Origin: Solirubrobacter pauli | GTDB taxonomy: Bacteria; Actinomycetota; Thermoleophilia; Solirubrobacterales; Solirubrobacteraceae | Length of the DNA stretch: 64,000 nt | Assembly: GCF_003633755.1 (NCBI RefSeq) | Contig: NZ_RBIL01000002.1 | Location: forward strand, 372,001-436,000 | Reading direction: 5' to 3' | Shown: piece by piece, positions 1 to 64,000 of the stretch | How the letters are laid out: each line of letters begins with the position of its first letter | Position numbering within the stretch: position 1 is the stretch's first letter | Position numbers and translations under genes: made by a program | Notes under the pieces: model-generated | The model's input: the letters and a program-made list of their open reading frames with translations, nothing else | Database searches by the model: none | What the model was told of the DNA's origin: nothing

Positions 1-824
1 ATGCTCGTGCCCGCGGGCTCGACGGCGGCGACGAGCAGCAGCGCCCGCGTGTCGTCCGGGAGCGCCTCCACACGGCGCTGGAAGCTCTCCAACAGCAGCG
101 TCGACACGTGTGCCCCGCCGGGCAGCCCGAACCCACCCGCCAGCTCCAGCGTGCGGGGCAGCTCGAGCAGCGCGAGCGGGTTGCCGTGCGCCTCGGCGAC
201 GATCCGCTCGCGCACCGGGTCGTCGATCGGCCCGCGGAACGCCGACGCCAGCAGCGCGCGGGCGTCGCTCCCGCCCAAGCCACGGACGACACGCTCGGGC
301 AGGCCCGACCAGCCGTCGTCCGCCCCCGTGGAGCGGACCGCGATGACCATGCCGACCGACTCGGCCAGCAACCGCCGGGCGACGAACGCCAACGCCTGCG
401 CCGACGCGGGGTCGAGCCACTGCGCGTCGTCGACCAGGCAGACGAGCGGCCGCTCGCGGGCGGCCTCGCCGAGCAGGCCGAGCAGCGCGAGGCCGACCAG
501 GAACCGGTCGGGGGGAGGACCCGAGCGCAGGCCGAACGCGGTGCCGAGGGCGTTCGCCTGGGGAGCGGCCAGCGTGTCGAGCCCGTCGAGCATGGTCGCG
601 CACAGCTGGTGCAGCCCGGCGAAGGCCAACCCGGTCTCCGACGGCACGCCCGCCGTCCGGACCACGCGGCAACCGGTCGCGCGCTCGGCCGCGTGGGCCA
701 GCAGCGCCGACTTGCCGATCCCCGCCTCGCCGCGCAGGACGAGCGCGCGGCTCTCGCCGGCCCGGACGGCGTCCAGCAGCCCGGCAAGGGCTTCGCGCTC
801 CGCGTGGCGGCCCAGAAGCTTCAC
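1..824 (-). CDS. LuxR-family-type AAA ATPase regulator, N-terminal part (runs off window)
   Basis: This is the N-terminal 274 residues of a large ATPase regulator of the LuxR/MalT-like type; the C-terminus, where a LuxR DNA-binding domain is expected, lies outside the window. Read on the minus strand it begins MKLLGRHAEREALAGLL. A Walker A motif (GEAGIGKS) follows at about residue 30, and a Walker B motif (LVCLVDDAQWLD) lies further on. The GTG at 824 is the only sensible start because an in-frame TAG lies just upstream. Such proteins are signal-transducing ATPases with regulatory output; the ligand cannot be told from sequence. The overlapping plus-strand frame from base 1 has antisense composition and is not a gene. 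Confidence 0.85.
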   Translation of the reverse strand, partial: MKLLGRHAEREALAGLLDAVRAGESRALVLRGEAGIGKSALLAHAAERATGCRVVRTAGVPSETGLAFAGLHQLCATMLDGLDTLAAPQANALGTAFGLRSGPPPDRFLVGLALLGLLGEAARERPLVCLVDDAQWLDPASAQALAFVARRLLAESVGMVIAVRSTGADDGWSGLPERVVRGLGGSDARALLASAFRGPIDDPVRERIVAEAHGNPLALLELPRTLELAGGFGLPGGAHVSTLLLESFQRRVEALPDDTRALLLVAAVEPAGTS

Positions 825-878
825 CGGCGCAACCTACACGGCTAGGGACCCGCCAGGGACCCGCTGGGGAGTCCCGGG

Positions 879-1736
879 TTACTCGCGGACGACCGCCCGC
901 GGGTCCTTGTCGATGCGCTGCCCGAGGTAGCGCGGGTGGCGAAGCCGTCCGTCGTTGGTCCACTCGGCGAACCCGACCTGAGCGACCAGCGACGGCTCGA
1001 CCCAGGTGACGTCGCGGAACCGCGGCGCGTCGTAGAACGGGGCGTCCTCGCGCGCCAACGGCCGCAGCAGCGCCGCCAGGCGGGCCAGCTCGGCACGGTC
1101 GAAGCCCGTGCCGACCTTGCCGGCGTAGTGCAACCGGTCGCCCTCGTACACGCCGACGAGCAGCGCGCCGAACTCCGTGCGCGAGCCCTTGGGCGGCGTG
1201 AAGCCGCCGATCACCAGCTCCTGGCCGTGCTCGCACTTGAACTTGAGCCAGTCCTTGGAGCGCTTGTCCGTGTAGACGGAGTCGGCCCGCTTGGCGATCA
1301 CGCCCTCCCACCCCGACGCGCAGGCCTCGGCGAACATCGCCTCGCCGGCCTCCTCGCGGTACTCGACGAGACGCACCGGGTCCTGCCACGACAGCGCGTC
1401 CCGCAGCCGCGCCTTGCGCTCGAGCAGGGGGAAGCCCCGCACGTCCTCGCCGTCGAGCCAGAGCACGTCGAACACGTGGAAGAGGAAGGGGCCGGAGCGG
1501 TCCTGGAACCTGCCGGACGCGCTGACGATCTCGCCGTCCACCGCGAACCGGGTCCGCGACTGCGCGTCCAAGGCGGCCCCGATCGCCGGGTACCGGTCGT
1601 TCAGGGACAGGTCGTTGCGCGACAGCATCCGCACCGCGCCGCCGTCGCGGATCGCGATGCACCGGATGCCGTCCAGCTTGCGCTCGAAGATCCAGTCGGG
1701 ATCGGAGAAGCGCGCATCGGTCAGAACCGCCTTCAT
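879..1736 (-). CDS. ATP-dependent DNA ligase (LigD ligase-domain type)
   Basis: A 285-residue ATP-dependent DNA ligase that seals nicks or double-strand breaks through a lysyl-AMP intermediate. The nucleotidyltransferase motifs are in order: motif I ERKLDG with catalytic Lys20, VDGEIV near residue 66, FHVFDVLWLDG, motif IV EGVIAKR near 145, and motif V KDWLKFKC. A C-terminal OB-fold contains GGFTPPKGSR. The ATG at 1736 was chosen because the motif spacing then matches the ligase domain of LigD; the open frame extends 31 codons upstream into the preceding gene. It follows the phosphoesterase gene by 26 bases and is probably co-transcribed with it. No Ku or polymerase domain is visible here, so a full NHEJ role is inference. 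Confidence 0.9.
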   Translation of the reverse strand: MKAVLTDARFSDPDWIFERKLDGIRCIAIRDGGAVRMLSRNDLSLNDRYPAIGAALDAQSRTRFAVDGEIVSASGRFQDRSGPFLFHVFDVLWLDGEDVRGFPLLERKARLRDALSWQDPVRLVEYREEAGEAMFAEACASGWEGVIAKRADSVYTDKRSKDWLKFKCEHGQELVIGGFTPPKGSRTEFGALLVGVYEGDRLHYAGKVGTGFDRAELARLAALLRPLAREDAPFYDAPRFRDVTWVEPSLVAQVGFAEWTNDGRLRHPRYLGQRIDKDPRAVVRE

Positions 1737-1762
1737 CGCGGCCGCCCGAGTCGGCGCCGGCG

Positions 1763-2125
1763 TCAGTCGCGCCTCTTGATCAGCAGCCACTGCGGCTTCT
1801 CCCCGTCGCTTGTCCGGTGCAGCGTCCATCCGCCCTGCAAGCGCTCGCCGTCGAGCACGAACGAGGCGTGCCCGCCGTCCAGCGCCGCCGCGAAGTCGGG
1901 CGTCAGCGGCTCATAGGTCCCGCGATCCCAGATCTCGACGTTCGGGCCCTCGTAGTCGCCGTGTGCCAGCGAGTGATCGGGGACCTGGACGGCGAGCCGC
2001 TTCTCCGCCGGGTCCTCGGACGGTCCCTTCGGCACCGCCCACGACCGCAGCACGCCGTCGACCTCCAGCCGGAAGTCGTAGTGCAGCGCGCGCGCCTGGT
2101 GGAGCTGGATCACGTACCGCGGCAT
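1763..2125 (-). CDS. LigD-type 3'-phosphoesterase domain protein
   Basis: A free-standing 120-residue version of the LigD phosphoesterase (PE) domain, which trims 3'-phosphates and ribonucleotides before end joining. The family signature is clear: LHYDFRLEVDGVLRSWAVPKG near residue 14, then RLAVQVPDHSL, VEIWDRGTYEP and a C-terminal WLLIKRRD. Relative to typical PE domains, the loop that normally reads IPEGEYGxG between the DYEG and WDRG segments is missing: DYEG runs almost directly into NVEIWDRG. This may change the active site. It lies 26 bases upstream of the ligase gene on the same strand, making a split LigD pair. Confidence 0.85.
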   Translation of the reverse strand: MPRYVIQLHQARALHYDFRLEVDGVLRSWAVPKGPSEDPAEKRLAVQVPDHSLAHGDYEGPNVEIWDRGTYEPLTPDFAAALDGGHASFVLDGERLQGGWTLHRTSDGEKPQWLLIKRRD

Positions 2126-2140
2126 CTCGCCGCAAGCACG

Positions 2141-4201
2141 CTACCCAGCGGTGACGACGAACCGGCCGACGAGCGCGTCGAGGTCGGCCGCCGTGCGCGA
2201 GAGCCCCGCGGCCGACGCCGCGATCTCCTGCGCCGAGGCGCCCGTCTCGTGCGTGCTCGCGGACACCTGCTCGGCCGACGCGGAGGAGGACTCGGCGACC
2301 GAGGCCACGTCGTCGACCTCGCGCTCGGCGCGCGCCGCCTCGGCGGCGATCTGCTCGACGGCCGCGGTGATCTCGGACACGCGCGCGGTCATCTCCTCGA
2401 CCGTCGCGCCGATCGCCTCGAACGCCGACCGCGTGGACGCGACCGTCGCCACGCCCGCCTCGGTCTCCCGCCGCGACTCGGCGACCACGTCGACGACCCG
2501 CACGGTCTCGGCCTGGATCTCGCCGACCAGCACGGAGATCTGGCGCGCTGCGTCCTGCGACTCCTCCGCGAGCTTGCGCACCTCCTCGGCCACGACCGCG
2601 AACCCGCGCCCGGCTTCGCCGGCGCGCGCCGCCTCGATCGCCGCGTTGAGCGCCAGCAGGTTCGTCTGCTCGGCGATCGCGGTGATCGTGTCGACGATCC
2701 CGCCGATCCGGCCGGAGCGCTCCGACAGGTCCTGGATCGCCGCGCCGGCGGCCGAGGCCGAGGCGGCGATGCGCGTGATCGACTCGCTCGCGGTCTCCGC
2801 GGTCGCGGCCCCCTGGCCGGCCGCGACGCGCACGCTCTCGGCGGCCTCGGACGTCGCCCGCGCGGTGGACGCCGAAGCCTCCGCCGCGCGGGCGGCCTCC
2901 TGCACGGCGGAGCGCGTCGACTCGACGAGCCGCACCTGCCGCTCCGCCCCCTGCGCCACATCATTGACGGCCGCGGCGATGTCGCCCACCGCCCGGCCGG
3001 TCTCCTGCGAGGACGCCGCCATCTGCTGCGACGCCGCCGACACCGAGCCGGCGTTCGAGGACACGGTCCCGATCAGCTCGGCCAGCGACGCCCGCATCGC
3101 GTTGTAGGCGTCGATCGACCCGGCCGTGCTCTCCCGGATCCGGTTGACCGACTCCGCGACCTCCCCGAGCTCGTCGCGCGAGATGTCCGTGATCGGCGGC
3201 GTGATCGAGGTCACCTGCACGGTCAGATCGCCTTCGGACATGCTGCGCAGCGCGCCGCTGAGGTCCGCCACGCAGTGGTCGCGCAGCGAGTGCAGGCGGT
3301 CGGAGATCTGGCGCACGCCGCGGCGCGTCGAGAGGAAGAAGCCCACGAACAGGAACACGGCGATCAGCGCGCCGGCCACCACGAGCAGCGCGATCTTCAG
3401 CCGCGCCGCGGAGAACGTGTCGATCCGCGTGACCAGCAGCGCGTCGAGCGCGGGCGCGGCGGCCTGCTCGATGGCGCGGACGTCACGGCCGGCGGCGAGC
3501 TTCTCGAGCGCCGGCTGCAGCGACGCGTCCGCGGTCTCCTCGAATGACGTCTTGAAGCCGTTGCGCATCGCGGCGATCGTCCCGGCCAGCGAGTTCTCCG
3601 CCGCGGCGAGCGCGATCCGGTCGTCCATCGTCTCCGCGACCGTCTGCAGGTCGTTCACGCGCCCGGTGCCGTCGGCGATCGCCGGCAGCTTCGTGATCAG
3701 CGCGTCCATGACGTAGTAGGAGTCGAGGTCAGGGTCGAGGATCAGCTTGGAGCCGTCGCCGGCTTTGATCACGAGCCCGAGCGTGGCCGCGACGGCCGGC
3801 TCGTACGCCTCGTAGGCGGCCTTGCCGGGCGCGGGCTTGGACCCGATCGCCTCGAGCACGGCGGCGCGCGTCTCCTTCCAGGCACCGTCGACGCCGATCA
3901 CGGCCCCGTCGGCGCGGTCCACGGCGGCGATCGCGGCCTGCACGGCCTGCGCGTCGACCGCGTCGCCGCGCACCGCCGCCGACCGTGCGGCGACGACGTC
4001 CAGCACGAGCTGGTTGGCGGGGATCACGAAGGCGACGCCGGCACGTTCGCTCTCGGCGAAGGCGATCGTCTCGCCCTGCACCTGCCAGTACGCGTGCAGC
4101 GCGAAGCCGGCCGGCGCGAGGAGGACCAACCCCACCAGCAGGAACTTGCGAGCGTACGTCAGCCGCGCCATGAGCGCGGCAGCGGCGTTGAACGGGTTCA
4201 T
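2141..4201 (-). CDS. Methyl-accepting chemotaxis protein
   Basis: A 686-residue membrane chemoreceptor. Transmembrane helix 1 spans about residues 19-38. An extracytoplasmic, mainly helical sensor region follows (about 40-265), then helix 2 (about 268-292), a HAMP linker, and a long alanine-rich coiled-coil signalling domain. The highly conserved hairpin tip is present ([19 protein letters not shown], then [16 protein letters not shown]). The protein would bind CheW/CheA, and adaptation residues are expected in the flanking helices. The sensor region has no recognisable Cache or PAS fold, so the ligand is unknown. No other chemotaxis genes are nearby, so it is an orphan receptor in this window. 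Confidence 0.95.
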
Positions 4202-4229
4202 GGTGCACCCGTGATCGACCGGGCCGTGC

Positions 4230-4769
4230 TCAGTCAGCAGGGCGACTGGACGAAGATACGACCTTCAGCCCGTCGAGCAGCACGCCGAGCATGCGGCGGG
4301 CGCGCTCGCCGTCGGTGATCTGCCACACCGCGGCGATCATCCCGCGCACGTCCTCGACGTCCACGTCCGGCCGCAGCGTGCCCGCCTCCGCTCCGGCCGA
4401 GAGCAGCAGCCCGATCGCCGCCGGGATCTTCCCCGCGGTGGCCGCGCGCATGTCGGCGTCGAGCACGCCGGCCATCCCGCGCTTGGTCGCCGTGTAGTCG
4501 ACGAAGCGATCCATCCAGCGCGCGAGCGCCTCCTCCGGCGGGTACGCGGCGAGCAGCTCGTCGGCTGCCGCGCGCAGGTCGTCCACCTCGGCGGCGTACG
4601 CCGCGGCGACGAGGTCCTCGCGCGTGGGGAAGTGGCGGTAGAGCGTGCCGATCCCGACCCCCGCCCGCCGAGCCACCGCCTCCAGCGAGGCGGAGGACCC
4701 GCGCAGCGCGAACTCCTCCGCGGCGGCGTGGAGGAGCTTCTCACGATTTCGGGCAGCATCGGCACGCAT
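4230..4769 (-). CDS. TetR family transcriptional repressor
   Basis: A 179-residue TetR-family regulator. The N-terminal helix-turn-helix is typical ([26 protein letters not shown], given here as the LEAVARR to REDLV segment), followed by a helical ligand-binding domain. The ATG at 4769 ([11 protein letters not shown]) is preferred. The longer frame to 4823 would run through the palindromic operators in the intergenic region. The gene is divergent from the SDR at 4853, with 83 bases between the starts containing two GGAGG-N3-CCTCC palindromes. Autoregulation and repression of the two downstream SDR genes is the natural inference. Confidence 0.9.
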
Positions 4770-4778
4770 GAGCTTGGA

Positions 4779-4797
4779 AGCGGAGGCGCCCTCCGCT
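4779..4797. promoter_or_regulatory. Palindromic operator, copy 1 (likely TetR site)
   Basis: The sequence AGCGGAGGCGCCCTCCGCT is an inverted repeat centred on 4788 with 8 of 9 paired positions. It lies 10 bases upstream of the TetR start codon. A second related palindrome lies 34 bases away (centre to centre). Arrangement and location fit TetR binding; binding itself is inference. Confidence 0.6.
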
Positions 4798-4814
4798 AAA
4801 GTGCGGACAGCAAT

Positions 4815-4829
4815 CGGAGGCAACCTCCG
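4815..4829. promoter_or_regulatory. Palindromic operator, copy 2 (likely TetR site)
   Basis: CGGAGGCAACCTCCG is a perfect six-base inverted repeat around a three-base centre at 4821-4823. It shares the GGAGG-N3-CCTCC core with the copy at 4779-4797. It lies upstream of the AGGAGG ribosome-binding site (4841-4846) of the SDR gene, where a bound repressor would block transcription. Confidence 0.6.
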
Positions 4830-4852
4830 GTTCTCAGTTTAGGAGGCACGCA

Positions 4853-5692
4853 ATGTCGAAGGTCTGGTTCATCACCGGCACGTCGAAGGGCTTCGGCCGC
4901 ATCTGGGCCGAGGCGGCGCTGGAACGCGGCGACCGCGTCGTCGCCACCGCCCGCAACGCGGCCACGCTCGCCGACCTCGTCGACCGCTACGGCGACAACG
5001 TCCTCGCGCTCCAGCTCGACGTCACCGACAAGGCCGCCGTCGGGGCGTCGGTCAAGCGGGCGCACGAGCACTTCGGGCGGCTCGACGTCGTCGTCAACAA
5101 CGCCGGCTACGGCCTGTTCGGGATGGTCGAGGAGGTATCGGAGGAGCAGGCGCGCGCGCAGCTCGAGACGAACCTGTTCGGCGCGCTGTGGGTCACGCAG
5201 GCGGCGCTCCCGATCCTGCGCGAGCAGGGCGCCGGGCACATCATCCAGGTGTCCTCGATCGGCGGCGTGAACGCGTTCCCGATGGTCGGCCTCTACCACG
5301 CGTCCAAGTGGGGGCTGGAGGGCTTCAGCCAGTCGCTGGCGCAGGAGGTCGCGGGCTTCGGGATCAAGGTGACGCTGGTCGAGCCGACCGGCTTCTCGAC
5401 CGACTGGTCCGGCCCGTCGTCCGCCCAGGCCGAGCAGAACCCGGCCTACGCGGAGTACCGCGAGCAGGTGCAGGCGGCGCGCAAGCAGCGCCTCGGCACC
5501 CCGGGCGACCCGAACGCCACCGGCCCCGCGATCCTGAAGGTCGTCGACGCGGAGGAGCCGCCGCTGCGCGTGTTCTTCGGCGTCGGCCTGCTCGACCAGA
5601 TCAAGGCCGAGTACGGCAAGCGGATCGAGACGTGGGAGCAGTGGGACGACGTCGCCGTCGCCGCCCACGGCCTGAAGGAGACCGCGGAGTGA
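4853..5692 (+). CDS. SDR family oxidoreductase (TetR-controlled)
   Basis: A 279-residue classical short-chain dehydrogenase. The NAD(P) site TGTSKGFG is near residue 8, and NNAGYG lies near residue 83. The catalytic set is Ser in VSSIGG, then Tyr and Lys in YHASK near 151. An AGGAGG ribosome-binding site sits six bases before the ATG. The closest visible relative is the SDR at 25523-26389 in the same window, which is also divergent from a TetR gene. It overlaps the next SDR by four bases (GTGA), so both are co-translated. The substrate is unknown. Confidence 0.93.
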   Translation: MSKVWFITGTSKGFGRIWAEAALERGDRVVATARNAATLADLVDRYGDNVLALQLDVTDKAAVGASVKRAHEHFGRLDVVVNNAGYGLFGMVEEVSEEQARAQLETNLFGALWVTQAALPILREQGAGHIIQVSSIGGVNAFPMVGLYHASKWGLEGFSQSLAQEVAGFGIKVTLVEPTGFSTDWSGPSSAQAEQNPAYAEYREQVQAARKQRLGTPGDPNATGPAILKVVDAEEPPLRVFFGVGLLDQIKAEYGKRIETWEQWDDVAVAAHGLKETAE

Positions 5693-6588
5693 ACTTCGGG
5701 TTCGCAACCACGGCCGCGGAGGCCGTCGCGGGCATCGACCTGAGCGGTCGGCGCGCGATCGTCACCGGCGGCGCGTCGGGGATCGGCATCCCGACCTCGC
5801 GCGCGCTCGCGAGCGCGGGCGCGCACGTGACGCTGGCGGTGCGCAACACGGACGCGGCGCGGGGGCTGGCCGACGACATCGGCGCTGACGTGCGCCGGCT
5901 GGACCTTGCCGACCTGGACTCGGTCGACGCGTTCACGCGCGGTTGGGACGGCCCGCTGCACATCCTCGTCAACAACGCGGGGATCATGGCCACGCCCGAG
6001 CTGGAGCTGAGCCCGGAGGGCTTCGAGCTGCAGTTCGCGACGAACCACCTCGGGCACTTCGCGCTCGCCACCGGCCTGCACGGCGCGCTCGCGGCGGAGG
6101 GCGCGCGGATCGTCAGCGTCTCCTCGCGCGCGCATCTGCGCTCGCCCGTCGTGTTCGACGACATCAACTTCGCCTTCCGCGAGTACGCGCCGTTCCTCGG
6201 CTACGGGCAGTCCAAGACCGCGAACGTGCTGTTCGCGGTCGGGGCGACCGCGCGCTGGGCGCGCGACGGCATCTTCGCCAACGCGCTGATGCCGGGCGGG
6301 ATCGCGACCAACCTCCAGCGCCACATGGCGCCGGACTACCTGGACCGCGTACGCGAGAGCGGCTTCCAGCTCAAGTCGCCCGAGCAGGGCGCGGCTACGT
6401 CGGTCTACGTCGCCACCTCACCAGACCTCGAGGGCATCGGCGGGCGCTACTACGAGGACGTCGCCGAGGCGCCCGTCCTCGACCGACGCGAGGAGGCGGG
6501 TGTGGCCCGTTACGCGCTGGACCCCGACAACGCCGAGCGTCTGTGGGCGCTGTCGCAGGCCGCGGTACGGCGCCAAGTCACGGTGTGA
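5689..6588 (+). CDS. SDR family oxidoreductase (retinol-dehydrogenase-like)
   Basis: A 299-residue short-chain dehydrogenase starting at a GTG that overlaps the preceding stop (GTGA). It has the cofactor motif TGGASGIG near residue 28, NNAGIM, Ser in VSSRAH and the YGQSK catalytic pair. The pattern (ATNHLGHFALATGLH, asides of WWOX/retinol dehydrogenase-like SDRs) suggests a reductase acting on a lipophilic carbonyl. Two different SDRs in one TetR-controlled operon could carry out consecutive steps or detoxify related carbonyls. A strong inverted repeat follows the stop codon. Confidence 0.92.
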   Translation: MNFGFATTAAEAVAGIDLSGRRAIVTGGASGIGIPTSRALASAGAHVTLAVRNTDAARGLADDIGADVRRLDLADLDSVDAFTRGWDGPLHILVNNAGIMATPELELSPEGFELQFATNHLGHFALATGLHGALAAEGARIVSVSSRAHLRSPVVFDDINFAFREYAPFLGYGQSKTANVLFAVGATARWARDGIFANALMPGGIATNLQRHMAPDYLDRVRESGFQLKSPEQGAATSVYVATSPDLEGIGGRYYEDVAEAPVLDRREEAGVARYALDPDNAERLWALSQAAVRRQVTV

Positions 6589-6598
6589 GCCGGCTCAC

Positions 6599-6633
6599 CC
6601 CGCCGGGCGATGTCTTTTTTGGCGCCCGGCGGG
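6599..6633. terminator. Hairpin between convergent genes, possible terminator
   Basis: An 11-bp perfect stem (6599-6609 with 6623-6633, CCCGCCGGGCG and its complement) encloses a 13-base loop containing six T residues. A separate perfect 14-base palindrome (6585-6598) overlaps the SDR stop codon. The position between convergent genes supports termination. The T run in the loop rather than after the stem is unusual for an intrinsic terminator. Confidence 0.5.
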
Positions 6634-6667
6634 CACACTTGGTTCATGACCTGCATCGTGAAGCTGA

Positions 6668-8446
6668 TCATGGACGCGCTCTTCGGGCGCGAAGAGCAGA
6701 TCGCCTACGTGACCGTGACGACGCGCTGAGCGCCTCGTCCTGAGCCCGTAGCCGCGCCGCCATCGCGTCTTCCAGCGCGAGGCGCAGCTCCGGGCGCGCG
6801 GCCAGGATCGGCTCGTACTGCTGCCGGCCGATCTCGTAGACGAGCGCGCCGTCCAGCGCCCGCACGGTCGCGGAGCGCGGCGCGCCCGTGAGCAGGGACA
6901 TCTCGCCGAGCACGCTGCCCTGCGGACGCGTGCCGAGGTGGACCTCGGTGCCGTCCTCGCGACGCACGAACACCTCGACCGTGCCCTCGACGAGCACGAA
7001 CAGCGTGTCGCCCTCCTGGCCCTGGACGATGAACCGCTCGGCCGGGCCGATCGTCAGCGGCCGCGCCGCCTTGGCGACCGCGTCGATCTCCTCACGCGTG
7101 AAGACCGAGAACGCGGGCGTGCCCGCGAGCGCCTCGGCGACGTCGGCGAGCGGCGGCGTGTAGTCGGGCGGCAGGTCCGCGCCGACCTCGAGCGGGCGCT
7201 CCGGCGCGTAGCCGTCGCGGGCCTGCAGGAGCGCGACCCGCGTCGGCTGGTTCATGTGCGCCTCGAGCAGGCTGACCTGGCGGGGCACGCACTCCTCGCC
7301 GGCGTGGTCCATCAGCCCTTCCTCGCGGGCCCAGTCGGCGACGTGGTTCATCGACGCGCGGTACTGGTTGCAGGCGGAGGCGAACAGCCCGTCCTGGTCG
7401 CCCACCAGCATCGGCAGCGGCCCCGGCAGACGCAGCGCACGGCCCAGCGACACGTGCCCGCGACGGTGCCAGAGGATGAACCGCCGCAGCTCGTCCGGCA
7501 GCATCGCCAGCTCCGGGAACGCGGCCGGGGTCTTGGCCAGCACCGCGCGCTCGGCGTCGCGGAAGACGCGGTGCCACGTCTCCTGCGCGTTGCTCGGGTT
7601 CGGCCCGGCGAGCGCGATCGCGTGCTTGAGATCCTCGTGGTGCACGTGCAGGAACTCGAGCGTCGCCTTCTTCTTGGCGAGCAGGTTCCGCAGCCCGATC
7701 GGCTGCGCGATCTTGCGCAGCCCCCAGACGCCGCGCCACCCCTCGACGTTGAGCGGGAGGTCGTCCCAGCGGTCCACCGCCGCGCGCTCCTCCGCCGTCA
7801 GCAGGTCGCCGACGTCCGCCTTGACCGCCTCGATCACACCCAGCCCGGTGAGCAGCTCCAGGTACAGCCCGACCCGCGTCAGCCAGCCCGGGTCGGCGAG
7901 GTTCTGGCGCTTGTGCACGACGTCGCCGACGAGCGCCCGCGTGTACAGCTCGGCCTTGTACGCCCCGATCGACAGCACGGGGAACCACGGGTGCGTCGTG
8001 TGCGAGAGCCACGGCGCCTGGCGTTCGGCGTCGGGCTTGACCGCGCGCTCGACGATCCGCTCGTACAGCGACCCCATCCGCGCGAGGTCGAACACGTCCA
8101 GCCGCGTCTCGTCGACGGCGTCGCCCTGGCGCACCTCCACCAGCACCGTGTTGAAGAAGCGGTTGACGAGCGAGTAGTCGCCCGCGAAGTCGACGTCGGG
8201 GTCCAGCGCCAGCACGGACCGCTCGCCGATCGCCTCCGGAACAGCGGTGCGGCGCCGGATCGTGTGGCCGATCACGGTCGTGACCTCCACCTCGCCGGTG
8301 AACCGCCCCTCGAGCAGCAGCAGGCAGCGGTTGCCCGGTCCGGCGTTGACGAACGCGACCGGCTCGCTGGAGCCGAGCCCGGCGCTGCGGGCCTCGTCGG
8401 TCGGGCGACGCCCAGGGACGAAGGGGATGATCTGGACGGCCGGCAT
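6668..8446 (-). CDS. Cyclic nucleotide-binding domain protein with unassigned N-terminal region
   Basis: A 592-residue protein, third gene of the pta-ackA unit (9 bases after ackA). The C-terminal part (about residues 445-560) is a cyclic nucleotide-binding domain with the phosphate-binding cassette GEMSLLTGAPRSATV. The first roughly 430 residues match no family I recognise; they are rich in Trp and His (for example SHTTHPWFP and LHVHHEDLKHA). There is no signal peptide, transmembrane helix or DNA-binding motif. It may be a cAMP-responsive enzyme or scaffold tied to acetyl-phosphate/acetate metabolism; that is inference from the neighbours. The last 20 or so residues are a basic tail (SRSRRRSALRARRARP). 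Confidence 0.85.
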   Translation of the reverse strand: MPAVQIIPFVPGRRPTDEARSAGLGSSEPVAFVNAGPGNRCLLLLEGRFTGEVEVTTVIGHTIRRRTAVPEAIGERSVLALDPDVDFAGDYSLVNRFFNTVLVEVRQGDAVDETRLDVFDLARMGSLYERIVERAVKPDAERQAPWLSHTTHPWFPVLSIGAYKAELYTRALVGDVVHKRQNLADPGWLTRVGLYLELLTGLGVIEAVKADVGDLLTAEERAAVDRWDDLPLNVEGWRGVWGLRKIAQPIGLRNLLAKKKATLEFLHVHHEDLKHAIALAGPNPSNAQETWHRVFRDAERAVLAKTPAAFPELAMLPDELRRFILWHRRGHVSLGRALRLPGPLPMLVGDQDGLFASACNQYRASMNHVADWAREEGLMDHAGEECVPRQVSLLEAHMNQPTRVALLQARDGYAPERPLEVGADLPPDYTPPLADVAEALAGTPAFSVFTREEIDAVAKAARPLTIGPAERFIVQGQEGDTLFVLVEGTVEVFVRREDGTEVHLGTRPQGSVLGEMSLLTGAPRSATVRALDGALVYEIGRQQYEPILAARPELRLALEDAMAARLRAQDEALSASSRSRRRSALRARRARP

Positions 8447-8455
8447 GCGCCGACG

Positions 8456-9526
8456 CTATCGGACCAGCGCGACCGCCTGGGTGGCCATCTCGAGTTCTTC
8501 GTCCGTCGGGACCACCAGGACCCGCACCGTCGACGCGTCGGAGCTGATCACCGGGCCGCCCGCGCAGTTGCGCTCGGGGTCGAGATCGATGCCCAGGCGC
8601 TCGAGGCCGGACAGGGACCGCTCGCGCACGATCGCGTCGTTCTCGCCGACGCCCGCGGTGAACGCGATCGCGTCCGCGCCGCCCAGCGCGGCGAGGTAGG
8701 CGCCGACGTACTTCCTGATCCGGTAGCAGTAGACGTCGAGGGCGAGCTCGGCGGCGGCGTCGCCGGCCTCGATCCGGCGATGTACCTCGCGCATGTCGTT
8801 GTCGCCGGCCAGCGCGAGCAGGCCCGAGCGCGAGTTCAGCACCTTGTCGATCTCGTCGGTGGAGAGGTTGAGCGTGCGGCGCAGGTGAAGGATCAGCGCC
8901 GGGTCGACGTCGCCCGAGCGGGTGCCCATCACCAGGCCTTCGAGCGGGGTCAGGCCCATCGAGGTGTCGATCGAGCGTCCCTTCGACACGGCGCTCGCGG
9001 ACGCGCCGTTGCCGAGGTGCAGGACGATCACGTCGACCTCCTCCGGGTCGCGTCCGAGCAGCCGCGCGGCCTCCCGCGAGACGTAGGCGTGCGACGTGCC
9101 GTGGAAGCCATAGCGGCGCACATTCCACGCACGGGGCACCGCGTAGGTGTGGGCGCGCGGCGGGAGCGTGGCGTGGAAGGCGGTGTCGAAGACGGCGACG
9201 TGCGGCACGTCCGGCAGCGCCTCCATCGCCACCTCGATGCCGTCCGCGTTGACCGGGTTGTGCAGCGGCGCGAGCACGCTGAGGTCGCGGATCGAGTCGA
9301 GCACGGCGTCGGTGATGCGGACGGGGGCGGAGTAGCGCTCGCCGCCGTGGACGACGCGGTGGGCGACGACCTCGAGGGCGTCCAGCGGCGCCTCGTCGAG
9401 CACGCCGCGCAGCGCCGCCGCATGGTCGGTGACGCGCTGCACGGTGCCGGACGCGAGCGTCTCCGGCGGGTCGACGACCGACCACTTCAGCGAGGAAGAG
9501 CCCGCGTTGACGGTGAGGACGCTCAT
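8456..9526 (-). CDS. ackA: Acetate kinase
   Basis: A 356-residue acetate kinase converting acetyl phosphate and ADP to acetate and ATP. Family signatures are plain: NAGSSSLKW at residues 6-14, GFHGTSHAYVS, HLGNGASASAV and TRSGDVDPAL. It is shorter than the usual roughly 400 residues, with compact linkers but all motifs kept. The ATG at 9526 overlaps the pta stop by four bases (ATGA), so translation is coupled to pta. A plus-strand open frame over the same DNA is antisense and was discarded. Confidence 0.95.
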   Translation of the reverse strand: MSVLTVNAGSSSLKWSVVDPPETLASGTVQRVTDHAAALRGVLDEAPLDALEVVAHRVVHGGERYSAPVRITDAVLDSIRDLSVLAPLHNPVNADGIEVAMEALPDVPHVAVFDTAFHATLPPRAHTYAVPRAWNVRRYGFHGTSHAYVSREAARLLGRDPEEVDVIVLHLGNGASASAVSKGRSIDTSMGLTPLEGLVMGTRSGDVDPALILHLRRTLNLSTDEIDKVLNSRSGLLALAGDNDMREVHRRIEAGDAAAELALDVYCYRIRKYVGAYLAALGGADAIAFTAGVGENDAIVRERSLSGLERLGIDLDPERNCAGGPVISSDASTVRVLVVPTDEELEMATQAVALVR

Positions 9527-11565
9527 GCGGCGGCGGCCTGGATGGCCGTGATCGCGACGGTGTTGACGATGTCGTGCACGGTGGCTCCGCGGGAGAGGTC
9601 GTTGACCGGCTGGTTCAGGCCCTGCAGCACCGGGCCGACGGCGACCGCGTTGGCGGAGCGCTGCACGGCCTTGTAGGTGTTGTTGCCCGTGTTCAGGTCG
9701 GGGAAGATGAACACGGTCGCGCGGCCGGCGACCTGGCTGCCCGGCAGCTTGGTGCGGGCGACGCCCGCGTCGACGGCGGCGTCGTACTGGATCGGGCCTT
9801 CGACGGACAGCTCCGGCGCGCGCTCGCGCACCAGCTCGGTGGCGGTGCGGACCCGCTCGACCTCCGCGCCCGAGCCGCTCTTGCCGGTCGAGTACGAGAG
9901 CATCGCGATCCGCGGGTCGATGCCGAACTGGGCGGCGGTGCTCGCGCTGGAGATCGCGATGTCGGCGAGCTGCTCGGCCGTCGGGTTCGGGTTCACGGCG
10001 CAGTCGCCGTAGACGAGCACCTGGTCGGCCAGGCACATGAAGAACACGCTCGAGACGATGCCCGCGCCCGGCTTGGTCTTGACCACCTCGAACGCCGGCC
10101 GGATCGTCTCGGCGGTGGTGTGCGTGGCACCGCTCACCATGCCGTCGGCCATGCCCAGGGCGACCATGAGCGTGCCGAAGTAGGACACGTCCGTGACGAT
10201 GTCGCGTGCCGCGTCCATGACCATGCCCTTGTGCTGGCGGCGCGCGGTGTACTCGGCCGCGAAGCGCTCGCGCAGCGCCTCGTCGCGAGGGTCGAGGATG
10301 TGCGCGCCCCAGAGGTCCACGCCGAGTCGCGAGGCCGCGCCGCGCACCTCGTCCTCGGCCCCGAGCAGGGTGAGCTCGACGACGCGCCGCCGCAGCAGGA
10401 TCTCGGCCGCCCGCAGCACGCGCTCGTCGCCGCCCTCGGGCAGCACGATGTGCTTCTTCGCCGCCCGTGCGCGGTCGAGCAGCTCGTACTCGAACATCAA
10501 CGGCGTGACCGCGTCCGAGCGCGCGACGTCCACGCGCGAGAGCAGGTCCTCGCCGTCCACGTACTCCTCGAAGACCGCGAGCGCCTTGGTGATCTTGCGC
10601 GGCGTGTCGCGCGCGATCACGCCCTCGCGCGCCCCGGCCAGCGTCGCGGTGTCGAACGTGTCGTGGTCGGTGAGCACGACCGGCAGCATCGTCGGGAAGC
10701 CCTCGAGCGGGCGCAGGAACGCGTCGGAGGGCTTGAGCCCGCCGGTGAGCACGACGCCGGCGGGGGAGGGGAGCTCCTTGGAGGCGTGCGCGAACAGCGC
10801 GGCGAGCAGCACCTCGGCGCGGTCGCCGGGCGTGATCAGCACCGCGCCGTCCTCGATCCGCTCGATCAGGTTCGGCAGCGTCATCGCCGCGACCGTGAGG
10901 TGCAGCGCCTCGCGGCCGAGCAGGTCGGCGTCCCCGGCGATCACCTCGCCGTCGCAGGCCGCGGCCACCTGGCCGACGGTCGGCGCCATCAGCAGGTCGA
11001 TCTCCGGCAGCGCGTAGACGGGCACGTCGCCGCCGACGGTCACCGCGTCCAGCAGCTCCGCGCGCACCCGGTTGGCGACGACGCCGACGATCTCGCAGCC
11101 CGCGCCGCGAACCGCCGTCAGGGCGACGTGCACGGCGTCGCGGACCTCCTCGGCGTCACGGTCGTGGCCGCTGACCACCACGAGCGCCGGCAGGCCGAGG
11201 TTGAGCGCCACGCGGCCGTTGAACTCCAGCTCGCCCGCCGTGCCCACGCCCGCGTAGTCCGTGCCGACGACGAGCACGCCGTCGCACTGCGCGGCGAGTG
11301 CCCGGTAGCGCGCGACGATCTCCTCGAGCGCCCGCTCGGGGTCCGCGCGGACCGCGTCGTAGGTGACGCCGATCGACGCCTCGTACGGGAACGCCTCGTC
11401 CGCGCGCAGCAGGTCGACCAGCGGGTCGTGGCCGGGATCGCCGACGACCGGCCGGAAGACGCCGAGCCGCGCCGTCCGGCGCGCGAGCAGCTGGCGGACG
11501 CCGAGCGCCACGGCGGACTTGCCGGTCGCGGGCTCGTTGCCCATCACGTACACCCCTGGCGTCAT
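9523..11565 (-). CDS. pta: Phosphate acetyltransferase (long, three-domain form)
   Basis: A 680-residue phosphate acetyltransferase interconverting acetyl-CoA and acetyl phosphate. Domain order: N-terminal BioD-like P-loop region (GNEPATGKSAVALG at residue 9), a DRTGG-type regulatory domain in the middle (about 215-330), and the catalytic PTA_PTB domain (about 365-680) with GMVSGATHTTAET and LSYSTGKSGSG. This is the long regulated form known from E. coli and actinobacteria. It heads a pta-ackA-CNBD operon. Only 58 bases separate it from the divergent amidase gene. Confidence 0.96.
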   Translation of the reverse strand: MTPGVYVMGNEPATGKSAVALGVRQLLARRTARLGVFRPVVGDPGHDPLVDLLRADEAFPYEASIGVTYDAVRADPERALEEIVARYRALAAQCDGVLVVGTDYAGVGTAGELEFNGRVALNLGLPALVVVSGHDRDAEEVRDAVHVALTAVRGAGCEIVGVVANRVRAELLDAVTVGGDVPVYALPEIDLLMAPTVGQVAAACDGEVIAGDADLLGREALHLTVAAMTLPNLIERIEDGAVLITPGDRAEVLLAALFAHASKELPSPAGVVLTGGLKPSDAFLRPLEGFPTMLPVVLTDHDTFDTATLAGAREGVIARDTPRKITKALAVFEEYVDGEDLLSRVDVARSDAVTPLMFEYELLDRARAAKKHIVLPEGGDERVLRAAEILLRRRVVELTLLGAEDEVRGAASRLGVDLWGAHILDPRDEALRERFAAEYTARRQHKGMVMDAARDIVTDVSYFGTLMVALGMADGMVSGATHTTAETIRPAFEVVKTKPGAGIVSSVFFMCLADQVLVYGDCAVNPNPTAEQLADIAISSASTAAQFGIDPRIAMLSYSTGKSGSGAEVERVRTATELVRERAPELSVEGPIQYDAAVDAGVARTKLPGSQVAGRATVFIFPDLNTGNNTYKAVQRSANAVAVGPVLQGLNQPVNDLSRGATVHDIVNTVAITAIQAAAA

Positions 11566-11623
11566 GGGCTCGCACGATAGTCGGGACCTCTACGCTGGCG
11601 GATGTCCAAGGGAGGAGAGCACC

Positions 11624-13093
11624 GTGGCATTGGCGGATGAGCTGTCGTACACGACCGTCGTCGACCTGGCGGGGCGGATCCGCCGGCGGGAGCTGTCGCC
11701 GGTCGAGGTCCTGGAGGCGACGATCGAGCGCATCGAGGCGCGCAACCCGAGCCTGAACGCGCTCGTGTACCTGGGCTTCGACGACGCCCGCGGGGCCGCG
11801 CGCGAAGCCGAGGCCGCGGTCATGCGCGGCGAGCCGCTCGGGCGCCTGCACGGCGTGCCGTCGGCGATCAAGGACCTGTTCGACTTCAAGCCCGGCTGGC
11901 CGGCGACGTTCGGTGGGATCCCGTCGCTCCGGGACTTCAAGCCCGAGATCTACTGCGCGTTCGCCGAGCGTGCCGAGCAGGCGGGCGCGATCCTGGTCGG
12001 CAAGGGGAACAGCCCCGTCATGGGCTTCCGCGGCGTGTGTGACAACCCGCTGTTCGGGCCGAGCCGCAACCCGTTCGACACGAGCCGCAACACCGGCGGG
12101 TCCTCCGGAGGCTGCTCCGCCGCCGTGGCCGACGGCCTGCTGACCTTCGCCGAGGGCACCGACGGTGGCGGCTCGATCCGGATCCCCGCCGCCTGGTGCG
12201 GCATCTACGGCCTCAAGCAGTCGTTCGGGCGGGTGCCGTTCACCGGGCGCCCGAACGCGTTCGGCGGCACGGACCCGTTCCTGTTCGAGGGGCCGCTGAC
12301 GCGGACGGTCGAGGACGCGGCGCTCGTGCTCACGGCGATCGCGGGCTACGACGCGCGCGACCCGTTCTCGCTCGACGACCCGCAGGACTTCACCGGCGCC
12401 GTCCATCGCTCGATCAAGGGCATGCGCATCGCGTACACGCGCAACTACGACGTCTTCCCGGTGGACCGGCGGATCGCCGCGGTCATCGACGACGCCGTGC
12501 GCGTCTTCGAGCAGGCCGGCGCGCACGTCGAGGAAGTGCCGCTGGGCATCACGCGCGACCAGCGCGAGCTCTCGGACCTGTGGTGCCGGCTGATCATGCC
12601 GATCAACGTCGCCGGCATCGAAGGGCTCAAGGCCGGCGGGATCGACGTCACGGACGACCTGCCGCCGCGGTACCGCGAGTGGCTCGACCGGGCGTACGGG
12701 TTCACCGCGCTCGACATCGCCAACGACCAGGTCATGCGCACGGAGATCTTCGACGCCTTCCAGGACGTCTTCAGCCGCTACGACCTGATCGTCGGCCCGA
12801 CGGTGTCGGCCATGCCCGTGGAGAACGGCGACGACGGCGACACGGTCGGCCCGAGCGAGGTCGAGGGCGTCGCGGTCGACCCGCTGATCGGCTGGTGCCC
12901 CACGTACCTCGTCAACTACACCGGGCACCCGGCCGCGTCGGTGCCGGCCGGGCTCGTCGGGGACCTGCCGGTCGGCCTGCAGATCATCGGCCGCAGCCGC
13001 GCGGACGCGGACGTGATCGCCGCGAGCGCGGCGTTCGAGCGCCTGCGGCCGTGGCGGGACACCTACCGGATCCCGGCGGGCCGGGCGCTCTAG
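11624..13093 (+). CDS. Amidase (amidase signature family)
   Basis: A 489-residue amidase-signature enzyme that hydrolyses a carboxamide. The Ser-cisSer-Lys triad is visible: Lys83 in SAIKDLFD, Ser160 in GGSSGG and nucleophile Ser184 in TDGGGSIRIP. GTG at 11624 is the start, with GGGAGGAG seven bases upstream; the open frame extends further but without homology. There is no signal peptide, so the enzyme is cytoplasmic. The stop codon shares three bases (CTAG) with the stop of the convergent oxidoreductase. The substrate is unknown. Confidence 0.93.
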   Translation: MALADELSYTTVVDLAGRIRRRELSPVEVLEATIERIEARNPSLNALVYLGFDDARGAAREAEAAVMRGEPLGRLHGVPSAIKDLFDFKPGWPATFGGIPSLRDFKPEIYCAFAERAEQAGAILVGKGNSPVMGFRGVCDNPLFGPSRNPFDTSRNTGGSSGGCSAAVADGLLTFAEGTDGGGSIRIPAAWCGIYGLKQSFGRVPFTGRPNAFGGTDPFLFEGPLTRTVEDAALVLTAIAGYDARDPFSLDDPQDFTGAVHRSIKGMRIAYTRNYDVFPVDRRIAAVIDDAVRVFEQAGAHVEEVPLGITRDQRELSDLWCRLIMPINVAGIEGLKAGGIDVTDDLPPRYREWLDRAYGFTALDIANDQVMRTEIFDAFQDVFSRYDLIVGPTVSAMPVENGDDGDTVGPSEVEGVAVDPLIGWCPTYLVNYTGHPAASVPAGLVGDLPVGLQIIGRSRADADVIAASAAFERLRPWRDTYRIPAGRAL

Positions 13094-14004
13094 GGCTCGA
13101 GGACGACCTTCCCCGGGCCCGCCGCGCTCCGTCCGGCGTACGCGGTGCGGCCCTCCGACAGCGGGTACGTCTGCGCGACGGCCACCTCGAGCTCACCGGC
13201 GGCCAGCAGGGCGCCGAGCCGCTCGAGGGCCGCGGCGGAAGGGCTGACGACGAAGAAGCGCGCGTCGACGCCCGCGGCGCGTGCGAGGTCCTCGTCGGGC
13301 GGCTCCTGCAGCGTGACGACGCGCCCGCCGGGCCGGACCGCCCGGTAGAGCCACTCCGGCGTGCCGGCGCCGACCGCGTCGATGGCGGCGTCGAAGCTCG
13401 CCGCCGTGGGCTCCTCACCCACGAGCACCGTGGCCGCGCCGAGCCGCCGCGCGTGCTCGACCGCCGTCTGCGACCGCACGGTCGCCGTCACCTCGAGGCC
13501 CATGCGGCGTGCCAGCTGGATCAGGGCGGAGGCGACGGCACCCGTGCCGCCGCGGACGAGCAGCCGCTGCCCGGAGCCGAGCCCGAGGTGCGCGTCGAGC
13601 GCTTCCAGCGCCGTGAGCGCCGGCAGGACGGCGGCCGCCGCGACGACCTCGGAGACGCCCGCCGGCGTGTGGACGAGGCCGGCCGCGGGCGCGAGGACGT
13701 ACTCGGCCGCGGCGCCGTCGCGATCGAACGGCACGAGCCCGAAGACCGCGTCGCCGACCGCCAGCCCGTCGACGTCGGGCCCGATCGCGGTGACGACCCC
13801 GGCCAGCTCGTGCGACGGGATGGTCGGCGTGCGGTCCACGCCGTCGGCCTCCCAGGTGTCGGGCCACGTCAGCTCGTCCAATGTGATGGCCGCCGCCCGC
13901 ACGCGGACGCGGACCTCACCGGCGCTCGGCGCGCCGGGCGCGGGCGCGTCCTCGTAGGTGAGTTGCTCGGCGCCTCCACGCGCATGGGCGCGCAGCGCCT
14001 TCAT
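13090..14004 (-). CDS. NADP-dependent quinone oxidoreductase-like MDR protein
   Basis: A 304-residue zinc-independent medium-chain reductase. It has the GroES-like N-terminal fold (MKALRAHARGG, then PSHELAGVV) and a Rossmann domain (LLVRGGTGAVASAL). The zinc-binding cysteines of alcohol dehydrogenases are absent. ATG 14004 is preferred over the GTG at 14046 because GGAG lies eight bases upstream and family members begin with MKA. It is divergent from the GlxA-like regulator, which may control it. Likely role: NADPH-dependent reduction of quinones or enones. Confidence 0.9.
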   Translation of the reverse strand: MKALRAHARGGAEQLTYEDAPAPGAPSAGEVRVRVRAAAITLDELTWPDTWEADGVDRTPTIPSHELAGVVTAIGPDVDGLAVGDAVFGLVPFDRDGAAAEYVLAPAAGLVHTPAGVSEVVAAAAVLPALTALEALDAHLGLGSGQRLLVRGGTGAVASALIQLARRMGLEVTATVRSQTAVEHARRLGAATVLVGEEPTAASFDAAIDAVGAGTPEWLYRAVRPGGRVVTLQEPPDEDLARAAGVDARFFVVSPSAAALERLGALLAAGELEVAVAQTYPLSEGRTAYAGRSAAGPGKVVLEP

Positions 14005-14065
14005 CGATGTCTCCGCAGGGTCCATGCGCTTAGTATCTGGCGGCACCCCGCCTTCATCTGGACGA

Positions 14066-15037
14066 ATGCCACCTGTTTCCGGACACCCGCAGCACCGGGT
14101 CGTGATCGTGGTCTACGACGGGGTCAAGCTCCTCGACGTCGCCGGCCCGGCGGACGTGTTCTCGGAAGCGAACCGCCTCGGCGCCGACTACCGCGTCGAG
14201 CTGGTCTCGGTGACCGGCGCCGACGTCGTCACCTCGGTCGGCGTCGGGCTCACCGTCCAGCACACGCCCGCCGACGTCGCCGACCCCGACACGCTGCTCG
14301 TCGCCGGCGGCGACATCTACCCGCGCACGCCCGTCGCGCACGACCTCGCGGACGCCGTGCGGGGACTCGCCTCGCGCTCGGACCGGGTGGCCTCGATCTG
14401 CACCGGCGCCTTCATCCTCGCCGCGGCGGGCTGCCTGGCCGGCAAGCGGGCGACGACGCACTGGAAGGTCGCCGACAAGCTCGCGGAACGACACGCCGAC
14501 GTCAGGGTGGACCCGGACGCCATCTACACACGCGACGGCCGCACGTTCACGTCCGCGGGCGTCACCGCCGGCATCGACCTGTGCCTCGCGCTGGTCGAGG
14601 ACGACCACGGCGCGGACCTCGCGCGCGACGTCGCCCGGATGCTGGTCGTCTACCTGCAGCGGCCCGGCGGGCAGTCGCAGTTCTCCGTGCCCCTCGCCAC
14701 GGCGCCGCCCCGGACCCCGGCGCTCCGCCGCGTCCTGGAGATCGTCTCCGCGGACCCGTCGGGCGACCATTCGCTGTCGGCGCTCGCCGGGCGCCTGAAC
14801 GTGAGCCCGCGCCACCTCACCCGGCTGTTCCGTGACGAGCTGTCGACGACGCCCGCCCGCTATGTCGAGTCGATCCGGCTCGACATCGCGAAGGCGCTGC
14901 TCACCGAGGGCCACACGGCGACCGCCGCCGCGGCGCTCTCCGGCTTCCCCAGCTACGAGAGCCTGCGGAGGGTGTTCGCCCGTGAGCTGCAGACGTCGCC
15001 GGCGGCTTACGCCAGCCGCTCGCGTCGGGCGGCCTGA
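14066..15037 (+). CDS. GlxA family transcriptional regulator (DJ-1/PfpI plus AraC)
   Basis: A 323-residue regulator with an N-terminal DJ-1/PfpI-like class I glutamine amidotransferase fold (VVIVVYDGVKLLDVAGPADVF, then the nucleophile-elbow segment SICTGAFILAAAG) and a C-terminal AraC-type double helix-turn-helix (residues about 215-315, LAGRLNVSPRHLTRLFRDEL). ATG 14066 starts the conserved region; the frame extends into the divergent promoter. Relatives sense small molecules and activate neighbouring genes, so the divergent oxidoreductase is a plausible target. Confidence 0.92.
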   Translation: MPPVSGHPQHRVVIVVYDGVKLLDVAGPADVFSEANRLGADYRVELVSVTGADVVTSVGVGLTVQHTPADVADPDTLLVAGGDIYPRTPVAHDLADAVRGLASRSDRVASICTGAFILAAAGCLAGKRATTHWKVADKLAERHADVRVDPDAIYTRDGRTFTSAGVTAGIDLCLALVEDDHGADLARDVARMLVVYLQRPGGQSQFSVPLATAPPRTPALRRVLEIVSADPSGDHSLSALAGRLNVSPRHLTRLFRDELSTTPARYVESIRLDIAKALLTEGHTATAAAALSGFPSYESLRRVFARELQTSPAAYASRSRRAA

Positions 15038-15042
15038 GCCGC

Positions 15043-15261
15043 CTAGGTCAGCCGCACCGACTCGCCGCCCAGGGAGACGACGTCCCCCGGATGCAGCTGG
15101 CGCCCGCGGCGCGTCTCGAGCTCGCCGTTCACGCGCACGCGCTCCTCGGCGAGCACCATCTTCGCCTCGCCGCCGGTCATCACGAGCCCGGACGCCTTGA
15201 GCAGCTGTCCGAGCCGGATCATCCCGTCCTTCGCCTGGAAGTCGTCCATCTCGGCCACCAT
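15043..15261 (-). CDS. S4-domain RNA-binding protein
   Basis: A 72-residue protein that is essentially one S4 RNA-binding domain: IRLGQLLKASGLVMTGGEAK, then VRVNGE and GRQLHPGDVVSL. This matches the YaaA/YbcJ type of single-domain S4 proteins that bind structured RNA, often ribosomal. The start is taken at the second of two adjacent ATG codons because GGGGAG lies five bases upstream; 15264 and 15249 are alternatives. The gene lies between the GlxA-like regulator (convergent, five bases between stops) and the divergent LysR gene. Confidence 0.8.
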   Translation of the reverse strand: MVAEMDDFQAKDGMIRLGQLLKASGLVMTGGEAKMVLAEERVRVNGELETRRGRQLHPGDVVSLGGESVRLT

Positions 15262-15274
15262 CATGACTCCCCGC

Positions 15275-16195
15275 ATGGAGCTGCGCCACCTGAGGTACTT
15301 CGTCGTCGTCGCCGAGGAGCTGCACTTCCGCCGTGCGGCGGAGCGCCTGCACATGTCCCAGCCGCCGCTGAGCCAGCAGATCCGCGCGCTCGAGGAGGAG
15401 GTGGGGGCGACGCTGCTCCTGCGCACCCAGCGGCGGGTCGAGCTGACGGCGGCCGGGGCGGTCTTCCTGGAGCGCGCGCGGGAGATCCTCGCCGCCACCG
15501 AGGACGCGGCGCGCCAGGCGCGGCGGGTCCAGCGCGGCGAGGTCGGGCGGCTGGCGGTCGGGTTCGTCGGCAGCGCGATGTACTCGTTCGTGCCCGACCT
15601 GCTGCGGCGCTTCCGCGAGCAGTCGCCGGACGTGACGCTGCGCCTGCACGAGCTGGGCACGACCGAGCAGCTGCGCCAGCTCGAGGACGGCCGGCTGGAC
15701 GTCGGCTTCCTGCGCGCCGGCCGCTCGCGTCCGGAGTTGAAGATCGAGAACGTGGCCCTGGAGCCCGTGGTCGTGGCGCTGCCGGACCTGCACCCGCTCG
15801 CCGCCAAGACGCAGCTGACGCTGGAGGACCTGCAGGGGCAGCCGCTGATCCTGCTCACGAACGGCGTCGCGCCCGGCCTGCGCACGGCGCTGCAGCCGGC
15901 GATCGACCGCCTCGGCGGCGACGACACGGTCGTGCAGGAGGTGCAGGAGATGCAGACGGTGATCGGCCTCGTGGCCGCCGGCATCGGGATCTCGCTCGTC
16001 GCCGAGTCCGTGCGTGAGCTCGTCCGCGTCGGCGTGACCTATCGGCCGCTGGCGGGCTGGGGGCCGAGCCTGCGCCTGGACATGGCCTGGCGGGCGGCGG
16101 ACGAATCGCCGCTGCTCACGGCGTTCGTGGAGATGGCGCGCGCGGCGGCCCCCGCCGAAGGAGAGAGAGGTCGGCGGGGGCCGGCGCCACGTTGA
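15275..16195 (+). CDS. LysR family transcriptional regulator
   Basis: A 306-residue LysR regulator. The winged helix-turn-helix is at residues 1-60 (MELRHLRYFVVVAEELHF, then AAERLHMSQPPLSQQI). The substrate-binding domain spans about 90-295 and includes IGLVAAGIGISLV. ATG 15275 begins the canonical MELRHLRYF. The last 15 codons encode a low-complexity GERGRRGPAP tail lying over a strong DNA inverted repeat (16149-16180), so the true C-terminus is not well conserved. No target is obvious; the next plus-strand gene is 162 bases away. Confidence 0.93.
   Translation: MELRHLRYFVVVAEELHFRRAAERLHMSQPPLSQQIRALEEEVGATLLLRTQRRVELTAAGAVFLERAREILAATEDAARQARRVQRGEVGRLAVGFVGSAMYSFVPDLLRRFREQSPDVTLRLHELGTTEQLRQLEDGRLDVGFLRAGRSRPELKIENVALEPVVVALPDLHPLAAKTQLTLEDLQGQPLILLTNGVAPGLRTALQPAIDRLGGDDTVVQEVQEMQTVIGLVAAGIGISLVAESVRELVRVGVTYRPLAGWGPSLRLDMAWRAADESPLLTAFVEMARAAAPAEGERGRRGPAPR
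16149..16180. repeat. Inverted repeat inside the LysR 3' end
   Basis: A perfect 10-bp stem (CCCCCGCCGA at 16149-16158 with TCGGCGGGGG at 16171-16180) encloses a purine-rich 12-base loop (AGGAGAGAGAGG). It is within the last codons of the LysR gene and could act as a terminator or attenuator before the core-MetE gene. No T run follows. Confidence 0.4.
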
Positions 16196-16357
16196 CGTCG
16201 CCCCATCAGCGGGGAGGAGAGATATGTATCCGCTGACAGTGCGAGGTGGGGAGCCACCAAGTCGTCGAGAGAGAATGTACGAAATCCGGCGGAAGTGGTC
16301 CAATATCGAAACCAACCGCCATTGATAGCTTCAACGTCTCAGGGAAGGTCCGCTGAT

Positions 16358-17359
16358 ATGGAAACGAGCCTCGTCGGGTCTTACCCGCAGCCGGAATGGC
16401 TGGTAGACCGGGAAAAGCTGCGCACCCGGCTCCCGCCGCGCGTGCGGGCAAGCGACATCTGGAAGATCGACCCGGAGCAGCTCCGGGCCGCGCAGGACGC
16501 CGCGACGCTCGCCGCGATCCACGACCAGGAGCTCGCGGGGCTGGACATCATCACCGACGGCGAGATCCGCCGAGAGAGCTACTCGAACTACTTCGTGCTG
16601 GCGCTGGACGGGATCGACGTCGACAACCCGGGCGAGGCGCTGGACCGCAACGGCAACCCGATGCCGGTGCCGCGCGTGGCCGGCCCGATCTCCCGGCGTG
16701 AGAACATCCTCCGCCGCGACGCCGTGTTCCTGCGCAGCGCGACCGACCGCAAGATCAAGGTCACGGTGCCCGGCCCGTTCACGATGGCCCAGCAGGCGCA
16801 GAACGACCACTACGGCAGCGAGGAGGAGGTCGCGTTCGCCTTCGCCGACGTCGTGCGCGAGGAGGTGACCGAGCTCTTCGAAGCCGGCGTCGACGTCGTC
16901 CAGCTCGACGAGCCGTGGATGGAGTCGCGCTCCGAGCAGGCGCGCGCGTACGGGATCGAGACGCTGCGGCGCGCGCTGGACGGGGTGGACGGCACGACCG
17001 TCCTGCACATCTGCTTCGGCTATCCGCTGTTCGTGCCGGGGCACAAGCGGACCTACCGCTTCCTGCCCGAGCTGGCCGAGGCGCCCGTGGACCAGATCTC
17101 GATCGAGACGGCCCAGGCCGAGCTCGACCTCGAGGTGCTCGAGCGGCTGTCGGACAAGACGATCGTGCTCGGCGTGATCGCGCTGGACTCGAACGAGGTC
17201 GAGAGCGCGGAGACGGTGGCGGCGCGGATCGAGCGCGCGCTGCCCTACACGCGGAACCTCGTCGCCGCGCCGGACTGCGGCATGAAGTACCTCACGCGTG
17301 ACGCGGCGTACGGGAAGCTCCAGTCGCTGGTCGGCGGCGCGCGGTTGGTGAAGGCATGA
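16358..17359 (+). CDS. Core-MetE-type methionine synthase/methyltransferase
   Basis: A 333-residue protein matching only the C-terminal catalytic half of cobalamin-independent methionine synthase. The zinc and homocysteine site is present: HICFGY (His, Cys), the Glu of the SIETAQAE region and APDCGMK (Cys). The folate-binding N-terminal half of MetE is missing, as in archaeal and Mes-type core enzymes, so the methyl donor is uncertain. AGGGAAGG lies nine bases before the ATG. The upstream 162 bases (16196-16357) are notably AT-richer and presumably hold the promoter. It overlaps the metalloprotease gene by four bases. Confidence 0.88.
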   Translation: METSLVGSYPQPEWLVDREKLRTRLPPRVRASDIWKIDPEQLRAAQDAATLAAIHDQELAGLDIITDGEIRRESYSNYFVLALDGIDVDNPGEALDRNGNPMPVPRVAGPISRRENILRRDAVFLRSATDRKIKVTVPGPFTMAQQAQNDHYGSEEEVAFAFADVVREEVTELFEAGVDVVQLDEPWMESRSEQARAYGIETLRRALDGVDGTTVLHICFGYPLFVPGHKRTYRFLPELAEAPVDQISIETAQAELDLEVLERLSDKTIVLGVIALDSNEVESAETVAARIERALPYTRNLVAAPDCGMKYLTRDAAYGKLQSLVGGARLVKA

Positions 17360-18189
17360 GCCGGACGTGCGCGACGATGGTCGTCCACGAGCTCCTGGCG
17401 GAGACCGTGCCGGGCTATCGCGAAGCACGGCTGGAGGCGGAGGCGCTGACGCAGCGCTACGTGGCCGAGGCGGCGGCGCGGACAGAGCCGGTCAAGCTCC
17501 AGACCGTCGTCCACGTCGTCTATCGCACCGACGCCGAGAACGTCTCCGACGAGCAGATCCAGAGCCAGCTCGACGTGCTCAACCGCGACTTCCGGGCGCG
17601 CAACGAGGACCGCGCGCAGGTGCCGCCGGTGTGGACGTCGCTGGTGGCCGACGCGCTCGTCGAGTTCGAGCTCGCCGAGGTCACGCGCACGCACACCGAC
17701 CAGCGGTCGTTCGGCGCCGACGACAGCGTCAAGGCGCTCGTGCCGGCCCAGCCCGGGCGGCTGAACGTGTGGGTGTGCACGCTCGGCGGCGGGCTGCTCG
17801 GCTACGCCCAGTTCCCCGGCGGGCCGGCCGAGACCGACGGCGTCGTGATCCTCAACCGCGCCTTCGGCACGACCGGCACGGCGCAGGCGCCGTTCGACGG
17901 CGGGCGCACCGCCGTGCACGAGGTCGGCCACTGGCTTGGCCTGCGGCACATCTGGGGCGACATGAACGACTGCACCGGCGACGACTTCGTCGCCGACACG
18001 CCGCCCGCCCAGCAGGCCAACACCGGCACGCCCGAGTTCCCGCACGTCACGTGCGGCAACGGCCCGAACGGCGACATGTTCATGAACTACATGGACTACG
18101 TCGACGACGCGGCGATGTTCATGTTCACCAAGGGGCAGGCGGCGCGCATGGACGCGACGCTCGCGGGCCCGCGGAGCGCCCTGGCGTGA
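17356..18189 (+). CDS. M43-type (pappalysin-like) zinc metalloprotease
   Basis: A 277-residue metzincin. The zinc site HEVGHWLGLRH occupies residues 188-198 (His188, Glu189, His192, His198), and the Met-turn MNYMDY is at 243-248. A cysteine pair (in DCTGDD and VTCGNG) matches the M43 family. M43 enzymes are normally secreted, but no signal peptide is visible: the protein begins MSRTCATMVVHELLAET. It may be cytoplasmic, exported another way, or have a mis-set start. The start overlaps the core-MetE stop (ATGA) and the stop overlaps the next start (GTGA), so the three genes are tightly coupled. Confidence 0.9.
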   Translation: MSRTCATMVVHELLAETVPGYREARLEAEALTQRYVAEAAARTEPVKLQTVVHVVYRTDAENVSDEQIQSQLDVLNRDFRARNEDRAQVPPVWTSLVADALVEFELAEVTRTHTDQRSFGADDSVKALVPAQPGRLNVWVCTLGGGLLGYAQFPGGPAETDGVVILNRAFGTTGTAQAPFDGGRTAVHEVGHWLGLRHIWGDMNDCTGDDFVADTPPAQQANTGTPEFPHVTCGNGPNGDMFMNYMDYVDDAAMFMFTKGQAARMDATLAGPRSALA

Positions 18190-18434
18190 GCCGCTGGCTG
18201 CACGCGCGCGAGGAGGACTCGGAGGACGAGCTCGTCTTCCGGCCGGAGGGCTACCCGCTGCCCCTCGCGCGCGGGCGGCGTGAGATCGAGCTGCGCGCGG
18301 ACGGCGAGACGTTCGTCGCCCGCGCGCCGGGGGCGGACGACCGCCCCGTCGAGTCCTCCGAGCTCGACGACTACTACGTCGCCGAGCTCGTCGAGGACCG
18401 GCTCACCTTGAAGCGAGGTCCGCGCCTTCCCTGA
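18186..18434 (+). CDS. Small acidic protein coupled to the metalloprotease, unknown function
   Basis: An 82-residue protein starting at a GTG that overlaps the metalloprotease stop. It is acidic (SEDELVFRPEGYPLPLARGRREIELRADGETF, seen here as a short beta-rich segment ending SSELDDYYVAELVEDRLTLKR). I recognise no family. Its coupling suggests it is an inhibitor, chaperone or partner of the protease; that is inference. Its last 32 bases overlap the convergent core-MetE gene. Confidence 0.65.
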   Translation: MSRWLHAREEDSEDELVFRPEGYPLPLARGRREIELRADGETFVARAPGADDRPVESSELDDYYVAELVEDRLTLKRGPRLP

Positions 18435-19515
18435 GGGCGCGGAGCTTGGCCCACACTACGTCGGGGTCGACGGCCGCCTGGCCGACCCAGGTGCCGTAGC
18501 CGCAGTCGCTGCCGGCCATCACGGACTCGTCGCCGACGAGGTCCGCGTAGCGGCGGATGCGCTGGGCGATCAGCTCCGGATGCTCGATGAAGTTGGCCTT
18601 CGACTCGAGCACGCCCGGGATCAGGATCTTCCCGTCGGGCAGCTTGACGTCCTCGAAGATCGCCCACTCGTGCGCGTGGCGCGGGTTGGCGGCCTCGAAG
18701 GCGATCGAGGCCGGTCGCGCCTCGAAGACGAGGTCGATGATGTCCTTGAAGGGCACGTCGCAGTGGTGCGGGCCCTCGTAGTTGCCCCAGCACACGTGCA
18801 GGCGCATGGCGGCCGGATCGATGTTGGCGGTGGCGTGGTTGAGCGCTTCGATGTTCAGGCGCGCCTCCTCGCGGAACGCGGCGAGGTCCTTGTCCGCGAA
18901 CTGGATGTGGCGGCCCATCGCGAGGTCCGGCGCGTCGATCTGCACCTGCAGGCCGGCGCTGGTGATCGCCTCGTACTCGACGCGCATGGCGTCGGCGATG
19001 GCGTACACGTACTCCTCGCGCGTGGCGTAGTGGTCGTTGCGGAAGAAGAGCGCGATCACGCCGGGGGAGGCGGCGTTCATGAAGCCGCGGTGGCCGTCGG
19101 GAAGCGCGGACGTCATGTGCTCGATGTCGGCCTTGGCGGCCTCGGGGTCGCGGACCTTGATCGGGGCGTCGCAGGCTGGCGTCTTGCGCCGCGAGCGGCC
19201 CGGGTCGCCGAAGACCTTCCGCTGCAGGACCGGGAACTCGACGAGGTCCTGGTACGTGAGCGGCTGGCTCGTGCCGCCGAACCCGTCGAGGCGGTCGGCG
19301 ATGTAGGTGACGTAGCTCGGCTTGCCCATCTCGCCGTCGCTGACCACGTCCACACCGCAGTCGACCTGCTTCTGGACGACCTCCGCGACCGCCGAGCGGG
19401 TGCGCTGCTCGAGCGCGACGGGGTCCACGGGGACGCCCTCCTGCTTGGCGAACATCGTGCGGATCAGGTCTTCTGGACGGGGAAGGCTGCCGACATGGGT
19501 GGTGAGGATGCTCAT
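18403..19515 (-). CDS. Core-MetE-type methionine synthase/methyltransferase, second copy
   Basis: A 370-residue second MetE C-terminal-domain protein, only distantly similar to the one at 16358. It begins MSILTTHVGSLPRP, typical of the family, and keeps the metal site: LHVCWGN (His, Cys), Glu of AFEAANPRH and GSDCGYGTW (Cys). The family includes core methionine synthases and enzymes acting on other methylated thiols. It overlaps the GntR gene start by four bases (ATGA), so it is very probably controlled by that regulator. Confidence 0.88.
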   Translation of the reverse strand: MSILTTHVGSLPRPEDLIRTMFAKQEGVPVDPVALEQRTRSAVAEVVQKQVDCGVDVVSDGEMGKPSYVTYIADRLDGFGGTSQPLTYQDLVEFPVLQRKVFGDPGRSRRKTPACDAPIKVRDPEAAKADIEHMTSALPDGHRGFMNAASPGVIALFFRNDHYATREEYVYAIADAMRVEYEAITSAGLQVQIDAPDLAMGRHIQFADKDLAAFREEARLNIEALNHATANIDPAAMRLHVCWGNYEGPHHCDVPFKDIIDLVFEARPASIAFEAANPRHAHEWAIFEDVKLPDGKILIPGVLESKANFIEHPELIAQRIRRYADLVGDESVMAGSDCGYGTWVGQAAVDPDVVWAKLRALREGADLASR

Positions 19516-20150
19516 AGGCGTGCGGCGACGTGCTCCACGGTGTTCTCGAGATGGACGCGGGTGGCGGCGGCGGCGCGTTCGGGGTCGCGGGCGACGCAGG
19601 CGTTGAGGATCGCGCGGTGCTCGAGGTCCAGGCGGGCGGCCGGGAAGTCGTCGCGTGCGCGGTAGATGTGCAGGTAGGCGCTGGACGCGTCGCGCAGCGA
19701 GGCGATCATCGCGGACAGCTGCGGGCGCCCGCAGTGCGCGTAGAGCGTCGTGTGGAAGCGCTGGTTGAGCTCGATGTAGCGCGGCGCGGGCGGCCCCTCC
19801 CACATCTGCTCGATCAGCTGCTGCAACGGCGCGGCCCACGCCTTCTCGAACCGCTCGGCGGTCTTGCCCGCGGCCAGCGACTCGAGCGCGGCGCGGATCT
19901 CGTAGTGCTCGCGCAGGTCGTCGACGCTCGGGAGGAAGACGACCGCGCCGCGCTGCGGGTGGTGGCGGACGAGCCCTTCGCGCTGGAGCGTGGCCAGCGC
20001 CTCGCGCACGGGCGTGGTGCTGACGCCCAGCGCACGCGCGATCTCGACCTGGCGCAGCTTGTCCCCGGGAGCGCGTCGACCCGCGAGAATCTCGGCCTTC
20101 AGGTGCTCGGCGACCTGGCCGGCGACGGTGCGGGGAGCGGTCAGCGCCAC
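19512..20150 (-). CDS. GntR family regulator (FadR/FCD type)
   Basis: A 212-residue GntR regulator: winged helix at residues 5-70 (GRRAPGDKLRQVEIARALGV then TPVREALATLQREGL) and an all-helical FCD ligand domain with metal-ligand histidines (LNQRFHTTLY, LEHRAIL). GTG 20150 is the preferred start because homology begins there; the frame runs 24 codons further into the intergenic region. It heads an operon with core-MetE copy 2 and is divergent from the VOC gene, with the GTGCA-N6-TGCAC palindrome between them. Confidence 0.9.
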   Translation of the reverse strand: MALTAPRTVAGQVAEHLKAEILAGRRAPGDKLRQVEIARALGVSTTPVREALATLQREGLVRHHPQRGAVVFLPSVDDLREHYEIRAALESLAAGKTAERFEKAWAAPLQQLIEQMWEGPPAPRYIELNQRFHTTLYAHCGRPQLSAMIASLRDASSAYLHIYRARDDFPAARLDLEHRAILNACVARDPERAAAATRVHLENTVEHVAARL

Positions 20151-20170
20151 GTGGCGGTAAGTTATCGAAT

Positions 20171-20186
20171 GTGCAAATTCCTGCAC
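20171..20186. promoter_or_regulatory. Candidate GntR operator
   Basis: GTGCAAATTCCTGCAC is an inverted repeat (five-base arms, six-base AT-rich centre) in the 55 bases between the divergent GntR and VOC genes. Position and symmetry fit an FCD-type GntR operator; binding is inference. Confidence 0.45.
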
Positions 20187-20205
20187 GCGCGTGAGGAGAC
20201 ATGGG

Positions 20206-21231
20206 ATGAAGCAGCCGCTCAAGGGTCCGCATCACTTCACCGGCATCACCCGCGACGTCACGACGAACGTCGACTTCTGGTGCCGCGTCATGGGTCTGCG
20301 GTTCGTGAAGAACACGCTCAACTTCGAGACGACCTTCCGGTACCACACCTACTTCGGCGACGAGGAGGGCAATCCGGGGTCGGTCGTCACGTTCCTGGAG
20401 TTCAAGGAGGCGCCGGTCGGCGTCCCGGGGGACGGGGACATCCAGCGGCTCGTCCTGCGGGTCGCGTCCTACGACTCGCTCGAGTACTGGATGGACCGCC
20501 TGATCGCCAACCAGCACCACAGCGAGATGCTGCGGCTGGACCCGACGCAGCCCCAGTCGCTGGTGTTCTGGGACCCCGAGGGCCACGAGGTCGAGCTGAT
20601 GGTGTCCGACACCACCGACGCGCCGCTGGTCGCCGAGGCGGACGACATCCCCGCCGAGCACCGCATCCTCGGCATCGAGGGCGCGCGCTCCTTCACCACC
20701 AAGGAGGAGCAGCTCCCGTTCGCCCAGCACCTCGGGTTCCGCGACGACGGCTACCGGCTCGTGCTCGACGCCGAGCGCTCCGGCCGCTGGTACTTCTCGC
20801 CGCCGCCCGGTCGCCCGTCGGGTGACGGCAAGGTCGGCGTCTGGCACCACGTCGCCTACGACGCCGGCGACGGCCCCGAGACCGAGCGCGCCCGCGACGA
20901 GGCCAACGAGGGCGTGCGCCCGTGGACGAAGATCTTCGACCACTACTTCTTCGACAGCTGCTACTCGATGTCTCCCGGAGGGCGGATGGAGATCTGCACG
21001 TCGGGGCCTGGATTTCAACTCGACGAGAAGCTCGAGGACCTCGGCGACCGACTCTGCCTCTCACCGCGAGTGGAGCCACTTCGCGCCAAGCTCGAATCCG
21101 AGCTGACGCTGATCGTCAACCCGCGTCCGCGCAACAAGACGAAGGCCTCGGCGGCACCGCCCAAGGCGGACATCGCGCCGTCGGGCAACGGCGTCCCGCC
21201 CGCGCAGGAGCCGGCGGCGTCCGCAAACTAA
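20206..21231 (+). CDS. VOC family ring-cleaving dioxygenase-like protein
   Basis: A 341-residue two-domain vicinal-oxygen-chelate protein related to ring-cleaving dioxygenases of the MhqO/LinE type. Metal-ligand candidates are His in GPHHFTGIT (residue 10-11), His in VWHHVAYD and Glu in RMEICT. GAGGAG lies eight bases before the ATG. The last 30 residues are an Ala/Pro/Lys-rich tail (KASAAPPKADIAPSG) that looks like an interdomain linker and runs directly up to the deacetylase domain in another frame. Divergent from GntR; an aromatic or thiol-related substrate is possible. Confidence 0.88.
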   Translation: MKQPLKGPHHFTGITRDVTTNVDFWCRVMGLRFVKNTLNFETTFRYHTYFGDEEGNPGSVVTFLEFKEAPVGVPGDGDIQRLVLRVASYDSLEYWMDRLIANQHHSEMLRLDPTQPQSLVFWDPEGHEVELMVSDTTDAPLVAEADDIPAEHRILGIEGARSFTTKEEQLPFAQHLGFRDDGYRLVLDAERSGRWYFSPPPGRPSGDGKVGVWHHVAYDAGDGPETERARDEANEGVRPWTKIFDHYFFDSCYSMSPGGRMEICTSGPGFQLDEKLEDLGDRLCLSPRVEPLRAKLESELTLIVNPRPRNKTKASAAPPKADIAPSGNGVPPAQEPAASAN

Positions 21232-21836
21232 GTCTCACCTTCGACAACGGCCCGGACCCGGAGGCGACGCCCCGGGTCCTGGACGTGCTGGCCGCGCGCG
21301 GCCTGAAGGCCTCGTTCTTCGTCGTCGGCGAGGCGCTCAAGCAGCACCGCGCGCTGGCCGAGCGTGCCCACGCCGAAGGCCACTGGATCGGCAACCACAC
21401 GCTCACCCACCCGCGCCCGCTCGGCGAGAGCGGGACGGAGGTGCGCGAGATCCAGGCGGCCCAGGCCGAGCTCGGGGCGCTCGCGCATCCCGACCGCCTG
21501 TTCCGCCCGTCCGGCGCGGGCGGCGATCTCGCCCCGGGCCTGCTGAGCACGGCCGCGGTCCAGGCGCTGATCGCGGGCCGCTTCACGTGCGTGCTCTGGA
21601 ACGCCGTCCCGGGCGACTGGAAGGACCCCGACGGCTGGGTCGACACCGCGCTGGCGCAGATCCAGCAGCAGGACTGGACGCTGCTCGTGCTCCACGACGT
21701 GGCCGGCGCGTGCGCCGACCGCCTCGACGAGCTCCTCCAGCGCGTCGACGCCGAGATCGTCCAGGCGTACCCGCCGGCCTGCGTGCCGATCAAGCGCGGA
21801 GCGGTCCGGCGTCCAGTCGACCGGTATCTGCGCTGA
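21219..21836 (+). CDS. NodB-type polysaccharide deacetylase, no conventional start
   Basis: About 205 residues of a NodB-homology carbohydrate esterase. Motifs: TFDNGPDP (normally TFDDGP), NHTLTHP (metal His pair), FRPSG and LLVLHDV. The second Asp of motif 1, a metal ligand in active enzymes, is Asn here. The domain starts (KLSLTFDNG) exactly where the VOC gene stops, in the minus-one frame, and no ATG, GTG or TTG precedes it in frame at a useful distance. Either a frameshift has broken a VOC-deacetylase fusion or translation begins at an unusual codon. There is no signal peptide. Coordinates mark the recognisable domain. Confidence 0.65.
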   Translation, partial: VRKLSLTFDNGPDPEATPRVLDVLAARGLKASFFVVGEALKQHRALAERAHAEGHWIGNHTLTHPRPLGESGTEVREIQAAQAELGALAHPDRLFRPSGAGGDLAPGLLSTAAVQALIAGRFTCVLWNAVPGDWKDPDGWVDTALAQIQQQDWTLLVLHDVAGACADRLDELLQRVDAEIVQAYPPACVPIKRGAVRRPVDRYLR

Positions 21837-21866
21837 CGCCTGTCAACCGCGCGAGACCACCTCACA

Positions 21867-21896
21867 GGTTGACCACCCGTGTTGGTGTGGTGAACC
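21867..21896. repeat. Intergenic inverted repeat before the phospholipase-C-like gene
   Basis: GGTTGACCAC (21867-21876) faces GTGGTGAACC (21887-21896), pairing 9 of 10 positions around a 10-base loop. A further GTCAACC at 21842-21848 can pair with GGTTGAC at 21867. It could be the terminator of the upstream genes or an operator for the secreted phospholipase-like gene. Confidence 0.45.
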
Positions 21897-21962
21897 GTAG
21901 CTCCGACGCGGCGTAGCTGCCGGATACTCGCCCGGCTCAGCTTCCTCCCCAAGGAGTCTCAT

Positions 21963-24872
21963 TTGAACGTCCCCCTCGGCGGTCGCCTCAGGCCGCTGGC
22001 TGCCGCGTGCGCGGTGGCCGTCTTCGCCGTGCTCGCGCTCGCCTCCTCGGCGTCCGCCTTCAAGCCCTACACGCACATCCAGACCGGGCTGCGTGCCTAT
22101 GAGGACGTCACCGCCGACGGCAAGGTCACGATCGAGGGCCGCGCGTACGACGTCAAGCCCGAGGTGGTCGCGGCGCTGAAGGCGAACCCCGCGTACTTCA
22201 ACGCCGGCGTCGTCGGTCCGGACGGCTTCCCGGATCTCGTGATGGGCCAGTCGGTCATCCACCCTGAGCAGACCGGCAAGTGGCTCACGCACATCCTCAA
22301 GCGGGCCTACGACGCGCAGGACGACCCGTCCTACGGCGCGGCCGAGCGGGGGCAGATCCTCGCGTTCGCCTACGGGTACCTGACGCACGCGGCGGGCGAC
22401 ATGTGGGCGCATACGCTCGTCAACGACGTCGCCGGCGGTGTCTTCCCGTCCGTCGGCGAGCTCGCCGACGTCGACAAGGCCGAGATCGCCATCCGCCACA
22501 TCATCGTCGAGGGCTACGTCGGCGACGCGACCGCGGGCTTCGACGGCAACCAGGACCGTGGCCCGGTCCAGGGCGAGACCAACGAGGACGGCAACCCGCA
22601 GGTGTCCGACGACTCGACGCCGCACATCCCGTTCGCCGCCCCCAAGCGCTTCATCTACGAGACCTTCGTCAACCCGGCCAATCCGCTGCCGGTCGGCACC
22701 AGCCGCGGCAAGCTGATCGACTTCTTCCGCGACATGCAGGCCCAGCTCCAGCTCGCCGAGGCGCGCTACGAGTGGGACTCCGAGTACGAGGACTGCCTGC
22801 TGGCCGACCCGGATTGCCACGAGCGCACCAAGACGCTGACGGTCGACACCGTGCGCGGCCCCAAGACCACGACGGTCGAGTACAACCGCTGCGAGGCTGA
22901 TCACTTCTGCCTCGGCCTGGACCCGGGCGACCTCGCCTCCGACCTGACGATCGACAACCTCGTCGAGACCTACCTCGAGCACTGGATCGAGGACGTCGAG
23001 GACGGCCTGGAGAACTGGAGCGACCTCGGGCTCGCGGTCACGAAGTCCCTGTTCGACCCGCGCAGCCACCGCGCGGCGCAGGACCACATCTGCCGCAACG
23101 AGCCCGACGACGAGTACTCGCTGCTGCGCTCGAGCTGCGAGGACGGCGTCGGGCCGCTGGACGTCATCGGCTACGAGGCCGAGGACTACATCAACGACCA
23201 CCTGATTTCGATGCTCGGCGCGCCGGACTTCGTCGGCGACCTCAACGAGCTCTTCGGCGTCGTCTCGGACACGATCTCCGACGTCCTCGGCCCGGCGCTG
23301 AACCCGCTGCAGGCCCCGATCGCCGAGATCAAGGAGTACGCGAAGGACCAGATCCAGGAGGCGATCGAGGAAGAGCTGCGGATCGACATCGACCAGCTCA
23401 AGTCGTTCGTCACGTCGCCCACGCACTGGATCGGGGTCCAGTCGGTCGCGCTCGACCTGCCGATCGTCGGCACGCAGCAGGTGGACCTGTTCACGCCGGG
23501 CACGCACGAGAAGCTCGACGCGCTGATGGACCTCCCGGCCGACCACCACGAGGCGCAGGAGGTCACGCTGCCGGGCGTCGGCACCGTGCCCAGCACGGGG
23601 CTCAAGGACGACGTGACGTTCGATGCCGAGCAGTTCGCCGCCTACCGCAACGCGGTCCAGACGGCCAAGCTGCTGCTGCTCGACGGCACCGGCCTCAACG
23701 CCGCGCTCGGCGACATCCTCAAGGCCCGCGGCGACGTCAAGGGCGGTGTCGCGACCTACCCGGCGGCCGCCAACCTGATGACCACGCAGCTGTCCGGCTC
23801 CCTGCCGTGGCTGCGCTCGATCGACTCCGACCACTCGTGGCGCTCCGACGGCCGCCCGCGCTTCTGCGAGCAGGGCGCCCCGGACTGCCCGAGCGACGGC
23901 GCCCAGCCGCGCCCGGCCGAGCACGACGCCGGCAACGACACGTTCCCGCTGTGGGAGTCCTGCCTGCTGCGGCCGACGTTCACCACGCTGTACCGCGACT
24001 GGGAGAACGGCGCCGCGCAGTTCCCGGCCCTGGGCGACGCGCCGAGCGCCGACCCGAGCGACCCGGACGCGCCCGCCGGCTCGATCCTGCTCGCCGGCAC
24101 GACCTACAGCAGCGGTGGCACGACCTACGTCGCCGCGAACCACCAGTTCACGGCCAAAGCCGTCGACGCGGTGTTCACCGACGCGCGCGTGGCCGTCCAG
24201 TACCGCTACTACAAGGCCGGCAGCATTCCCGGCGCGTGGAAGGACATCGCCGCGGGCGCGACGTTCTCGATCCCGGCGAGCGCCGGTGACGGCACCTACC
24301 ACGTGCAGCTGCGCACGGCCGACCCGTGCCACACGTTCGACCCGGCCGACGAGCTGCCGACCGACGCGCCCGTGACCCGCACGGTCGTGCTGGACACGAC
24401 GCCGCCGCAGATCACCATCACCAAGCCCGCGCCCGAGGGCGTGACGTTCGACTCGGACGACTTCAGCGCGATCGAGTACACCGTCACCGACGCGGCCTCG
24501 GGCGTGGACGCGGCGACGGTGAAGGCGCGGTTCGACGGCGCCGCCGCCACCCACGGGCAGGTGCTGGACATGTTCCTGCTGGCGCCCGGCACGCACACGG
24601 TCGACGTGACCGCGGCCGACGAGCTCGGCAACGCGGGGGAGGCGACACGGCACTTCGAGCTGCACGCCACGCGCGAGAGCCTGCTCAGCAACATCGCGCG
24701 CTCGTGTGACGAAGGCCTGATCACCAAGCCGGGCACGTGCAAGTCGCTCACGTCGCAGCTCGCGCACGCGCCGTTCGGGGCGTTCGTCAACCACGTCGAG
24801 GCGCAGCGCGGGAAGTCGATCGACGTCGCCACCGCGAACCGCCTGATCGCGTTCGCGCAGGACCTGCTCTAG
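21963..24872 (+). CDS. Secreted zinc-dependent phospholipase C-like protein with Ig-like C-terminus
   Basis: A 969-residue exported protein. The signal peptide covers residues 1-32, with ALASSASA before the cut. The N-terminal part resembles zinc-dependent phospholipase C/S1-P1 folds: FKPYTHIQTG at the mature N-terminus (metal His) and GYLTHAAGDMWAHTLVND (His, Asp, His) near 140. A long central region lacks recognisable motifs. The C-terminal third holds bacterial Ig-like repeats (TTPPQITITKP, YTVTDAASGVD). TTG 21963 is the start, with AAGGAG six bases upstream. Probably acts on lipid or phosphodiester substrates outside the cell. Its TAG shares bases with the stop of the convergent TetR gene. 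Confidence 0.82.
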   Translation: MNVPLGGRLRPLAAACAVAVFAVLALASSASAFKPYTHIQTGLRAYEDVTADGKVTIEGRAYDVKPEVVAALKANPAYFNAGVVGPDGFPDLVMGQSVIHPEQTGKWLTHILKRAYDAQDDPSYGAAERGQILAFAYGYLTHAAGDMWAHTLVNDVAGGVFPSVGELADVDKAEIAIRHIIVEGYVGDATAGFDGNQDRGPVQGETNEDGNPQVSDDSTPHIPFAAPKRFIYETFVNPANPLPVGTSRGKLIDFFRDMQAQLQLAEARYEWDSEYEDCLLADPDCHERTKTLTVDTVRGPKTTTVEYNRCEADHFCLGLDPGDLASDLTIDNLVETYLEHWIEDVEDGLENWSDLGLAVTKSLFDPRSHRAAQDHICRNEPDDEYSLLRSSCEDGVGPLDVIGYEAEDYINDHLISMLGAPDFVGDLNELFGVVSDTISDVLGPALNPLQAPIAEIKEYAKDQIQEAIEEELRIDIDQLKSFVTSPTHWIGVQSVALDLPIVGTQQVDLFTPGTHEKLDALMDLPADHHEAQEVTLPGVGTVPSTGLKDDVTFDAEQFAAYRNAVQTAKLLLLDGTGLNAALGDILKARGDVKGGVATYPAAANLMTTQLSGSLPWLRSIDSDHSWRSDGRPRFCEQGAPDCPSDGAQPRPAEHDAGNDTFPLWESCLLRPTFTTLYRDWENGAAQFPALGDAPSADPSDPDAPAGSILLAGTTYSSGGTTYVAANHQFTAKAVDAVFTDARVAVQYRYYKAGSIPGAWKDIAAGATFSIPASAGDGTYHVQLRTADPCHTFDPADELPTDAPVTRTVVLDTTPPQITITKPAPEGVTFDSDDFSAIEYTVTDAASGVDAATVKARFDGAAATHGQVLDMFLLAPGTHTVDVTAADELGNAGEATRHFELHATRESLLSNIARSCDEGLITKPGTCKSLTSQLAHAPFGAFVNHVEAQRGKSIDVATANRLIAFAQDLL

Positions 24873-25456
24873 GCGCGATAGCCCTTGAGCAACGCCGTCA
24901 GGAACCCGTAGAGCCGGCCTTCGAAGTCCGGCTGCAGCAGCTCCGTCCCCGCGTACGCCTCGGCGACGTGTGGGGCGGGGCTGGTGAGCGGGTACAGGCT
25001 CGCTGCGAGCAGCAGCGCCGCGGCGACGACCTCGAACGCCTCGGGCACGTCGAGCCGCGCGGCCAGCGTGCGGACGTGCGCGATCGACTCGGCGCGGAAC
25101 GCGCGGACGGCCTCGGCGCTGACGTTGTGCTCGAGCACCGCGGCCTGCTCGCCCAGCAGGTCGCAGAAGAACGGCCGCTCGGCGAGCGAGGACGCGAGCG
25201 CCGCGGCCGGATCGTCGCCGATGTCGACGGCCTCGGTCCACGCCGCCCACTCACGCGCGAGCAGCGCCAGGTAGATCGCCTCGCGCGACTCGAAGTAGCG
25301 CAGCAGGTTGGACTTCGCCAGGTCGACCGCGCGGGCGATGTCGCCCAGGGACACCTCGCGCACCCGCCGCTCCTCGGCGAGCGCGCGGGCCGCGGCCAGG
25401 ATCGCCTCGCGGCGCTCCTCCTTGTGCTCGGGCCGTCGGGCGCGCTGGTAGCTCAC
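24869..25456 (-). CDS. TetR family transcriptional repressor (second module)
   Basis: A 195-residue TetR-family regulator with a typical N-terminal HTH (LGDIARAVDLAKSNLLRYFES) and helical effector domain. It lies 66 bases from the divergent SDR gene. The interval carries two AGAAC-type palindromes 22 bases apart. The layout copies the TetR/SDR pair at 4230-5692, but the protein and operator sequences differ, so the two regulators are probably specific for their own module. Confidence 0.92.
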   Translation of the reverse strand: MSYQRARRPEHKEERREAILAAARALAEERRVREVSLGDIARAVDLAKSNLLRYFESREAIYLALLAREWAAWTEAVDIGDDPAAALASSLAERPFFCDLLGEQAAVLEHNVSAEAVRAFRAESIAHVRTLAARLDVPEAFEVVAAALLLAASLYPLTSPAPHVAEAYAGTELLQPDFEGRLYGFLTALLKGYRA

Positions 25457-25471
25457 GGCCCGTCACTTTAG

Positions 25472-25484
25472 AGAACGGCGTTCT
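25472..25484. promoter_or_regulatory. Palindromic operator, copy 1 of second TetR module
   Basis: AGAACGGCGTTCT is a perfect odd palindrome centred on 25478. It abuts a possible -10 box TATAGT (25484-25489) for the SDR gene. A related copy lies 22 bases away, two helical turns, on the same DNA face. Confidence 0.65.
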
Positions 25485-25493
25485 ATAGTTAGG

Positions 25494-25506
25494 AGAACAC
25501 CGTTCT
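25494..25506. promoter_or_regulatory. Palindromic operator, copy 2 of second TetR module
   Basis: AGAACACCGTTCT matches the first copy at 11 of 13 positions and is palindromic at five of six pairs, centred on 25500. It sits just upstream of the AGGAGG ribosome-binding site (25512-25517) of the SDR gene, a classic repression position. Confidence 0.65.
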
Positions 25507-25522
25507 TATATAGGAGGCAGAC

Positions 25523-26389
25523 ATGCCGCAGACCTGGCTCATCACCGGCTCCTCCCGCGGCCTCGGGCGCGCGCTCGCCGAGGCCGCCGTGGCCGCCGGC
25601 CACAACGTGGTCGCCACCGCGCGCCGGCCCGTCGACCTCGAGGGCGCGTACCCCGTCGCCCTCGACGTGACCGACGCCGAGCAGGCGCGCGCCGCCGTCG
25701 CGGCCGCGGTCGAGCGCTTCGGCCGGCTCGACGTCGTCGTCAACAACGCCGGCTACGCGAACGTCAGCTCGATCGAGGACTTCGCCGAGGAGGACTTCCG
25801 CGCGCAGCTGGAGACCAACCTGTGGGGCGTCGTCAACGTCACGCGCGCGGCGCTGCCGGTCCTGCGCGAGCAGGGCGCGGGCCACATCATCCAGATCTCG
25901 TCCGTCGGCGGGCGCAGCAGCGCTCCCGGGCTCGGCCCGTACCAGACCGCCAAGTGGGCGGTCGAGGGGTTCAGCGGCGTGCTGGCCAAGGAGGTCAACC
26001 CGCTCGGCATCAAGGTGACCGTCGTCGAGCCGGGCGGCTTCCGCACGGATTGGGCCGGGTCGTCGATGACCGTGCAGGAGTTCAACCCGGCCTACGACGC
26101 CAGCGTCGGCGCGATGATGCGCTACCGCGAGAGCGCGGTCGCGCTCGGCGATCCCGTCAAGGCGGCGCAGGCGATCCTCACGGTCGCGGACGCGGAGGAG
26201 CCGCCGCTGCAGCTGCTGCTCGGCAGCGACGCGTTCGCGCTGGCCCGCTCGGTCGACGAGGCCCGGATCGCGTCCGACGACCGGTGGAAGCCCCTGACGT
26301 TGTCGACCGACCACGACGACGCCGACCCCGCCGGCATCGAGCGCGCGCGCGAGCTCACCGCGTCACGCGGCACGGGCAGCCGTCCGTGA
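25523..26389 (+). CDS. SDR family oxidoreductase (second TetR-controlled module)
   Basis: A 288-residue classical short-chain dehydrogenase: TGSSRGLG cofactor loop at residue 8, NNAGYA near 76, Ser in QISSVGG, and YQTAK catalytic Tyr/Lys. It is clearly paralogous to the SDR at 4853 (shared segments such as REQGAGHIIQ and DAEEPPL). ATG 25523 has AGGAGG five bases upstream. The last 35 bases overlap the convergent gene at 26355. The substrate is unknown; repression by the adjacent TetR is inferred from twin operators. Confidence 0.93.
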   Translation: MPQTWLITGSSRGLGRALAEAAVAAGHNVVATARRPVDLEGAYPVALDVTDAEQARAAVAAAVERFGRLDVVVNNAGYANVSSIEDFAEEDFRAQLETNLWGVVNVTRAALPVLREQGAGHIIQISSVGGRSSAPGLGPYQTAKWAVEGFSGVLAKEVNPLGIKVTVVEPGGFRTDWAGSSMTVQEFNPAYDASVGAMMRYRESAVALGDPVKAAQAILTVADAEEPPLQLLLGSDAFALARSVDEARIASDDRWKPLTLSTDHDDADPAGIERARELTASRGTGSRP

Positions 26390-27200
26390 GCGCGTCGCCC
26401 CACGCGTCCTCCCGCGCGCGCACCAGGTAGGTGCGCGCGCCGTCGACCGCGTAGCCGGTCAGGTAGGCGCTGGGGCTGCGGGTGGACGCGCGGGTGCGGT
26501 CGCGCAGGCGGTACCGGTGCAGGCGGCGCCGGCAGCCGGCGGGGTCGCCCGCGCACGTGTCCGCCCAGCGCAGCCGCCCGGCGCTGAAGCCCGGGAAGCG
26601 CATGAAGCGCGTGGAGATGCCGTTGTCGCGCGCGTCGAGCACGCGCGGGCGTGCGCCGACGCCGGTGAGGACGAGCTCCGTGCGCAGGTCCAGCTCACGC
26701 GCGACGGCGACGTGGGTGCCGTACACGTCGACGCCGCTGCGCTCGACGGCGCGCCCGCCGCCGTCTTCGACCCGGCGCGTCCTGCCGTCCACGCGCGCGA
26801 AGAGGCCGTCGGGGCGGGCGTAGACGAGCGTCGTGTGCCAGATCGCGGGCAGGTAGCCGTCGGTCAGCACACGCTCCCGAGCGGTGGCCGGGTCGTAGAG
26901 GACGGCGCGGCAGCCCTGCGCGGAGCCACCGCCCGGGTAGGTGACGGCGCCCGTGCCCGCGTAGGCCGGCTCCGTCGCGCAGCGCGAGTAGACCGCCACG
27001 GTCACGCCGCGCCCGTCCGGGCCGAGGTCGACGTCGAACGGCACCGCCCGCGGGGCCGTCCGGGCACGGATCTCGTGACCGTCGCGCCGCAGGATCAACG
27101 CGTAGGCGCCGCGCTCGTAGCGGCTGTAGGCGACCGTTCCGCGGAACGCCGCGACGGGCGTGATGGCGGCGACGGACGCGGGCGGCGAGGCGAGCAGCAT
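26355..27200 (-). CDS. Hypothetical beta-rich protein
   Basis: A 281-residue protein starting MLLASPPASVAAITPVAAFRG. The sequence is a run of short beta-strand-like segments (FRGTVAYSRYERGAY, GTHVAVARELDLRTELV, ARTYLVRARE) with Cys pairs (DTCAGDPAGC, DGCPC). This suggests an extracellular or periplasmic beta-propeller-like fold, but no clear signal peptide or family motif is visible. ATG 27200 is chosen over 27242. The 3' end overlaps the SDR gene by 35 bases. Function unknown. Confidence 0.65.
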   Translation of the reverse strand: MLLASPPASVAAITPVAAFRGTVAYSRYERGAYALILRRDGHEIRARTAPRAVPFDVDLGPDGRGVTVAVYSRCATEPAYAGTGAVTYPGGGSAQGCRAVLYDPATARERVLTDGYLPAIWHTTLVYARPDGLFARVDGRTRRVEDGGGRAVERSGVDVYGTHVAVARELDLRTELVLTGVGARPRVLDARDNGISTRFMRFPGFSAGRLRWADTCAGDPAGCRRRLHRYRLRDRTRASTRSPSAYLTGYAVDGARTYLVRAREDAWGDALTDGCPCRVTR

Positions 27201-27258
27201 GCGGCCGACCGTAGGCCCCGGGCGCTCGCCCGGCAGGTCCACCCAGGGTGGAACCGGG

Positions 27259-27450
27259 CTAGTCCTTGGGCACGACGGGCGCGGCGTGCTCGTCGCCCGC
27301 CTCGACCTGCTCGAGCCGCTCGCGCAGGCGCGCCCGCAGCTCCTCCGGCGAGTAGTCGGACTGCGGGCGGCGGTTGCGCGACCACACCGCGCCGGTGGCC
27401 GCGACGCCGGCGGCGCCTGCGAGCCCGAGCCACTTCCAACGCGCCTTCAT
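27259..27450 (-). CDS. Small single-pass membrane protein
   Basis: A 63-residue protein with one N-terminal transmembrane helix (WKWLGLAGAAGVAATGAVW, residues 5-23) followed by Arg-rich residues and an amphipathic helix (SPEELRARLRERLEQVEAG). This is the layout of small actinobacterial membrane anchors with a cytoplasmic coiled tail. It starts 24 bases from the divergent YiiX-like gene. No family recognised. Confidence 0.7.
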   Translation of the reverse strand: MKARWKWLGLAGAAGVAATGAVWSRNRRPQSDYSPEELRARLRERLEQVEAGDEHAAPVVPKD

Positions 27451-27474
27451 GTCGCGAACCCTACTCTCTGGCCC

Positions 27475-28089
27475 GTGTCCGAGCTCGCCTTCGACGACGC
27501 CGTCGCGACCACGCAGACGGGCGACATCTGGTTGTTCCGCGGCCGCTCGTTCGCGGACCGCGCGATCCAGACCGTCACCAACTCGCCCGTCAACCACGTC
27601 GGGATGGCGGTCGCGCTCGACGACATGCCGCCGCTGCTGTGGCACGCGGAGCTCGGCAAGTCGCTGCCGGACGCCTGGACCGGCGAGCGCCACCGCGGGG
27701 TGCAGCTGCACAAGCTCGCGGACGCGGTCCGCACCTGGGACGACAAGTACGGCCAGCGCGCGTGGGTACGGCGGCTCGAGGGCGGCGAGATCACGCGCGC
27801 GCACGAGGACCGGCTGATCGAGACGATCGACAAGTACAACGGCAAGCCGTTCCCGACGACGCCCGGCCTCGCCCGCTCGTGGGTGACCGGCCGCGTGCGG
27901 CGGCGCGACGCGAGCCGCGAGACGATCTACTGCGCCGAGCTCGTCGCCGTGACCATGCAGCACATGGGCCTGCTGCCCGACAAGCGCCCGATGAGCTGGT
28001 ACGACCCCGGCAAGTTCTGGAGCGGCGACGAGATCGTCCTCGTCGAGCCGTTCTCGCTCGGTGAGGAGATCACGGTCCGGCCCGCGTGA
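27475..28089 (+). CDS. YiiX/YebB-like papain-fold hydrolase (permuted NlpC/P60 type)
   Basis: A 204-residue protein of the permuted NlpC/P60 class. The conserved pattern is GDIWLFRGRS, then NHVGMAV (catalytic His), and later IYCAELVA (catalytic Cys), the His-before-Cys order being the permutation hallmark. There is no signal peptide. Members may cleave amide or thioester bonds in lipids or peptidoglycan. GTG 27475 is the start; the frame extends upstream into the neighbouring gene without homology. It overlaps the oxidoreductase gene by four bases (GTGA). Confidence 0.85.
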   Translation: MSELAFDDAVATTQTGDIWLFRGRSFADRAIQTVTNSPVNHVGMAVALDDMPPLLWHAELGKSLPDAWTGERHRGVQLHKLADAVRTWDDKYGQRAWVRRLEGGEITRAHEDRLIETIDKYNGKPFPTTPGLARSWVTGRVRRRDASRETIYCAELVAVTMQHMGLLPDKRPMSWYDPGKFWSGDEIVLVEPFSLGEEITVRPA

Positions 28090-29016
28090 TCGGGGTCGGC
28101 ATCATCGGCGCGGGCCTCATGGGCTCGATCCACGCGCGCCTGCTCGCCGACTCGGTGCCGGGGGCGCGCGTGACCGCGGTGTGCGACACCGACGTCTTCG
28201 CGGCCGACGAGCTGGCGGGCGCCGCGCACGCCGTCTCGGCCTACCACGACGGCTTCGACCTCATTCTCGGGCCCGGCATCGACGCGGTCGTGATCGCGAG
28301 CCCGGTGCCGACGCACGAGGCGCTCGTGCTGGCGTGCATCGAGGCGGGCGTGCCCGTCCTGTGCGAGAAGCCGCTGACCGCGACCGCCGCCGCGGCCCGG
28401 CGGATCGTCGAAGCCGAGCGCGCGACCGGCCGCCGCCTCGTCACCGTCGGCTTCATGCGCCGCCACGACCCGGCCTACGTCGAGCTCAAGGCGCAGCTGG
28501 ACGCGGGCGCGATCGGCCGTCCGCTGCTCGTGCACTGCGCGCACCGCAACCCGTCCGTGCACCCGTTCTTCGACAGCCCGATGATCATCACCGACAGCGC
28601 CGTCCACGAGGTGGACATCACGCGCTGGCTGCTCGGCGAGGAGATCGTCTCCGTCGACGTCCGCACGCCGCGGGCCACGTCCCGTGCGCGAGGGTCTGCA
28701 TGACCCGCAGCTGATCCTCCTGACCACCGCGTCCGGCGTGCTCGTCGACGTCGAGGCGTTCGTCACCGCCGGGTACGGCTACGACATCCGCTGCGAGGTG
28801 GTGGGGGAGGACGGGACGCTCGCGCTGCCGATCGCGATCAGCAGCGGGTTCGAGGCGCGCTTCGAGGCCGCGTACCGTCAGGAGCTCGTCGCGTGGCTGG
28901 CGGATCTCGACGCCCCCGTCGGCGCCAGCGCCGAGGACGGCTTGGCCGCCGCGGCGGTGTGCGAGGCCGGGGTCCGCTCGCTCACCGAGGGGCGTGCGAC
29001 GCGGGTTGCGTGGTGA
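28086..29016 (+). pseudogene. Gfo/Idh/MocA family oxidoreductase, frameshifted
   Basis: An NAD-dependent sugar or inositol dehydrogenase-like gene split by a one-base frameshift near 28690. The first frame (28086-28703) holds the Rossmann domain (VGIIGAGLMGSIHARLL), the EKPLTAT motif with the catalytic-region Lys, and the start of the substrate domain ([12 protein letters not shown]). The second frame (from about 28684) continues with [21 protein letters not shown] and ends at 29016. Joined, the product is about 310 residues, a normal family length, so only an indel separates the parts. Either recent inactivation or a sequencing error. Confidence 0.85.
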
Positions 29017-29056
29017 TACCCATGGGGAACGGCGGCCGACCTGCGACGCTGAACGC

Positions 29057-30007
29057 GTGTCGTTGCTCTGGCGTGTCGCTCTGATCAACGCGGCGGTGCT
29101 GGCCGTCGCCTTCTTCGCGCTCGTCCTCTCGCCGGTCAAGGTCAGCACGCACACGACGCTCGCCGAGATCGCGATCCTCGCGGTGGGCGTGCTGGCGCTG
29201 CTTGGCGTCAACCTCGTCGCGCTGCGGCTCGTGTTCGCGCCGCTGAGCGAGCTGACCGCGCTGATGCGCCGCGTGGACCCGCTGCGCCCGGGGCGCCGGA
29301 TCGAGGTGCAGCGCTCGGTGGCCGAGGTGACCGAGCTGCAGGACGCGTTCAACGACATGCTCGACCGGGTCGAGCACGAGCGCCAGACGAGCGGCCGGCG
29401 CGCGCTCGACGCGCAGGAGCGGGAGCGCCGCCGCCTGGCGCGTGAGCTCCACGACGAGCTCGGCCAGACGTTGACCGGCATCGTGCTGCTGCTGGACGGC
29501 CTCGTGCGCGAGGCGCCGGAGCCGCTGCAGCCGTCGGTCGAGCAGGTGCAGGAGGCCTCGCGCGGCGCGGTCGAGAAGACGCGCGACATCGCGCGCGGGC
29601 TGCGGCCGGCGGCGCTGGACGAGTTCGGGCTGCGGAGCGCGCTCACGACGCTCGCGGCCGGGTTCGCGGAGCGCAGCGGGCTGCGGGTGCGGCACGAGCT
29701 GGCCGACGACCTGCCGACGCTCGCGCCCGAGCACGACCTCGCGATCTACCGGACGGCGCAGGAGTCGTTGACCAACGTCGTGCGTCACGCGGACGCGACG
29801 GGCGTGGCGCTGTCGCTGACGGCGAACAACGGGCACGTCGTGCTGTCGGTGACCGACGACGGCCGCGGCGTGGCCGAAGAGGCGCTGCACGACTTCGGCG
29901 GCGTCGGCGGGATGCGCGAGCGGGCGATGCTCGTGGGCGGAAGACTGGACATCGGACGCGGGCCCACAGGCGGCACGCAGGTGCGGCTGGAGGTGCCGAC
30001 GACATGA
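29057..30007 (+). CDS. NarL-type sensor histidine kinase
   Basis: A 316-residue sensor kinase with two transmembrane helices (about 8-25 and 38-60), almost no extracytoplasmic loop, a HAMP domain (60-110), a HisKA_3 box with phosphoacceptor His132 (RRRLARELHDELGQ) and a HATPase domain (AIYRTAQESLTNVVRHA, then DDGRGV and GVGGMRERA). The tiny external loop suggests it senses membrane state or an intramembrane signal. The next gene, overlapping by four bases, is its cognate response regulator. GTG 29057 is the start. Confidence 0.94.
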   Translation: MSLLWRVALINAAVLAVAFFALVLSPVKVSTHTTLAEIAILAVGVLALLGVNLVALRLVFAPLSELTALMRRVDPLRPGRRIEVQRSVAEVTELQDAFNDMLDRVEHERQTSGRRALDAQERERRRLARELHDELGQTLTGIVLLLDGLVREAPEPLQPSVEQVQEASRGAVEKTRDIARGLRPAALDEFGLRSALTTLAAGFAERSGLRVRHELADDLPTLAPEHDLAIYRTAQESLTNVVRHADATGVALSLTANNGHVVLSVTDDGRGVAEEALHDFGGVGGMRERAMLVGGRLDIGRGPTGGTQVRLEVPTT

Positions 30008-30654
30008 GCACACCGCTCACGACCAACGTGATCATCGCGGACGACCATCCGCTGATCCGCACGGGCATCCGCAAGGTGCTCGACGCGGCGCCGGACCTGC
30101 GGGTCGTGGCCGAGGCGTCGGACGGGATCGAGGCGACCGAGCTGGCGCTGCGGTCCGACGTCGACCTGGCGATCCTGGACGTGGCGATGCCGCTGCGGAC
30201 CGGGCTGCAGGCGGCGCGGGAGCTCGCCAAGCGCCGCCCCGAGCTGCGGATCCTGATGCTCTCGATGCACGACACCGAGGACTACTGCTTCCAGGCGCTG
30301 AAGGCGGGCGCGTCCGGCTACGTGCTCAAGACGGTCGCCGACCGCGAGCTGGTGGACGCCTGCCGCGCCGCGATGCGCGGCGAGCCGTTCCTGTCGCCAC
30401 CCGCCGTGCGGTCGATCATGCGCGCGTACCTGGACGACCCGGGCGAGGCGACGGAGCATCCGCTGACCGACCGGGAGCTGCAGGTGGTCAAGCTCGTGGC
30501 CGAGGCGCACACCAACGAGCAGATCGCGCGACTGCTGGTGATCAGCCCGCGGACGGTCGAGCGCCACCGCGAGAACATCCTCGCCAAGCTGGGCATGCGC
30601 GACCGCGTGGAGCTCACGCGCTGGGCGATCCGCCACGGGCTCGTCGAGCCGTAG
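30004..30654 (+). CDS. NarL/FixJ family response regulator
   Basis: A 216-residue response regulator. The receiver has the acidic pair IADDHP (residues 11-16), phosphoacceptor Asp59 in LAILDVAMP and switch Lys in YVLKTVAD. The LuxR-type HTH is at about 150-212 (LTDRELQVVKLVAEAHTNEQ, RTVERHRENILAKLGM). It is translationally coupled to the sensor kinase at 29057. The next plus-strand transcript carries a cyclic-di-GMP riboswitch; whether this regulator controls that gene is not shown. Confidence 0.95.
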   Translation: MSTPLTTNVIIADDHPLIRTGIRKVLDAAPDLRVVAEASDGIEATELALRSDVDLAILDVAMPLRTGLQAARELAKRRPELRILMLSMHDTEDYCFQALKAGASGYVLKTVADRELVDACRAAMRGEPFLSPPAVRSIMRAYLDDPGEATEHPLTDRELQVVKLVAEAHTNEQIARLLVISPRTVERHRENILAKLGMRDRVELTRWAIRHGLVEP

Positions 30655-30664
30655 CGCCCGGCTT

Positions 30665-30693
30665 CCCCCGTACGGGGGACCGCAAAGCGGTTT
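30665..30693 (+). terminator. Candidate terminator after the two-component genes
   Basis: A perfect 14-base palindrome CCCCCGTACGGGGG (30665-30678) is followed by a second hairpin ACCGC-AAA-GCGGT (30679-30691) and T-rich bases. It lies ten bases after the response-regulator stop. The structure would end transcription of the two-component operon before the riboswitch leader. Confidence 0.5.
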
Positions 30694-30782
30694 GTCGGTG
30701 CGCAGACCTCAAGCGGTGGGGCACCCCGGCCGAAGGAACTGCTAGGTCAAGAGCGGAAGTCCTTCTTCCTCTCTAGAAGCAA

Positions 30783-30882
30783 CTCCCACGACAAAGGCAC
30801 ACTCGCCGCGAGGCGAGGTCGCAAAGCCACGGGGCTCCTGCCTCCACAGGAGCACGCCGGGCTGCCGAACGGGTCATGGGAG
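30783..30882 (+). ncRNA. Cyclic di-GMP-I (GEMM-I) riboswitch aptamer
   Basis: The 100-base leader segment fits the GEMM-I consensus. Outer stem P1 is CTCCCA (30783-30788) with TGGGAG (30877-30882). The conserved ACAAAGGCACAC strand follows. A first hairpin CTCGCC-GCGA-GGCGAG has the required GNRA tetraloop. The signature GTCGCAAAGCCACGGGGC comes next, then a second hairpin GCTCCTG-CCTCCA-CAGGAGC and the tetraloop-receptor-like GCCGGGCTGCC. Order and conserved bases match the V. cholerae Vc2 type by eye. It precedes the CAP-domain gene by 38 bases, so that gene should respond to cyclic di-GMP. Confidence 0.85.
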
Positions 30883-30901
30883 CCGCAATTCCATGCCCGT
30901 T
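30868..30901 (+). promoter_or_regulatory. Putative expression-platform hairpin of the riboswitch
   Basis: AACGGGTCATGG (30868-30879) can pair with CCATGCCCGTT (30891-30901), leaving one bulged base. This hairpin uses the 3' strand of aptamer stem P1, so ligand-bound P1 and this hairpin are mutually exclusive. It ends a few bases before the GAGGGGAG ribosome-binding site (30905-30912). Control of translation or termination is inferred; no T run follows the stem. Confidence 0.55.
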
Positions 30902-30920
30902 CCCGAGGGGAGCTTCAGCC

Positions 30921-31451
30921 ATGCGCCGCATCCGTCAGCTCGTCGCTTCGTCCGTCATCGCCGTGTCCGCCTGCGTCGCCGCCCCGGTCGCCGCCGAGGC
31001 CGCGGCCTGCGCCGGCGCCGACTCCGTCCCGTCGGCCACCACGCAGGAGGCGCACGCCACGCTCTGCCTCCTGAACGAGCAGCGCCGCGCCCACGGCCTG
31101 CGCCCGCTGCGCCTCGACGGCAAGCTCGGCCGCGCCGCCCGCGCCCACGCCGAGGACATGGTCGCCAAGCGCTACTTCGCGCACGAGTCCAAGAGCGGTG
31201 CCACGTTCGCGACCCGCATCAAGCGCACCGGCTGGACCAAGTCGCGCCGCTCGTACACGATGGGCGAGAACATCGCCTGGGGCGGCGGCTCGCTCGCCAC
31301 CCCGCGCGCGATCGTCCGCAGCTGGATGAACAGCGCCGGCCACCGCGCGAACATCCTCGCCCGCGACTTCCGCTTCATCGGCATCGGCATCGCCGCCGCG
31401 ACCCCGGAAGGCGGCGCGGGCGGCACCTACGCCACCGACTTCGGGGGCTGA
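30921..31451 (+). CDS. Secreted CAP/SCP-domain protein
   Basis: A 176-residue exported protein: signal peptide at residues 1 to about 28 (VIAVSACVAAPVAAEAAA), then a bacterial CAP/SCP domain with the characteristic pattern LCLLNEQRRAHGLRPL, AHAEDMVAKRYFAHES, TMGENIAWG and MNSAGHRANIL, which includes the His and Glu cavity residues. Bacterial CAP proteins are secreted, often biofilm- or spore-associated. ATG 30921 follows GAGGGGAG by eight bases. The cyclic-di-GMP aptamer in the leader suggests expression is linked to the sessile/motile switch. Confidence 0.93.
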   Translation: MRRIRQLVASSVIAVSACVAAPVAAEAAACAGADSVPSATTQEAHATLCLLNEQRRAHGLRPLRLDGKLGRAARAHAEDMVAKRYFAHESKSGATFATRIKRTGWTKSRRSYTMGENIAWGGGSLATPRAIVRSWMNSAGHRANILARDFRFIGIGIAAATPEGGAGGTYATDFGG

Positions 31452-31492
31452 GTTTCGAACCGGGGTGACCATCCCCCTTTAGGATTGGGGGT

Positions 31493-32932
31493 GTGGCGCG
31501 TGGTGAACCTGTCCGTCGGCGCCAGGCCGGGGTGCTCGTCGTTGGTGCGGCGGAGCCCGAGATCCAGTCCTGGTTGAGGGCCGCGGGGCATCTCCCGCGG
31601 GCGGTTCGGCGTGTCTCGGCGGCCGGGGCGGCGCTCGAGGCCGAGCCCGTCGACCTGGTGATCGTCGACCGCGACTCGTCCGGGAAGGACGCGCCCGAGG
31701 TGTGCCGCGTGCTGCGCGACGACCCGCGCCTCGGCGACGCGTGGATGCTGGCCATCACCGTCGCGGCCAAGGGCCGGATGGCCGACTCGGTGCTCAACGC
31801 CGGCGCCGACGACTACCTGCACCGGCCGTTCACGCGCGCGGAGCTGATCGCCCGCACCCGGGCCGGGCTGCGCGCGGCGCAGGAGCGCTCCAACGACCGC
31901 CTGCTGCGCACGCTGATGGAGAACGTCCCCGGCGCGATCTACCGCTCCGCCTGGCACGACAACCACCAGCTGGAGATGATCACCGACGAGATCGAGCGGA
32001 TCTCCGGCTACCCGCCGCACAACTTCCTGTCCTCGACCAAGCGGACGATCCTCACGCTGATCCATCCCGGGGACCTCGACGCGGTCGTCGACGCGATCTC
32101 GCACTCGCAGCCCGACGAGCCGTTCGAGCTCGAGTACCGGATCGTCCGCGCCGACGGCGAGGTGCGCTGGGTGCTGGACCGCGGGCAGCTCGTCGCCGGC
32201 CCGGGCGGGCGGCTGTGGCTCGACGGCGCGATGTTCGACATCACCGAGCGCAAGGGTGCCGAGGAGGCCGCGCTGCGCAGCGAGGTGGAGGCGGCGCGCA
32301 GCGCGGAGCTGCGGGCCTCGCGCGCCCGCATCATCGAGGCGGCCGACAAGGCGCGCCGCAAGATCGAGCGTGACCTGCACGACGGCGCGCAGCAGCGCAT
32401 GGTCAGCCTCGTGCTCGACGTCCAGGTGGCCAAGCGGCGCTTCGCCAAGGACCCGACCGACATCGTCCCGTTCTTCGAGAAGCTCGGCAAGGACCTGCAG
32501 GACGCGTCCGCCGAGTTGCGCGAGCTCGCCCGCGGCATCCATCCGGCGGTGCTGACCGAGCGCGGGCTGACCGCGGCCGTCGGCGCGGTCGCGGCGCGGT
32601 GCGTGGTGCCGGTCGAGGTCGTCGACGCGCTCGACGAGCGCCTGCCGCCGGCGGTCGAGGCGACGGCCTACTTCACGGTCGCCGAGGCGTTGACCAACGT
32701 CGCCAAGTACGCGGAGGCCACGCACGCCGTCGTGAGCCTGAACCGGTCGGCGGACGCGCTGGTGGTCGAGGTGCGCGACGATGGCATCGGCGGCGCGTCG
32801 ACGGGCGCGGGCTCGGGGCTGAGCGGCCTCGCCGACCGCGTGGGCGCGCTGGACGGCACCCTCAGCGTCGACTCGCCCGCCGGTGCAGGGACGGTGGTCC
32901 GGGCGGTGCTTCCGGTGAACGGGGGAGGTTGA
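31493..32932 (+). CDS. REC-PAS sensor histidine kinase
   Basis: A 479-residue soluble kinase in the order receiver (residues about 12-125, acceptor Asp59 in VIVDRDSS), PAS (about 135-255, ending FDITERKGAEE), a coiled coil, HisKA_3 box with His296 (KIERDLHDGAQQRM) and HATPase (AEALTNVAKYAEA, GSGLSGLADRVGAL). The usual receiver Lys-Pro switch is Arg-Pro (LHRPF), a conservative change at a catalytic residue. A TAGGAT box seven bases before the GTG start suggests a leaderless mRNA. No partner regulator is adjacent, so the output partner is unknown. Confidence 0.92.
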   Translation: MARGEPVRRRQAGVLVVGAAEPEIQSWLRAAGHLPRAVRRVSAAGAALEAEPVDLVIVDRDSSGKDAPEVCRVLRDDPRLGDAWMLAITVAAKGRMADSVLNAGADDYLHRPFTRAELIARTRAGLRAAQERSNDRLLRTLMENVPGAIYRSAWHDNHQLEMITDEIERISGYPPHNFLSSTKRTILTLIHPGDLDAVVDAISHSQPDEPFELEYRIVRADGEVRWVLDRGQLVAGPGGRLWLDGAMFDITERKGAEEAALRSEVEAARSAELRASRARIIEAADKARRKIERDLHDGAQQRMVSLVLDVQVAKRRFAKDPTDIVPFFEKLGKDLQDASAELRELARGIHPAVLTERGLTAAVGAVAARCVVPVEVVDALDERLPPAVEATAYFTVAEALTNVAKYAEATHAVVSLNRSADALVVEVRDDGIGGASTGAGSGLSGLADRVGALDGTLSVDSPAGAGTVVRAVLPVNGGG

Positions 32933-32937
32933 GGGTG

Positions 32938-33267
32938 ATGGCCGATCGGCGAGTGGTGTATTCGAGCTCCGGTGGTGACCAGCGCAAGGCGCCGCCCGCG
33001 GACGCCGTCCGGGCGCGGCAGAACGCCGGCGGGCGCGTGAAGGTCAAGCGCGAGGTCGCCGGGCGCCGCGGCAAGGGCGTGACGACCGTGTACGACCTGC
33101 CGCTGCGCGACCCGGAGCTGAAGGCGCTCGCGGGCAAGCTCAAGAAGCGCTGCGGCGTCGGCGGGTCGGTCAAGGACGGCGTGATCGAACTGCAGGGCGA
33201 CCATCGTGACGTGGTGATGGAGGTCCTGCGCGCCGAGGGCTACGACGTGGTCGCCGCCGGCGGCTGA
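32938..33267 (+). CDS. SUI1/YciH-type translation initiation factor homologue
   Basis: A 109-residue protein with a disordered basic N-terminus and a C-terminal SUI1 (eIF1-like) domain: VKVKREVAGRRGKGVTTVYDL, then LKKRCGVGGSVKDG and LQGDHRDVVMEVL. Bacterial homologues (YciH) bind the ribosome and affect start-codon fidelity, mostly under stress. ATG 32938 was chosen with GGGGGAGG nine bases upstream; a GTG three bases earlier is the alternative. Its last 28 bases overlap the convergent nuclease gene. Confidence 0.9.
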   Translation: MADRRVVYSSSGGDQRKAPPADAVRARQNAGGRVKVKREVAGRRGKGVTTVYDLPLRDPELKALAGKLKKRCGVGGSVKDGVIELQGDHRDVVMEVLRAEGYDVVAAGG

Positions 33268-34020
33268 ACGTCGACCACCAGCGCCGAGTGGTCGCTGAGG
33301 CCGGCGCGCCGCCAGTCGTGCGCGTAGCTCGACGCGACGGGCGTCAGCCCGTCCAGGAGCACGTGGTCCAGCCGCCAGCCGCCTTTGTCGCCGGCGAACG
33401 TCCAGCTCGCGTCACGGGTGCCGTAGCCGTGCAGCGTGCGCCAGGTGTCCGTCCAGCCGAGGTCGCGCACGAGCGCGCGCTCGGCGCGGTCCCAGCGCTC
33501 GCCGCGCTCGGGGCGCAGCCGTCCGGCCGAGTCGTGCGCGAACGTGAGCAGCGTCCCGTCCTCGAGCTCGCGGCGTGGCGTGTTGAGGTCGCCGCACAGC
33601 ACCCGCGGCCGCGCGGACGGCTCGCGCAGGTACGCCGCGACCGCCTCGTGCGTGCGGATCTTCGCCAGCTCCGGCGAGGGCGCGATGGGGGAGTGGAGGT
33701 TGACCACCTCGATCCCGTCGGCCACGCAGCACAGCACGCGCTCGCCCCAGGGGACCGGTGGCGCGGGCAGCCGCTCCAGCGGGGTGCGCGCCGCGGTCAG
33801 CACCGCGAGCCGGCGCTTGGTCGGCTTGGGCGGGAGCGCGGCCACCGCCGTCTCGACGAACGGCCACCCCGCCGCGTGCAGCGACTCCCGCCACAGCGGC
33901 GCGGTCCGCGCCGTCACCTCCTGCAGGCAGACGACGTCCGCGCCGACGGCGGCCACGGCCTCGGCCTGCTCCGGCTGCCGGCCGACGCGGCCTCGCCACG
34001 TTCCACGTGATCAGGCGCAT
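33240..34020 (-). pseudogene. Endonuclease/exonuclease/phosphatase family protein, frameshifted
   Basis: A DNase I-like/EEP-family gene interrupted by a single-base frameshift near 33990. The N-terminus MRLITWNVAR (with the metal-binding Asn) starts at ATG 34020 in one frame. The remainder, from QPEQAEAVAAVGADVVCLQEVT (metal Glu) through VVNLHSP, VLCGDLNTP, and WRLDHVLLDG, SDHSALVV, is in the next frame and ends at 33240. Without the join the protein loses strand 1 and the conserved Asn. Joined length would be about 260 residues. Sequencing error or true inactivation cannot be told apart here. Confidence 0.85.
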
Positions 34021-34152
34021 CCGCGCCAGCTCGCTTGCAACCACTGCGTGAGTGTTGACAAGATGAACACGGCGTGACATTGACCAGTCGCGCCCTTCCG
34101 TCGGTCCGGCGGCGTGCGCACCCTGGGAAAGGACACGTCGCCGGCCCGCGAC

Positions 34153-35121
34153 TCAGCGCGTCAGCACGAGCTTGCCGAACACGTCGCCCGCGGCGAGCGC
34201 CGCGAACGCGTCGCGGGCCTGCTCGAGCGGTCGCTCGGACTCGATCACGGGCCGCACGTCGCGCTCCACGCAGAGGCGCACGAGCCGCTCGAGCTCGTCG
34301 CGCGTGCCCATCGTCGAGCCGATCACCGACAGCTGCAGGAAGAAGATCCGGTTCAGGCCCGCCGCGGGGTCCTGCCCGCTGGTCGCGCCCGAGATGACGA
34401 GCGTCCCGCCCGGCTTGAGCGCCTTCAGCGAGTGCTCCCAGGTCGCGGCGCCGACCGTCTCCGCGACGACGTCGACGCGCTCGGGCAGGCGCGCGCCCGG
34501 CTCGAAGACCGCGTCGGCTCCGAGCGCCCGCGCCCGCTCGCGCTTGTCCTCGGATCGCGACGTCGCCCACACGCGCGCGCCCGCCGCCCGGGCGAGCACG
34601 ATCAGCGCGGTCGCCACGCCGCCGCCCGCGCCCTGGACCAGGACGGTCGCGCCGGGCTGCAGCCGCGCGCGGGTGAACAGCATCCGGTACGCCGTCAACC
34701 ATGCGGTCGGCAGGCACGCGGCCTCGGCGAACGACAGCTCGGCGGGCTTGGGCACCAGGTTCCGCCGGGGCACCCAGACGGTCTCGGCGAACGTGCCGGG
34801 GTGCACCTCGGACAGGATCGAGCGCCGCGGGTCCAGCGTCTCGTCGCCGCGCCATGCCGGGTCGGAGACGACCGCGTGCACGACGACCTCGTTGCCGTCC
34901 TCGTCGACGCCGGCGGCGTCGCAGCCGAGGATCATCGGCAGCGCCTCCGCGCGCAGGCCGACGCCGCGCAGCGACCACAGGTCGTGGTGGTTGAGCGACG
35001 CGGCTCGGACCTCCACGCGCGTCCAGCCGTCGGACGGGCCGGACGGCTCGTCGACCTCGTCCACGACCAGCCCGGCCAGCGGGTCGTAGGCGTCGAAGGA
35101 CTTCGCGAACACGGCGAGCAC
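34153..35121 (-). CDS. Quinone oxidoreductase-like MDR protein
   Basis: A 322-residue medium-chain reductase: GroES-like domain (RAASLNHHDLWSLRG, ILGCDAAGVD) and a Rossmann domain (VLVQGAGGGVATALI). The NHHDLWxRxG pattern is typical of the quinone-reductase-like/zinc-type group lacking the structural zinc loop. GTG 35121 is the preferred start because homology (MLAVFAKSFD) begins there. It is divergent from the glycosidase-like gene, with 40 bases between starts. The 132 bases at 34021-34152 upstream of the nuclease gene hold no gene; they contain a GTGTT-N9-AACAC repeat. Confidence 0.9.
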   Translation of the reverse strand: MLAVFAKSFDAYDPLAGLVVDEVDEPSGPSDGWTRVEVRAASLNHHDLWSLRGVGLRAEALPMILGCDAAGVDEDGNEVVVHAVVSDPAWRGDETLDPRRSILSEVHPGTFAETVWVPRRNLVPKPAELSFAEAACLPTAWLTAYRMLFTRARLQPGATVLVQGAGGGVATALIVLARAAGARVWATSRSEDKRERARALGADAVFEPGARLPERVDVVAETVGAATWEHSLKALKPGGTLVISGATSGQDPAAGLNRIFFLQLSVIGSTMGTRDELERLVRLCVERDVRPVIESERPLEQARDAFAALAAGDVFGKLVLTR

Positions 35122-35161
35122 CGCTTGAGCGTACGCGCCGGAATGCCGACAAGCGTCGTAG

Positions 35162-36244
35162 ATGATCCGGAAGTACGCCCTCCCCATTGCCCTCGCCTCG
35201 CTGCTGCTCCCCGCCACCGCGCAGGCCGCGCCCCGGATGGAGTTCGCGCTCCAGGACGACGCGGTCTTCGTCGAGCAGGCCTACATGCCGCGCGAGCGCG
35301 CGCTCGAGCACGCCGCCGCGCTGCACACCAAGCGCATCCGCGTGAACCTCCTCTGGGCGCGGACGCTGGTGAGCGGGGCGGACCACCGGACCCCGCCGGT
35401 CGGCGGCGCCCAATACGACTTCACGAAGGTCGACGCCCTGCAGGCCGCGGCCGCGGCCAAAGGCATCAAGCTCCAGCTGACCCTTACGGGTCCCGCCCCG
35501 GCGTGGGCCACGAAGGACGGCAAGGTCGGCGCCAACCGGCCGGACCCCGTGAAGTTCGCGGCGTTCGCACGCACCGTGGCCGCGCACTTCAAGGGCCGCG
35601 TGGACCGCTACTCGGTCTGGAACGAGCCGAACCTGAGCGCCTGGCTGGCTCCGAGCCGGACCGCGCCGCAGCAGTACCGCCGCCTGTACAAGGCGGCGTA
35701 CGGGGCGATCAAGACCGTCGACCCGGGGTCGAAGGTGCTGTTCGGCGAGCTCGCGCCGACGCGCGACGGCCGCACCATCGCCCCGCTGAAGTTCATCCGC
35801 GAGGCGGCGCCCAAGAACGCCAAGCTCAAGGCCGACGGCCTGGCGCACCACCCGTACCAGTTCACGGTCGCGCCGGACAAGCGCACGGGCGGCCCCGACG
35901 ACGCTCCGGTCAGCCAGCTCGGGCGGCTCACGAAGACCCTCGACCAGGTCGCGAAGGTCAAGGGCTTGAGCACGCCCAAGGGCAAGGGCCTCGACCTCTA
36001 CCTGACGGAGTTCGGCTACCTCAGCGCCGGCAACCGCGCCATCTCCCAGAGCGCCCGGGCCGCGTGGCTGCGCAAGTCCTACTCGATGCTGCGCGCGAAC
36101 CGGCGCGTCAAGCAGGTGCTCCAGTACCAGCTCGTCGACGGTCCTGCCGACCATCTCTGGCACACGGCGATCATCGACCACCACGGCCGCCCGATGGGTG
36201 CGTACGCAGGGCTCGTGAGCGCCGCGGCGTCCATTGCGCGCTGA
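35162..36244 (+). CDS. Secreted glycoside hydrolase-like TIM-barrel protein
   Basis: A 360-residue exported protein with a signal peptide (residues 1-22, cut after QAA). The fold is a clan GH-A TIM barrel, nearest in look to GH39/GH5-like enzymes. The acid/base is Glu155 in VWNEPN and the nucleophile candidate is Glu283 in LTEFGY, 128 residues apart as expected. It ends with barrel strand 8 (QYQLVDG, then the IIDHHGRP segment). The substrate is probably a cell-surface or environmental glycan. It stands alone between the quinone reductase and the NDMA-dependent dehydrogenase. Confidence 0.88.
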   Translation: MIRKYALPIALASLLLPATAQAAPRMEFALQDDAVFVEQAYMPRERALEHAAALHTKRIRVNLLWARTLVSGADHRTPPVGGAQYDFTKVDALQAAAAAKGIKLQLTLTGPAPAWATKDGKVGANRPDPVKFAAFARTVAAHFKGRVDRYSVWNEPNLSAWLAPSRTAPQQYRRLYKAAYGAIKTVDPGSKVLFGELAPTRDGRTIAPLKFIREAAPKNAKLKADGLAHHPYQFTVAPDKRTGGPDDAPVSQLGRLTKTLDQVAKVKGLSTPKGKGLDLYLTEFGYLSAGNRAISQSARAAWLRKSYSMLRANRRVKQVLQYQLVDGPADHLWHTAIIDHHGRPMGAYAGLVSAAASIAR

Positions 36245-36302
36245 GGCTTTCGCCTGAGGAGTAGAGTCGCGGCCCCAAGCGTCGACGAGGGAGGAGAGCC
36301 TC

Positions 36303-37415
36303 GTGAAGACCAAGGCAGCGATGTTGCGCGACACCGGCTTGGACTGGGAGATCGCCGAGATCGAGCTCGACGAGCCCAAGGCCAACGAGGTGCTGATCCG
36401 GCACGTCTCCGCGGGCCTGTGCCACTCGGACGAGCACCTGCGCCACGGCGACATCGTCCCCCGCTTCCCGATCGTCGGCGGCCACGAGGGCGCCGGCGTG
36501 ATCGAGAAGTGCGGCCCCGGCGTGAGCCGCGTCAAAGAGGGCGACCACGTCGTGACGTCGTTCCTCCCGGTCTGCGGGCATTGCCGCTGGTGTGCGACGG
36601 GGCACTCGAACATCTGCGACTACGGCGCCACGATCCTCGACGGCTGCCTGCCCGACGGCACGTTCCGCTTCCACGACAACGGCACCGACATCGGCGCGAT
36701 GTGCATGCTGGGCTCGTTCAGCCAGTACTCGGTGATCTCCGAGACGAGCTGCGTCTCGGTCGACAAGGACCTGCCGCTGGAGACGGTCGTGCTGGTCGGC
36801 TGCGGCGTCCCGACGGGCTGGTGCTCGTCCGTCTACGCCGCCGACGTCACGCCCGGCGAGACCGTGGTTATCTACGGCATCGGCGGGATCGGGGCCAACG
36901 CCGTCCAGGGTGCGGCGCACGCCGGGGCGGCCAACGTGATCGCCGTCGACCCGCTCGCCAACAAGCGCGAGGCGGCCGAGGACCTGGGCGCGACGCACAC
37001 CGCGACGACCGCCGAGGAGGCCCACGAGCTCGCCCAGGAGCTCACGCGCGGGGTCGGCGCCGACAAGGCGATCATCACCGTCGACATCGTCGACGAGCAG
37101 GTCGTCGCCGACGCCGTCAACGCGATCCGCAAGGGCGGCACGGCCGTGATCACGGGGCTCGCCGACCCGAACAAGGTCACCGTCCAGCTGTCGGGCGCCG
37201 TGATGACGCTCTACGAGAAGACCGTCAAGGGCACGCTGTTCGGCTCGGGCAACCCGATGCACGACATCCGCAACCTGATCGGCCTCTACCAGGCCGGCAA
37301 GCTCAAGCTCGACGAGCTGATCACGAACCGGTACGCGCTCGAGGACATCGGGCAGGGCTTCCAGGACATGCTCGACGGCAAGAACATCCGGGGCGTGGTC
37401 GTCCACGCGTCCTGA
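36303..37415 (+). CDS. NDMA-dependent alcohol dehydrogenase (Rxyl_3153-type)
   Basis: A 370-residue zinc alcohol dehydrogenase. Catalytic zinc residues are in GLCHSDEH and GGHEGAG; the structural zinc loop is CGHCRWCATGHSNIC; the Rossmann motif is YGIGGIGANA. Length and the DYGATILDGCLPDGT segment fit the family of nicotinoprotein alcohol dehydrogenases described as NDMA-dependent and associated with mycofactocin in actinobacteria. Such enzymes hold NAD tightly and need an external redox carrier. No mycofactocin genes are in the window. GTG start with GGGAGGAGAG upstream. Confidence 0.92.
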   Translation: MKTKAAMLRDTGLDWEIAEIELDEPKANEVLIRHVSAGLCHSDEHLRHGDIVPRFPIVGGHEGAGVIEKCGPGVSRVKEGDHVVTSFLPVCGHCRWCATGHSNICDYGATILDGCLPDGTFRFHDNGTDIGAMCMLGSFSQYSVISETSCVSVDKDLPLETVVLVGCGVPTGWCSSVYAADVTPGETVVIYGIGGIGANAVQGAAHAGAANVIAVDPLANKREAAEDLGATHTATTAEEAHELAQELTRGVGADKAIITVDIVDEQVVADAVNAIRKGGTAVITGLADPNKVTVQLSGAVMTLYEKTVKGTLFGSGNPMHDIRNLIGLYQAGKLKLDELITNRYALEDIGQGFQDMLDGKNIRGVVVHAS

Positions 37416-37476
37416 CGCGACCACGCTGCTGGCGCGGGTCGATGAGCAGATCGTCGGCCTGCGCCGCGAGGCCGAG

Positions 37477-38334
37477 GTGCTCGCCGCGTCGCTCGTGGCC
37501 GGGTTGCACGTCGTGCTCGAGGGGCCGCCCGGCACGGGCAAGTCGACGCTGCTGCGCGCGGTCGCGCAGGCCGCGGGGCTGGGCGTCGAGTTCGTGGAAG
37601 GCAACGCGGAGCTGACGCCCGCGCGGCTCGTCGGCCATCACGATCCCGCGTTGGTGCTCCAGACCGGCTACACGCCGGAGATCTTCGTCGACGGGCCGCT
37701 CGCCATCGCCCTGCGCGAAGGCCGCCTGCTGTACATCGAGGAGCTCAACCGCGTGCCCGAGGAGACGCTGAACGTGCTCGTCGGCGCGCTGGCCGAAGGT
37801 GAGATCCACGTGCCGCGGCTCGGTCGCATCCCGGCCGGTCCCGGCTTCCGCCTGATCGCGGCGATGAACCCCTTCGACGCGGTCGGCACGGCGCGCGTGA
37901 GCCAGGCGATCGCCGATCGCATGTGCCGGATCGCGATCGGCTACCAGGACGCCGTGGGGGAGCGGCGGATCGTCACCGCGGTGAGCGGGGCGGACGGCGC
38001 GTTGCCCGCCGCGGCGGTCGAGTTGACACGGCTCACGCGCGAGCACCCGGAGGTGCGCATGGGCGCCTCGGTGCGCGGCGCGATCGACCTCGTCCGGCTG
38101 GCGATCGGCCTGGCCGCGGTGCGCGGCGAGGCCGAGCCGGCGCCCGGCGACGCCACCTTCGCCGACGCCGCCATCGCCGCGCTCTCCGGCCGGCTGCGGC
38201 TGGACGAGGGCAGCGACCGCACGCCGGAGGCGATCGTGCTCGAGCTGCTCGCGCGCCTGCAGCCTCGACCCGAGGATGAGGGCGGGCCGACGCCGGGAAA
38301 AGCGCCGGCGGCGCGGCCGCCGACGCGGACCTGA
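37477..38334 (+). CDS. MoxR-type AAA+ ATPase
   Basis: An AAA+ ATPase of the MoxR class (285 residues from GTG 37477). Walker A GPPGTGKST is near residue 17, Walker B LLYIEELNRVP near 86, sensor 1 AAMNPFD near 129, and a C-terminal lid follows. Sequence homologous to MoxR N-termini (LLARVDEQIVGLRREAEV) continues upstream in frame to about 37426 without any ATG, GTG or TTG, so the true start may be a CTG there. MoxR proteins are chaperones that insert metal or assemble complexes with VWA partners; the next gene encodes one. Confidence 0.88.
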   Translation: MLAASLVAGLHVVLEGPPGTGKSTLLRAVAQAAGLGVEFVEGNAELTPARLVGHHDPALVLQTGYTPEIFVDGPLAIALREGRLLYIEELNRVPEETLNVLVGALAEGEIHVPRLGRIPAGPGFRLIAAMNPFDAVGTARVSQAIADRMCRIAIGYQDAVGERRIVTAVSGADGALPAAAVELTRLTREHPEVRMGASVRGAIDLVRLAIGLAAVRGEAEPAPGDATFADAAIAALSGRLRLDEGSDRTPEAIVLELLARLQPRPEDEGGPTPGKAPAARPPTRT

Positions 38335-38486
38335 CACGCGCGCGGCCGGCCGCCGGCGCGGGGCCGCCGCCCGGCGCGGCCGGACGGAGCGTCGCCGGGG
38401 CGGAAGCGCGGGCCGTCGTCCGCGAGCGCGGGCGGCGGACCCTTGGCCGCTCGCAGCTCCAGCGCCGGCACGCGCAGCTCGCCGAC

Positions 38487-39308
38487 GTGTCGCCCCACGT
38501 CGGCCGGCTCGACGAGGCCGCGGTCCACGACTTGATGCGCACGGACCCGGACGCCGCCCTCGCCCTGCTCGCGGACCTCGCGTGCGCGACCGATCCGGAG
38601 CTGCGCACGCAGGCACGGCGACTGGCCGCCCGCGTGTTCGTGCGGGCCGGCCGGTTCGGGGCGACCGGCACGCGTGGCTACCGGAGGCTCACGCCCCACC
38701 GGGGGGCGGGGGAGGGCGACCTCGACCTCGACCTGAGCTTTGAGGTTTCCGGCGGAAAGCCGCGCCACGCCGACGATCTCGTCTCTCGCCGGTGGACGGC
38801 GCCGCCGCTCGGACTGTGTCTGCTCGTCGACCACAGCGGCTCGATGGAGGGGCACGCGGTCGGGCTCGCGGCCATGGCGGCGGCCGCGGTGGTGCTGGCC
38901 CGCGCCGAGCGCGCCTCGATCAGCGTCGTGGCGTTCGCCAAGGACGCGCTCGTCCTGCAGAACCAGGGGGAAGCGCGCCCCGTGGCCGCGCTCGTGGACG
39001 ACCTGCTGTCTCTGCGCGGGAAGGGACGGACCGACCTCGCCCTGGCCCTTCGGACAGCCTCAACCCGGCTCAACCGGGGGCATGGGCTGCAGCGGCGGGT
39101 CATCGTCCTGTCCGACTGCCGTCCGACGGCCGGCGGGGACCCGCTGAGGGCGCTCGCCGGCCTCGACCGGGTCGACGTCCTGGGCAGCAGCGATGACCCG
39201 GAATCCGTGCAATTCGGCCGTGCGCTCGCCTTACGCGCGCGTGGTTGTTACCGCTCTGCGACGAATTACGTCCAATTGCGGGCCGGACTGCTTACGCTGC
39301 TCTCCTGA
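38487..39308 (+). CDS. VWA-domain protein, MoxR partner
   Basis: A 273-residue protein with a C-terminal von Willebrand A domain. The MIDAS motif DHSGSM is near residue 116, with supporting Thr and Asp positions (GKGRTDLAL, IVLSDCRP). This resembles the VWA subunit of magnesium chelatase-like MoxR/VWA pairs. Coding-like sequence (the Ala/Arg-rich LTRARPAAGAGPPPG) continues in frame upstream to the MoxR stop at 38334 without a canonical start, so the protein may be longer, beginning at CTG 38331, which overlaps that stop. Ends at a TGA before the secreted-protein promoter. Confidence 0.82.
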   Translation: MSPHVGRLDEAAVHDLMRTDPDAALALLADLACATDPELRTQARRLAARVFVRAGRFGATGTRGYRRLTPHRGAGEGDLDLDLSFEVSGGKPRHADDLVSRRWTAPPLGLCLLVDHSGSMEGHAVGLAAMAAAAVVLARAERASISVVAFAKDALVLQNQGEARPVAALVDDLLSLRGKGRTDLALALRTASTRLNRGHGLQRRVIVLSDCRPTAGGDPLRALAGLDRVDVLGSSDDPESVQFGRALALRARGCYRSATNYVQLRAGLLTLLS

Positions 39309-39341
39309 AGCAAGCGTGGAGGCATCTGGACGAATGGTGGC

Positions 39342-39370
39342 TTGACGCCACCGGCGCGGCCGGGATACCT
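39342..39370 (+). promoter_or_regulatory. Candidate vegetative promoter for the secreted-protein cluster
   Basis: TTGACG (39342-39347), a 17-base spacer and ATACCT (39365-39370, or GATACC one base earlier) fit a sigma-70-type promoter better than any other site seen in the window. Transcription from about 39377 gives a leader of roughly 105 bases before the first secreted-protein gene. Confidence 0.55.
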
Positions 39371-39390
39371 TCGCCGCACTCGGGGTGTAT

Positions 39391-39414
39391 CGCGCCTCAA
39401 CGGGGAGAGGCGCG
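39391..39414 (+). promoter_or_regulatory. 5' leader hairpin of the secreted-protein cluster
   Basis: CGCGCCTC (39391-39398) pairs perfectly with GAGGCGCG (39407-39414) around an eight-base loop, within the predicted leader. It may stabilise the mRNA or bind a regulator. Function is not determined. Confidence 0.4.
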
Positions 39415-39480
39415 TCCTACGATGCTCCGCTCGGTCAACAACGGGTCCATGCAGTTCTTGCAGGAGGGAGAGTGGCAGAG

Positions 39481-40953
39481 ATGCCCTCAGCAGGTCGGAT
39501 AATGCGAGTTTCGATAGCGGGAGTCGTCGCAACCGCGATCCTGGCCATCTCCGCCGCCAGCGCTTCTGCGGGCGAGGTGTGGATGTGGGCCTGCCACGGC
39601 CCCAACGGTCAGAGCCTCAGCTCCGGCGGCGTCCTCGTCGGCGACAGCTCCGGTACCGCCGCCGCGGGCGGCAGCTGCGACACAGCGGGCACCGATGCGG
39701 CCCGGACCCTCACCGCGACCGGCGCGGGCGGCTCTGCCTGGGTCAAGATCTCGGTCCCGGACGGCCTCAACGTCAAGCGCGTGCGCATCGTCCGCAAGGC
39801 CAACGGCCTCGGGACCGCCGGTGCCGCCACGTACACCGCCACGTACGGCCCGAAGCCGAACACGGCGACGACGCCGCCGACGACCTTCCCGGCCGACACG
39901 CTTCCCGACACCGACTTCTCGAACGCCGCGCCGGAGTTCGCCGTCAGCGGCGCCGGGGAGCTGACCCTCAAGCTGAGCTGCACGGCTACGCCCTGCACCG
40001 GCTCGCTCGACGTGCAGCGCGTCGCCTTCCTCGTCGAGGACAACGACGCCCCGTTCGCGCTCGGCGTCAACCGCAACAACCCGGTGGTCACGACTCGCGA
40101 CAAGCTGCTCAACGAGAAGGGCGAGGTGCTGCGCGACGCCGCCGGCAACGAGCTCTACTACGTCGACGAGGTGCCGATGATCCTGTCCGGCAAGGACTCG
40201 GGCACCGGCATCGACCACGCGGTCGTCTCGATCTTCGGGCCGGGCCTGTCCGCGCCGACCAGCGACATCGTCGAGTTCGACTGCACGGACCTCTCGCCGG
40301 GCGACGCGACGAACGACCGCCCGCTGGACCGCACCAAGTGCGGCGACGCCGCCGGCAAGGCCTTCGCGAAGAAGTGGCGCGACCTCATCCCGGGCACGGG
40401 CGGCACCTACGGTCGCAGCGTCGTCTTCTTCGACGCCGCCGGCAACCGCACCACGGCGCTCGACAACGACCTGTTCGAGGTCTCCGTCATCTCCAAGCCG
40501 ATCAGCACGCGCACGCTGAGCATCGGCACAGACCCGCTCTCGCTGCCCGAGACGCCCGGCGCGCCGAAGCCGCCGAGCGGCGGCGTCCAGGGCGCGCAGC
40601 GCAACCAGTGCCGCACGCCGCGCCTGTCGGTCGTCCTGAGCTCCAAGCCGGTCCGCGTCAGCAAGGGCACGCCGGTCCTGCAGTACAAGAAGGCCTACAA
40701 GTTCACCGGTCGCCTCACGTGCGTGATCGACGGCAAGCGCCGCTCGGCTCCCAAGCGCACGAAGGTCTCGATCCTGAACAAGGTCGGCAAGAAGACCGTC
40801 CGCAAGCCGAACACGGCCATCCGTGACAAGGGCGGCGTGAACCTCAAGCTCAAGTTCGTGAGCTCCCGGACCGTGATCTTCCGCTACACGAACGCGGACG
40901 GCCAGAAGTCCGAGGTCAAGATCAAGGTCCGCGTGACCAAGAAGAAGAAGTAG
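39481..40953 (+). CDS. Secreted Ig-like surface protein, first of cluster
   Basis: A 490-residue exported protein with a signal peptide ending in SAASASAG (about residue 28 from ATG 39481; ATG 39502 is a shorter alternative). The mature part is Thr/Ala/Gly-rich and beta-stranded (GEVWMWACHGPNGQSL, then SAWVKISVPDGL), with paired cysteines and Ig-like segments (VDEVPMILSGKDSGTG). The C-terminus is strongly basic and ends KKKK, typical of extracellular actinobacterial wall-associated proteins. GGAGGGAG precedes the ATG by ten bases. No enzymatic motif; probably structural or adhesive. Confidence 0.75.
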   Translation: MPSAGRIMRVSIAGVVATAILAISAASASAGEVWMWACHGPNGQSLSSGGVLVGDSSGTAAAGGSCDTAGTDAARTLTATGAGGSAWVKISVPDGLNVKRVRIVRKANGLGTAGAATYTATYGPKPNTATTPPTTFPADTLPDTDFSNAAPEFAVSGAGELTLKLSCTATPCTGSLDVQRVAFLVEDNDAPFALGVNRNNPVVTTRDKLLNEKGEVLRDAAGNELYYVDEVPMILSGKDSGTGIDHAVVSIFGPGLSAPTSDIVEFDCTDLSPGDATNDRPLDRTKCGDAAGKAFAKKWRDLIPGTGGTYGRSVVFFDAAGNRTTALDNDLFEVSVISKPISTRTLSIGTDPLSLPETPGAPKPPSGGVQGAQRNQCRTPRLSVVLSSKPVRVSKGTPVLQYKKAYKFTGRLTCVIDGKRRSAPKRTKVSILNKVGKKTVRKPNTAIRDKGGVNLKLKFVSSRTVIFRYTNADGQKSEVKIKVRVTKKKK

Positions 40954-40993
40954 AGGCGCCTGGGCTCGACTCAGCGCGCGGGAGGAAGTGGCA

Positions 40994-41761
40994 ATGAAGC
41001 GAGTTACGGCGCTGGGCGCCGCGGTTCTGGCGCTGGGCGCCGGCGCCGCGGCGTACGGCAACAAGGCGACGGCCGGCGGGGCGGCCGCGCAGGCGGAGGG
41101 TGGCCTCGCGGTCATCCCCGGCACGATCGAGGTCAAGGCGGGCACGACCGGGCCGCTCGGCACGATGAAGATCGCCAACCGCTCGGCGGCGCCCCTGACG
41201 GTCACCGTCACGCCGCGGCAGTGGACCCAGGACGCGGCCGGCAAGGTCGCGCCCAACCGCCGCTCCACGCTCGGTGGCGTCAGCATCGGCGAGGCGTCCT
41301 TCACGCTCGCCGCCGGCGCCGAGAAGGACGTTCCCGTCAACGTCGTGTCGGCGCCCGCGAACGGGCTCTACGGCGCGGTCGAGGTCGTCGGCCTGCCGGC
41401 GGACGTCAAGACGCGCAAGGGCCTCGTGCTCGGCTACCGCGTGGTGGCCCCGTTCCGGCTCGCTCCCGCGACGCCGAAGACCGGCATCAGCGCGGGCAAG
41501 ATCAAGCCGGGCAAGGGCACCGCGCTCCTGCCGGTCAAGAGCACCGGCAACACGTTGGACGCCGTCAGCGGCACGGTCTCGGTCAAGGACTCGCGCGGCA
41601 CGCGCAACCTGACCATCGCGCCGGTCAAGATCCTGCCGGGCAAGACGGTCAACATCCCGCTCGGGACCAAGCTGCAGAAGGGCAGCGCCACCGCGAAGGT
41701 CACGCTCAAGCAGAAGGGCAAGACCGCGCTCTCCCTCACGAAGAAGTTCACGGTCAAGTGA
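40994..41761 (+). CDS. Secreted beta-sandwich protein (DUF916-like), paralogue A
   Basis: A 255-residue exported protein with a signal peptide (MKRVTALGAAVLALGAGAAA). The first mature domain (VIPGTIEVKAGTTGPLGTMKI onward, with LTVTVTPRQW) resembles bacterial pilus-chaperone/DUF916-type peptidoglycan-binding folds. The second is a Lys-rich beta domain with VKSTGNTLDAVSGTVSV. The same architecture and the NTLDxVxGTVS motif recur at 42388-43185, so these are tandem paralogues. GGAGGA lies seven bases before the ATG. Likely wall-associated. Confidence 0.78.
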   Translation: MKRVTALGAAVLALGAGAAAYGNKATAGGAAAQAEGGLAVIPGTIEVKAGTTGPLGTMKIANRSAAPLTVTVTPRQWTQDAAGKVAPNRRSTLGGVSIGEASFTLAAGAEKDVPVNVVSAPANGLYGAVEVVGLPADVKTRKGLVLGYRVVAPFRLAPATPKTGISAGKIKPGKGTALLPVKSTGNTLDAVSGTVSVKDSRGTRNLTIAPVKILPGKTVNIPLGTKLQKGSATAKVTLKQKGKTALSLTKKFTVK

Positions 41762-41832
41762 TGCGCTCCGAATCGCGTTCTCCCGTGTTCTGTCTGCAGG
41801 TGGTCATGAAGCGAGTTCTCAGAGGGCACGAA

Positions 41833-42339
41833 ATGAAGCTGCGCACGTTCATCGCCGCGGGCGCGGTCGGCGCCGTCGCGGTCGCCGCACCGCTGGCCTC
41901 GGCGCAGACGCCGCCGGTCGACGGTGGCACGACCATCGGCGGCAGCGTCCCCAGCTTCCTCGAGCTCATCATCAGCCAGCCGAAGTCGAGTTTCGCGACG
42001 TTCACGTCGGCGAAGACGTACTCGACGTCGTTCGACGTCGCGGTCACGACGACCGACGGCAGCACGCAGCTGTCGCTGGCCGACGGTGACATCGCGACCG
42101 GCAGCAAGATGGGCCGGCTCGCGGCCGGGTCGAAGCTGTTGCCGCTGCCGCTGGAGGCGCGTGTGGGCAAGTCCGCCTTCGCGCCGCTGAACACGTCGGT
42201 GGACCCGCAGCTGACGAAATGGACGGACGTCCAGAACCGCGGCAAGGCCACGGTCAACCTCCGCCAGCAGGTCAAGTCGAAGGTCAAGGGCAGCTACCGC
42301 AAGGTCCTGCTCGTCACGCTTTCCACGGAAGCGCCGTAG
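41833..42339 (+). CDS. Secreted WxL-like beta-domain protein
   Basis: A 168-residue exported protein: signal peptide 1-24 (AAPLASA), then a single beta-rich domain beginning SVPSFLELIIS and ending KVLLVTLSTEAP. This matches the widespread actinobacterial single-domain secreted proteins ending in LSTTTP-like tails, which look WxL-like. An in-frame ATG at 41806 (MKRVLRGHE) is an alternative start; its first 12 bases repeat the start of the gene at 40994. It lies between two DUF916-like paralogues, and in other bacteria DUF916 and WxL proteins act together on the cell wall, so a complex is plausible. Confidence 0.75.
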   Translation: MKLRTFIAAGAVGAVAVAAPLASAQTPPVDGGTTIGGSVPSFLELIISQPKSSFATFTSAKTYSTSFDVAVTTTDGSTQLSLADGDIATGSKMGRLAAGSKLLPLPLEARVGKSAFAPLNTSVDPQLTKWTDVQNRGKATVNLRQQVKSKVKGSYRKVLLVTLSTEAP

Positions 42340-42387
42340 AGGCGCGATCCGCGGTCACGATCCAGATAACGCCAAGGAGATACCGAA

Positions 42388-43185
42388 GTGAAGCTCGTTA
42401 GGAGTCGGCTGGTCGCCGGCGCCCTCGGCCTGGCCGTCGCGGGGACCGCGACCGGCAGCGTCATCGCCCGCGCGGACGAGTCCGCTCCGGTGGCGAAGGC
42501 CACGCAGCAGGGCGGCGTGTCGATCACGCCCGCTCTCGTCGAGAAGACGGCCAAGCGCGGCGCAGTCGGCACGATCACGATCAAGAACACCACCAAGGAC
42601 ACCATGCGCGTCACGGTCAACGTGCGCCCGTGGATCCAGAACCGCAACAACGGCTCGGTGGTCCTGAACACGAAGGCGAGCCTCGCTCCGTACGTGCGGG
42701 CGACGCCGCAGTCGTTCAACCTGCCGCCCGGCGAGCGTCGCGTGACGTTCAACATGCGCCGCATGACCGCCTCCGGCTCGCTGTACGCCGGCTTCCAGGT
42801 GTTCGCCAAGCAGGTGAAGGCCAAGGCCCGCAACGGCATCGTGCCGCAGTGGGACCTGCGCGGGAAGATGCGCCTGAACCCGGCGCGCAAGAACCCGAAC
42901 CTGCGCATCGGCGCGACCGACGTGGCCGGCCGCGGCAACAACCGCTCGCTCATCCTCGCGGTCCGCAACACGGGCAACACGCTGGACCCGGTCGGCGGCA
43001 CGGTCTCGATCACGGGCCCGACGCGCCGCAACGCCACGATCCCGCAGGTCGGCATCGTCCCGGGCCAGGTCGTCTACCTCAACGGTGGCGCGCTGCGCGG
43101 CATGAAGGCCGGCAACTACACCGCCACGTGGGCCGTCACCATCGGCGGCAAGCGCTTCAACGTCAAGCGGACGTTCAAGCTCTAA
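42388..43185 (+). CDS. Secreted beta-sandwich protein (DUF916-like), paralogue B
   Basis: A 265-residue exported protein with signal peptide (LVAGALGLAVAGTATGSVIARA). The N-terminal domain has VSITPALVEKTAKRGAVGTI and TMRVTVNVRPWIQ; the second domain has VRNTGNTLDPVGGTVSITG, matching paralogue A (40994). GTG 42388 is preceded by AAGGAG eight bases upstream. Strongly basic throughout, consistent with binding to wall polymers. It is followed after five bases by the BlaI-like repressor gene. Confidence 0.78.
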   Translation: MKLVRSRLVAGALGLAVAGTATGSVIARADESAPVAKATQQGGVSITPALVEKTAKRGAVGTITIKNTTKDTMRVTVNVRPWIQNRNNGSVVLNTKASLAPYVRATPQSFNLPPGERRVTFNMRRMTASGSLYAGFQVFAKQVKAKARNGIVPQWDLRGKMRLNPARKNPNLRIGATDVAGRGNNRSLILAVRNTGNTLDPVGGTVSITGPTRRNATIPQVGIVPGQVVYLNGGALRGMKAGNYTATWAVTIGGKRFNVKRTFKL

Positions 43186-43190
43186 GCACC

Positions 43191-43571
43191 ATGGCCGCGC
43201 CCCCACCTCTGCACGAGCTCGAGACCGAGATCATGGAGGAGATGTGGGGGCGCGCCGAGGCCACCGTGCGGGACGTGCAGGTGGCGCTCAACGCGCGCAG
43301 CGAGAAGACGCGCGCGTACACGACCCTGCTGACCGTGATGACGCGGCTGGACTCCAAGGGCCTGCTGGTCCGTCGTCGCGAAGGCCGCGTCGACGTCTAC
43401 TCGGCGGCGCTCCCGCGCGACGAGTACTTCGCGGCGCGGGCCGAGGCGTCGGTCGAGGCCCTCGTCGAGGACTTCGGCGATCTCGCGCTCGCGCACTTCG
43501 CCCGCCACATCTACGGCCTCGATCCGCAGCGGTTGGAGACGCTCCGCCGCATCGCCGACAGCGGTGACTGA
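43191..43571 (+). CDS. BlaI/MecI/CopY family repressor
   Basis: A 126-residue winged-helix repressor: HTH at residues 5-75 (LHELETEIMEEMWG, VRDVQVALNAR, YTTLLTVMTRLDSKGLL) and a short dimerisation tail. In BlaI systems, cleavage by a BlaR1/MecR1 metalloprotease lifts repression; the next gene encodes such an M56 protein and overlaps by eight bases. Its target may be the upstream secreted-protein genes, since it lies five bases after them; that is inference. Confidence 0.9.
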   Translation: MAAPPPLHELETEIMEEMWGRAEATVRDVQVALNARSEKTRAYTTLLTVMTRLDSKGLLVRRREGRVDVYSAALPRDEYFAARAEASVEALVEDFGDLALAHFARHIYGLDPQRLETLRRIADSGD

Positions 43572-44457
43572 GACGCGGGGCTTGCGGCGGGCCGAGTTCG
43601 CGGTCGCCGCGTTCGGGCTCACCACGTTCCTGCTCGCGCTGCTGTACGTGATCGACGCGTTCCGCTTCCACGGCGGGGCGATGCTGCACCCGCTCACGGA
43701 GGACATCCCGAACGGCGTGTTCCACGGTCGCGAGCTGGCCCTGCTCGCCCTGCTGGCGTTCGACGGGTTCGCCTTCACGCGGGCGGCACGATCGCTGCGC
43801 CGCGGCGTCGTCGCGCACCGGCGCCTGGCGGCCCGGCTGCCGGTCATCGGCACGCGCACGGTCGGCGGACGCGAGGTGGCGATCGTCCCGGGCGCGGCGC
43901 CGCGCGCGTTCTGCTCCGGGCTGCTCCGGCCGCGCGTGTACCTGTCCGAGGGCGCCGTGGCGTTGCTCGGGCCACGCGAGCTCGCCGCGGTGGTCGCGCA
44001 CGAGGGCCATCATGCCGACCGCCGTGACCCGCTCCGGCTGCTGGTCGCCCGGGCGATCGGCGAGGCGTACTCGCTCCGCACGCTGCCCCGCCGCGAGCAG
44101 GCCCTCTCCGAGCTGGCGGCGGACGCGGCCGCGGTCCGGCGGGGAGGCGCGGCGCCGCTCGCGTCGGCGCTCCTGGCGTTCCCCGGCGGCATCGCTCCCG
44201 AGCGCGTGGACCGGCTCGCCGGCGCGGCCCCCGGGTACGAGGTGTCCAACGGGATGCTCGCCGCCGCGGCGGTCGTGCTGGCCGTGCTGGTGGCGGCCAT
44301 CGGCGCCGAGCTGCTGGTGCCGGGGCACCCGAGCTTCTGCCTGCCGCTCGCGTCCGCGCCCGGATGGCTCCTGGTCGCGGTCCTCGCGCGGCTGGTGGCG
44401 ATGGGACCCGCGTGGCTCGGCTGGCGCCGAGCCGCCGCGTTCCTCAGCCCGGCCTGA
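43564..44457 (+). CDS. M56 family (BlaR1-like) membrane metalloprotease
   Basis: A 297-residue membrane protease with a zinc motif HEGHH near residue 148 in VVAHEGHHADRRDPL. Transmembrane helices lie near residues 15-33, 60-75, 237-258 and 265-282. It lacks the extracellular penicillin-binding sensor of BlaR1, so the inducer is not a beta-lactam sensed in the usual way. GTG 43564 overlaps the BlaI-like gene. The pair forms a signal-transduction switch of the BlaR/BlaI kind. Confidence 0.88.
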   Translation: MTETRGLRRAEFAVAAFGLTTFLLALLYVIDAFRFHGGAMLHPLTEDIPNGVFHGRELALLALLAFDGFAFTRAARSLRRGVVAHRRLAARLPVIGTRTVGGREVAIVPGAAPRAFCSGLLRPRVYLSEGAVALLGPRELAAVVAHEGHHADRRDPLRLLVARAIGEAYSLRTLPRREQALSELAADAAAVRRGGAAPLASALLAFPGGIAPERVDRLAGAAPGYEVSNGMLAAAAVVLAVLVAAIGAELLVPGHPSFCLPLASAPGWLLVAVLARLVAMGPAWLGWRRAAAFLSPA

Positions 44458-45627
44458 TCAGCCGCGCTTCTTCTTCTCGCAGTCCGCCGCGACCTTCACC
44501 CGCGCGCGGTTGCCCTTGAACTTGGACACGATCACCGTGTCGTTGCCCGGACCGCAGGAGATCCGTGCGCGGCCGCTGGCCGTGATCGCGTAGATCGTGT
44601 CGTCGTCGGGGCCGGCGTCGACGATCGTGTTCTTGCCGGCGATCCGGATGTTGTCGGCGCCGTTGCCGCCGAAGATCGTCGACGTGGTGCCGTTGCCCTG
44701 CAGGAAGTCGTTGCCGTCGCCGCCGAGGATCCGGTTCTTGCCGCGGCCGCCGTAGACGGTGTCGTCGCCGGGGCCGGCGTCGAGCAGGTCGCTCTGCTTG
44801 CCCGCCTTGCCGCTGTGCCGGGCGTCGCCCCAGAGGACGTCGTTGCCCGCGTGCCCGTAGAGGGTGTTGGAGCCGCCCTGGCCGTTGAGGCGGTCATTGC
44901 GGTCGGTGCCGTTCTTGGTGCCGTTGCCCGACCAGGTGATGCCGCGCGTGGGGTCACGCTCGGCGGCGAGGTCGATCACGTTTTCGCAGTTGGGCTGGGC
45001 GGCGAGGAGCTTGCGGTTCGTGCGGCCCATCGGCGCGGGCGTGTTGTAGACGGTGTCGTAGCCGTCGCCGCAGTCGATGCTCTTGATCGCGCTCGGCGGG
45101 TCCGAGTTGAGGTGGATGATGTCGTCGCCGGGGCCGGCGTCGATCCGGTCCGGGCCGGTGTCCGAGAAGATCGTGTCGTTGCCGTTGCCGCCGTTGATGT
45201 CGTCGCCGCCGCTGCCGCCGTCGAGGGTGTCGTTGCCGTCGCCGCCGTTGAGCACGTCGGGCGCCTCGTTGCCCTCGAGGTTGTCGTCGCCCGGGCCACC
45301 CAGCAGCGTGTCGTGGCCGAAGCCGCCGAGGCCCTGGTCGTTGCCGTCCTCACCGATCAGGCGGTCGTCGCCCGAGCCGCCGTTCATGTTGTCGTTGCCC
45401 GCTCCGCCGTAGAGCTCGTCCGGGCCGGTGTCGCCGGTCAGCACGTCGTCGCCGCCGAGACCGCGGATGGTGTCGCGGCCGCCGAGGCCGTTGATCACGT
45501 CAGGGCCTTCGGTGCCGGTGAGCCGCTCGGCGGCACCAGAACCCACGATGTTCTTTGCGAACGCGGTCGTGGCGAAGACGAGCGCTCCAGCGATGGCGAG
45601 GGCCAACAACGTACGGATTTTGGACAC
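44458..45627 (-). CDS. Secreted calcium-binding RTX-repeat protein
   Basis: A 389-residue exported protein: signal peptide 1-24 (GALVFATTAFA), then many nonapeptide repeats GGxGxDxhx (for example LGGRDTIRG, YGGAGNDNMN, LDGGSGGDD) in two blocks (about 30-170 and 230-330) forming parallel beta-rolls that bind Ca2+. Two Cys-containing segments lie between them. It ends with a basic tail (KKKRG). No catalytic domain is present, so it is probably structural. GTG 45627 follows AAAGGATG. It converges with the M56 gene, the stops being directly adjacent. Confidence 0.92.
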   Translation of the reverse strand: MSKIRTLLALAIAGALVFATTAFAKNIVGSGAAERLTGTEGPDVINGLGGRDTIRGLGGDDVLTGDTGPDELYGGAGNDNMNGGSGDDRLIGEDGNDQGLGGFGHDTLLGGPGDDNLEGNEAPDVLNGGDGNDTLDGGSGGDDINGGNGNDTIFSDTGPDRIDAGPGDDIIHLNSDPPSAIKSIDCGDGYDTVYNTPAPMGRTNRKLLAAQPNCENVIDLAAERDPTRGITWSGNGTKNGTDRNDRLNGQGGSNTLYGHAGNDVLWGDARHSGKAGKQSDLLDAGPGDDTVYGGRGKNRILGGDGNDFLQGNGTTSTIFGGNGADNIRIAGKNTIVDAGPDDDTIYAITASGRARISCGPGNDTVIVSKFKGNRARVKVAADCEKKKRG

Positions 45628-45710
45628 AGATCATCCTTTGCCCGGAGCGTCCAGGCGGTTAACGAGAGAAGGGCGCCAAGTATGGCGGCTGGGCTTGCCA
45701 TGCTGCCGGT

Positions 45711-46250
45711 ATGAGCGAGGCTTCAGTCGAGCCGATCGCCCGCGCGGAGCACCCGCTCCCCGCCGGCACCCGGATCGGTCACGTCCATCTCCGCACTGCG
45801 GACATCGACCGCGTGCGTGACTTCTACGTCGGCGTCCTGGGGTTCGACGTCATCACCGAGCTGCGGGACGTCCCGGGCTGGGGGACCACCGGTGACGCCC
45901 TGTTCCTGAGCGCCGGCGGCTATCACCACCACCTGGGGTTCAACACCTGGAAGTCGGCGGGTGGCCCGCCGCAGCCCGACGGGGTCTGCGGCCTGCACCA
46001 CGTCGCGATCCTGTTCCCCACCCGCGCGGACCTGGCGAACGTCGTCCGCCGGTTGATCGCGGTCGACTGGCCGCTGCGCCAGCTCGCCGACCACGGCACC
46101 CACGAGGCCGTCTACATCTCCGACCCCGACGGCAACGACCTCGAGCTCTACTGGGACCGGCCGTTCGACGAGTGGCCACGCACGGAGGCGGGGCACCTCG
46201 CCTTCGCGGGCGGCGAGCTGGACCTCGACGACCTGCTGGCTACGACGTGA
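45711..46250 (+). CDS. VOC family dioxygenase-like protein (CatE type)
   Basis: A 179-residue vicinal-oxygen-chelate protein. Metal-ligand candidates are His in IGHVHLRT (about residue 24-26), His in GLHHVAIL near 95, and Glu in DLELYWDRP near 143. This pattern matches catechol-2,3-dioxygenase-like or glyoxalase-like single-domain proteins. The starting ATG is 83 bases from the divergent RTX gene. Eleven bases of its end overlap the convergent asparaginase gene. The substrate is unknown. Confidence 0.88.
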   Translation: MSEASVEPIARAEHPLPAGTRIGHVHLRTADIDRVRDFYVGVLGFDVITELRDVPGWGTTGDALFLSAGGYHHHLGFNTWKSAGGPPQPDGVCGLHHVAILFPTRADLANVVRRLIAVDWPLRQLADHGTHEAVYISDPDGNDLELYWDRPFDEWPRTEAGHLAFAGGELDLDDLLATT

Positions 46251-47259
46251 GCTCGCCGGCGAGGTCGGAGGCGAACAGCCGCCGCACCTCGTCGGACGGA
46301 TGGCCCTCGGAGAGCAGGACGACGAGCTTCGCGTACGCGGCCTCGGTGGTCATGTCCAGCCCGCCGACCGCGCCCGCCTCGATCAGCGGGGCGCTCGTGG
46401 CGTAGGCGGTCAGGTCCACGCGCCCGTCGACGCACTGGGAGACCACGCCGACGACGACGCCGCGCTCCGTTCCTCGCCGCAGCGCCTCGAGCAACCCGCC
46501 GTCGTGCGCGGGCAGCGTACCGGCGCCGTAGGCCTCCAGGATCAGCCCGCGCGCGGGCGCCGCCATGGCCGCCTCGAGCAGGCTCGCCGGCATGCCCGGG
46601 TACAGCCGCAGCAGGTTGACCGGCGCGTTCAGGTCCATGGGCAGCCCGACCGCACCCGACGGGTGGCCGAGCAGCCGCTTCTCGTCGACCGCGATCTCCA
46701 CGCCCGCCATCCCCAGTGGCGGCAGGTTGGGCGAGGTGAAAGCCTCGAACCCGGACGCGCTCGCCTTGACGGTGCGGCAGCCGCGCAGGATGTGGGAGCC
46801 GAACACGAGGCACACCTCGTGCACCTCCTCACGGGCCGCGACGAGGATCGCCGTGAGCAGGTTCTGCCGCCCGTCGCTCCGGAGCACGCCGAGCGGGATC
46901 TGGCTGCCGGTGACCACGACCGGCTTGGCCAGCCCGCGCAGCAGGAAGGCGAGCGCCGAGGCGGTGTAGGCCATCGTGTCCGTGCCGTGCAGCACGACGA
47001 AGCCGTCGTAGTGGTGGCGGTGCTCCACGATGTCGCGGGCGATCCGCAGCCAGTCGGCCGGGAGGGCGTTGGCCGAGTCCAGCAACGGCTCGTACTCGCG
47101 GATGTGCAGCTTCGGGACCTCGGCCGAGTGGAACTCCGGCCGGTCGTGGATCTGCTCGGTGAGGTGGCCCGGAACGGGCGCGTAGCCGTTGTCGGTCGGC
47201 TTCATGCCGATCGTGCCGCCGACGTAGGCGACGTAGATGCGCTTGCGGCCGAAGATCAT
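46240..47259 (-). CDS. Type I L-asparaginase
   Basis: A 339-residue asparaginase of the AnsA type. Catalytic threonines are in YVGGTIGMKP (Thr16) and VVLHGTDTMAYTASAL (Thr-Asp pair near 93-94), with Lys in the GSQIP...RSDG region; SDGRQNLLTA is conserved. There is no signal peptide, so it is cytoplasmic. The start overlaps the PaaX-like gene stop by four bases, placing a hydrolase of Asn or a related amide under the same transcript as the regulator of the divergent catabolic operon. Confidence 0.93.
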   Translation of the reverse strand: MIFGRKRIYVAYVGGTIGMKPTDNGYAPVPGHLTEQIHDRPEFHSAEVPKLHIREYEPLLDSANALPADWLRIARDIVEHRHHYDGFVVLHGTDTMAYTASALAFLLRGLAKPVVVTGSQIPLGVLRSDGRQNLLTAILVAAREEVHEVCLVFGSHILRGCRTVKASASGFEAFTSPNLPPLGMAGVEIAVDEKRLLGHPSGAVGLPMDLNAPVNLLRLYPGMPASLLEAAMAAPARGLILEAYGAGTLPAHDGGLLEALRRGTERGVVVGVVSQCVDGRVDLTAYATSAPLIEAGAVGGLDMTTEAAYAKLVVLLSEGHPSDEVRRLFASDLAGELTS

Positions 47260-48071
47260 GCGGGCACCAGGGTGTCGAAGTGCGCCTGCGCCGCGGGCGC
47301 CCAGCGCTCGTGGCGGTCACGGAACAGGTCGTGCGCCCGGCGGCGCGGCCAGTCGGCCGGCAGCAGGTCGTCGGGCAGGTCGGGGTCGATGAACGGGAAG
47401 CGCCGCCAAGCGTGCACGAGCGCCGTCTGGGCGGCGAAGCTCGCCGCGTCGCCGCGTGGGCGCAGCCGGGCGAAGTCCTCGATGAACTGCTCGTAGTGCT
47501 CGCGCAGGTCCGGCAGGTCCCACGCCTCGCCGATCACCCTCTCGGTGCCGCCGAGCGCCCCCAGCTCGGCGCGGAAGCTCAGCAGCTCCGCGGGCGCCTC
47601 CGCCTGGATCTCGCTCTCGCGGTCCACGTGCGGCGTGATCCACAGCCCGCCGCCCAGGCTGCCGAACCCCGCCCACGCGAGCTGGGTCGTCAGCCGGTGG
47701 CGCAGCTCACGGCGCTGCTCGGGCACGCGCAGGACGAGCAGCAGCCAGCGACCGTCCCAGCTCACCGGCCCGCCGAACCCGTAGATGCGCCGCGCGCCGA
47801 CGCGCAGCAGGTCCGCCGAGCGGGGCGTGAGTCGCATCCGCGAGCGCCGGCCGACGCGCTCGCTCTGGAGCCAGTCCTCACGCGCGGACCGGACGACGGC
47901 CTGGCGCGCGGCCGACGGGCTGAAGCCCAGCAGCTGCAGGCCGCCGATCAACGCCTCCTGCCAGGCGCCGTCGGGGCGGGGCAGCAGGAACTCGCCGAGC
48001 ACGGTCAGCAGGGTCGAGCGGGCGGCGGGAGCGCCGACCGAGCGGCGTCGAAGGACGTCGTCCACGGCCAC
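47256..48071 (-). CDS. PaaX family transcriptional regulator
   Basis: A 271-residue PaaX-like regulator: N-terminal winged helix (ARSTLLTVLGEFLLP, SAARQAVVRSAREDWLQ), central domain with WDGRWLLLVLRVPEQRR and a C-terminal domain (HAWRRFPFIDPDLPDDLLPADWPRRRA). PaaX repressors sense aryl-CoA or other CoA thioesters, classically phenylacetyl-CoA. The gene is divergent from a seven-gene operon containing an aryl-CoA ligase, with only 17 bases between starts, so it very probably controls both transcripts. GTG start at 48071. Confidence 0.93.
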   Translation of the reverse strand: MAVDDVLRRRSVGAPAARSTLLTVLGEFLLPRPDGAWQEALIGGLQLLGFSPSAARQAVVRSAREDWLQSERVGRRSRMRLTPRSADLLRVGARRIYGFGGPVSWDGRWLLLVLRVPEQRRELRHRLTTQLAWAGFGSLGGGLWITPHVDRESEIQAEAPAELLSFRAELGALGGTERVIGEAWDLPDLREHYEQFIEDFARLRPRGDAASFAAQTALVHAWRRFPFIDPDLPDDLLPADWPRRRAHDLFRDRHERWAPAAQAHFDTLVPA

Positions 48072-48076
48072 GAGGA

Positions 48077-48082
48077 TATGGT
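48077..48082 (+). promoter_or_regulatory. Candidate -10 box for a leaderless catabolic-operon mRNA
   Basis: TATGGT fits the TANNNT -10 consensus and ends seven bases before the ATG at 48089, so transcription would begin at the start codon. The gap between divergent starts is only 17 bases, leaving no room for a normal leader. No good -35 box is seen, as is common for activated or repressor-controlled actinobacterial promoters. Confidence 0.4.
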
Positions 48083-48088
48083 GCGGTC

Positions 48089-49693
48089 ATGGGCCAGGCG
48101 CTCGTCGGCGGCACCGTCGCCGACGTCTACACGGGCACATGGGTGCGCGCGAACGTCGAGTTCGACGACGGCGTCATCACCTATGTCGGCCCGCGCGAGC
48201 CCGCCGGTGAGGCCGTCGACATCACCGGCAAGCTGCTCGTGCCGGGCTACGTCGAGCCGCACACGCACCCGTGGTGCCTGTACTCGCCGACGTCGCTGCT
48301 CGAGGTGGCGGTGCCGGACGGGACCACCACGCTCGTGTACGACAACCTGTTCTTCTTCCTGTCCCACGGCGTGGACGGCCTGCGGGCGATCGTCGACCAG
48401 ATGCGGGCGGCGCCGGCGCACATCCGCTGGGTGGCGCGGATCTCGCCGCAGTCCGCCTACCCTGACGAGGCCGAGCGCTTCGCGATCGAGACGATCGCGC
48501 CGATGCTGTCGTGGCCGGAGGTGGTCGCCAGCGGCGAGATCACGAACTGGCCGTCGGTGGCGCGCGGCGACCCGCGGGTCGCCGCGGGGATCGCCGCGGC
48601 CAAGGCGGCGCGGCGGCGCGTCGAGGGCCACAACGCCGGCGCGTCCTACGACCGCCTCAACGAGCTCTCCCTCGCGGGGCTCTCCGCCGACCACGAGGCG
48701 ATCACCGCCGACGAGGCCCGTGACCGGCTCCGCTTGGGCATGTGGACGATGCTGCGCCAGTCCTCGCTGCGGCCCGACCTGCCGGCGCTGCTGGACGGCC
48801 TGCGCGACGTGCTCGGAAGCGCGCGCCGGCTGATGCTCACGACCGACGGCGCCACGCCGTCGTTCTACGCCGAGCGGGGCGTGATCGGCGGCGCGCTGCG
48901 GATCGCGAGCGAGCAGGGCGTCGAGCCGATGCGCGCGCTGCAGATGGCGACCATCGACCCGGCCACGTTCCTGGGGCTCGACGAGCGGCTCGGCGGAATC
49001 GCGCCCGGCCGCGCGGCGACGTTCAACGTGCTGCCCGAGCTGGGGGAGTGGCGGCCGGAGACGGTGTACGTGCGTGGCGAGGTGGTCGCGCGTGACGGCC
49101 GGCTGACCGCCGCGCTGCCCGAGCTGGCGTGGCCGGCCGGGCCAGGGCTGGCCGCGCCCGACGTCTCGCTGTTCGAGCCGCTGTCCGGCGTCCAGCCGGT
49201 CGCGCGCTACGAGTCGGCGGTGATCAACCGGCGCGTGGACCGAGCGGTGGAGCCGGGCGACGTGCACGCCGTGCTCGTCGGGCGGGACGGCTCATGGGCG
49301 ACGAAGGGCGTGGTGGAGGGATTCCTCGACGTCGACGGCTTCGCCACCACCGCGACCACGTCGCTCGAGCTGCTGGTGCTGGGGCGCGACCCGGCGGCGA
49401 TGGCGCGCGCGGCCGGGCGCGTCGCGGAGCTGGGCGGCGGGTTCGCCTTCGACGGCGGGTGGTCGGCACCGCTGGAGGTCGACGGCCTCATCTCCGCCGG
49501 AACGTTCGACACAACAGTTGCGATCGATAGTAGGCTGTCTGACGAGATGTCCCGCCACGGGTATCCGTTCCACGATCCGCTCTACAGCTTGCTGTTCGCG
49601 TCGGGAGACTTCCTCCCGGAGCTGCGGGTGACGCCGAGTGGGCTGCTGGAGGTGAAGTCGCGCGTGATCCTCGCCCCGCCGGTGCGGTCGTGA
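48089..49693 (+). CDS. Adenine-deaminase-like amidohydrolase with altered metal motif
   Basis: A 534-residue amidohydrolase of the adenine-deaminase (COG1001-like) architecture. The HxH metal motif is EPHTHPW near residue 57; the later segments match the family: VEGHNAGASYDRLNELSLAGLSADHE, TTDGATPSF and IDPATFLGLDERLGG, with the C-terminal LELLVLGRDPAAMARAAGRV. However, the DPHE motif that normally follows GTTT is replaced by YDNLFFF, removing conserved metal/catalytic residues. The substrate is therefore probably not adenine. It heads the operon and overlaps the CoA-ligase gene by four bases. Confidence 0.85.
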   Translation: MGQALVGGTVADVYTGTWVRANVEFDDGVITYVGPREPAGEAVDITGKLLVPGYVEPHTHPWCLYSPTSLLEVAVPDGTTTLVYDNLFFFLSHGVDGLRAIVDQMRAAPAHIRWVARISPQSAYPDEAERFAIETIAPMLSWPEVVASGEITNWPSVARGDPRVAAGIAAAKAARRRVEGHNAGASYDRLNELSLAGLSADHEAITADEARDRLRLGMWTMLRQSSLRPDLPALLDGLRDVLGSARRLMLTTDGATPSFYAERGVIGGALRIASEQGVEPMRALQMATIDPATFLGLDERLGGIAPGRAATFNVLPELGEWRPETVYVRGEVVARDGRLTAALPELAWPAGPGLAAPDVSLFEPLSGVQPVARYESAVINRRVDRAVEPGDVHAVLVGRDGSWATKGVVEGFLDVDGFATTATTSLELLVLGRDPAAMARAAGRVAELGGGFAFDGGWSAPLEVDGLISAGTFDTTVAIDSRLSDEMSRHGYPFHDPLYSLLFASGDFLPELRVTPSGLLEVKSRVILAPPVRS

Positions 49694-51153
49694 ACAACGC
49701 GGGGTTGCTGGTCGACCGCCGCCTGGACGCCGGTCACGGTGACAAGGTCGCGATCCGGTGCGCGGGTGAGTCGGTCACTTACACGCAGCTTCACGACGCG
49801 ATCTGCCGCGTGGGCAACGTGCTGGAAGGGCTCGGCGTCGGACGTGAGGATCGGGTGTTGATGATCCTCGACGACTCACCCACCTTCCCCGCGTTGTTCC
49901 TGGGTGCGATGCGGGCGGGGGCCGTGCCCGCGCCGGTCTCCTTCCTCGACACGACGGAGAACTTCGCCCACTACGCGCGCGACTCATACGCGAAGCTGAT
50001 CGTGGCCGAGGACGCGTTGGTCCAGCGGCTGCCCCCCGGGACGATGCCGCGCTCGCGCTTCGAAGCGCTGCTGGCCGAATCGCCGGGGGACCGCGCGCCC
50101 GCCGACACCCATCGCGACGACATGGCGTTCTGGCTGTTCAGCGGCGGATCGACCGGGTTCCCCAAGGGCGTCGTGCACCTGCACCACGACATCGAGTACA
50201 CGTGCGAGACGTACGCGAAGGAGATCCTTCGCATACAGGAGCACGACGTGACGTTCTCGTCGACCAAGCTCTACCACGCGTACGGGCTCGGCAACAACCT
50301 CACGTTCCCGTACTGGGTGGGCGCCACGACCGTGCTCCGGCCCGGCCGTCCGGACCCGCGGGGGCTGCTCGAGACCGCCGCCGCCGAGCGGCCGTCGCTG
50401 TTCTTCAGCGTGCCCACCCTATATGGCGCGATGGTCAACCTCGAGGACGCCTCGACGTTCGACCTCGGCTCGGTGCGGATGTGCGTGAGCGCGGCCGAGC
50501 CGCTCGCCCCCGAGGTGCTGCGGCGGTGGCAGCAGTGCTTCGGGTTGGACATCGTGGACGGCATCGGCTCCACCGAGCTACTGCACATCTACTGCTCGAA
50601 CCGGCCCGGCGACGTGCGCCCCGGCACGAGCGGCAAGCCGGTGCCGGGGTACGAGCTCGTCTTGCTCGACGAGGTGCACACACCGGTCGCCGACGGGCAG
50701 GTCGGCAACCTGTGGGTGCGAGGTGACTCGGCGCTCGCCTATTACTGGCACCAGCACGAGAAGACCAAGGCGGCGATCAGAGGTGATCTGTTCTTCACCG
50801 GTGACCGCTATCGGGTGAACGAGCAGGGTGACTACGTCTACGAGGGCCGCGCCGACGACATGATCAAGGTCGGCGGGCTGTGGGCGTCGCCGATCGAGAT
50901 CGAGAACGCCCTGGTCGAGCACCCGCGCGTGCTCGAGGCCGCCGCGGTCGGCGTGGACGCCGACTACACGACGCGCGTGAAGGCGTTCGTGATCGCGCGC
51001 GGCGATCCGGGCGACGACGGCCTGGTGGCCGAGCTGCAGGCGTGGTGCAAGGAGCGGCTGCGCCGCTACGAGTACCCACACTTCATCGAGTTCGTGGACG
51101 ATCTCCCGAAGACCCCGACCGGCAAGATCCAGCGCTACAAGCTCAGAGCATGA
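49690..51153 (+). CDS. Benzoate-CoA ligase family protein (ANL superfamily)
   Basis: A 487-residue AMP-forming acyl-CoA ligase. The P-loop-like motif is FSGGSTGFPKGVVH near residue 150; DGIGSTELLHIYCSN (motif A5) marks the benzoate-CoA ligase group; TGDRYRVNEQGDYVYEGRADDMIK and the catalytic PTGKIQRYKLR complete the set. It activates an aromatic or cyclic acid to its CoA thioester, the kind of effector PaaX-like regulators sense. GTG 49690 overlaps the preceding stop, and its own stop overlaps the next ATG (ATGA). Confidence 0.92.
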   Translation: MNNAGLLVDRRLDAGHGDKVAIRCAGESVTYTQLHDAICRVGNVLEGLGVGREDRVLMILDDSPTFPALFLGAMRAGAVPAPVSFLDTTENFAHYARDSYAKLIVAEDALVQRLPPGTMPRSRFEALLAESPGDRAPADTHRDDMAFWLFSGGSTGFPKGVVHLHHDIEYTCETYAKEILRIQEHDVTFSSTKLYHAYGLGNNLTFPYWVGATTVLRPGRPDPRGLLETAAAERPSLFFSVPTLYGAMVNLEDASTFDLGSVRMCVSAAEPLAPEVLRRWQQCFGLDIVDGIGSTELLHIYCSNRPGDVRPGTSGKPVPGYELVLLDEVHTPVADGQVGNLWVRGDSALAYYWHQHEKTKAAIRGDLFFTGDRYRVNEQGDYVYEGRADDMIKVGGLWASPIEIENALVEHPRVLEAAAVGVDADYTTRVKAFVIARGDPGDDGLVAELQAWCKERLRRYEYPHFIEFVDDLPKTPTGKIQRYKLRA

Positions 51154-51503
51154 TCTTCACCGCCCCCGAAGTGGAGGACTTCGCCGGCGTCGAGACGGCG
51201 CTCACCGACGCGTTCCGGCGCTCGCAGGCGGCGGCGCGCGGCGCCGAGCCGATCGTGTTCGTGCTCGCCAACGAGCACCTGCTCGGCCAGAACGGCGTGC
51301 CGGGCGCGATGCTCGCCAACGCGCTGCTGTCCGGGATGCGCACCCTCGCCGCCGAAGGGCACGCCGCCAACGCGGTCGCGGTCGGCGCCGACCATGCGCC
51401 CGAGGACCTGCAGCACTGGATCGCGCTGCTGGCCGAGGGCCGCGGCGTGGCGGGCGAGCTCGTCCACGTCGGCGCCAAGCACGTGGGCAAGGTGCAGTCG
51501 TGA
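51150..51503 (+). CDS. Small Rossmann-like protein of unknown function, operon-coupled
   Basis: A 117-residue protein between the ligase and SDR genes, overlapping both by four bases. It contains alternating strand/helix segments (PIVFVLANEHLLGQN, MLANALLSGMRTLAAEGHA, ELVHVGAKHVGKV) reminiscent of the N-terminal flavodoxin-like half of high-molecular-weight FabG (FabG4-type) enzymes, which precedes an SDR domain. Here the SDR is the next gene, so this may be a split version. No catalytic motif is visible. Ferredoxin-like and catalytic roles are not supported. Confidence 0.7.
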   Translation: MIFTAPEVEDFAGVETALTDAFRRSQAAARGAEPIVFVLANEHLLGQNGVPGAMLANALLSGMRTLAAEGHAANAVAVGADHAPEDLQHWIALLAEGRGVAGELVHVGAKHVGKVQS

Positions 51504-52147
51504 GATCCGTGGTCACCGGCGCGGCGCGCGGGATCGGCAAGGCCGTCGCGGACCGGCTCGAGCAGGACGGGTACGACGTCCTGCGCGTCGACCTCGCCGA
51601 TGGCTTCGTGGCCGACGTCACCTCGCCGGAGGACCGCGCGCGGATCGTGGCCGAGGCGGGCCCGGTCGACGTGCTCGTCAACAACGCCGGCATCACGCGG
51701 GACGCGCGGATCGTGAAGATGACCGAGGAGCAGTTCCTGGCCGTCATCCGGGTCAACCTCGGCGCGGCCTACGAGCTCACGCGCGCGCTGACGCTCAACG
51801 ACGGCGCGTCCGTCGTGAGCCTGGCGAGCCGCGCGTACCTCGGCAACTTCGGCCAGTTCAACTACAGCGCCTCCAAGGGCGGGCTGGTCGGCATGACGCG
51901 GGCCCTGGCGCTGGAGCTGGCCCCGCGCGTGCGCGTGAACGCGATCGCCCCGAGCCTCACCGCCTCGGAGATGACGCGCGCGATGCCGGAGCACGTGCTG
52001 GAGAAGATGATCGCGAGCATCCCGCTCGGCCGCCAGGCCGAGCCCGAGGAGATCGCGGAGACGATCGCCGCGCTGGCCTCGCCGGCCACCGCGTACGTGA
52101 CGGGCCAGGTCCTGGTCGCCTGTGGCGGCCGGAGCCTCGCTCCTTGA
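51500..52147 (+). CDS. FabG-like short-chain dehydrogenase
   Basis: A 215-residue compact SDR: TGAARGIG at residue 6, NNAGITRDARIV near 56, catalytic Ser in SLASRAYL, and Tyr/Lys in FNYSASKGG near 113. The resemblance is to 3-oxoacyl-ACP/hydroxyacyl-CoA dehydrogenases, so a beta-hydroxyacyl-CoA oxidation step is likely in this CoA pathway. GTG 51500 overlaps the small protein's stop. The aldehyde dehydrogenase follows 19 bases later with a strong AGGAGGAAA ribosome-binding site. Confidence 0.92.
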   Translation: MRSVVTGAARGIGKAVADRLEQDGYDVLRVDLADGFVADVTSPEDRARIVAEAGPVDVLVNNAGITRDARIVKMTEEQFLAVIRVNLGAAYELTRALTLNDGASVVSLASRAYLGNFGQFNYSASKGGLVGMTRALALELAPRVRVNAIAPSLTASEMTRAMPEHVLEKMIASIPLGRQAEPEEIAETIAALASPATAYVTGQVLVACGGRSLAP

Positions 52148-52166
52148 CACCAGGAGGAAACGACGC

Positions 52167-53612
52167 ATGACCGGAATGCTCATCGCGGGCGAACGCACCG
52201 AGGGGGCGGCGGGGGAGGGCATCGACGTCGTCGACCCCGCCACCGAGGAGAAGATCGACGCCGTCCCGCGGGGCACCGCCGCGGACGTCGACGCGGCCGT
52301 GGAGGCCGCCGACAAGGCCTTCGCCGACTGGCAGAAGACGGACGCGGAGGACCGCGCGAACCTCCTGCGCAAGGCGATCGCGCTGATCGAGCGCGACCGC
52401 AAGGACCTGACGATGTCGCTCGTCCACGAGCAGGGCAAGCCGGTCACCGAGGCGGGCGGCGAGATCCACCACCTCATCCACGGCCTGAACTACTACGCGG
52501 ACCTCGCGACCAAGGTGCGCGGCTCCTACCAGCCGCTGCCGAGCGCGCTGTCGAAGGCGTACGGCATGGTCATCCGGCGCCCGATGGGCGTCGTGGCGGC
52601 GATCGTGCCCAACAACTTCCCGCTCACGCTGCTCGGCACGAAGGTGGCGCCCGCGCTGATGGCGGGCAACACGATCGTCGTCAAGCCGGCGGCGACCACG
52701 CCGCTGACGACGCTCAAGATCGCCGACCTGCTGCTGGAGGCGGAGTTCCCGCCCGGCGTGGTCAACGTGATCACGGGCAAGGGCTCGGAGGTCGGCGACG
52801 CGCTCGTCACCCACGACAAGGTCCGGCGCGTCGCCTTCACGGGCTCGACGGCGGTCGGGCGCCACATCATGGGGCTGGCCGCGCCGAAGCTGAAGCGGAT
52901 GACGATGGAGCTGGGCGGCTCTGACCCGGTGATCGTCGCCCCGGACGCGAACCTCAAGGCCGCCGCGCGCGGCATCGCCATCGGCCGCTTCTGGAACTGC
53001 GGCCAGATGTGCCTCGGCGGCAAGCGGGTCTACGTGTTCGACGAGGTGTACGACGAGCTGCTCGAGCAGCTCACCCGCACGGTCGGGAAGTACGAGCCGG
53101 GCCTGGGGTGGGAGAAGGCCGAGAAGCCGGCGATCCGCGTGGGGCCGTTGCACACCGCCGACGGACGTAACGAGATCCTCGAGCAGTTGCAGGACGCGGT
53201 CGACGGTGGCGGTGAAGTCGTGCTCGGCGGTGACACGCGCGAAGGCAAGGGCTATTTCGTGAACCCCACCATCGTCACCAACCCGGCGCTGGACTCACGC
53301 GTCGCGCGTGAGGAGACGTTCGGGCCGGTGTTGCCGATCTGGCGGGTCAGTGACCTCGATGAGGCGATCCGCCTCGCCAATGACAGTGAGTACGGGCTGG
53401 GCGCGTCGGTGTGGACGAACGACATCCGCACGATCCACCGTGTCGCCAACGAGGTGGAAGCCGGCATGAAGTGGGTGAACCAGTTCCACTATGGCTATGA
53501 CGAGCTGCCGTTCGGTGGCGTCAAGCAGTCGGGGTACGGCAAGGAGCATGGGCAGGAGGGCCTCGACTACTACCTCGAGGACATCTCGGTCGTCGTGGGA
53601 GGGCTGGAGTGA
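52167..53612 (+). CDS. NAD(P)-dependent aldehyde dehydrogenase
   Basis: A 481-residue aldehyde dehydrogenase. NAD(P) site FTGSTAVGR near residue 226; general-base Glu in MELGGSDP near 251; nucleophile Cys in FWNCGQMCLGGKR near 285. The C-terminal ELPFGGVKQSGYG is typical. Length and motifs fit succinate-semialdehyde/benzaldehyde-type enzymes; within this operon it would oxidise an aldehyde or semialdehyde made after ring or chain cleavage. ATG 52167 follows AGGAGGAAA by seven bases. Confidence 0.95.
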   Translation: MTGMLIAGERTEGAAGEGIDVVDPATEEKIDAVPRGTAADVDAAVEAADKAFADWQKTDAEDRANLLRKAIALIERDRKDLTMSLVHEQGKPVTEAGGEIHHLIHGLNYYADLATKVRGSYQPLPSALSKAYGMVIRRPMGVVAAIVPNNFPLTLLGTKVAPALMAGNTIVVKPAATTPLTTLKIADLLLEAEFPPGVVNVITGKGSEVGDALVTHDKVRRVAFTGSTAVGRHIMGLAAPKLKRMTMELGGSDPVIVAPDANLKAAARGIAIGRFWNCGQMCLGGKRVYVFDEVYDELLEQLTRTVGKYEPGLGWEKAEKPAIRVGPLHTADGRNEILEQLQDAVDGGGEVVLGGDTREGKGYFVNPTIVTNPALDSRVAREETFGPVLPIWRVSDLDEAIRLANDSEYGLGASVWTNDIRTIHRVANEVEAGMKWVNQFHYGYDELPFGGVKQSGYGKEHGQEGLDYYLEDISVVVGGLE

Positions 53613-54385
53613 TGGCGGTCGCCTACGAAGCTGACGGGTACGTCGGGTACATCACGCTGGACAAGCCGCCGGCCAACTCCTACGACCGGGAGTTCATGGA
53701 GGAGTTCCAGGTGGCGGTCGACGCCGCCGCGGACGACGAGGAGACGTCGGCGATCATCGTCCGCAGCGCCTCACCGAAGTTCTTCTCGGCGGGTGCTGAC
53801 ATCAAGGCGTTCGCCGCCAACTCCACCGATGGCAACATGGCGATGATCGAGCTCGGCCATGCGGTGCTCGCGTCGATCGCGCGGGTGCCGAAGGTGTTCA
53901 TCGCGCAGATCGAGGGACACGCGCTGGGCGGCGGGCTGGAGATCGCGCTCGCGTGCGACCTCCGCTTCGGAGCGCGCGGACCGTACAAATTGGGCTTGCC
54001 GGAGGTGACGCTCGGGCTGCTGCCCGGCAACGGCGGCACGCAGCGGCTCACGCGCCTGCTCGGCGTGCCGACCGCGCTCGACCTGATGATCACCGGACGC
54101 CCGCTCTCGCCCGAGAACGCGCACACGCTCGGCATCCTCGACCGGCTGTTCCCGGTGGCGGAGCTCGAAGCGCAGACGCGCCAGTACGCCTCCGCGCTCT
54201 GCCGCGGAGCGACGGTCGCCATCGGCGAGATCAAGCGGGCCGTCCACGAGGGCGTGGAGCTCCCGCTCGACGACGCGCTGGCGCGGGAGCGCGAAGGCAT
54301 CCGACGCTTGTTCGACACTCTGGACGCCGCCGAGGGGTTCGCGGCCTTCCAGGAAAAACGCAAGCCGGAGTTCAAAGGTGTCTGA
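53612..54385 (+). CDS. Enoyl-CoA hydratase/isomerase family protein
   Basis: A 257-residue crotonase-fold protein: oxyanion-hole segments FFSAGADIKAF near residue 58 and GHALGGGLEIALACDLRF near 104, then LGLPEVTLGLLPGNGGTQRL with the hydratase-type Glu. This supports hydration of an enoyl-CoA rather than simple isomerisation. ATG 53612 overlaps the aldehyde dehydrogenase stop (TGATG); a GTG three bases earlier is the alternative. It overlaps the ferredoxin reductase gene by eight bases. Confidence 0.93.
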   Translation: MAVAYEADGYVGYITLDKPPANSYDREFMEEFQVAVDAAADDEETSAIIVRSASPKFFSAGADIKAFAANSTDGNMAMIELGHAVLASIARVPKVFIAQIEGHALGGGLEIALACDLRFGARGPYKLGLPEVTLGLLPGNGGTQRLTRLLGVPTALDLMITGRPLSPENAHTLGILDRLFPVAELEAQTRQYASALCRGATVAIGEIKRAVHEGVELPLDDALAREREGIRRLFDTLDAAEGFAAFQEKRKPEFKGV

Positions 54386-55580
54386 GCGCGAGATCGAGTA
54401 CCTCATCGTCGGCGGCGGTGACGCCGGCTTCTCCGCCGCGCGCACGTTGCGCGAGGAGGGCGCCACCGGCTCGGTGCTCGTCGTCTCCCGCGACCCCGAC
54501 CCGCCGTACGACCGCACCGCCGTCTCAAAGGGATTCCTTGGCGGTGAGAAGTCCCGCTCCGACGTCCTGCTCGGCGGCGAGCAGTGGTTCACCGAGAACG
54601 ACGTCGAGCTGCTGACCCGTACGAGTGCGATGAAGCTGGACATCGAGGCGCACACCGTCACGCTCTCCAACAAGGACGTGGTCCGCTACGGCAAGCTCCT
54701 GCTGGCGACCGGCGCGAACGTCCGTCGCCTGCGCGTGGACGGCGCCGACCTCGACGGCATCCACTACCTGCGCGCGCTCGGGAACGCCGACGCCATTCGT
54801 GAGGACGCGAAGGACAACGTCGTCCTCGTGGGCGGTTCGTACATCGCCACCGAGGTCGCGGCGACCCTGAGCTCGATGGGGCGCAAGTGCACATTGGTGA
54901 TGCAGGAGGACGTGACGCTCGAGCGCACGTTCGGCAAGACCGCCGGCGGGTTCTTCCAGAAAGCGCTCACCGACCACGGTGTGACCATCTACGGTGGTGA
55001 AGAGGTGGCGCGCTTCGAGGGTGAAGGCCGTGTGTCGGCGGTCGTCACCGCCTCGGGCAAGTCCATCCCCGCGGACGCCGTCGTCGTGGGTGTGGGTGTG
55101 AGCCCCGACGTGTCACTGGCCAAGAAGGCGGGGTTGGAGATCGGTGAGCGCGGCGGTGTGCTCACCGACGCCAAGCTCGCCACCTCCGCCGTCGACGTGT
55201 ACGCGGCGGGTGACATCGCCGAGTACGACTCCGTGGTGCACCAGCAGCGCGTGCGCATCGAGCACTGGGACGTCGCGGAGAACCAGGGCAAGACGGCCGC
55301 CCGCTCGATGCTCGGCCACGAGGACCCCCACGACGTCGTCCCGTACTTCTTCTCCGACCTGAGTGACTGGGCGTGGTTCGAGTACGTCGGCCCGGCCTAC
55401 ACCTGGACCGAGGAGGTCGTCCGCGGCTCGATCGACGAGGGCAAGTTCACCGTCTGGTACCTCGACGGCGACCGCCTGGCCGGCGCGCTGGCCGTCGACC
55501 GCAGCGACGACCTCGACCTCGCGCGCGAGCTGATCAAGTCCCGCGCGCCCGTCGACCGGGCCGCCCTCGCTGCGACCTAA
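54378..55580 (+). CDS. FAD-dependent ferredoxin/rhodocoxin-type reductase
   Basis: A 400-residue pyridine nucleotide-disulphide-family flavoprotein without a redox disulphide: FAD site IVGGGDAGFSAARTL at residue 9, NAD site VVLVGGSYIATEVA near 152, FAD-binding VYAAGDIAEYD near 275, and an IEHWDVAENQGKTAA motif typical of reductases feeding Rieske oxygenases or P450s. Its oxygenase or ferredoxin partner is not in the operon. GTG start at 54378. A 12-bp hairpin follows the stop. Confidence 0.92.
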   Translation: MSEREIEYLIVGGGDAGFSAARTLREEGATGSVLVVSRDPDPPYDRTAVSKGFLGGEKSRSDVLLGGEQWFTENDVELLTRTSAMKLDIEAHTVTLSNKDVVRYGKLLLATGANVRRLRVDGADLDGIHYLRALGNADAIREDAKDNVVLVGGSYIATEVAATLSSMGRKCTLVMQEDVTLERTFGKTAGGFFQKALTDHGVTIYGGEEVARFEGEGRVSAVVTASGKSIPADAVVVGVGVSPDVSLAKKAGLEIGERGGVLTDAKLATSAVDVYAAGDIAEYDSVVHQQRVRIEHWDVAENQGKTAARSMLGHEDPHDVVPYFFSDLSDWAWFEYVGPAYTWTEEVVRGSIDEGKFTVWYLDGDRLAGALAVDRSDDLDLARELIKSRAPVDRAALAAT

Positions 55581-55595
55581 GTCTGAGTAGCCGCT

Positions 55596-55627
55596 TCCAC
55601 TGCGCGGGTAGCAGTCCGCGCAGTGGA
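55596..55627 (+). promoter_or_regulatory. Long perfect hairpin covering the next start codon
   Basis: TCCACTGCGCGG (55596-55607) pairs perfectly with CCGCGCAGTGGA (55616-55627) around an eight-base loop. The 3' arm includes the GTG start (55623-55625) of the following membrane-protein gene. It may terminate the upstream operon or, in RNA, close translation of the next gene. Confidence 0.6.
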
Positions 55628-56042
55628 GGACCTCGTCTACGACATCACCCGCGGCAACCCCAGCTCGGTCAAGACCGTCCTGGCCTCCGTCGTGCTGGCC
55701 CTGGCCGTCTACCAGCTGCTGCTGGCCGCCATCGGCTACCGCAAGCTGCCGCTGATCAGCGCCAGGGCGGCCTTCTTCACCCACCGCGCCTCAGGCGACG
55801 CGATCGCGGTCCTCGTCGTGGTCGTCGCGCTCATGTGCCTTGCCGTCTTCGGCTTCGAAGGCGACTACGCGCTCCACATCGCCGCCGCCCTCGGCGCGTT
55901 GTGCGTGCTCGCGGTGAAGATCTTCGTCATCCGCTCCGGCAAGGGCGGGCAGCTCCTCCCGTATCTGGGAACGCTGCTCTTCCTGCTGCTCGCGGTCACC
56001 TGGTTCACCGTCGCCCCCGACTTCCTCGCCGGAGAGGACTGA
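55623..56042 (+). CDS. Four-helix integral membrane protein, unknown function
   Basis: A 139-residue protein with four predicted transmembrane helices (about 18-38, 58-76, 82-102, 112-130) joined by short loops. The N-terminus is MEDLVYDITRGNPSS. It looks like a small actinobacterial membrane protein family of unknown function; no enzymatic motif. The GTG start lies inside a perfect hairpin, so its initiation should be weak or regulated. The next gene starts five bases after its stop. Confidence 0.78.
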   Translation: MEDLVYDITRGNPSSVKTVLASVVLALAVYQLLLAAIGYRKLPLISARAAFFTHRASGDAIAVLVVVVALMCLAVFGFEGDYALHIAAALGALCVLAVKIFVIRSGKGGQLLPYLGTLLFLLLAVTWFTVAPDFLAGED

Positions 56043-56047
56043 CGCAC

Positions 56048-56218
56048 ATGCAACTGCTCGGCTCGATCATCACGGCCATCGCGATCATCGCCGCCACGAT
56101 CGCGGTCGTCACCTCCCAGCTCGGCCCGTTCAAGGAGGACACCGAGCGACAGGAGCAGATCCAGGAGCAGCAGGAAGACCAGCGCAAGGACGCCGAGGAC
56201 CGCCGCGAAGACCGGTGA
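56048..56218 (+). CDS. Small single-helix membrane protein with charged coiled tail
   Basis: A 56-residue protein: one transmembrane helix (residues 5-24, SIITAIAIIAATIAVVTS) then a Gln/Glu/Asp/Arg tail (ERQEQIQEQQEDQRKDAEDR) likely to form a coiled coil. It follows the four-helix protein by five bases and may be its partner. No family recognised. An inverted repeat at 56220-56244 follows the stop. Confidence 0.7.
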   Translation: MQLLGSIITAIAIIAATIAVVTSQLGPFKEDTERQEQIQEQQEDQRKDAEDRREDR

Positions 56219-56219
56219 C

Positions 56220-56244
56220 GCGCCCCGCCCGATGAGCGGGGCGC
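56220..56244. terminator. Inverted repeat between convergent genes
   Basis: GCGCCCCGC (56220-56228) pairs with GCGGGGCGC (56236-56244) around a seven-base loop, exactly between the stops of the small membrane protein and the M1 peptidase. It is probably a bidirectional terminator; no T run is present on either side. Confidence 0.5.
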
Positions 56245-56251
56245 GGTGGGA

Positions 56252-57847
56252 TCACCAGGTGGTCGGCTTCTCCGGGACGTCGAGCCAGACGTGGAAGAAG
56301 TTCTGCAGGTCGAGCCCGGACACCCGTTCGGCGATCGCGATGAAGTCCGCGGTCGTCGCGGTGCCGTAGCGGTACTTCGCCGTCCACGTCTTCAAGATCC
56401 GGAAGAACGTGTCGTCGTTGCCGATCTTCTCGCGCAACGCCTGCAGCGTCATGCCTCCCCGACGGTAGACGGCGCTGGCGAACATCGTGTCGCGCTGCGG
56501 GTTGGACACGACGATCTGCCAGAACGCGCTGCTCGCGGGCCGGCTGTAGTCGATCACGAACTGCTCGTGGGCGGTCCGCAGCCCCGTGAACTCCGCCCAG
56601 AGGAACTCCGAGAAGCTCGCGAAGCCCTCGTTGAGCCAGATGTTGTCCCAGGTGTTGACGGAGACGCTGTCGCCGAACCACTGGTGCGCGAGCTCGTGGG
56701 CGATGGTGTTCGAGCTGCGCACGGCGGAGTAGACCGGCTTCGTCTGCGTCTCGAGCGAGAACCCGAGCGGCGTGCCGTTGTAGGTGGCGTTGTCGGCGAT
56801 GGCACCGACGACGTCGAACGGGTACGGCCCGAACTTCTGCGTCCACAGGTCGGCGGCGCGCGCCGACTCCTCATAGAAGAAGTCGACCGCCGTGCGCGTC
56901 TGCGTGACGCCGCGCTCGGTCGTCGTGACGTCCGGCAGCACCGGGTCGACCGCCACGTACTCCGGGATGCCGCCCGGCGTCCGGCCCTGGCGCACAGTCC
57001 AGCGCCCGATGTCCGCGGTGACCAGGTAGGAGGCCATCGGCAACGGCTCGTCCCACACCCACAGCGACCGCCCGCCCACGTCCAGGTGGTACTTGAGGGT
57101 GCCGTTGGCGACCACGCCGAGGCCCTTGGGGACGCTGACGCGGATCGTGTAGCGGGCCTTGTCCTGCGGGTGGTCGGAGACCGGGAACCACGTCGATGCC
57201 GCGTTGGGCTCGTCGCCCTGGAACGCGCCGTCGTCGGTGTGCAGGAACCCGTACGGGGAGCCGAAGACGATCGGCGACCCCACGATCGTCTGCGGCACGC
57301 CGCCGTACCGGACGGTGACCACGAAGGTGTCACCCTCGCGGATGCCCTTGCGGGGCGTGATCTGGAGCTCCTGCCCGTCCCGGGCGAACGCCGCGCGCCG
57401 CAGGTCGACCGTCACCGAGTCGACGTCGAGCTGCTGCAGGTCGAGGCCCAGGCGCGAGAGGTCCTGGGTCGCCCGAGCGGTGATGACGGCGAGTCCCTCC
57501 AGCCGATCGGTCGCCGGGTCGTAGGAGAACGACAGGTCGTAGTGCTGGGTGTCGTAGCCGCCGTTGCCCTCGAGCGGGAAGTAGGGGTCACCGAGGCCCG
57601 GGTCGCCGGGCTGGTAGTCCGGCCGGCCGTGGCCGTGACCCCAGAACGGCGGGTGGAACACCCGTGCCGTGCGCTGCGGCGCCGCGGCCGGGGCCAGGTC
57701 GGGCGCGATCAGCCCCGCACCATCCGGTTGGCCGTCCGGCCCGACACCCACCCCGCTGCGTGCGTCGGCGGCCGATGTCGTGGCCATCAGGCAGGCGGCG
57801 ACGCCCAAGGCGCCCGCCGTCAGTCGCAGTGCTCGCCTCCGAGCCAT
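56252..57847 (-). CDS. Secreted M1 family metallopeptidase
   Basis: A 531-residue exported M1-type aminopeptidase: signal peptide about 1-29 (GVAACLMATTSAADA), N-terminal saddle domain, then the zinc site HELAHQWFGD and WLNEGFASF (His, Glu, His, then Glu 18 residues on), and a conserved Tyr in SAVYRRGGM. The exopeptidase motif GAMEN is replaced by a LETQT version, as in several secreted bacterial M1 enzymes. The C-terminal ERAP-like domain is absent. GAGGGAGGGA precedes the ATG at 57847. It probably processes peptides outside the cell. Confidence 0.9.
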   Translation of the reverse strand: MARRRALRLTAGALGVAACLMATTSAADARSGVGVGPDGQPDGAGLIAPDLAPAAAPQRTARVFHPPFWGHGHGRPDYQPGDPGLGDPYFPLEGNGGYDTQHYDLSFSYDPATDRLEGLAVITARATQDLSRLGLDLQQLDVDSVTVDLRRAAFARDGQELQITPRKGIREGDTFVVTVRYGGVPQTIVGSPIVFGSPYGFLHTDDGAFQGDEPNAASTWFPVSDHPQDKARYTIRVSVPKGLGVVANGTLKYHLDVGGRSLWVWDEPLPMASYLVTADIGRWTVRQGRTPGGIPEYVAVDPVLPDVTTTERGVTQTRTAVDFFYEESARAADLWTQKFGPYPFDVVGAIADNATYNGTPLGFSLETQTKPVYSAVRSSNTIAHELAHQWFGDSVSVNTWDNIWLNEGFASFSEFLWAEFTGLRTAHEQFVIDYSRPASSAFWQIVVSNPQRDTMFASAVYRRGGMTLQALREKIGNDDTFFRILKTWTAKYRYGTATTADFIAIAERVSGLDLQNFFHVWLDVPEKPTTW

Positions 57848-57926
57848 GCTGGTCCCTCCCTCTTGACGACAGTGGACGAGGGGTAGTCCCTCAGCACGCG
57901 CGTGAGATGACGGTGAGAGCGGCGGC

Positions 57927-58436
57927 TCAGCGGAGGTAGCGCAAGCGCTTGGACTGGTACTCGCGCGCCGCCGACTCCACCCAGCGCTGGGACTCGCCCG
58001 CGATCTCCTTCTTGACGCGCGCCGGGACGCCCGCGGCGAGCACGCCCGGCGGGATCTCGACGCCCTCGCCGACCACGGCGCCGGCGGCCACGAGCGAGCC
58101 GGGCCCGACGGTGGCGCGCTGGAGGACGATCGCGCCCATGCCGATCAGGGACCCGTCGCCGATCTCGCAGCCTTCGAGCATCGCCATGTGGCCGACGGTC
58201 ACGTTGGCGCCGACGATCGTCGGGAGGTCCTTGGCGCAGTGGATGACGCAGTTGTCCTGGACGTTGGAGCCGGCGCCGATGCGGATCGCGCTGTTGTCGC
58301 CGCGCAGGACCGCGCCGAACCAGATCGAGGCACCCGCGGCGACCTCGACGTCCCCGATCAACACGGCGGTCGGGGCGACGTAGGCGTCCTCCGCGATCCG
58401 CGGGGTGATGCCGTCTAGCTCGATGATCGTCGCCAT
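57927..58436 (-). CDS. Gamma-carbonic-anhydrase-like hexapeptide protein
   Basis: A 169-residue left-handed beta-helix protein of the gamma carbonic anhydrase/PaaY/YrdA type, with hexapeptide repeats through about residue 150 and a C-terminal helix. Two zinc ligands are present: His66 (CVIHCAKD) and His83 (VGHMAM). The third, normally the His of LHGC, is Glu88 (LEGC). The site may bind metal differently or not be active in CO2 hydration. It overlaps the enoyl-CoA hydratase gene by 22 bases, so the two are co-expressed. Confidence 0.88.
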   Translation of the reverse strand: MATIIELDGITPRIAEDAYVAPTAVLIGDVEVAAGASIWFGAVLRGDNSAIRIGAGSNVQDNCVIHCAKDLPTIVGANVTVGHMAMLEGCEIGDGSLIGMGAIVLQRATVGPGSLVAAGAVVGEGVEIPPGVLAAGVPARVKKEIAGESQRWVESAAREYQSKRLRYLR

Positions 58437-59164
58437 ACCGCCTCCTTGTGCTCGGGGGTGCCGACGAGGGCGCTCTGCGCGAGCGCCTCGGCGACCATCC
58501 CGCTCTCCAGATCCACGTTGCCCGCCAGCCACAGCAGGCGCTTGGCCGCAGCGTAGGCCTGCGGCGAGCGCTCGAGCATGAGCGCGACGCGCTCGCGGGC
58601 CGCCGCCACGACGTCGTCGACCACGGCGGTGACCATGCCCAGGCGCAGCGCGTCCTCGGCACCGACCTCCTCGCCGCCGAGGATCACGTCGCGCGCGCGT
58701 GCGAGGCCGATCAGCTTGACGAGGCGCGTGATCCCGCCGTGCGAGGGGATGATCCCGAGCCGGCCCTCGCGGTAGATGAAGCGCGCGCCGGGCGCCATCA
58801 GCCGCACGTCGCACACCAGGGCGAGCTGCGTGCCGGCGCCGGTCGCGACGCCGTTGATGGCCGCGACCGTCGGCTTCTCGAGGCGCTCGACCAGCGTGAT
58901 CAGCTGCGTCAGGCGGTGCGAGTCGTGGCGGAAGTCGCGCGGGTCCCAGTCGCGCTCGAAGCGCGAGAGGTCGCCGCCGGCGCTGAACGCGCGCCCTTCG
59001 GCGGTGAGGATGACGGCGCGCACGGCGGCGTCGGTCGCCGCGCGCTCGAACGCGTCGCGCAGCGCGTCCGCCACCGCGTCGTCGATCGCGTTGCGGCGCT
59101 CCGGCCGGTTCAACGCGATCAGCAGCACGCCCTCGGCGTCGAGGGTCTGGGTCACGAGATCCAC
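58415..59164 (-). CDS. Enoyl-CoA hydratase/isomerase family protein
   Basis: A 249-residue crotonase-fold protein: AFSAGGDLSRF near residue 58 and NGVATGAGTQLALVCDVRL near 100 form the oxyanion hole; IYREGRLGIIPSHGG near 128 carries a Glu. GTG 59164 begins the recognised fold (MDLVTQTLDAEGVL). Paralogous to the hydratase at 53612 but in a different operon; here it is coupled to the gamma-carbonic-anhydrase-like gene, a pairing also seen around PaaY in acyl-CoA degradation. Divergent from the R2-like gene with 25 bases between starts. Confidence 0.9.
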   Translation of the reverse strand: MDLVTQTLDAEGVLLIALNRPERRNAIDDAVADALRDAFERAATDAAVRAVILTAEGRAFSAGGDLSRFERDWDPRDFRHDSHRLTQLITLVERLEKPTVAAINGVATGAGTQLALVCDVRLMAPGARFIYREGRLGIIPSHGGITRLVKLIGLARARDVILGGEEVGAEDALRLGMVTAVVDDVVAAARERVALMLERSPQAYAAAKRLLWLAGNVDLESGMVAEALAQSALVGTPEHKEAVWRRSSS

Positions 59165-59189
59165 GGATGCCGATGGTACGGTCAGGTGG

Positions 59190-59852
59190 GTGATCGCGGG
59201 GTACCAGCACTTCCTGCGCCTCGCGGACCGCATCCAGTGGGACGACGAGGCGATCGACCTGACCACCGATGCGCGGAACTGGCCGACCGTCGCCGACACG
59301 CGCATCAAGGAGCTCGTCGCCGGGTTCATCGTCGGGGAGGCGGGCGTCGCCGAGCACCTGCACGCGTTCTTCGACGGCGACGCGGCCGCGACGTTCGCGG
59401 CCCAGCGGCGCGACGAGGAGCGCCACGCCCGCTTCTTCGCCCGCTACGCGCAGGCCGTCGGCCTCTCCGACCCACGCGCGCACGTCTCACCCGCGTTCGT
59501 CGACATCTTCGAGCGCCGGCTCCCGGAAGCGGCCGCGCAGGCGGGCGTCGAGGCCGTCGGGCTCTACCACATGGTCCTGGAGGGCGTCGTCTTCACCGCC
59601 GGCCAGTACGCGCTGCTGGAGATCCTCGACAAGGCGCAGTTGCCCGGCCTCTACGAGGGCATGGAGCTCGTGCTGCGGGACGAGAAGTGGCACATCGGCT
59701 TCGGCACGCGCTGCCTGAACGACGCCGACCTCGACGAGGCCCAGATCGACGCCATCCTCGCCGAGGGCGCGCGCGCCGCCGAGCTGTGGGCGCCCGAGCA
59801 GGCCGAGCGCGTGCTCCGGACGCTGCACCGCCGCATGGCGGCCGTCCGTTGA
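59190..59852 (+). CDS. R2-like ferritin-superfamily diiron protein
   Basis: A 220-residue four-helix protein with two carboxylate-histidine sites of the ribonucleotide-reductase R2/R2lox type: an early Glu/His helix (VGEAGVAEHLHAF), DEERHARFF (ExxH), a later Glu in VLEGVVFTAGQY, and DEKWHIGFG (ExxH). It is shorter than R2 (over 300 residues) and lacks the C-terminal R1-binding tail, so an oxidase function is more likely. It forms a TTGA/GTGA-coupled operon with an alpha/beta hydrolase and a thioesterase. GTG 59190 is the start. Confidence 0.82.
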   Translation: MIAGYQHFLRLADRIQWDDEAIDLTTDARNWPTVADTRIKELVAGFIVGEAGVAEHLHAFFDGDAAATFAAQRRDEERHARFFARYAQAVGLSDPRAHVSPAFVDIFERRLPEAAAQAGVEAVGLYHMVLEGVVFTAGQYALLEILDKAQLPGLYEGMELVLRDEKWHIGFGTRCLNDADLDEAQIDAILAEGARAAELWAPEQAERVLRTLHRRMAAVR

Positions 59853-60541
59853 CGCTCGAGACGCAGGAGCTGCCGGGCACCGAGCCGGCGCTCGTCTTCC
59901 TGCACGAAGGGCTCGGATCGGTCGAGCTCTGGCGCGACTTCCCCGCCCGCGTGCACGCCGCCACCGGACGTCGCGTGTTCCTCTACTCGCGCGCCGGACA
60001 CGGCTGGTCGGACCTTCCGGACGGGCCGCGCACGCCGCGCTTCATGCACGAGGAGGCGCTCGACGTGCTCCCGCGGCTGCTCGCCGAGCACGGCCTCGAG
60101 CGCCCCGTGCTGATCGGCCACAGCGACGGCGCCTCGATCGCGCTCATCCATGCGTCCGAGCACCCGGTCGACCGGCTCGTGCTCCTCGCCCCGCACGTGT
60201 TCGTCGAGGACGTGACCGTCGCGAGCATCGAGGCGGCGCGGACCGCCTTCGAGACCACGGACCTCAAGGCGCGGATGGCCCGCTACCACCGCGACCCCGA
60301 GCGCACGTTCCGGCTGTGGAACGACATCTGGCTCGACCCGGCGTTCCGCGACTGGAACATCGAGGACGTACTGGCGCGCGTGACGGCGCCGACGCTCGCC
60401 ATCCAGGGGGCCCAGGACCAGTACGGCACGCTCGCCCAGCTGGACCTCATCGAGGCGCGCCGCGTCGTGCTCGATTGCCGGCACGCTCCGCACCTGGAAG
60501 CCCCCGAGGAGACCCTGCGAGCCGTGACGGAGTTCCTGTGA
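59849..60541 (+). CDS. Alpha/beta hydrolase
   Basis: A 230-residue alpha/beta hydrolase: oxyanion motif FLHEGLGSV at residue 17, nucleophile Ser in GHSDGAS, acid Asp in IQGAQDQYG and His in CRHAPHLEAP. The start is a TTG at 59849 overlapping the R2-like stop (TTGA). The domain covers the whole length and there is no signal peptide. It probably cleaves an ester or thioester produced in the same operon. Confidence 0.88.
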   Translation: MTLETQELPGTEPALVFLHEGLGSVELWRDFPARVHAATGRRVFLYSRAGHGWSDLPDGPRTPRFMHEEALDVLPRLLAEHGLERPVLIGHSDGASIALIHASEHPVDRLVLLAPHVFVEDVTVASIEAARTAFETTDLKARMARYHRDPERTFRLWNDIWLDPAFRDWNIEDVLARVTAPTLAIQGAQDQYGTLAQLDLIEARRVVLDCRHAPHLEAPEETLRAVTEFL

Positions 60542-60936
60542 GGATCGAAGACCACATCGTCGTCCCGCTCGACCAGACGTTCGACGCGCGCTACGGGCTG
60601 GAGTACCTGGAGCCCACCCGGGCGCGGGTCACCGTGACGCCGGCGGTGCTCGGCGCGGACGGCACCGTCCAGAGTGGCGTATACGCAGCCATGGCGGAGT
60701 CGATCGCGTCCACGGGAACCGCGGTCGAGGTGCTCCCGAACGGGTTCATCGCGTCCGGGCTCAACAACTCCACGCACGTGGTCGGCGCCGTTCGCGAGGG
60801 TGCGCTGGAGGCGGTCGCCACGTGCCGCGCGCGGGGCGAGACCGAGTGGCTGTGGGACGTCGAGATCGGGCCGCCGGGTGGTCCGGTGAGCGCCATCGCG
60901 ACCGTTGCGATCGCCGTGCGCCCGAAACGGGTTTGA
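60538..60936 (+). CDS. PaaI-type hotdog-fold thioesterase
   Basis: A 132-residue hotdog-fold protein with the PaaI pattern VQSGVYAAMAESIASTG (catalytic-helix Glu) and a C-terminal strand VSAIATVAIAVRP. PaaI-like enzymes hydrolyse aryl- or acyl-CoA thioesters. GTG 60538 overlaps the hydrolase stop (GTGA). The three-gene operon therefore pairs a diiron protein with two hydrolases, suggesting processing of an acyl-CoA or ester. Confidence 0.88.
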   Translation: MRIEDHIVVPLDQTFDARYGLEYLEPTRARVTVTPAVLGADGTVQSGVYAAMAESIASTGTAVEVLPNGFIASGLNNSTHVVGAVREGALEAVATCRARGETEWLWDVEIGPPGGPVSAIATVAIAVRPKRV

Positions 60937-60964
60937 TTCGTCCCGGACGGGGTAGCGGCGGATC

Positions 60965-61360
60965 GTGCCCCATGCCGCGTGGTCCTTCGCTGCCGCGCGC
61001 GAAACCCCGATGCAGGCCCGCCGTGCAGTCGTCGACTGGGCGCGGTCCTACGTGGAGGATCGCGCTGTCCTGAGCGACATAGCGTTGGCGATCACGGAGG
61101 CGGCGACCAACGTGGTCCTGCACGCCTACCGCGACCACGCCGAGCCCGGCAGCGTGACCATCGAGGCCGAGGAGTACGAGGACCACGTGTGCTTCTACGT
61201 GCGCGACGAGGGCAGCGGTCTCGCGCCGCGCGTGGACTCGCCCGGGCTCGGGCTCGGGCTCGGGTTGATCGCCCAGGTCGCGGACTCGGCGGACGTGCGC
61301 GCGCCCGAGGACGGCGGCACCGAGGTCGTCATGCGCTTCAACGTCAGTCGCGCCGCCTAG
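60965..61360 (+). CDS. RsbW-like anti-sigma factor serine kinase
   Basis: A 131-residue GHKL ATPase of the RsbW/SpoIIAB class: N box ALAITEAATNVVLHAY near residue 40, G1 box DEGSGLAP near 81 and G2 box GLGLGLGLIAQVADS. It is a single domain with no membrane segment, as in anti-sigma serine kinases that control alternative sigma factors. No sigma factor or anti-anti-sigma gene is adjacent. GTG start at 60965. The next gene starts 11 bases after its stop. Confidence 0.9.
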   Translation: MPHAAWSFAAARETPMQARRAVVDWARSYVEDRAVLSDIALAITEAATNVVLHAYRDHAEPGSVTIEAEEYEDHVCFYVRDEGSGLAPRVDSPGLGLGLGLIAQVADSADVRAPEDGGTEVVMRFNVSRAA

Positions 61361-61371
61361 AGTTACCGAGC

Positions 61372-62100
61372 ATGCAGTTGCTGCGCTCCGGGGCCGCCGG
61401 AACGGCCGCCCTCGAGCTCGCGATCTCCCACGCGCTGCTGACCCGCGTCTCCAAGGGCGAGCTGCCGAGCACGCTGCGCGTCTACCGCCCGCGCGCCGCG
61501 GTGGCCTTCGGGAAGCTCGACAAGCTCAGCCCGGGGTATGAGCGGGCGGTGGCGGCCGCCCGCGAGCACGGTTACGAGCCGGTGCTGCGGCTCCCCGGCG
61601 GTCACGCCGCGGCCTACAACGAGGCGTCGATCGGGATCGACGTGGTGTGGGCGCTCGCCGATCCCGCCACCGGCACCCACGACCGCTTCGCACGCGAAGG
61701 TGAGCGCCTCGCCGGCGCGTTGCGGACACTCGGCGTGGACGCGCGCGTGGGAGAGGTCCCCCACGAGTACTGCCCGGGCGAGTACAGCGTCAACGCACGC
61801 GGCAAGGTGAAGCTGATCGGCACGGCCCAGCGGCTCGTGCGCGGCGCGGCGCTGCTGGGCGCCTCGGTCGTCGTCCACGACGGCCCGGGCCTACGCGCCG
61901 TGCTGCGCGACGTCCTCGGCGCGCTGGCGTTCGAGTGGGACGAGGCCACCGCGGGCGCACTCGACGAGGAGGTCGAAGGGCTGACGCTGGACGCGGTGGA
62001 GGCGGCGGTGATCGCGGCCTATGACGACCTCGAGCCGGCGAACCTGGACGAGGAGACCCTCGCCCTGGCCCACCGGCTCGAAGCGGAACGCAGGCCTTAG
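61372..62100 (+). CDS. Lipoate-protein ligase A family protein
   Basis: A 242-residue BPL/LplA/LipB-fold protein: RLPGGHAAAYNEASIGID near residue 72 and the catalytic-type Lys in GKVKLIGTAQRLVRGA near 145, with EYCPGEYSVN before it. The family attaches lipoate or octanoate to E2 and H-proteins; an octanoyltransferase role cannot be excluded. There is no LplA C-terminal domain. ATG 61372. The stop TAG shares bases with the stop of the convergent DUF3618 gene. Confidence 0.88.
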   Translation: MQLLRSGAAGTAALELAISHALLTRVSKGELPSTLRVYRPRAAVAFGKLDKLSPGYERAVAAAREHGYEPVLRLPGGHAAAYNEASIGIDVVWALADPATGTHDRFAREGERLAGALRTLGVDARVGEVPHEYCPGEYSVNARGKVKLIGTAQRLVRGAALLGASVVVHDGPGLRAVLRDVLGALAFEWDEATAGALDEEVEGLTLDAVEAAVIAAYDDLEPANLDEETLALAHRLEAERRP

Positions 62101-62648
62101 GAGCGCGCGCTCGAAGCGGCTTCCTGCGCGTGGTCCTGCGCGGAGCCCTTGAGCTCTTCGGCGTGCTGCTGGCCGCTCTCCTTGGCGGTCTCCTGCGCCG
62201 ATTGGGCGGCCTCCTGCGCGACCTGCTTGCCGCGCTCGAGGGCCTCCTGACCGGTCTCCTTGGCGCGATCGATCACGTCGTCGGAGATCTGGCCGAGCTT
62301 CTCGTCCTCGACGCGCGTCGCGGGGACGAGCATGCCGGCGAGGAAGCCGACGGCCACGGCGCCGACCGCCAGCCCGAGCGGGTTGGACTGGGCGACGCTC
62401 ACCGCCTTCTTGGCCTGGCCCTTGACCTGCTCGGTGTCGGGCGTCTTGTCGCCGACGGTCTGTCCGGCGCCGACGAGGCGCTCCTTGGCCGATGAGGCGA
62501 CGCCCATCACGCTCTCCTTCTTGTCCTGGATCGAGTCCTTGGCACGCGCTTTGACGTCGGTCTTGTAGCCGAGCGCGTCAACGGTCTCACCCATCTCCGC
62601 GCGGGTCTGCTCTATCTCGCGGCGGATCCGGTCTGGGTCTTCGCCCAC
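62097..62648 (-). CDS. DUF3618 family membrane-associated protein
   Basis: A 183-residue protein starting with the DUF3618 signature (DPDRIRREIEQTRAEMGETV, then ALGYKTDV) followed by a transmembrane helix (LGLAVGAVAVGFLAGMLV, about 92-109) and a long Gln/Glu/Ala-rich helix likely to be coiled coil. DUF3618 proteins accompany holin-like proteins in actinobacterial envelope-stress clusters; their role is unknown. Its start overlaps the holin-like gene by 37 bases, so they are translationally coupled. Confidence 0.88.
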   Translation of the reverse strand: MGEDPDRIRREIEQTRAEMGETVDALGYKTDVKARAKDSIQDKKESVMGVASSAKERLVGAGQTVGDKTPDTEQVKGQAKKAVSVAQSNPLGLAVGAVAVGFLAGMLVPATRVEDEKLGQISDDVIDRAKETGQEALERGKQVAQEAAQSAQETAKESGQQHAEELKGSAQDHAQEAASSARS

Positions 62649-63055
62649 TGGATGTCCTCCTTCACGGTCTCAACGGTTTGGGGTGCGGGCGGCGTGGCCT
62701 TCTGGATCGCGTTCTTGCCCGCGAGTCCGAGGACGGCGGCGAGCGCCAGCCACAGCAACGTCACGATCAGCGCGGCCAGCCAGAGCGGCAGGAAGCTGTC
62801 GAGGACGATGATCAGGAACGCGGTGAGCGCTCCGAGCCCGAGGAGGGCGACGACGGCCGCGCCGGCAAGCATGCCGGCGCCCTTGCCCGCGACCTTGCCC
62901 TTCTCGGTGACTTCGGCCTGCGCCAGCTTGATCTCCTGGCGCACGAGCGTGGAGGTCTGGCTCGCCAGATCCTTGACCAGCTCGCCGAGGCCCTTGTCGC
63001 GGGGGTCCGGCTCGACGGCGCGAGCGCCCCCGTTGGTGGGGTCGTGGGTGGCCAT
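62612..63055 (-). CDS. Holin-like integral membrane protein (Phage_holin_3_6/DUF1469 type)
   Basis: A 147-residue membrane protein: N-terminal cytoplasmic helix (GELVKDLASQTSTLVRQEI, typical of this family), then two long transmembrane helices (about 62-84 and 90-112) and a C-terminal charged tail. These proteins are called phage-holin-like by name but in actinobacteria are housekeeping envelope proteins. It sits between the coiled-coil protein (gap of five bases) and DUF3618 (37-base overlap). Confidence 0.88.
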   Translation of the reverse strand: MATHDPTNGGARAVEPDPRDKGLGELVKDLASQTSTLVRQEIKLAQAEVTEKGKVAGKGAGMLAGAAVVALLGLGALTAFLIIVLDSFLPLWLAALIVTLLWLALAAVLGLAGKNAIQKATPPAPQTVETVKEDIQWAKTQTGSAAR

Positions 63056-63060
63056 GGGAT

Positions 63061-63726
63061 TCAGCGGGTGTAGTCCTCGCGGCGGATCGGGATGTCCCCG
63101 GCCGCTGCGCCCGGATCGGTCACGACCGTGCCCGCGCGCGGCGGCTGGCCGGTGCCGCCGACGGGCGGCACGCCGGTGCCGGTCCCGGGCGGGTCGATCA
63201 TGTCGTCCGCGGCGAGGCCGGTGCGGCTGGTCGGCGCGCCCGCGGTCAGGCCGGGGCTCGTGGTCGGCGGCCGGTAGCCGCCGTTGCTGCCGGTCCCGCG
63301 CGTCTCGTAGCGCCGCGTGCTGGACGCCTTCAGGAAGCGCGAGGCCGCGAAGCCGAGCGCGACGCCGCCGGCGATGACGGCCCACGGCTGCCGACGACCG
63401 AAGTCCTCCAGGTCCTGGAGGATCGTGTCGCCGTCGGAGCGCTGCAGGTAGTCGCCGAGCGACTCGGCGCGCTGTGCGGCCTGCTCGGCGAGCTTGGCGG
63501 GCTGGTCCTTGCCCTGCTCGCGCAGCTGGTCGGCGACGCTGCGGATGTCGGACGCGGTCGAGCTGACCTGCTCGCCGGCCTGCGTCGAGCGCGTGTCGAC
63601 CTGCTCACGGACCCGGCTCGCGGCCTGGCCCTTCGCCTGCTGCGCCTTCTCCGCCGCCTTTTCCTTGGCTTGATCGGTGGTGGAGCTCGGCCCATTGGCC
63701 GAAGCGGTTCCCCCAAGAGTGCTCAT
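63061..63726 (-). CDS. Membrane-anchored coiled-coil protein of the envelope-stress cluster
   Basis: A 221-residue protein with a long Gln/Ala/Lys helix (about 15-100, EKAAEKAQQAKGQAASRV) likely to form a coiled coil, a transmembrane segment (AVIAGGVALGFAASRFL, about 120-136) and a Gly/Pro/Thr-rich C-terminus. No family assigned. ATG 63726 (MSTLGGTASANG) is preferred; longer frames reach 63924 but overlap the divergent catalase. First gene of the cluster transcribed away from the catalase. Confidence 0.78.
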   Translation of the reverse strand: MSTLGGTASANGPSSTTDQAKEKAAEKAQQAKGQAASRVREQVDTRSTQAGEQVSSTASDIRSVADQLREQGKDQPAKLAEQAAQRAESLGDYLQRSDGDTILQDLEDFGRRQPWAVIAGGVALGFAASRFLKASSTRRYETRGTGSNGGYRPPTTSPGLTAGAPTSRTGLAADDMIDPPGTGTGVPPVGGTGQPPRAGTVVTDPGAAAGDIPIRREDYTR

Positions 63727-63826
63727 GGCCGGTGGGGCTTGCCAACCGCAGCGGTCGGCACTCGTGACTGGTAGGAGTCCTGACGCCGACCCGTCATGCG
63801 TCTGAGACGTGGGTAGGGGTCCGGAC

Positions 63827-64000
63827 ATGATCCTCCGTATTGACCGCTGGCAGACCGAGCTGCCGCCTCCCTCGACGCCGGACCCCGCGGGCGCCGCGAC
63901 CGTCCAGGAGCTGATGGGCGGCAAGTTCGGCGAGATGTCAACGCTGATGAACTACACGTTCCAGTCGTTCAACTACCGCTTCCGCCAGGGCACGCGGCCG
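63827..64000 (+). CDS. Manganese catalase family protein, N-terminal part
   Basis: The first 58 residues of a manganese catalase; the rest lies beyond the window. It begins MILRIDRWQTELPPPS, then AATVQELMGGKFGEMSTLMN and YTFQSFNYRF, the N-terminal pattern of actinobacterial Mn-catalases, with the metal-binding Glu in the LMGGKFGEM segment. The enzyme would disproportionate hydrogen peroxide. Divergent from the envelope-stress cluster, with 100 bases between starts, so shared stress regulation is plausible. Confidence 0.8.
   Translation, partial: MILRIDRWQTELPPPSTPDPAGAATVQELMGGKFGEMSTLMNYTFQSFNYRFRQGTRP

What the first reader, a model, noticed from the sequence alone, without database searches (positions are those of the whole stretch)
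30783..30901. Cyclic-di-GMP-I riboswitch with a mutually exclusive hairpin in front of a secreted CAP protein
All GEMM-I elements are present by eye: P1, GNRA hairpin, CGCAAAGCC signature, second hairpin and receptor-like strand. The 3' strand of P1 can instead pair with 30891-30901, giving a ready-made switch. It would link a secreted CAP-domain protein to the cyclic-di-GMP lifestyle signal.
Basis: partly seen in the sequence, partly recalled or inferred. Interest (0 to 1): 0.7.

Follow-up and report, generated by a model that had tools for sequence, protein, structure and literature searches.

The report
Cyclic-di-GMP switch before secreted CAP gene
In a soil bacterium (Solirubrobacter), an RNA switch of a well-known kind that senses the signal cyclic di-GMP sits in front of a gene for a secreted CAP protein; the switch itself is ordinary, but it and its relatives on pilin genes lie behind a promoter type that a second cyclic-di-GMP sensor may also control.

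Summary
Window 30787-30870 (+) is a c-di-GMP-I (GEMM-I) aptamer: RF01051 62.5 bits (cut-off 35), RF03167 'c-di-GMP-I-GGC' 62.2 bits (cut-off 59). Rfam's first label is the 'GGC' variant, but the residue at which that model departs from RF01051 (Vc2 A47) is the ordinary A here, and G20 and C92 are ordinary too, so c-di-GMP is the expected ligand. The competing hairpin (30868-30901, -17.8 kcal/mol) is real and forms in three further Solirubrobacter orthologues; it excludes only the outer three pairs of P1. The P1 5' strand can also pair with the ribosome-binding site, which suggests a translational switch, more likely ON than OFF; unproven. The CAP link recurs: a second CAP gene of the genome and CAP genes of other genera carry the aptamer. 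New here: CAP and pilin riboswitches usually lie behind FliA/WhiG-type promoters (32/40, against 15/54 other targets and 1-2% of shuffles), and the genome encodes WhiG, FliA and the c-di-GMP-dependent anti-sigma factor RsiG. Double control by c-di-GMP is inferred, not shown. The riboswitch itself is a new member of a known kind.

The parts
30709..30736 (+). probable FliA/WhiG-type promoter, TCAAG-N15-GCCGAAGG
   Evidence: 9 of 13 matches to TAAAG / GCCGATAA, weak alone (12.5% of shuffles), but at the position where S. phytolaccae, S. taibaiensis and S. deserti have 11/13 sites
30783..30787 (+). P1 5' flank CUCCC, possible anti-ribosome-binding-site strand
   Evidence: pairs with GGGGAG in the folded leader
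30785..30790 (+). P1, 5' strand CCCACG
   Evidence: pairs with 30866-30873
30787..30870 (+). c-di-GMP-I aptamer
   Evidence: RF03167 62.2 bits; RF01051 62.5 bits
30796..30796 (+). G at the Vc2 G20 position
   Evidence: model alignments
30797..30822 (+). P2 hairpin with GCGA tetraloop 30808-30811
30823..30823 (+). A at the Vc2 A47 position (the RF03167 consensus has G)
30825..30863 (+). P3 hairpin
30865..30865 (+). C at the Vc2 C92 position
   Evidence: model alignments
30866..30873 (+). P1, 3' strand CGAACGGG
30868..30901 (+). competing hairpin; 30868-30881 pairs with 30889-30901 around one bulged U
   Evidence: -17.8 kcal/mol, z -3.9; also forms in three orthologues
30905..30912 (+). ribosome-binding site GAGGGGAG
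   Evidence: sequence, 8 nt before ATG 30921
30921..31451 (+). secreted CAP-domain protein, 176 aa
   Evidence: PF00188 70 bits, cut-off 21.1

Best explanation
A bona fide c-di-GMP-I riboswitch in the 5' leader of a secreted CAP-domain gene of a Solirubrobacter species. [quoted passage not shown] If P1 is not held, the 3' strand joins the hairpin 30868-30901 and the freed P1 5' strand (CUCCC) can cover the ribosome-binding site GGGGAG. This makes it a translational switch, more likely ON than OFF with c-di-GMP. Transcription probably starts from a FliA/WhiG-type promoter, as for the riboswitched pilin genes of the same lineage. Shown by computation: the aptamer, its ligand residues, the competing hairpin, the recurrent CAP and pilin targets and the promoter enrichment. 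Inferred: ligand binding, direction of control, which sigma factor is used, and any role of RsiG.
For: RF01051 and RF03167 both above cut-off. G20, A47 and C92 canonical and invariant in 33 aligned relatives. Orthologous aptamers before CAP genes in four other Solirubrobacter genomes and aptamers before a second CAP gene and before CAP genes of other genera. Hairpin in four distinct orthologues. P1 5' strand pairs with the ribosome-binding site with probability 0.67-0.99 in leaders ending at AUG, and forcing P1 opens the site in all four. 53 GGDEF domains in the genome. Promoter type enriched.
Against: No binding or expression data. The folding signal for ON shrinks or reverses when 12 more coding bases are included. 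Pair counting on the small hairpin alignment is not significant. The window's own promoter match is weak. S. soli lacks the aptamer before its orthologue.
Confidence: 0.88

Rival explanations
1. The element is a true member of the 'c-di-GMP-I-GGC' variant (RF03167) and senses a different, unidentified signal.
For: Rfam ranks RF03167 first for the window, and many related aptamers pass its cut-off.
Against: RF01051 scores the same (62.5 against 62.2 bits); Rfam itself labels two orthologues RF01051; the residue at which the variant consensus departs (G for A47) is A here and in the relatives read.
Confidence: 0.06
2. The switch works as OFF: c-di-GMP binding frees the hairpin 3' arm or leaves the ribosome-binding site closed, and CAP protein is made when c-di-GMP is low.
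For: In S. deserti with 12 coding bases added, forcing P1 closes the ribosome-binding site (0.45 to 0.14). It would fit RsiG logic, in which high c-di-GMP holds WhiG back (PMC8325347).
Against: In leaders ending at AUG all four orthologues point to ON.
Confidence: 0.35
3. A decayed or non-regulatory aptamer relic.
For: S. soli lacks the aptamer in front of its orthologue.
Against: Core residues, both stems and the competing hairpin are kept in three other species although flanking sequence differs.
Confidence: 0.05

Closest known systems
c-di-GMP-I (GEMM-I) riboswitches, RF01051 (type example V. cholerae Vc2)
   Same: Aptamer architecture, GNRA tetraloop, signature CGCAAAG, G20/A47/C92, position in a 5' leader
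   Different: Target is a secreted CAP protein; expression platform is a hairpin ending just before the ribosome-binding site, with no terminator
c-di-GMP-I-GGC variant, RF03167
   Same: Overall sequence similarity; passes the family's cut-off
   Different: Has A, not G, at the position where this model departs from RF01051
[quoted passage not shown]
   Same: The genome encodes WhiG and a small single-motif RsiG; riboswitched pilin genes have the same promoter type
   Different: That paper's text does not mention riboswitches; here the leaders also carry a c-di-GMP aptamer; the local RsiG has H in place of Q in the published motif

Membership tests
c-di-GMP-I riboswitch (RF01051) | covariance model score above the gathering cut-off | tested here: met
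   62.5 bits against 35
c-di-GMP-I riboswitch (RF01051) | G20, A47, C92 ligand contacts | tested here: met
   G30796, A30823, C30865 by model alignment; invariant in 33 relatives
c-di-GMP-I riboswitch (RF01051) | GNRA tetraloop on P2 | tested here: met
   GCGA 30808-30811
c-di-GMP-I riboswitch (RF01051) | c-di-GMP binding and ligand-dependent expression | not testable with these tools
   needs in-line probing and reporters
c-di-GMP-I-GGC variant (RF03167) | covariance model score above the gathering cut-off | tested here: met
   62.2 bits against 59
c-di-GMP-I-GGC variant (RF03167) | G in place of A47 (inferred from the model consensus CGCGAAG) | tested here: not met
   window reads CGCAAAG
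FliA/WhiG regulon | -35 TAAA and -10 GCCGATAA with suitable spacing | tested here: inconclusive
   window site 9/13; orthologues 11/13; strong enrichment over the riboswitch set
FliA/WhiG regulon | transcription start mapped at that promoter | not testable with these tools
   needs 5'-end mapping
CAP superfamily (PF00188) | CAP domain above the cut-off | tested here: met
   70 bits against 21.1

The most novel reading that the evidence does not exclude
In Solirubrobacterales one second messenger gates the same transcripts twice: at initiation through WhiG and its c-di-GMP-dependent anti-sigma factor RsiG, and again in the mRNA leader through a c-di-GMP-I riboswitch, with type IV pilins and secreted CAP proteins as shared targets. 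If the riboswitch is ON, output would peak at intermediate c-di-GMP; if OFF, the two layers would sharpen one switch.
Probability: 0.4. Interest if true: 0.68.

Novelty: new member of a known kind. Interest (0 to 1): 0.42.

Why it matters
CAP-domain proteins are widespread secreted proteins whose bacterial roles are mostly unclear (own knowledge). Their repeated placement under c-di-GMP riboswitches, beside pilin genes, ties them to the motile/sessile decision in a little-studied lineage. The overlap of FliA/WhiG-type promoters with c-di-GMP riboswitches offers a directly testable case of two-layer control by one messenger. It also shows that an RF03167 label need not mean the variant ligand pocket.

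Tried and rejected
Strict RF03167 membership: rejected, because the departing residue is canonical. Transcription terminator: rejected; no T run follows the hairpin, and the one terminator-like match is on the other strand and within chance. A DNA pattern for the published RsiG motif gave chance-level hits, one in an SMC-like protein; the real RsiG was found with PF22802 and has H for Q. Pair counting on the automatic four-sequence hairpin alignment was uninformative. CAP relatives outside Solirubrobacter fetched by sequence carry no convincing aptamer (best other match 10.6 bits, E 0.45). The papers that define the variants are not held. A five-species leader alignment misplaced S. soli because the wrong stretch was given; S. 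soli was read by eye instead. A start at the in-frame ATG 30876 was set aside: it lies inside the hairpin, while 30921 has a ribosome-binding site and a signal-peptide-like start.

Full report
The observation. Rfam finds one RNA family in the whole window, RF03167 c-di-GMP-I-GGC, at 30787-30870 (+), 62.2 bits, cut-off 59, E 2.8e-12. A genome-wide search with RF01051 finds the same place at 62.5 bits, cut-off 35, E 2e-11, as one of five in the genome. P2 carries a GCGA tetraloop, the signature CGCAAAGCC is at 30820-30828, and P3 is at 30825-30863. The aptamer folds with z -3.7; the competing hairpin 30868-30901 with z -3.9 at -17.8 kcal/mol.

Which ligand. Rfam's top label is the 'GGC' variant. 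The variant's consensus reads CGCGAAG where RF01051 reads CGCAAAG. That A is, by my numbering from the model alignments, A47 of Vc2, the base that stacks between the two guanines and whose mutation is reported to prevent binding (PMC9049102). The window has A there (30823), G at 30796 (G20) and C at 30865 (C92). The aptamers read from the window's order also have A at this site, and the ligand residues are invariant in an alignment of 33. Rfam labels two orthologues RF01051. I conclude that the GGC label reflects overall similarity here and that c-di-GMP is the expected ligand. The papers that define the variants are not held, so the meaning of 'GGC' is inferred from the model.

The switch. 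The P1 3' strand CGAACGGG can pair with CCCACG upstream (P1) or, from A30868 on, with CCAUGCCCGUU downstream. The outer CCC/GGG part of P1 is incompatible with the hairpin; the inner two C-G pairs are not. The hairpin forms in the window and in three further orthologues (S. phytolaccae, S. taibaiensis, S. deserti), whose inner stems differ in sequence. Counting pairs on the automatic alignment of four sequences shows no significant covariation: the inner arms are misaligned and the set is small. In leaders ending at the AUG, the freed P1 5' strand pairs with the ribosome-binding site with probability 0.98, 0.74, 0.99 and 0.67, and forcing P1 raises the openness of that site in all four (0.17 to 0.39, 0.12 to 0.56, 0.00 to 0.43, 0.26 to 0.32). 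With 12 more coding bases the effect shrinks or, in S. deserti, reverses. The anatomy thus favours translational control, and ON over OFF only moderately. Forcing full P1 costs 10-14 kcal/mol in the longer leaders, so the decision is probably kinetic: the aptamer is complete about 30 nt before the competing arm. That last step is inference.

The target. The ORF 30921-31451 is a 176-aa CAP-domain protein (PF00188, 70 bits). The genome has eight CAP domains. Two lie behind c-di-GMP-I aptamers: the window gene and one at G000:C3:231293. The other three riboswitches precede a type IV pilin, a GH5-like secreted protein and an S8 protease. CAP genes with the aptamer also occur in other genera of the family (L060, L071). 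CAP relatives outside Solirubrobacter that were fetched by sequence carry none. In S. soli the orthologue lacks the aptamer but keeps a promoter-like TAAAG-N15-GCCGACGG.

The promoter. The published WhiG/flagellar consensus is -35 TAAA, -10 GCCGATAA (PMC8325347). In the 100 nt before the aptamer, at least 10 of 13 consensus matches occur in 21 of 25 pilin leaders, 11 of 15 CAP leaders and 15 of 54 others, against 0.8-1.8% of shuffles. Pilin plus CAP against the rest gives Fisher p 9e-7, but loci from related genomes are not independent. In this genome the same promoter type precedes a flagellin gene and genes that look like flgB and motA. The genome encodes WhiG (290 bits; best solved relatives are the sigma chains 6pfj and 6pfv, deposited with an RsiG homologue), a second FliA/WhiG-family sigma factor beside flagellar-looking genes, a 108-aa single-motif RsiG (PF22802, 73.9 bits; matches the RsiG structures 7lq2-7lq4) and 53 GGDEF domains. 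The window's own site is weak (9/13, reached by 12.5% of shuffles) but lies where its orthologues have 11/13 sites. Which sigma factor reads it, and whether RsiG is involved, is not shown. Full-text searches found no paper with riboswitch, c-di-GMP and Solirubrobacter, nor with CAP domain; only an open-licence library was searched.

Verdict. The finding is real and, in essence, correctly read: a canonical c-di-GMP-I riboswitch on an unusual target. The riboswitch is a new member of a known kind. The added point, the overlap of c-di-GMP riboswitches with FliA/WhiG-type promoters on pilin and CAP genes, is the part worth following up.

Noticed in passing
L127 (S. soli DSM 22325), upstream of the CAP orthologue: The orthologue lacks the aptamer but keeps a promoter-like TAAAG-N15-GCCGACGG: a natural riboswitch-free allele, lost or never gained.
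   Followed up: partly
L195 (G000:C2:1775691-1775906): RsiG of this genome has H in place of Q in the published c-di-GMP motif E(X)3S(X)2R(X)3Q(X)3D.
   Followed up: partly
L034 near 1534 and 2416; L013 near 1534 and 1596; L061 near 980 and 1034: Places with two aptamer signatures close together: two pilin-associated copies 882 nt apart in L034, and possible tandem aptamers in L013 and L061.
   Followed up: no
window 30876-30920: An ATG inside the competing hairpin is in frame with the CAP start at 30921 (15 codons upstream, no stop between); probably chance, but it could matter to the switch.
   Followed up: no
L006, L008, L011, L012, L014, downstream of the aptamer: The second CAP family has a different platform, with a hairpin of the form GTCGGGTC ... 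GACCCGAC before its start codon.
   Followed up: no
L197 (G000:C1:1667381): A FliA/WhiG-type promoter site lies just before an ORF whose start reads like an EAL phosphodiesterase domain (by eye), a possible feedback on c-di-GMP level.
   Followed up: no
window 30785-30812, - strand: A terminator-like hairpin with a T-rich tail on the strand opposite the aptamer; within chance expectation.
   Followed up: no
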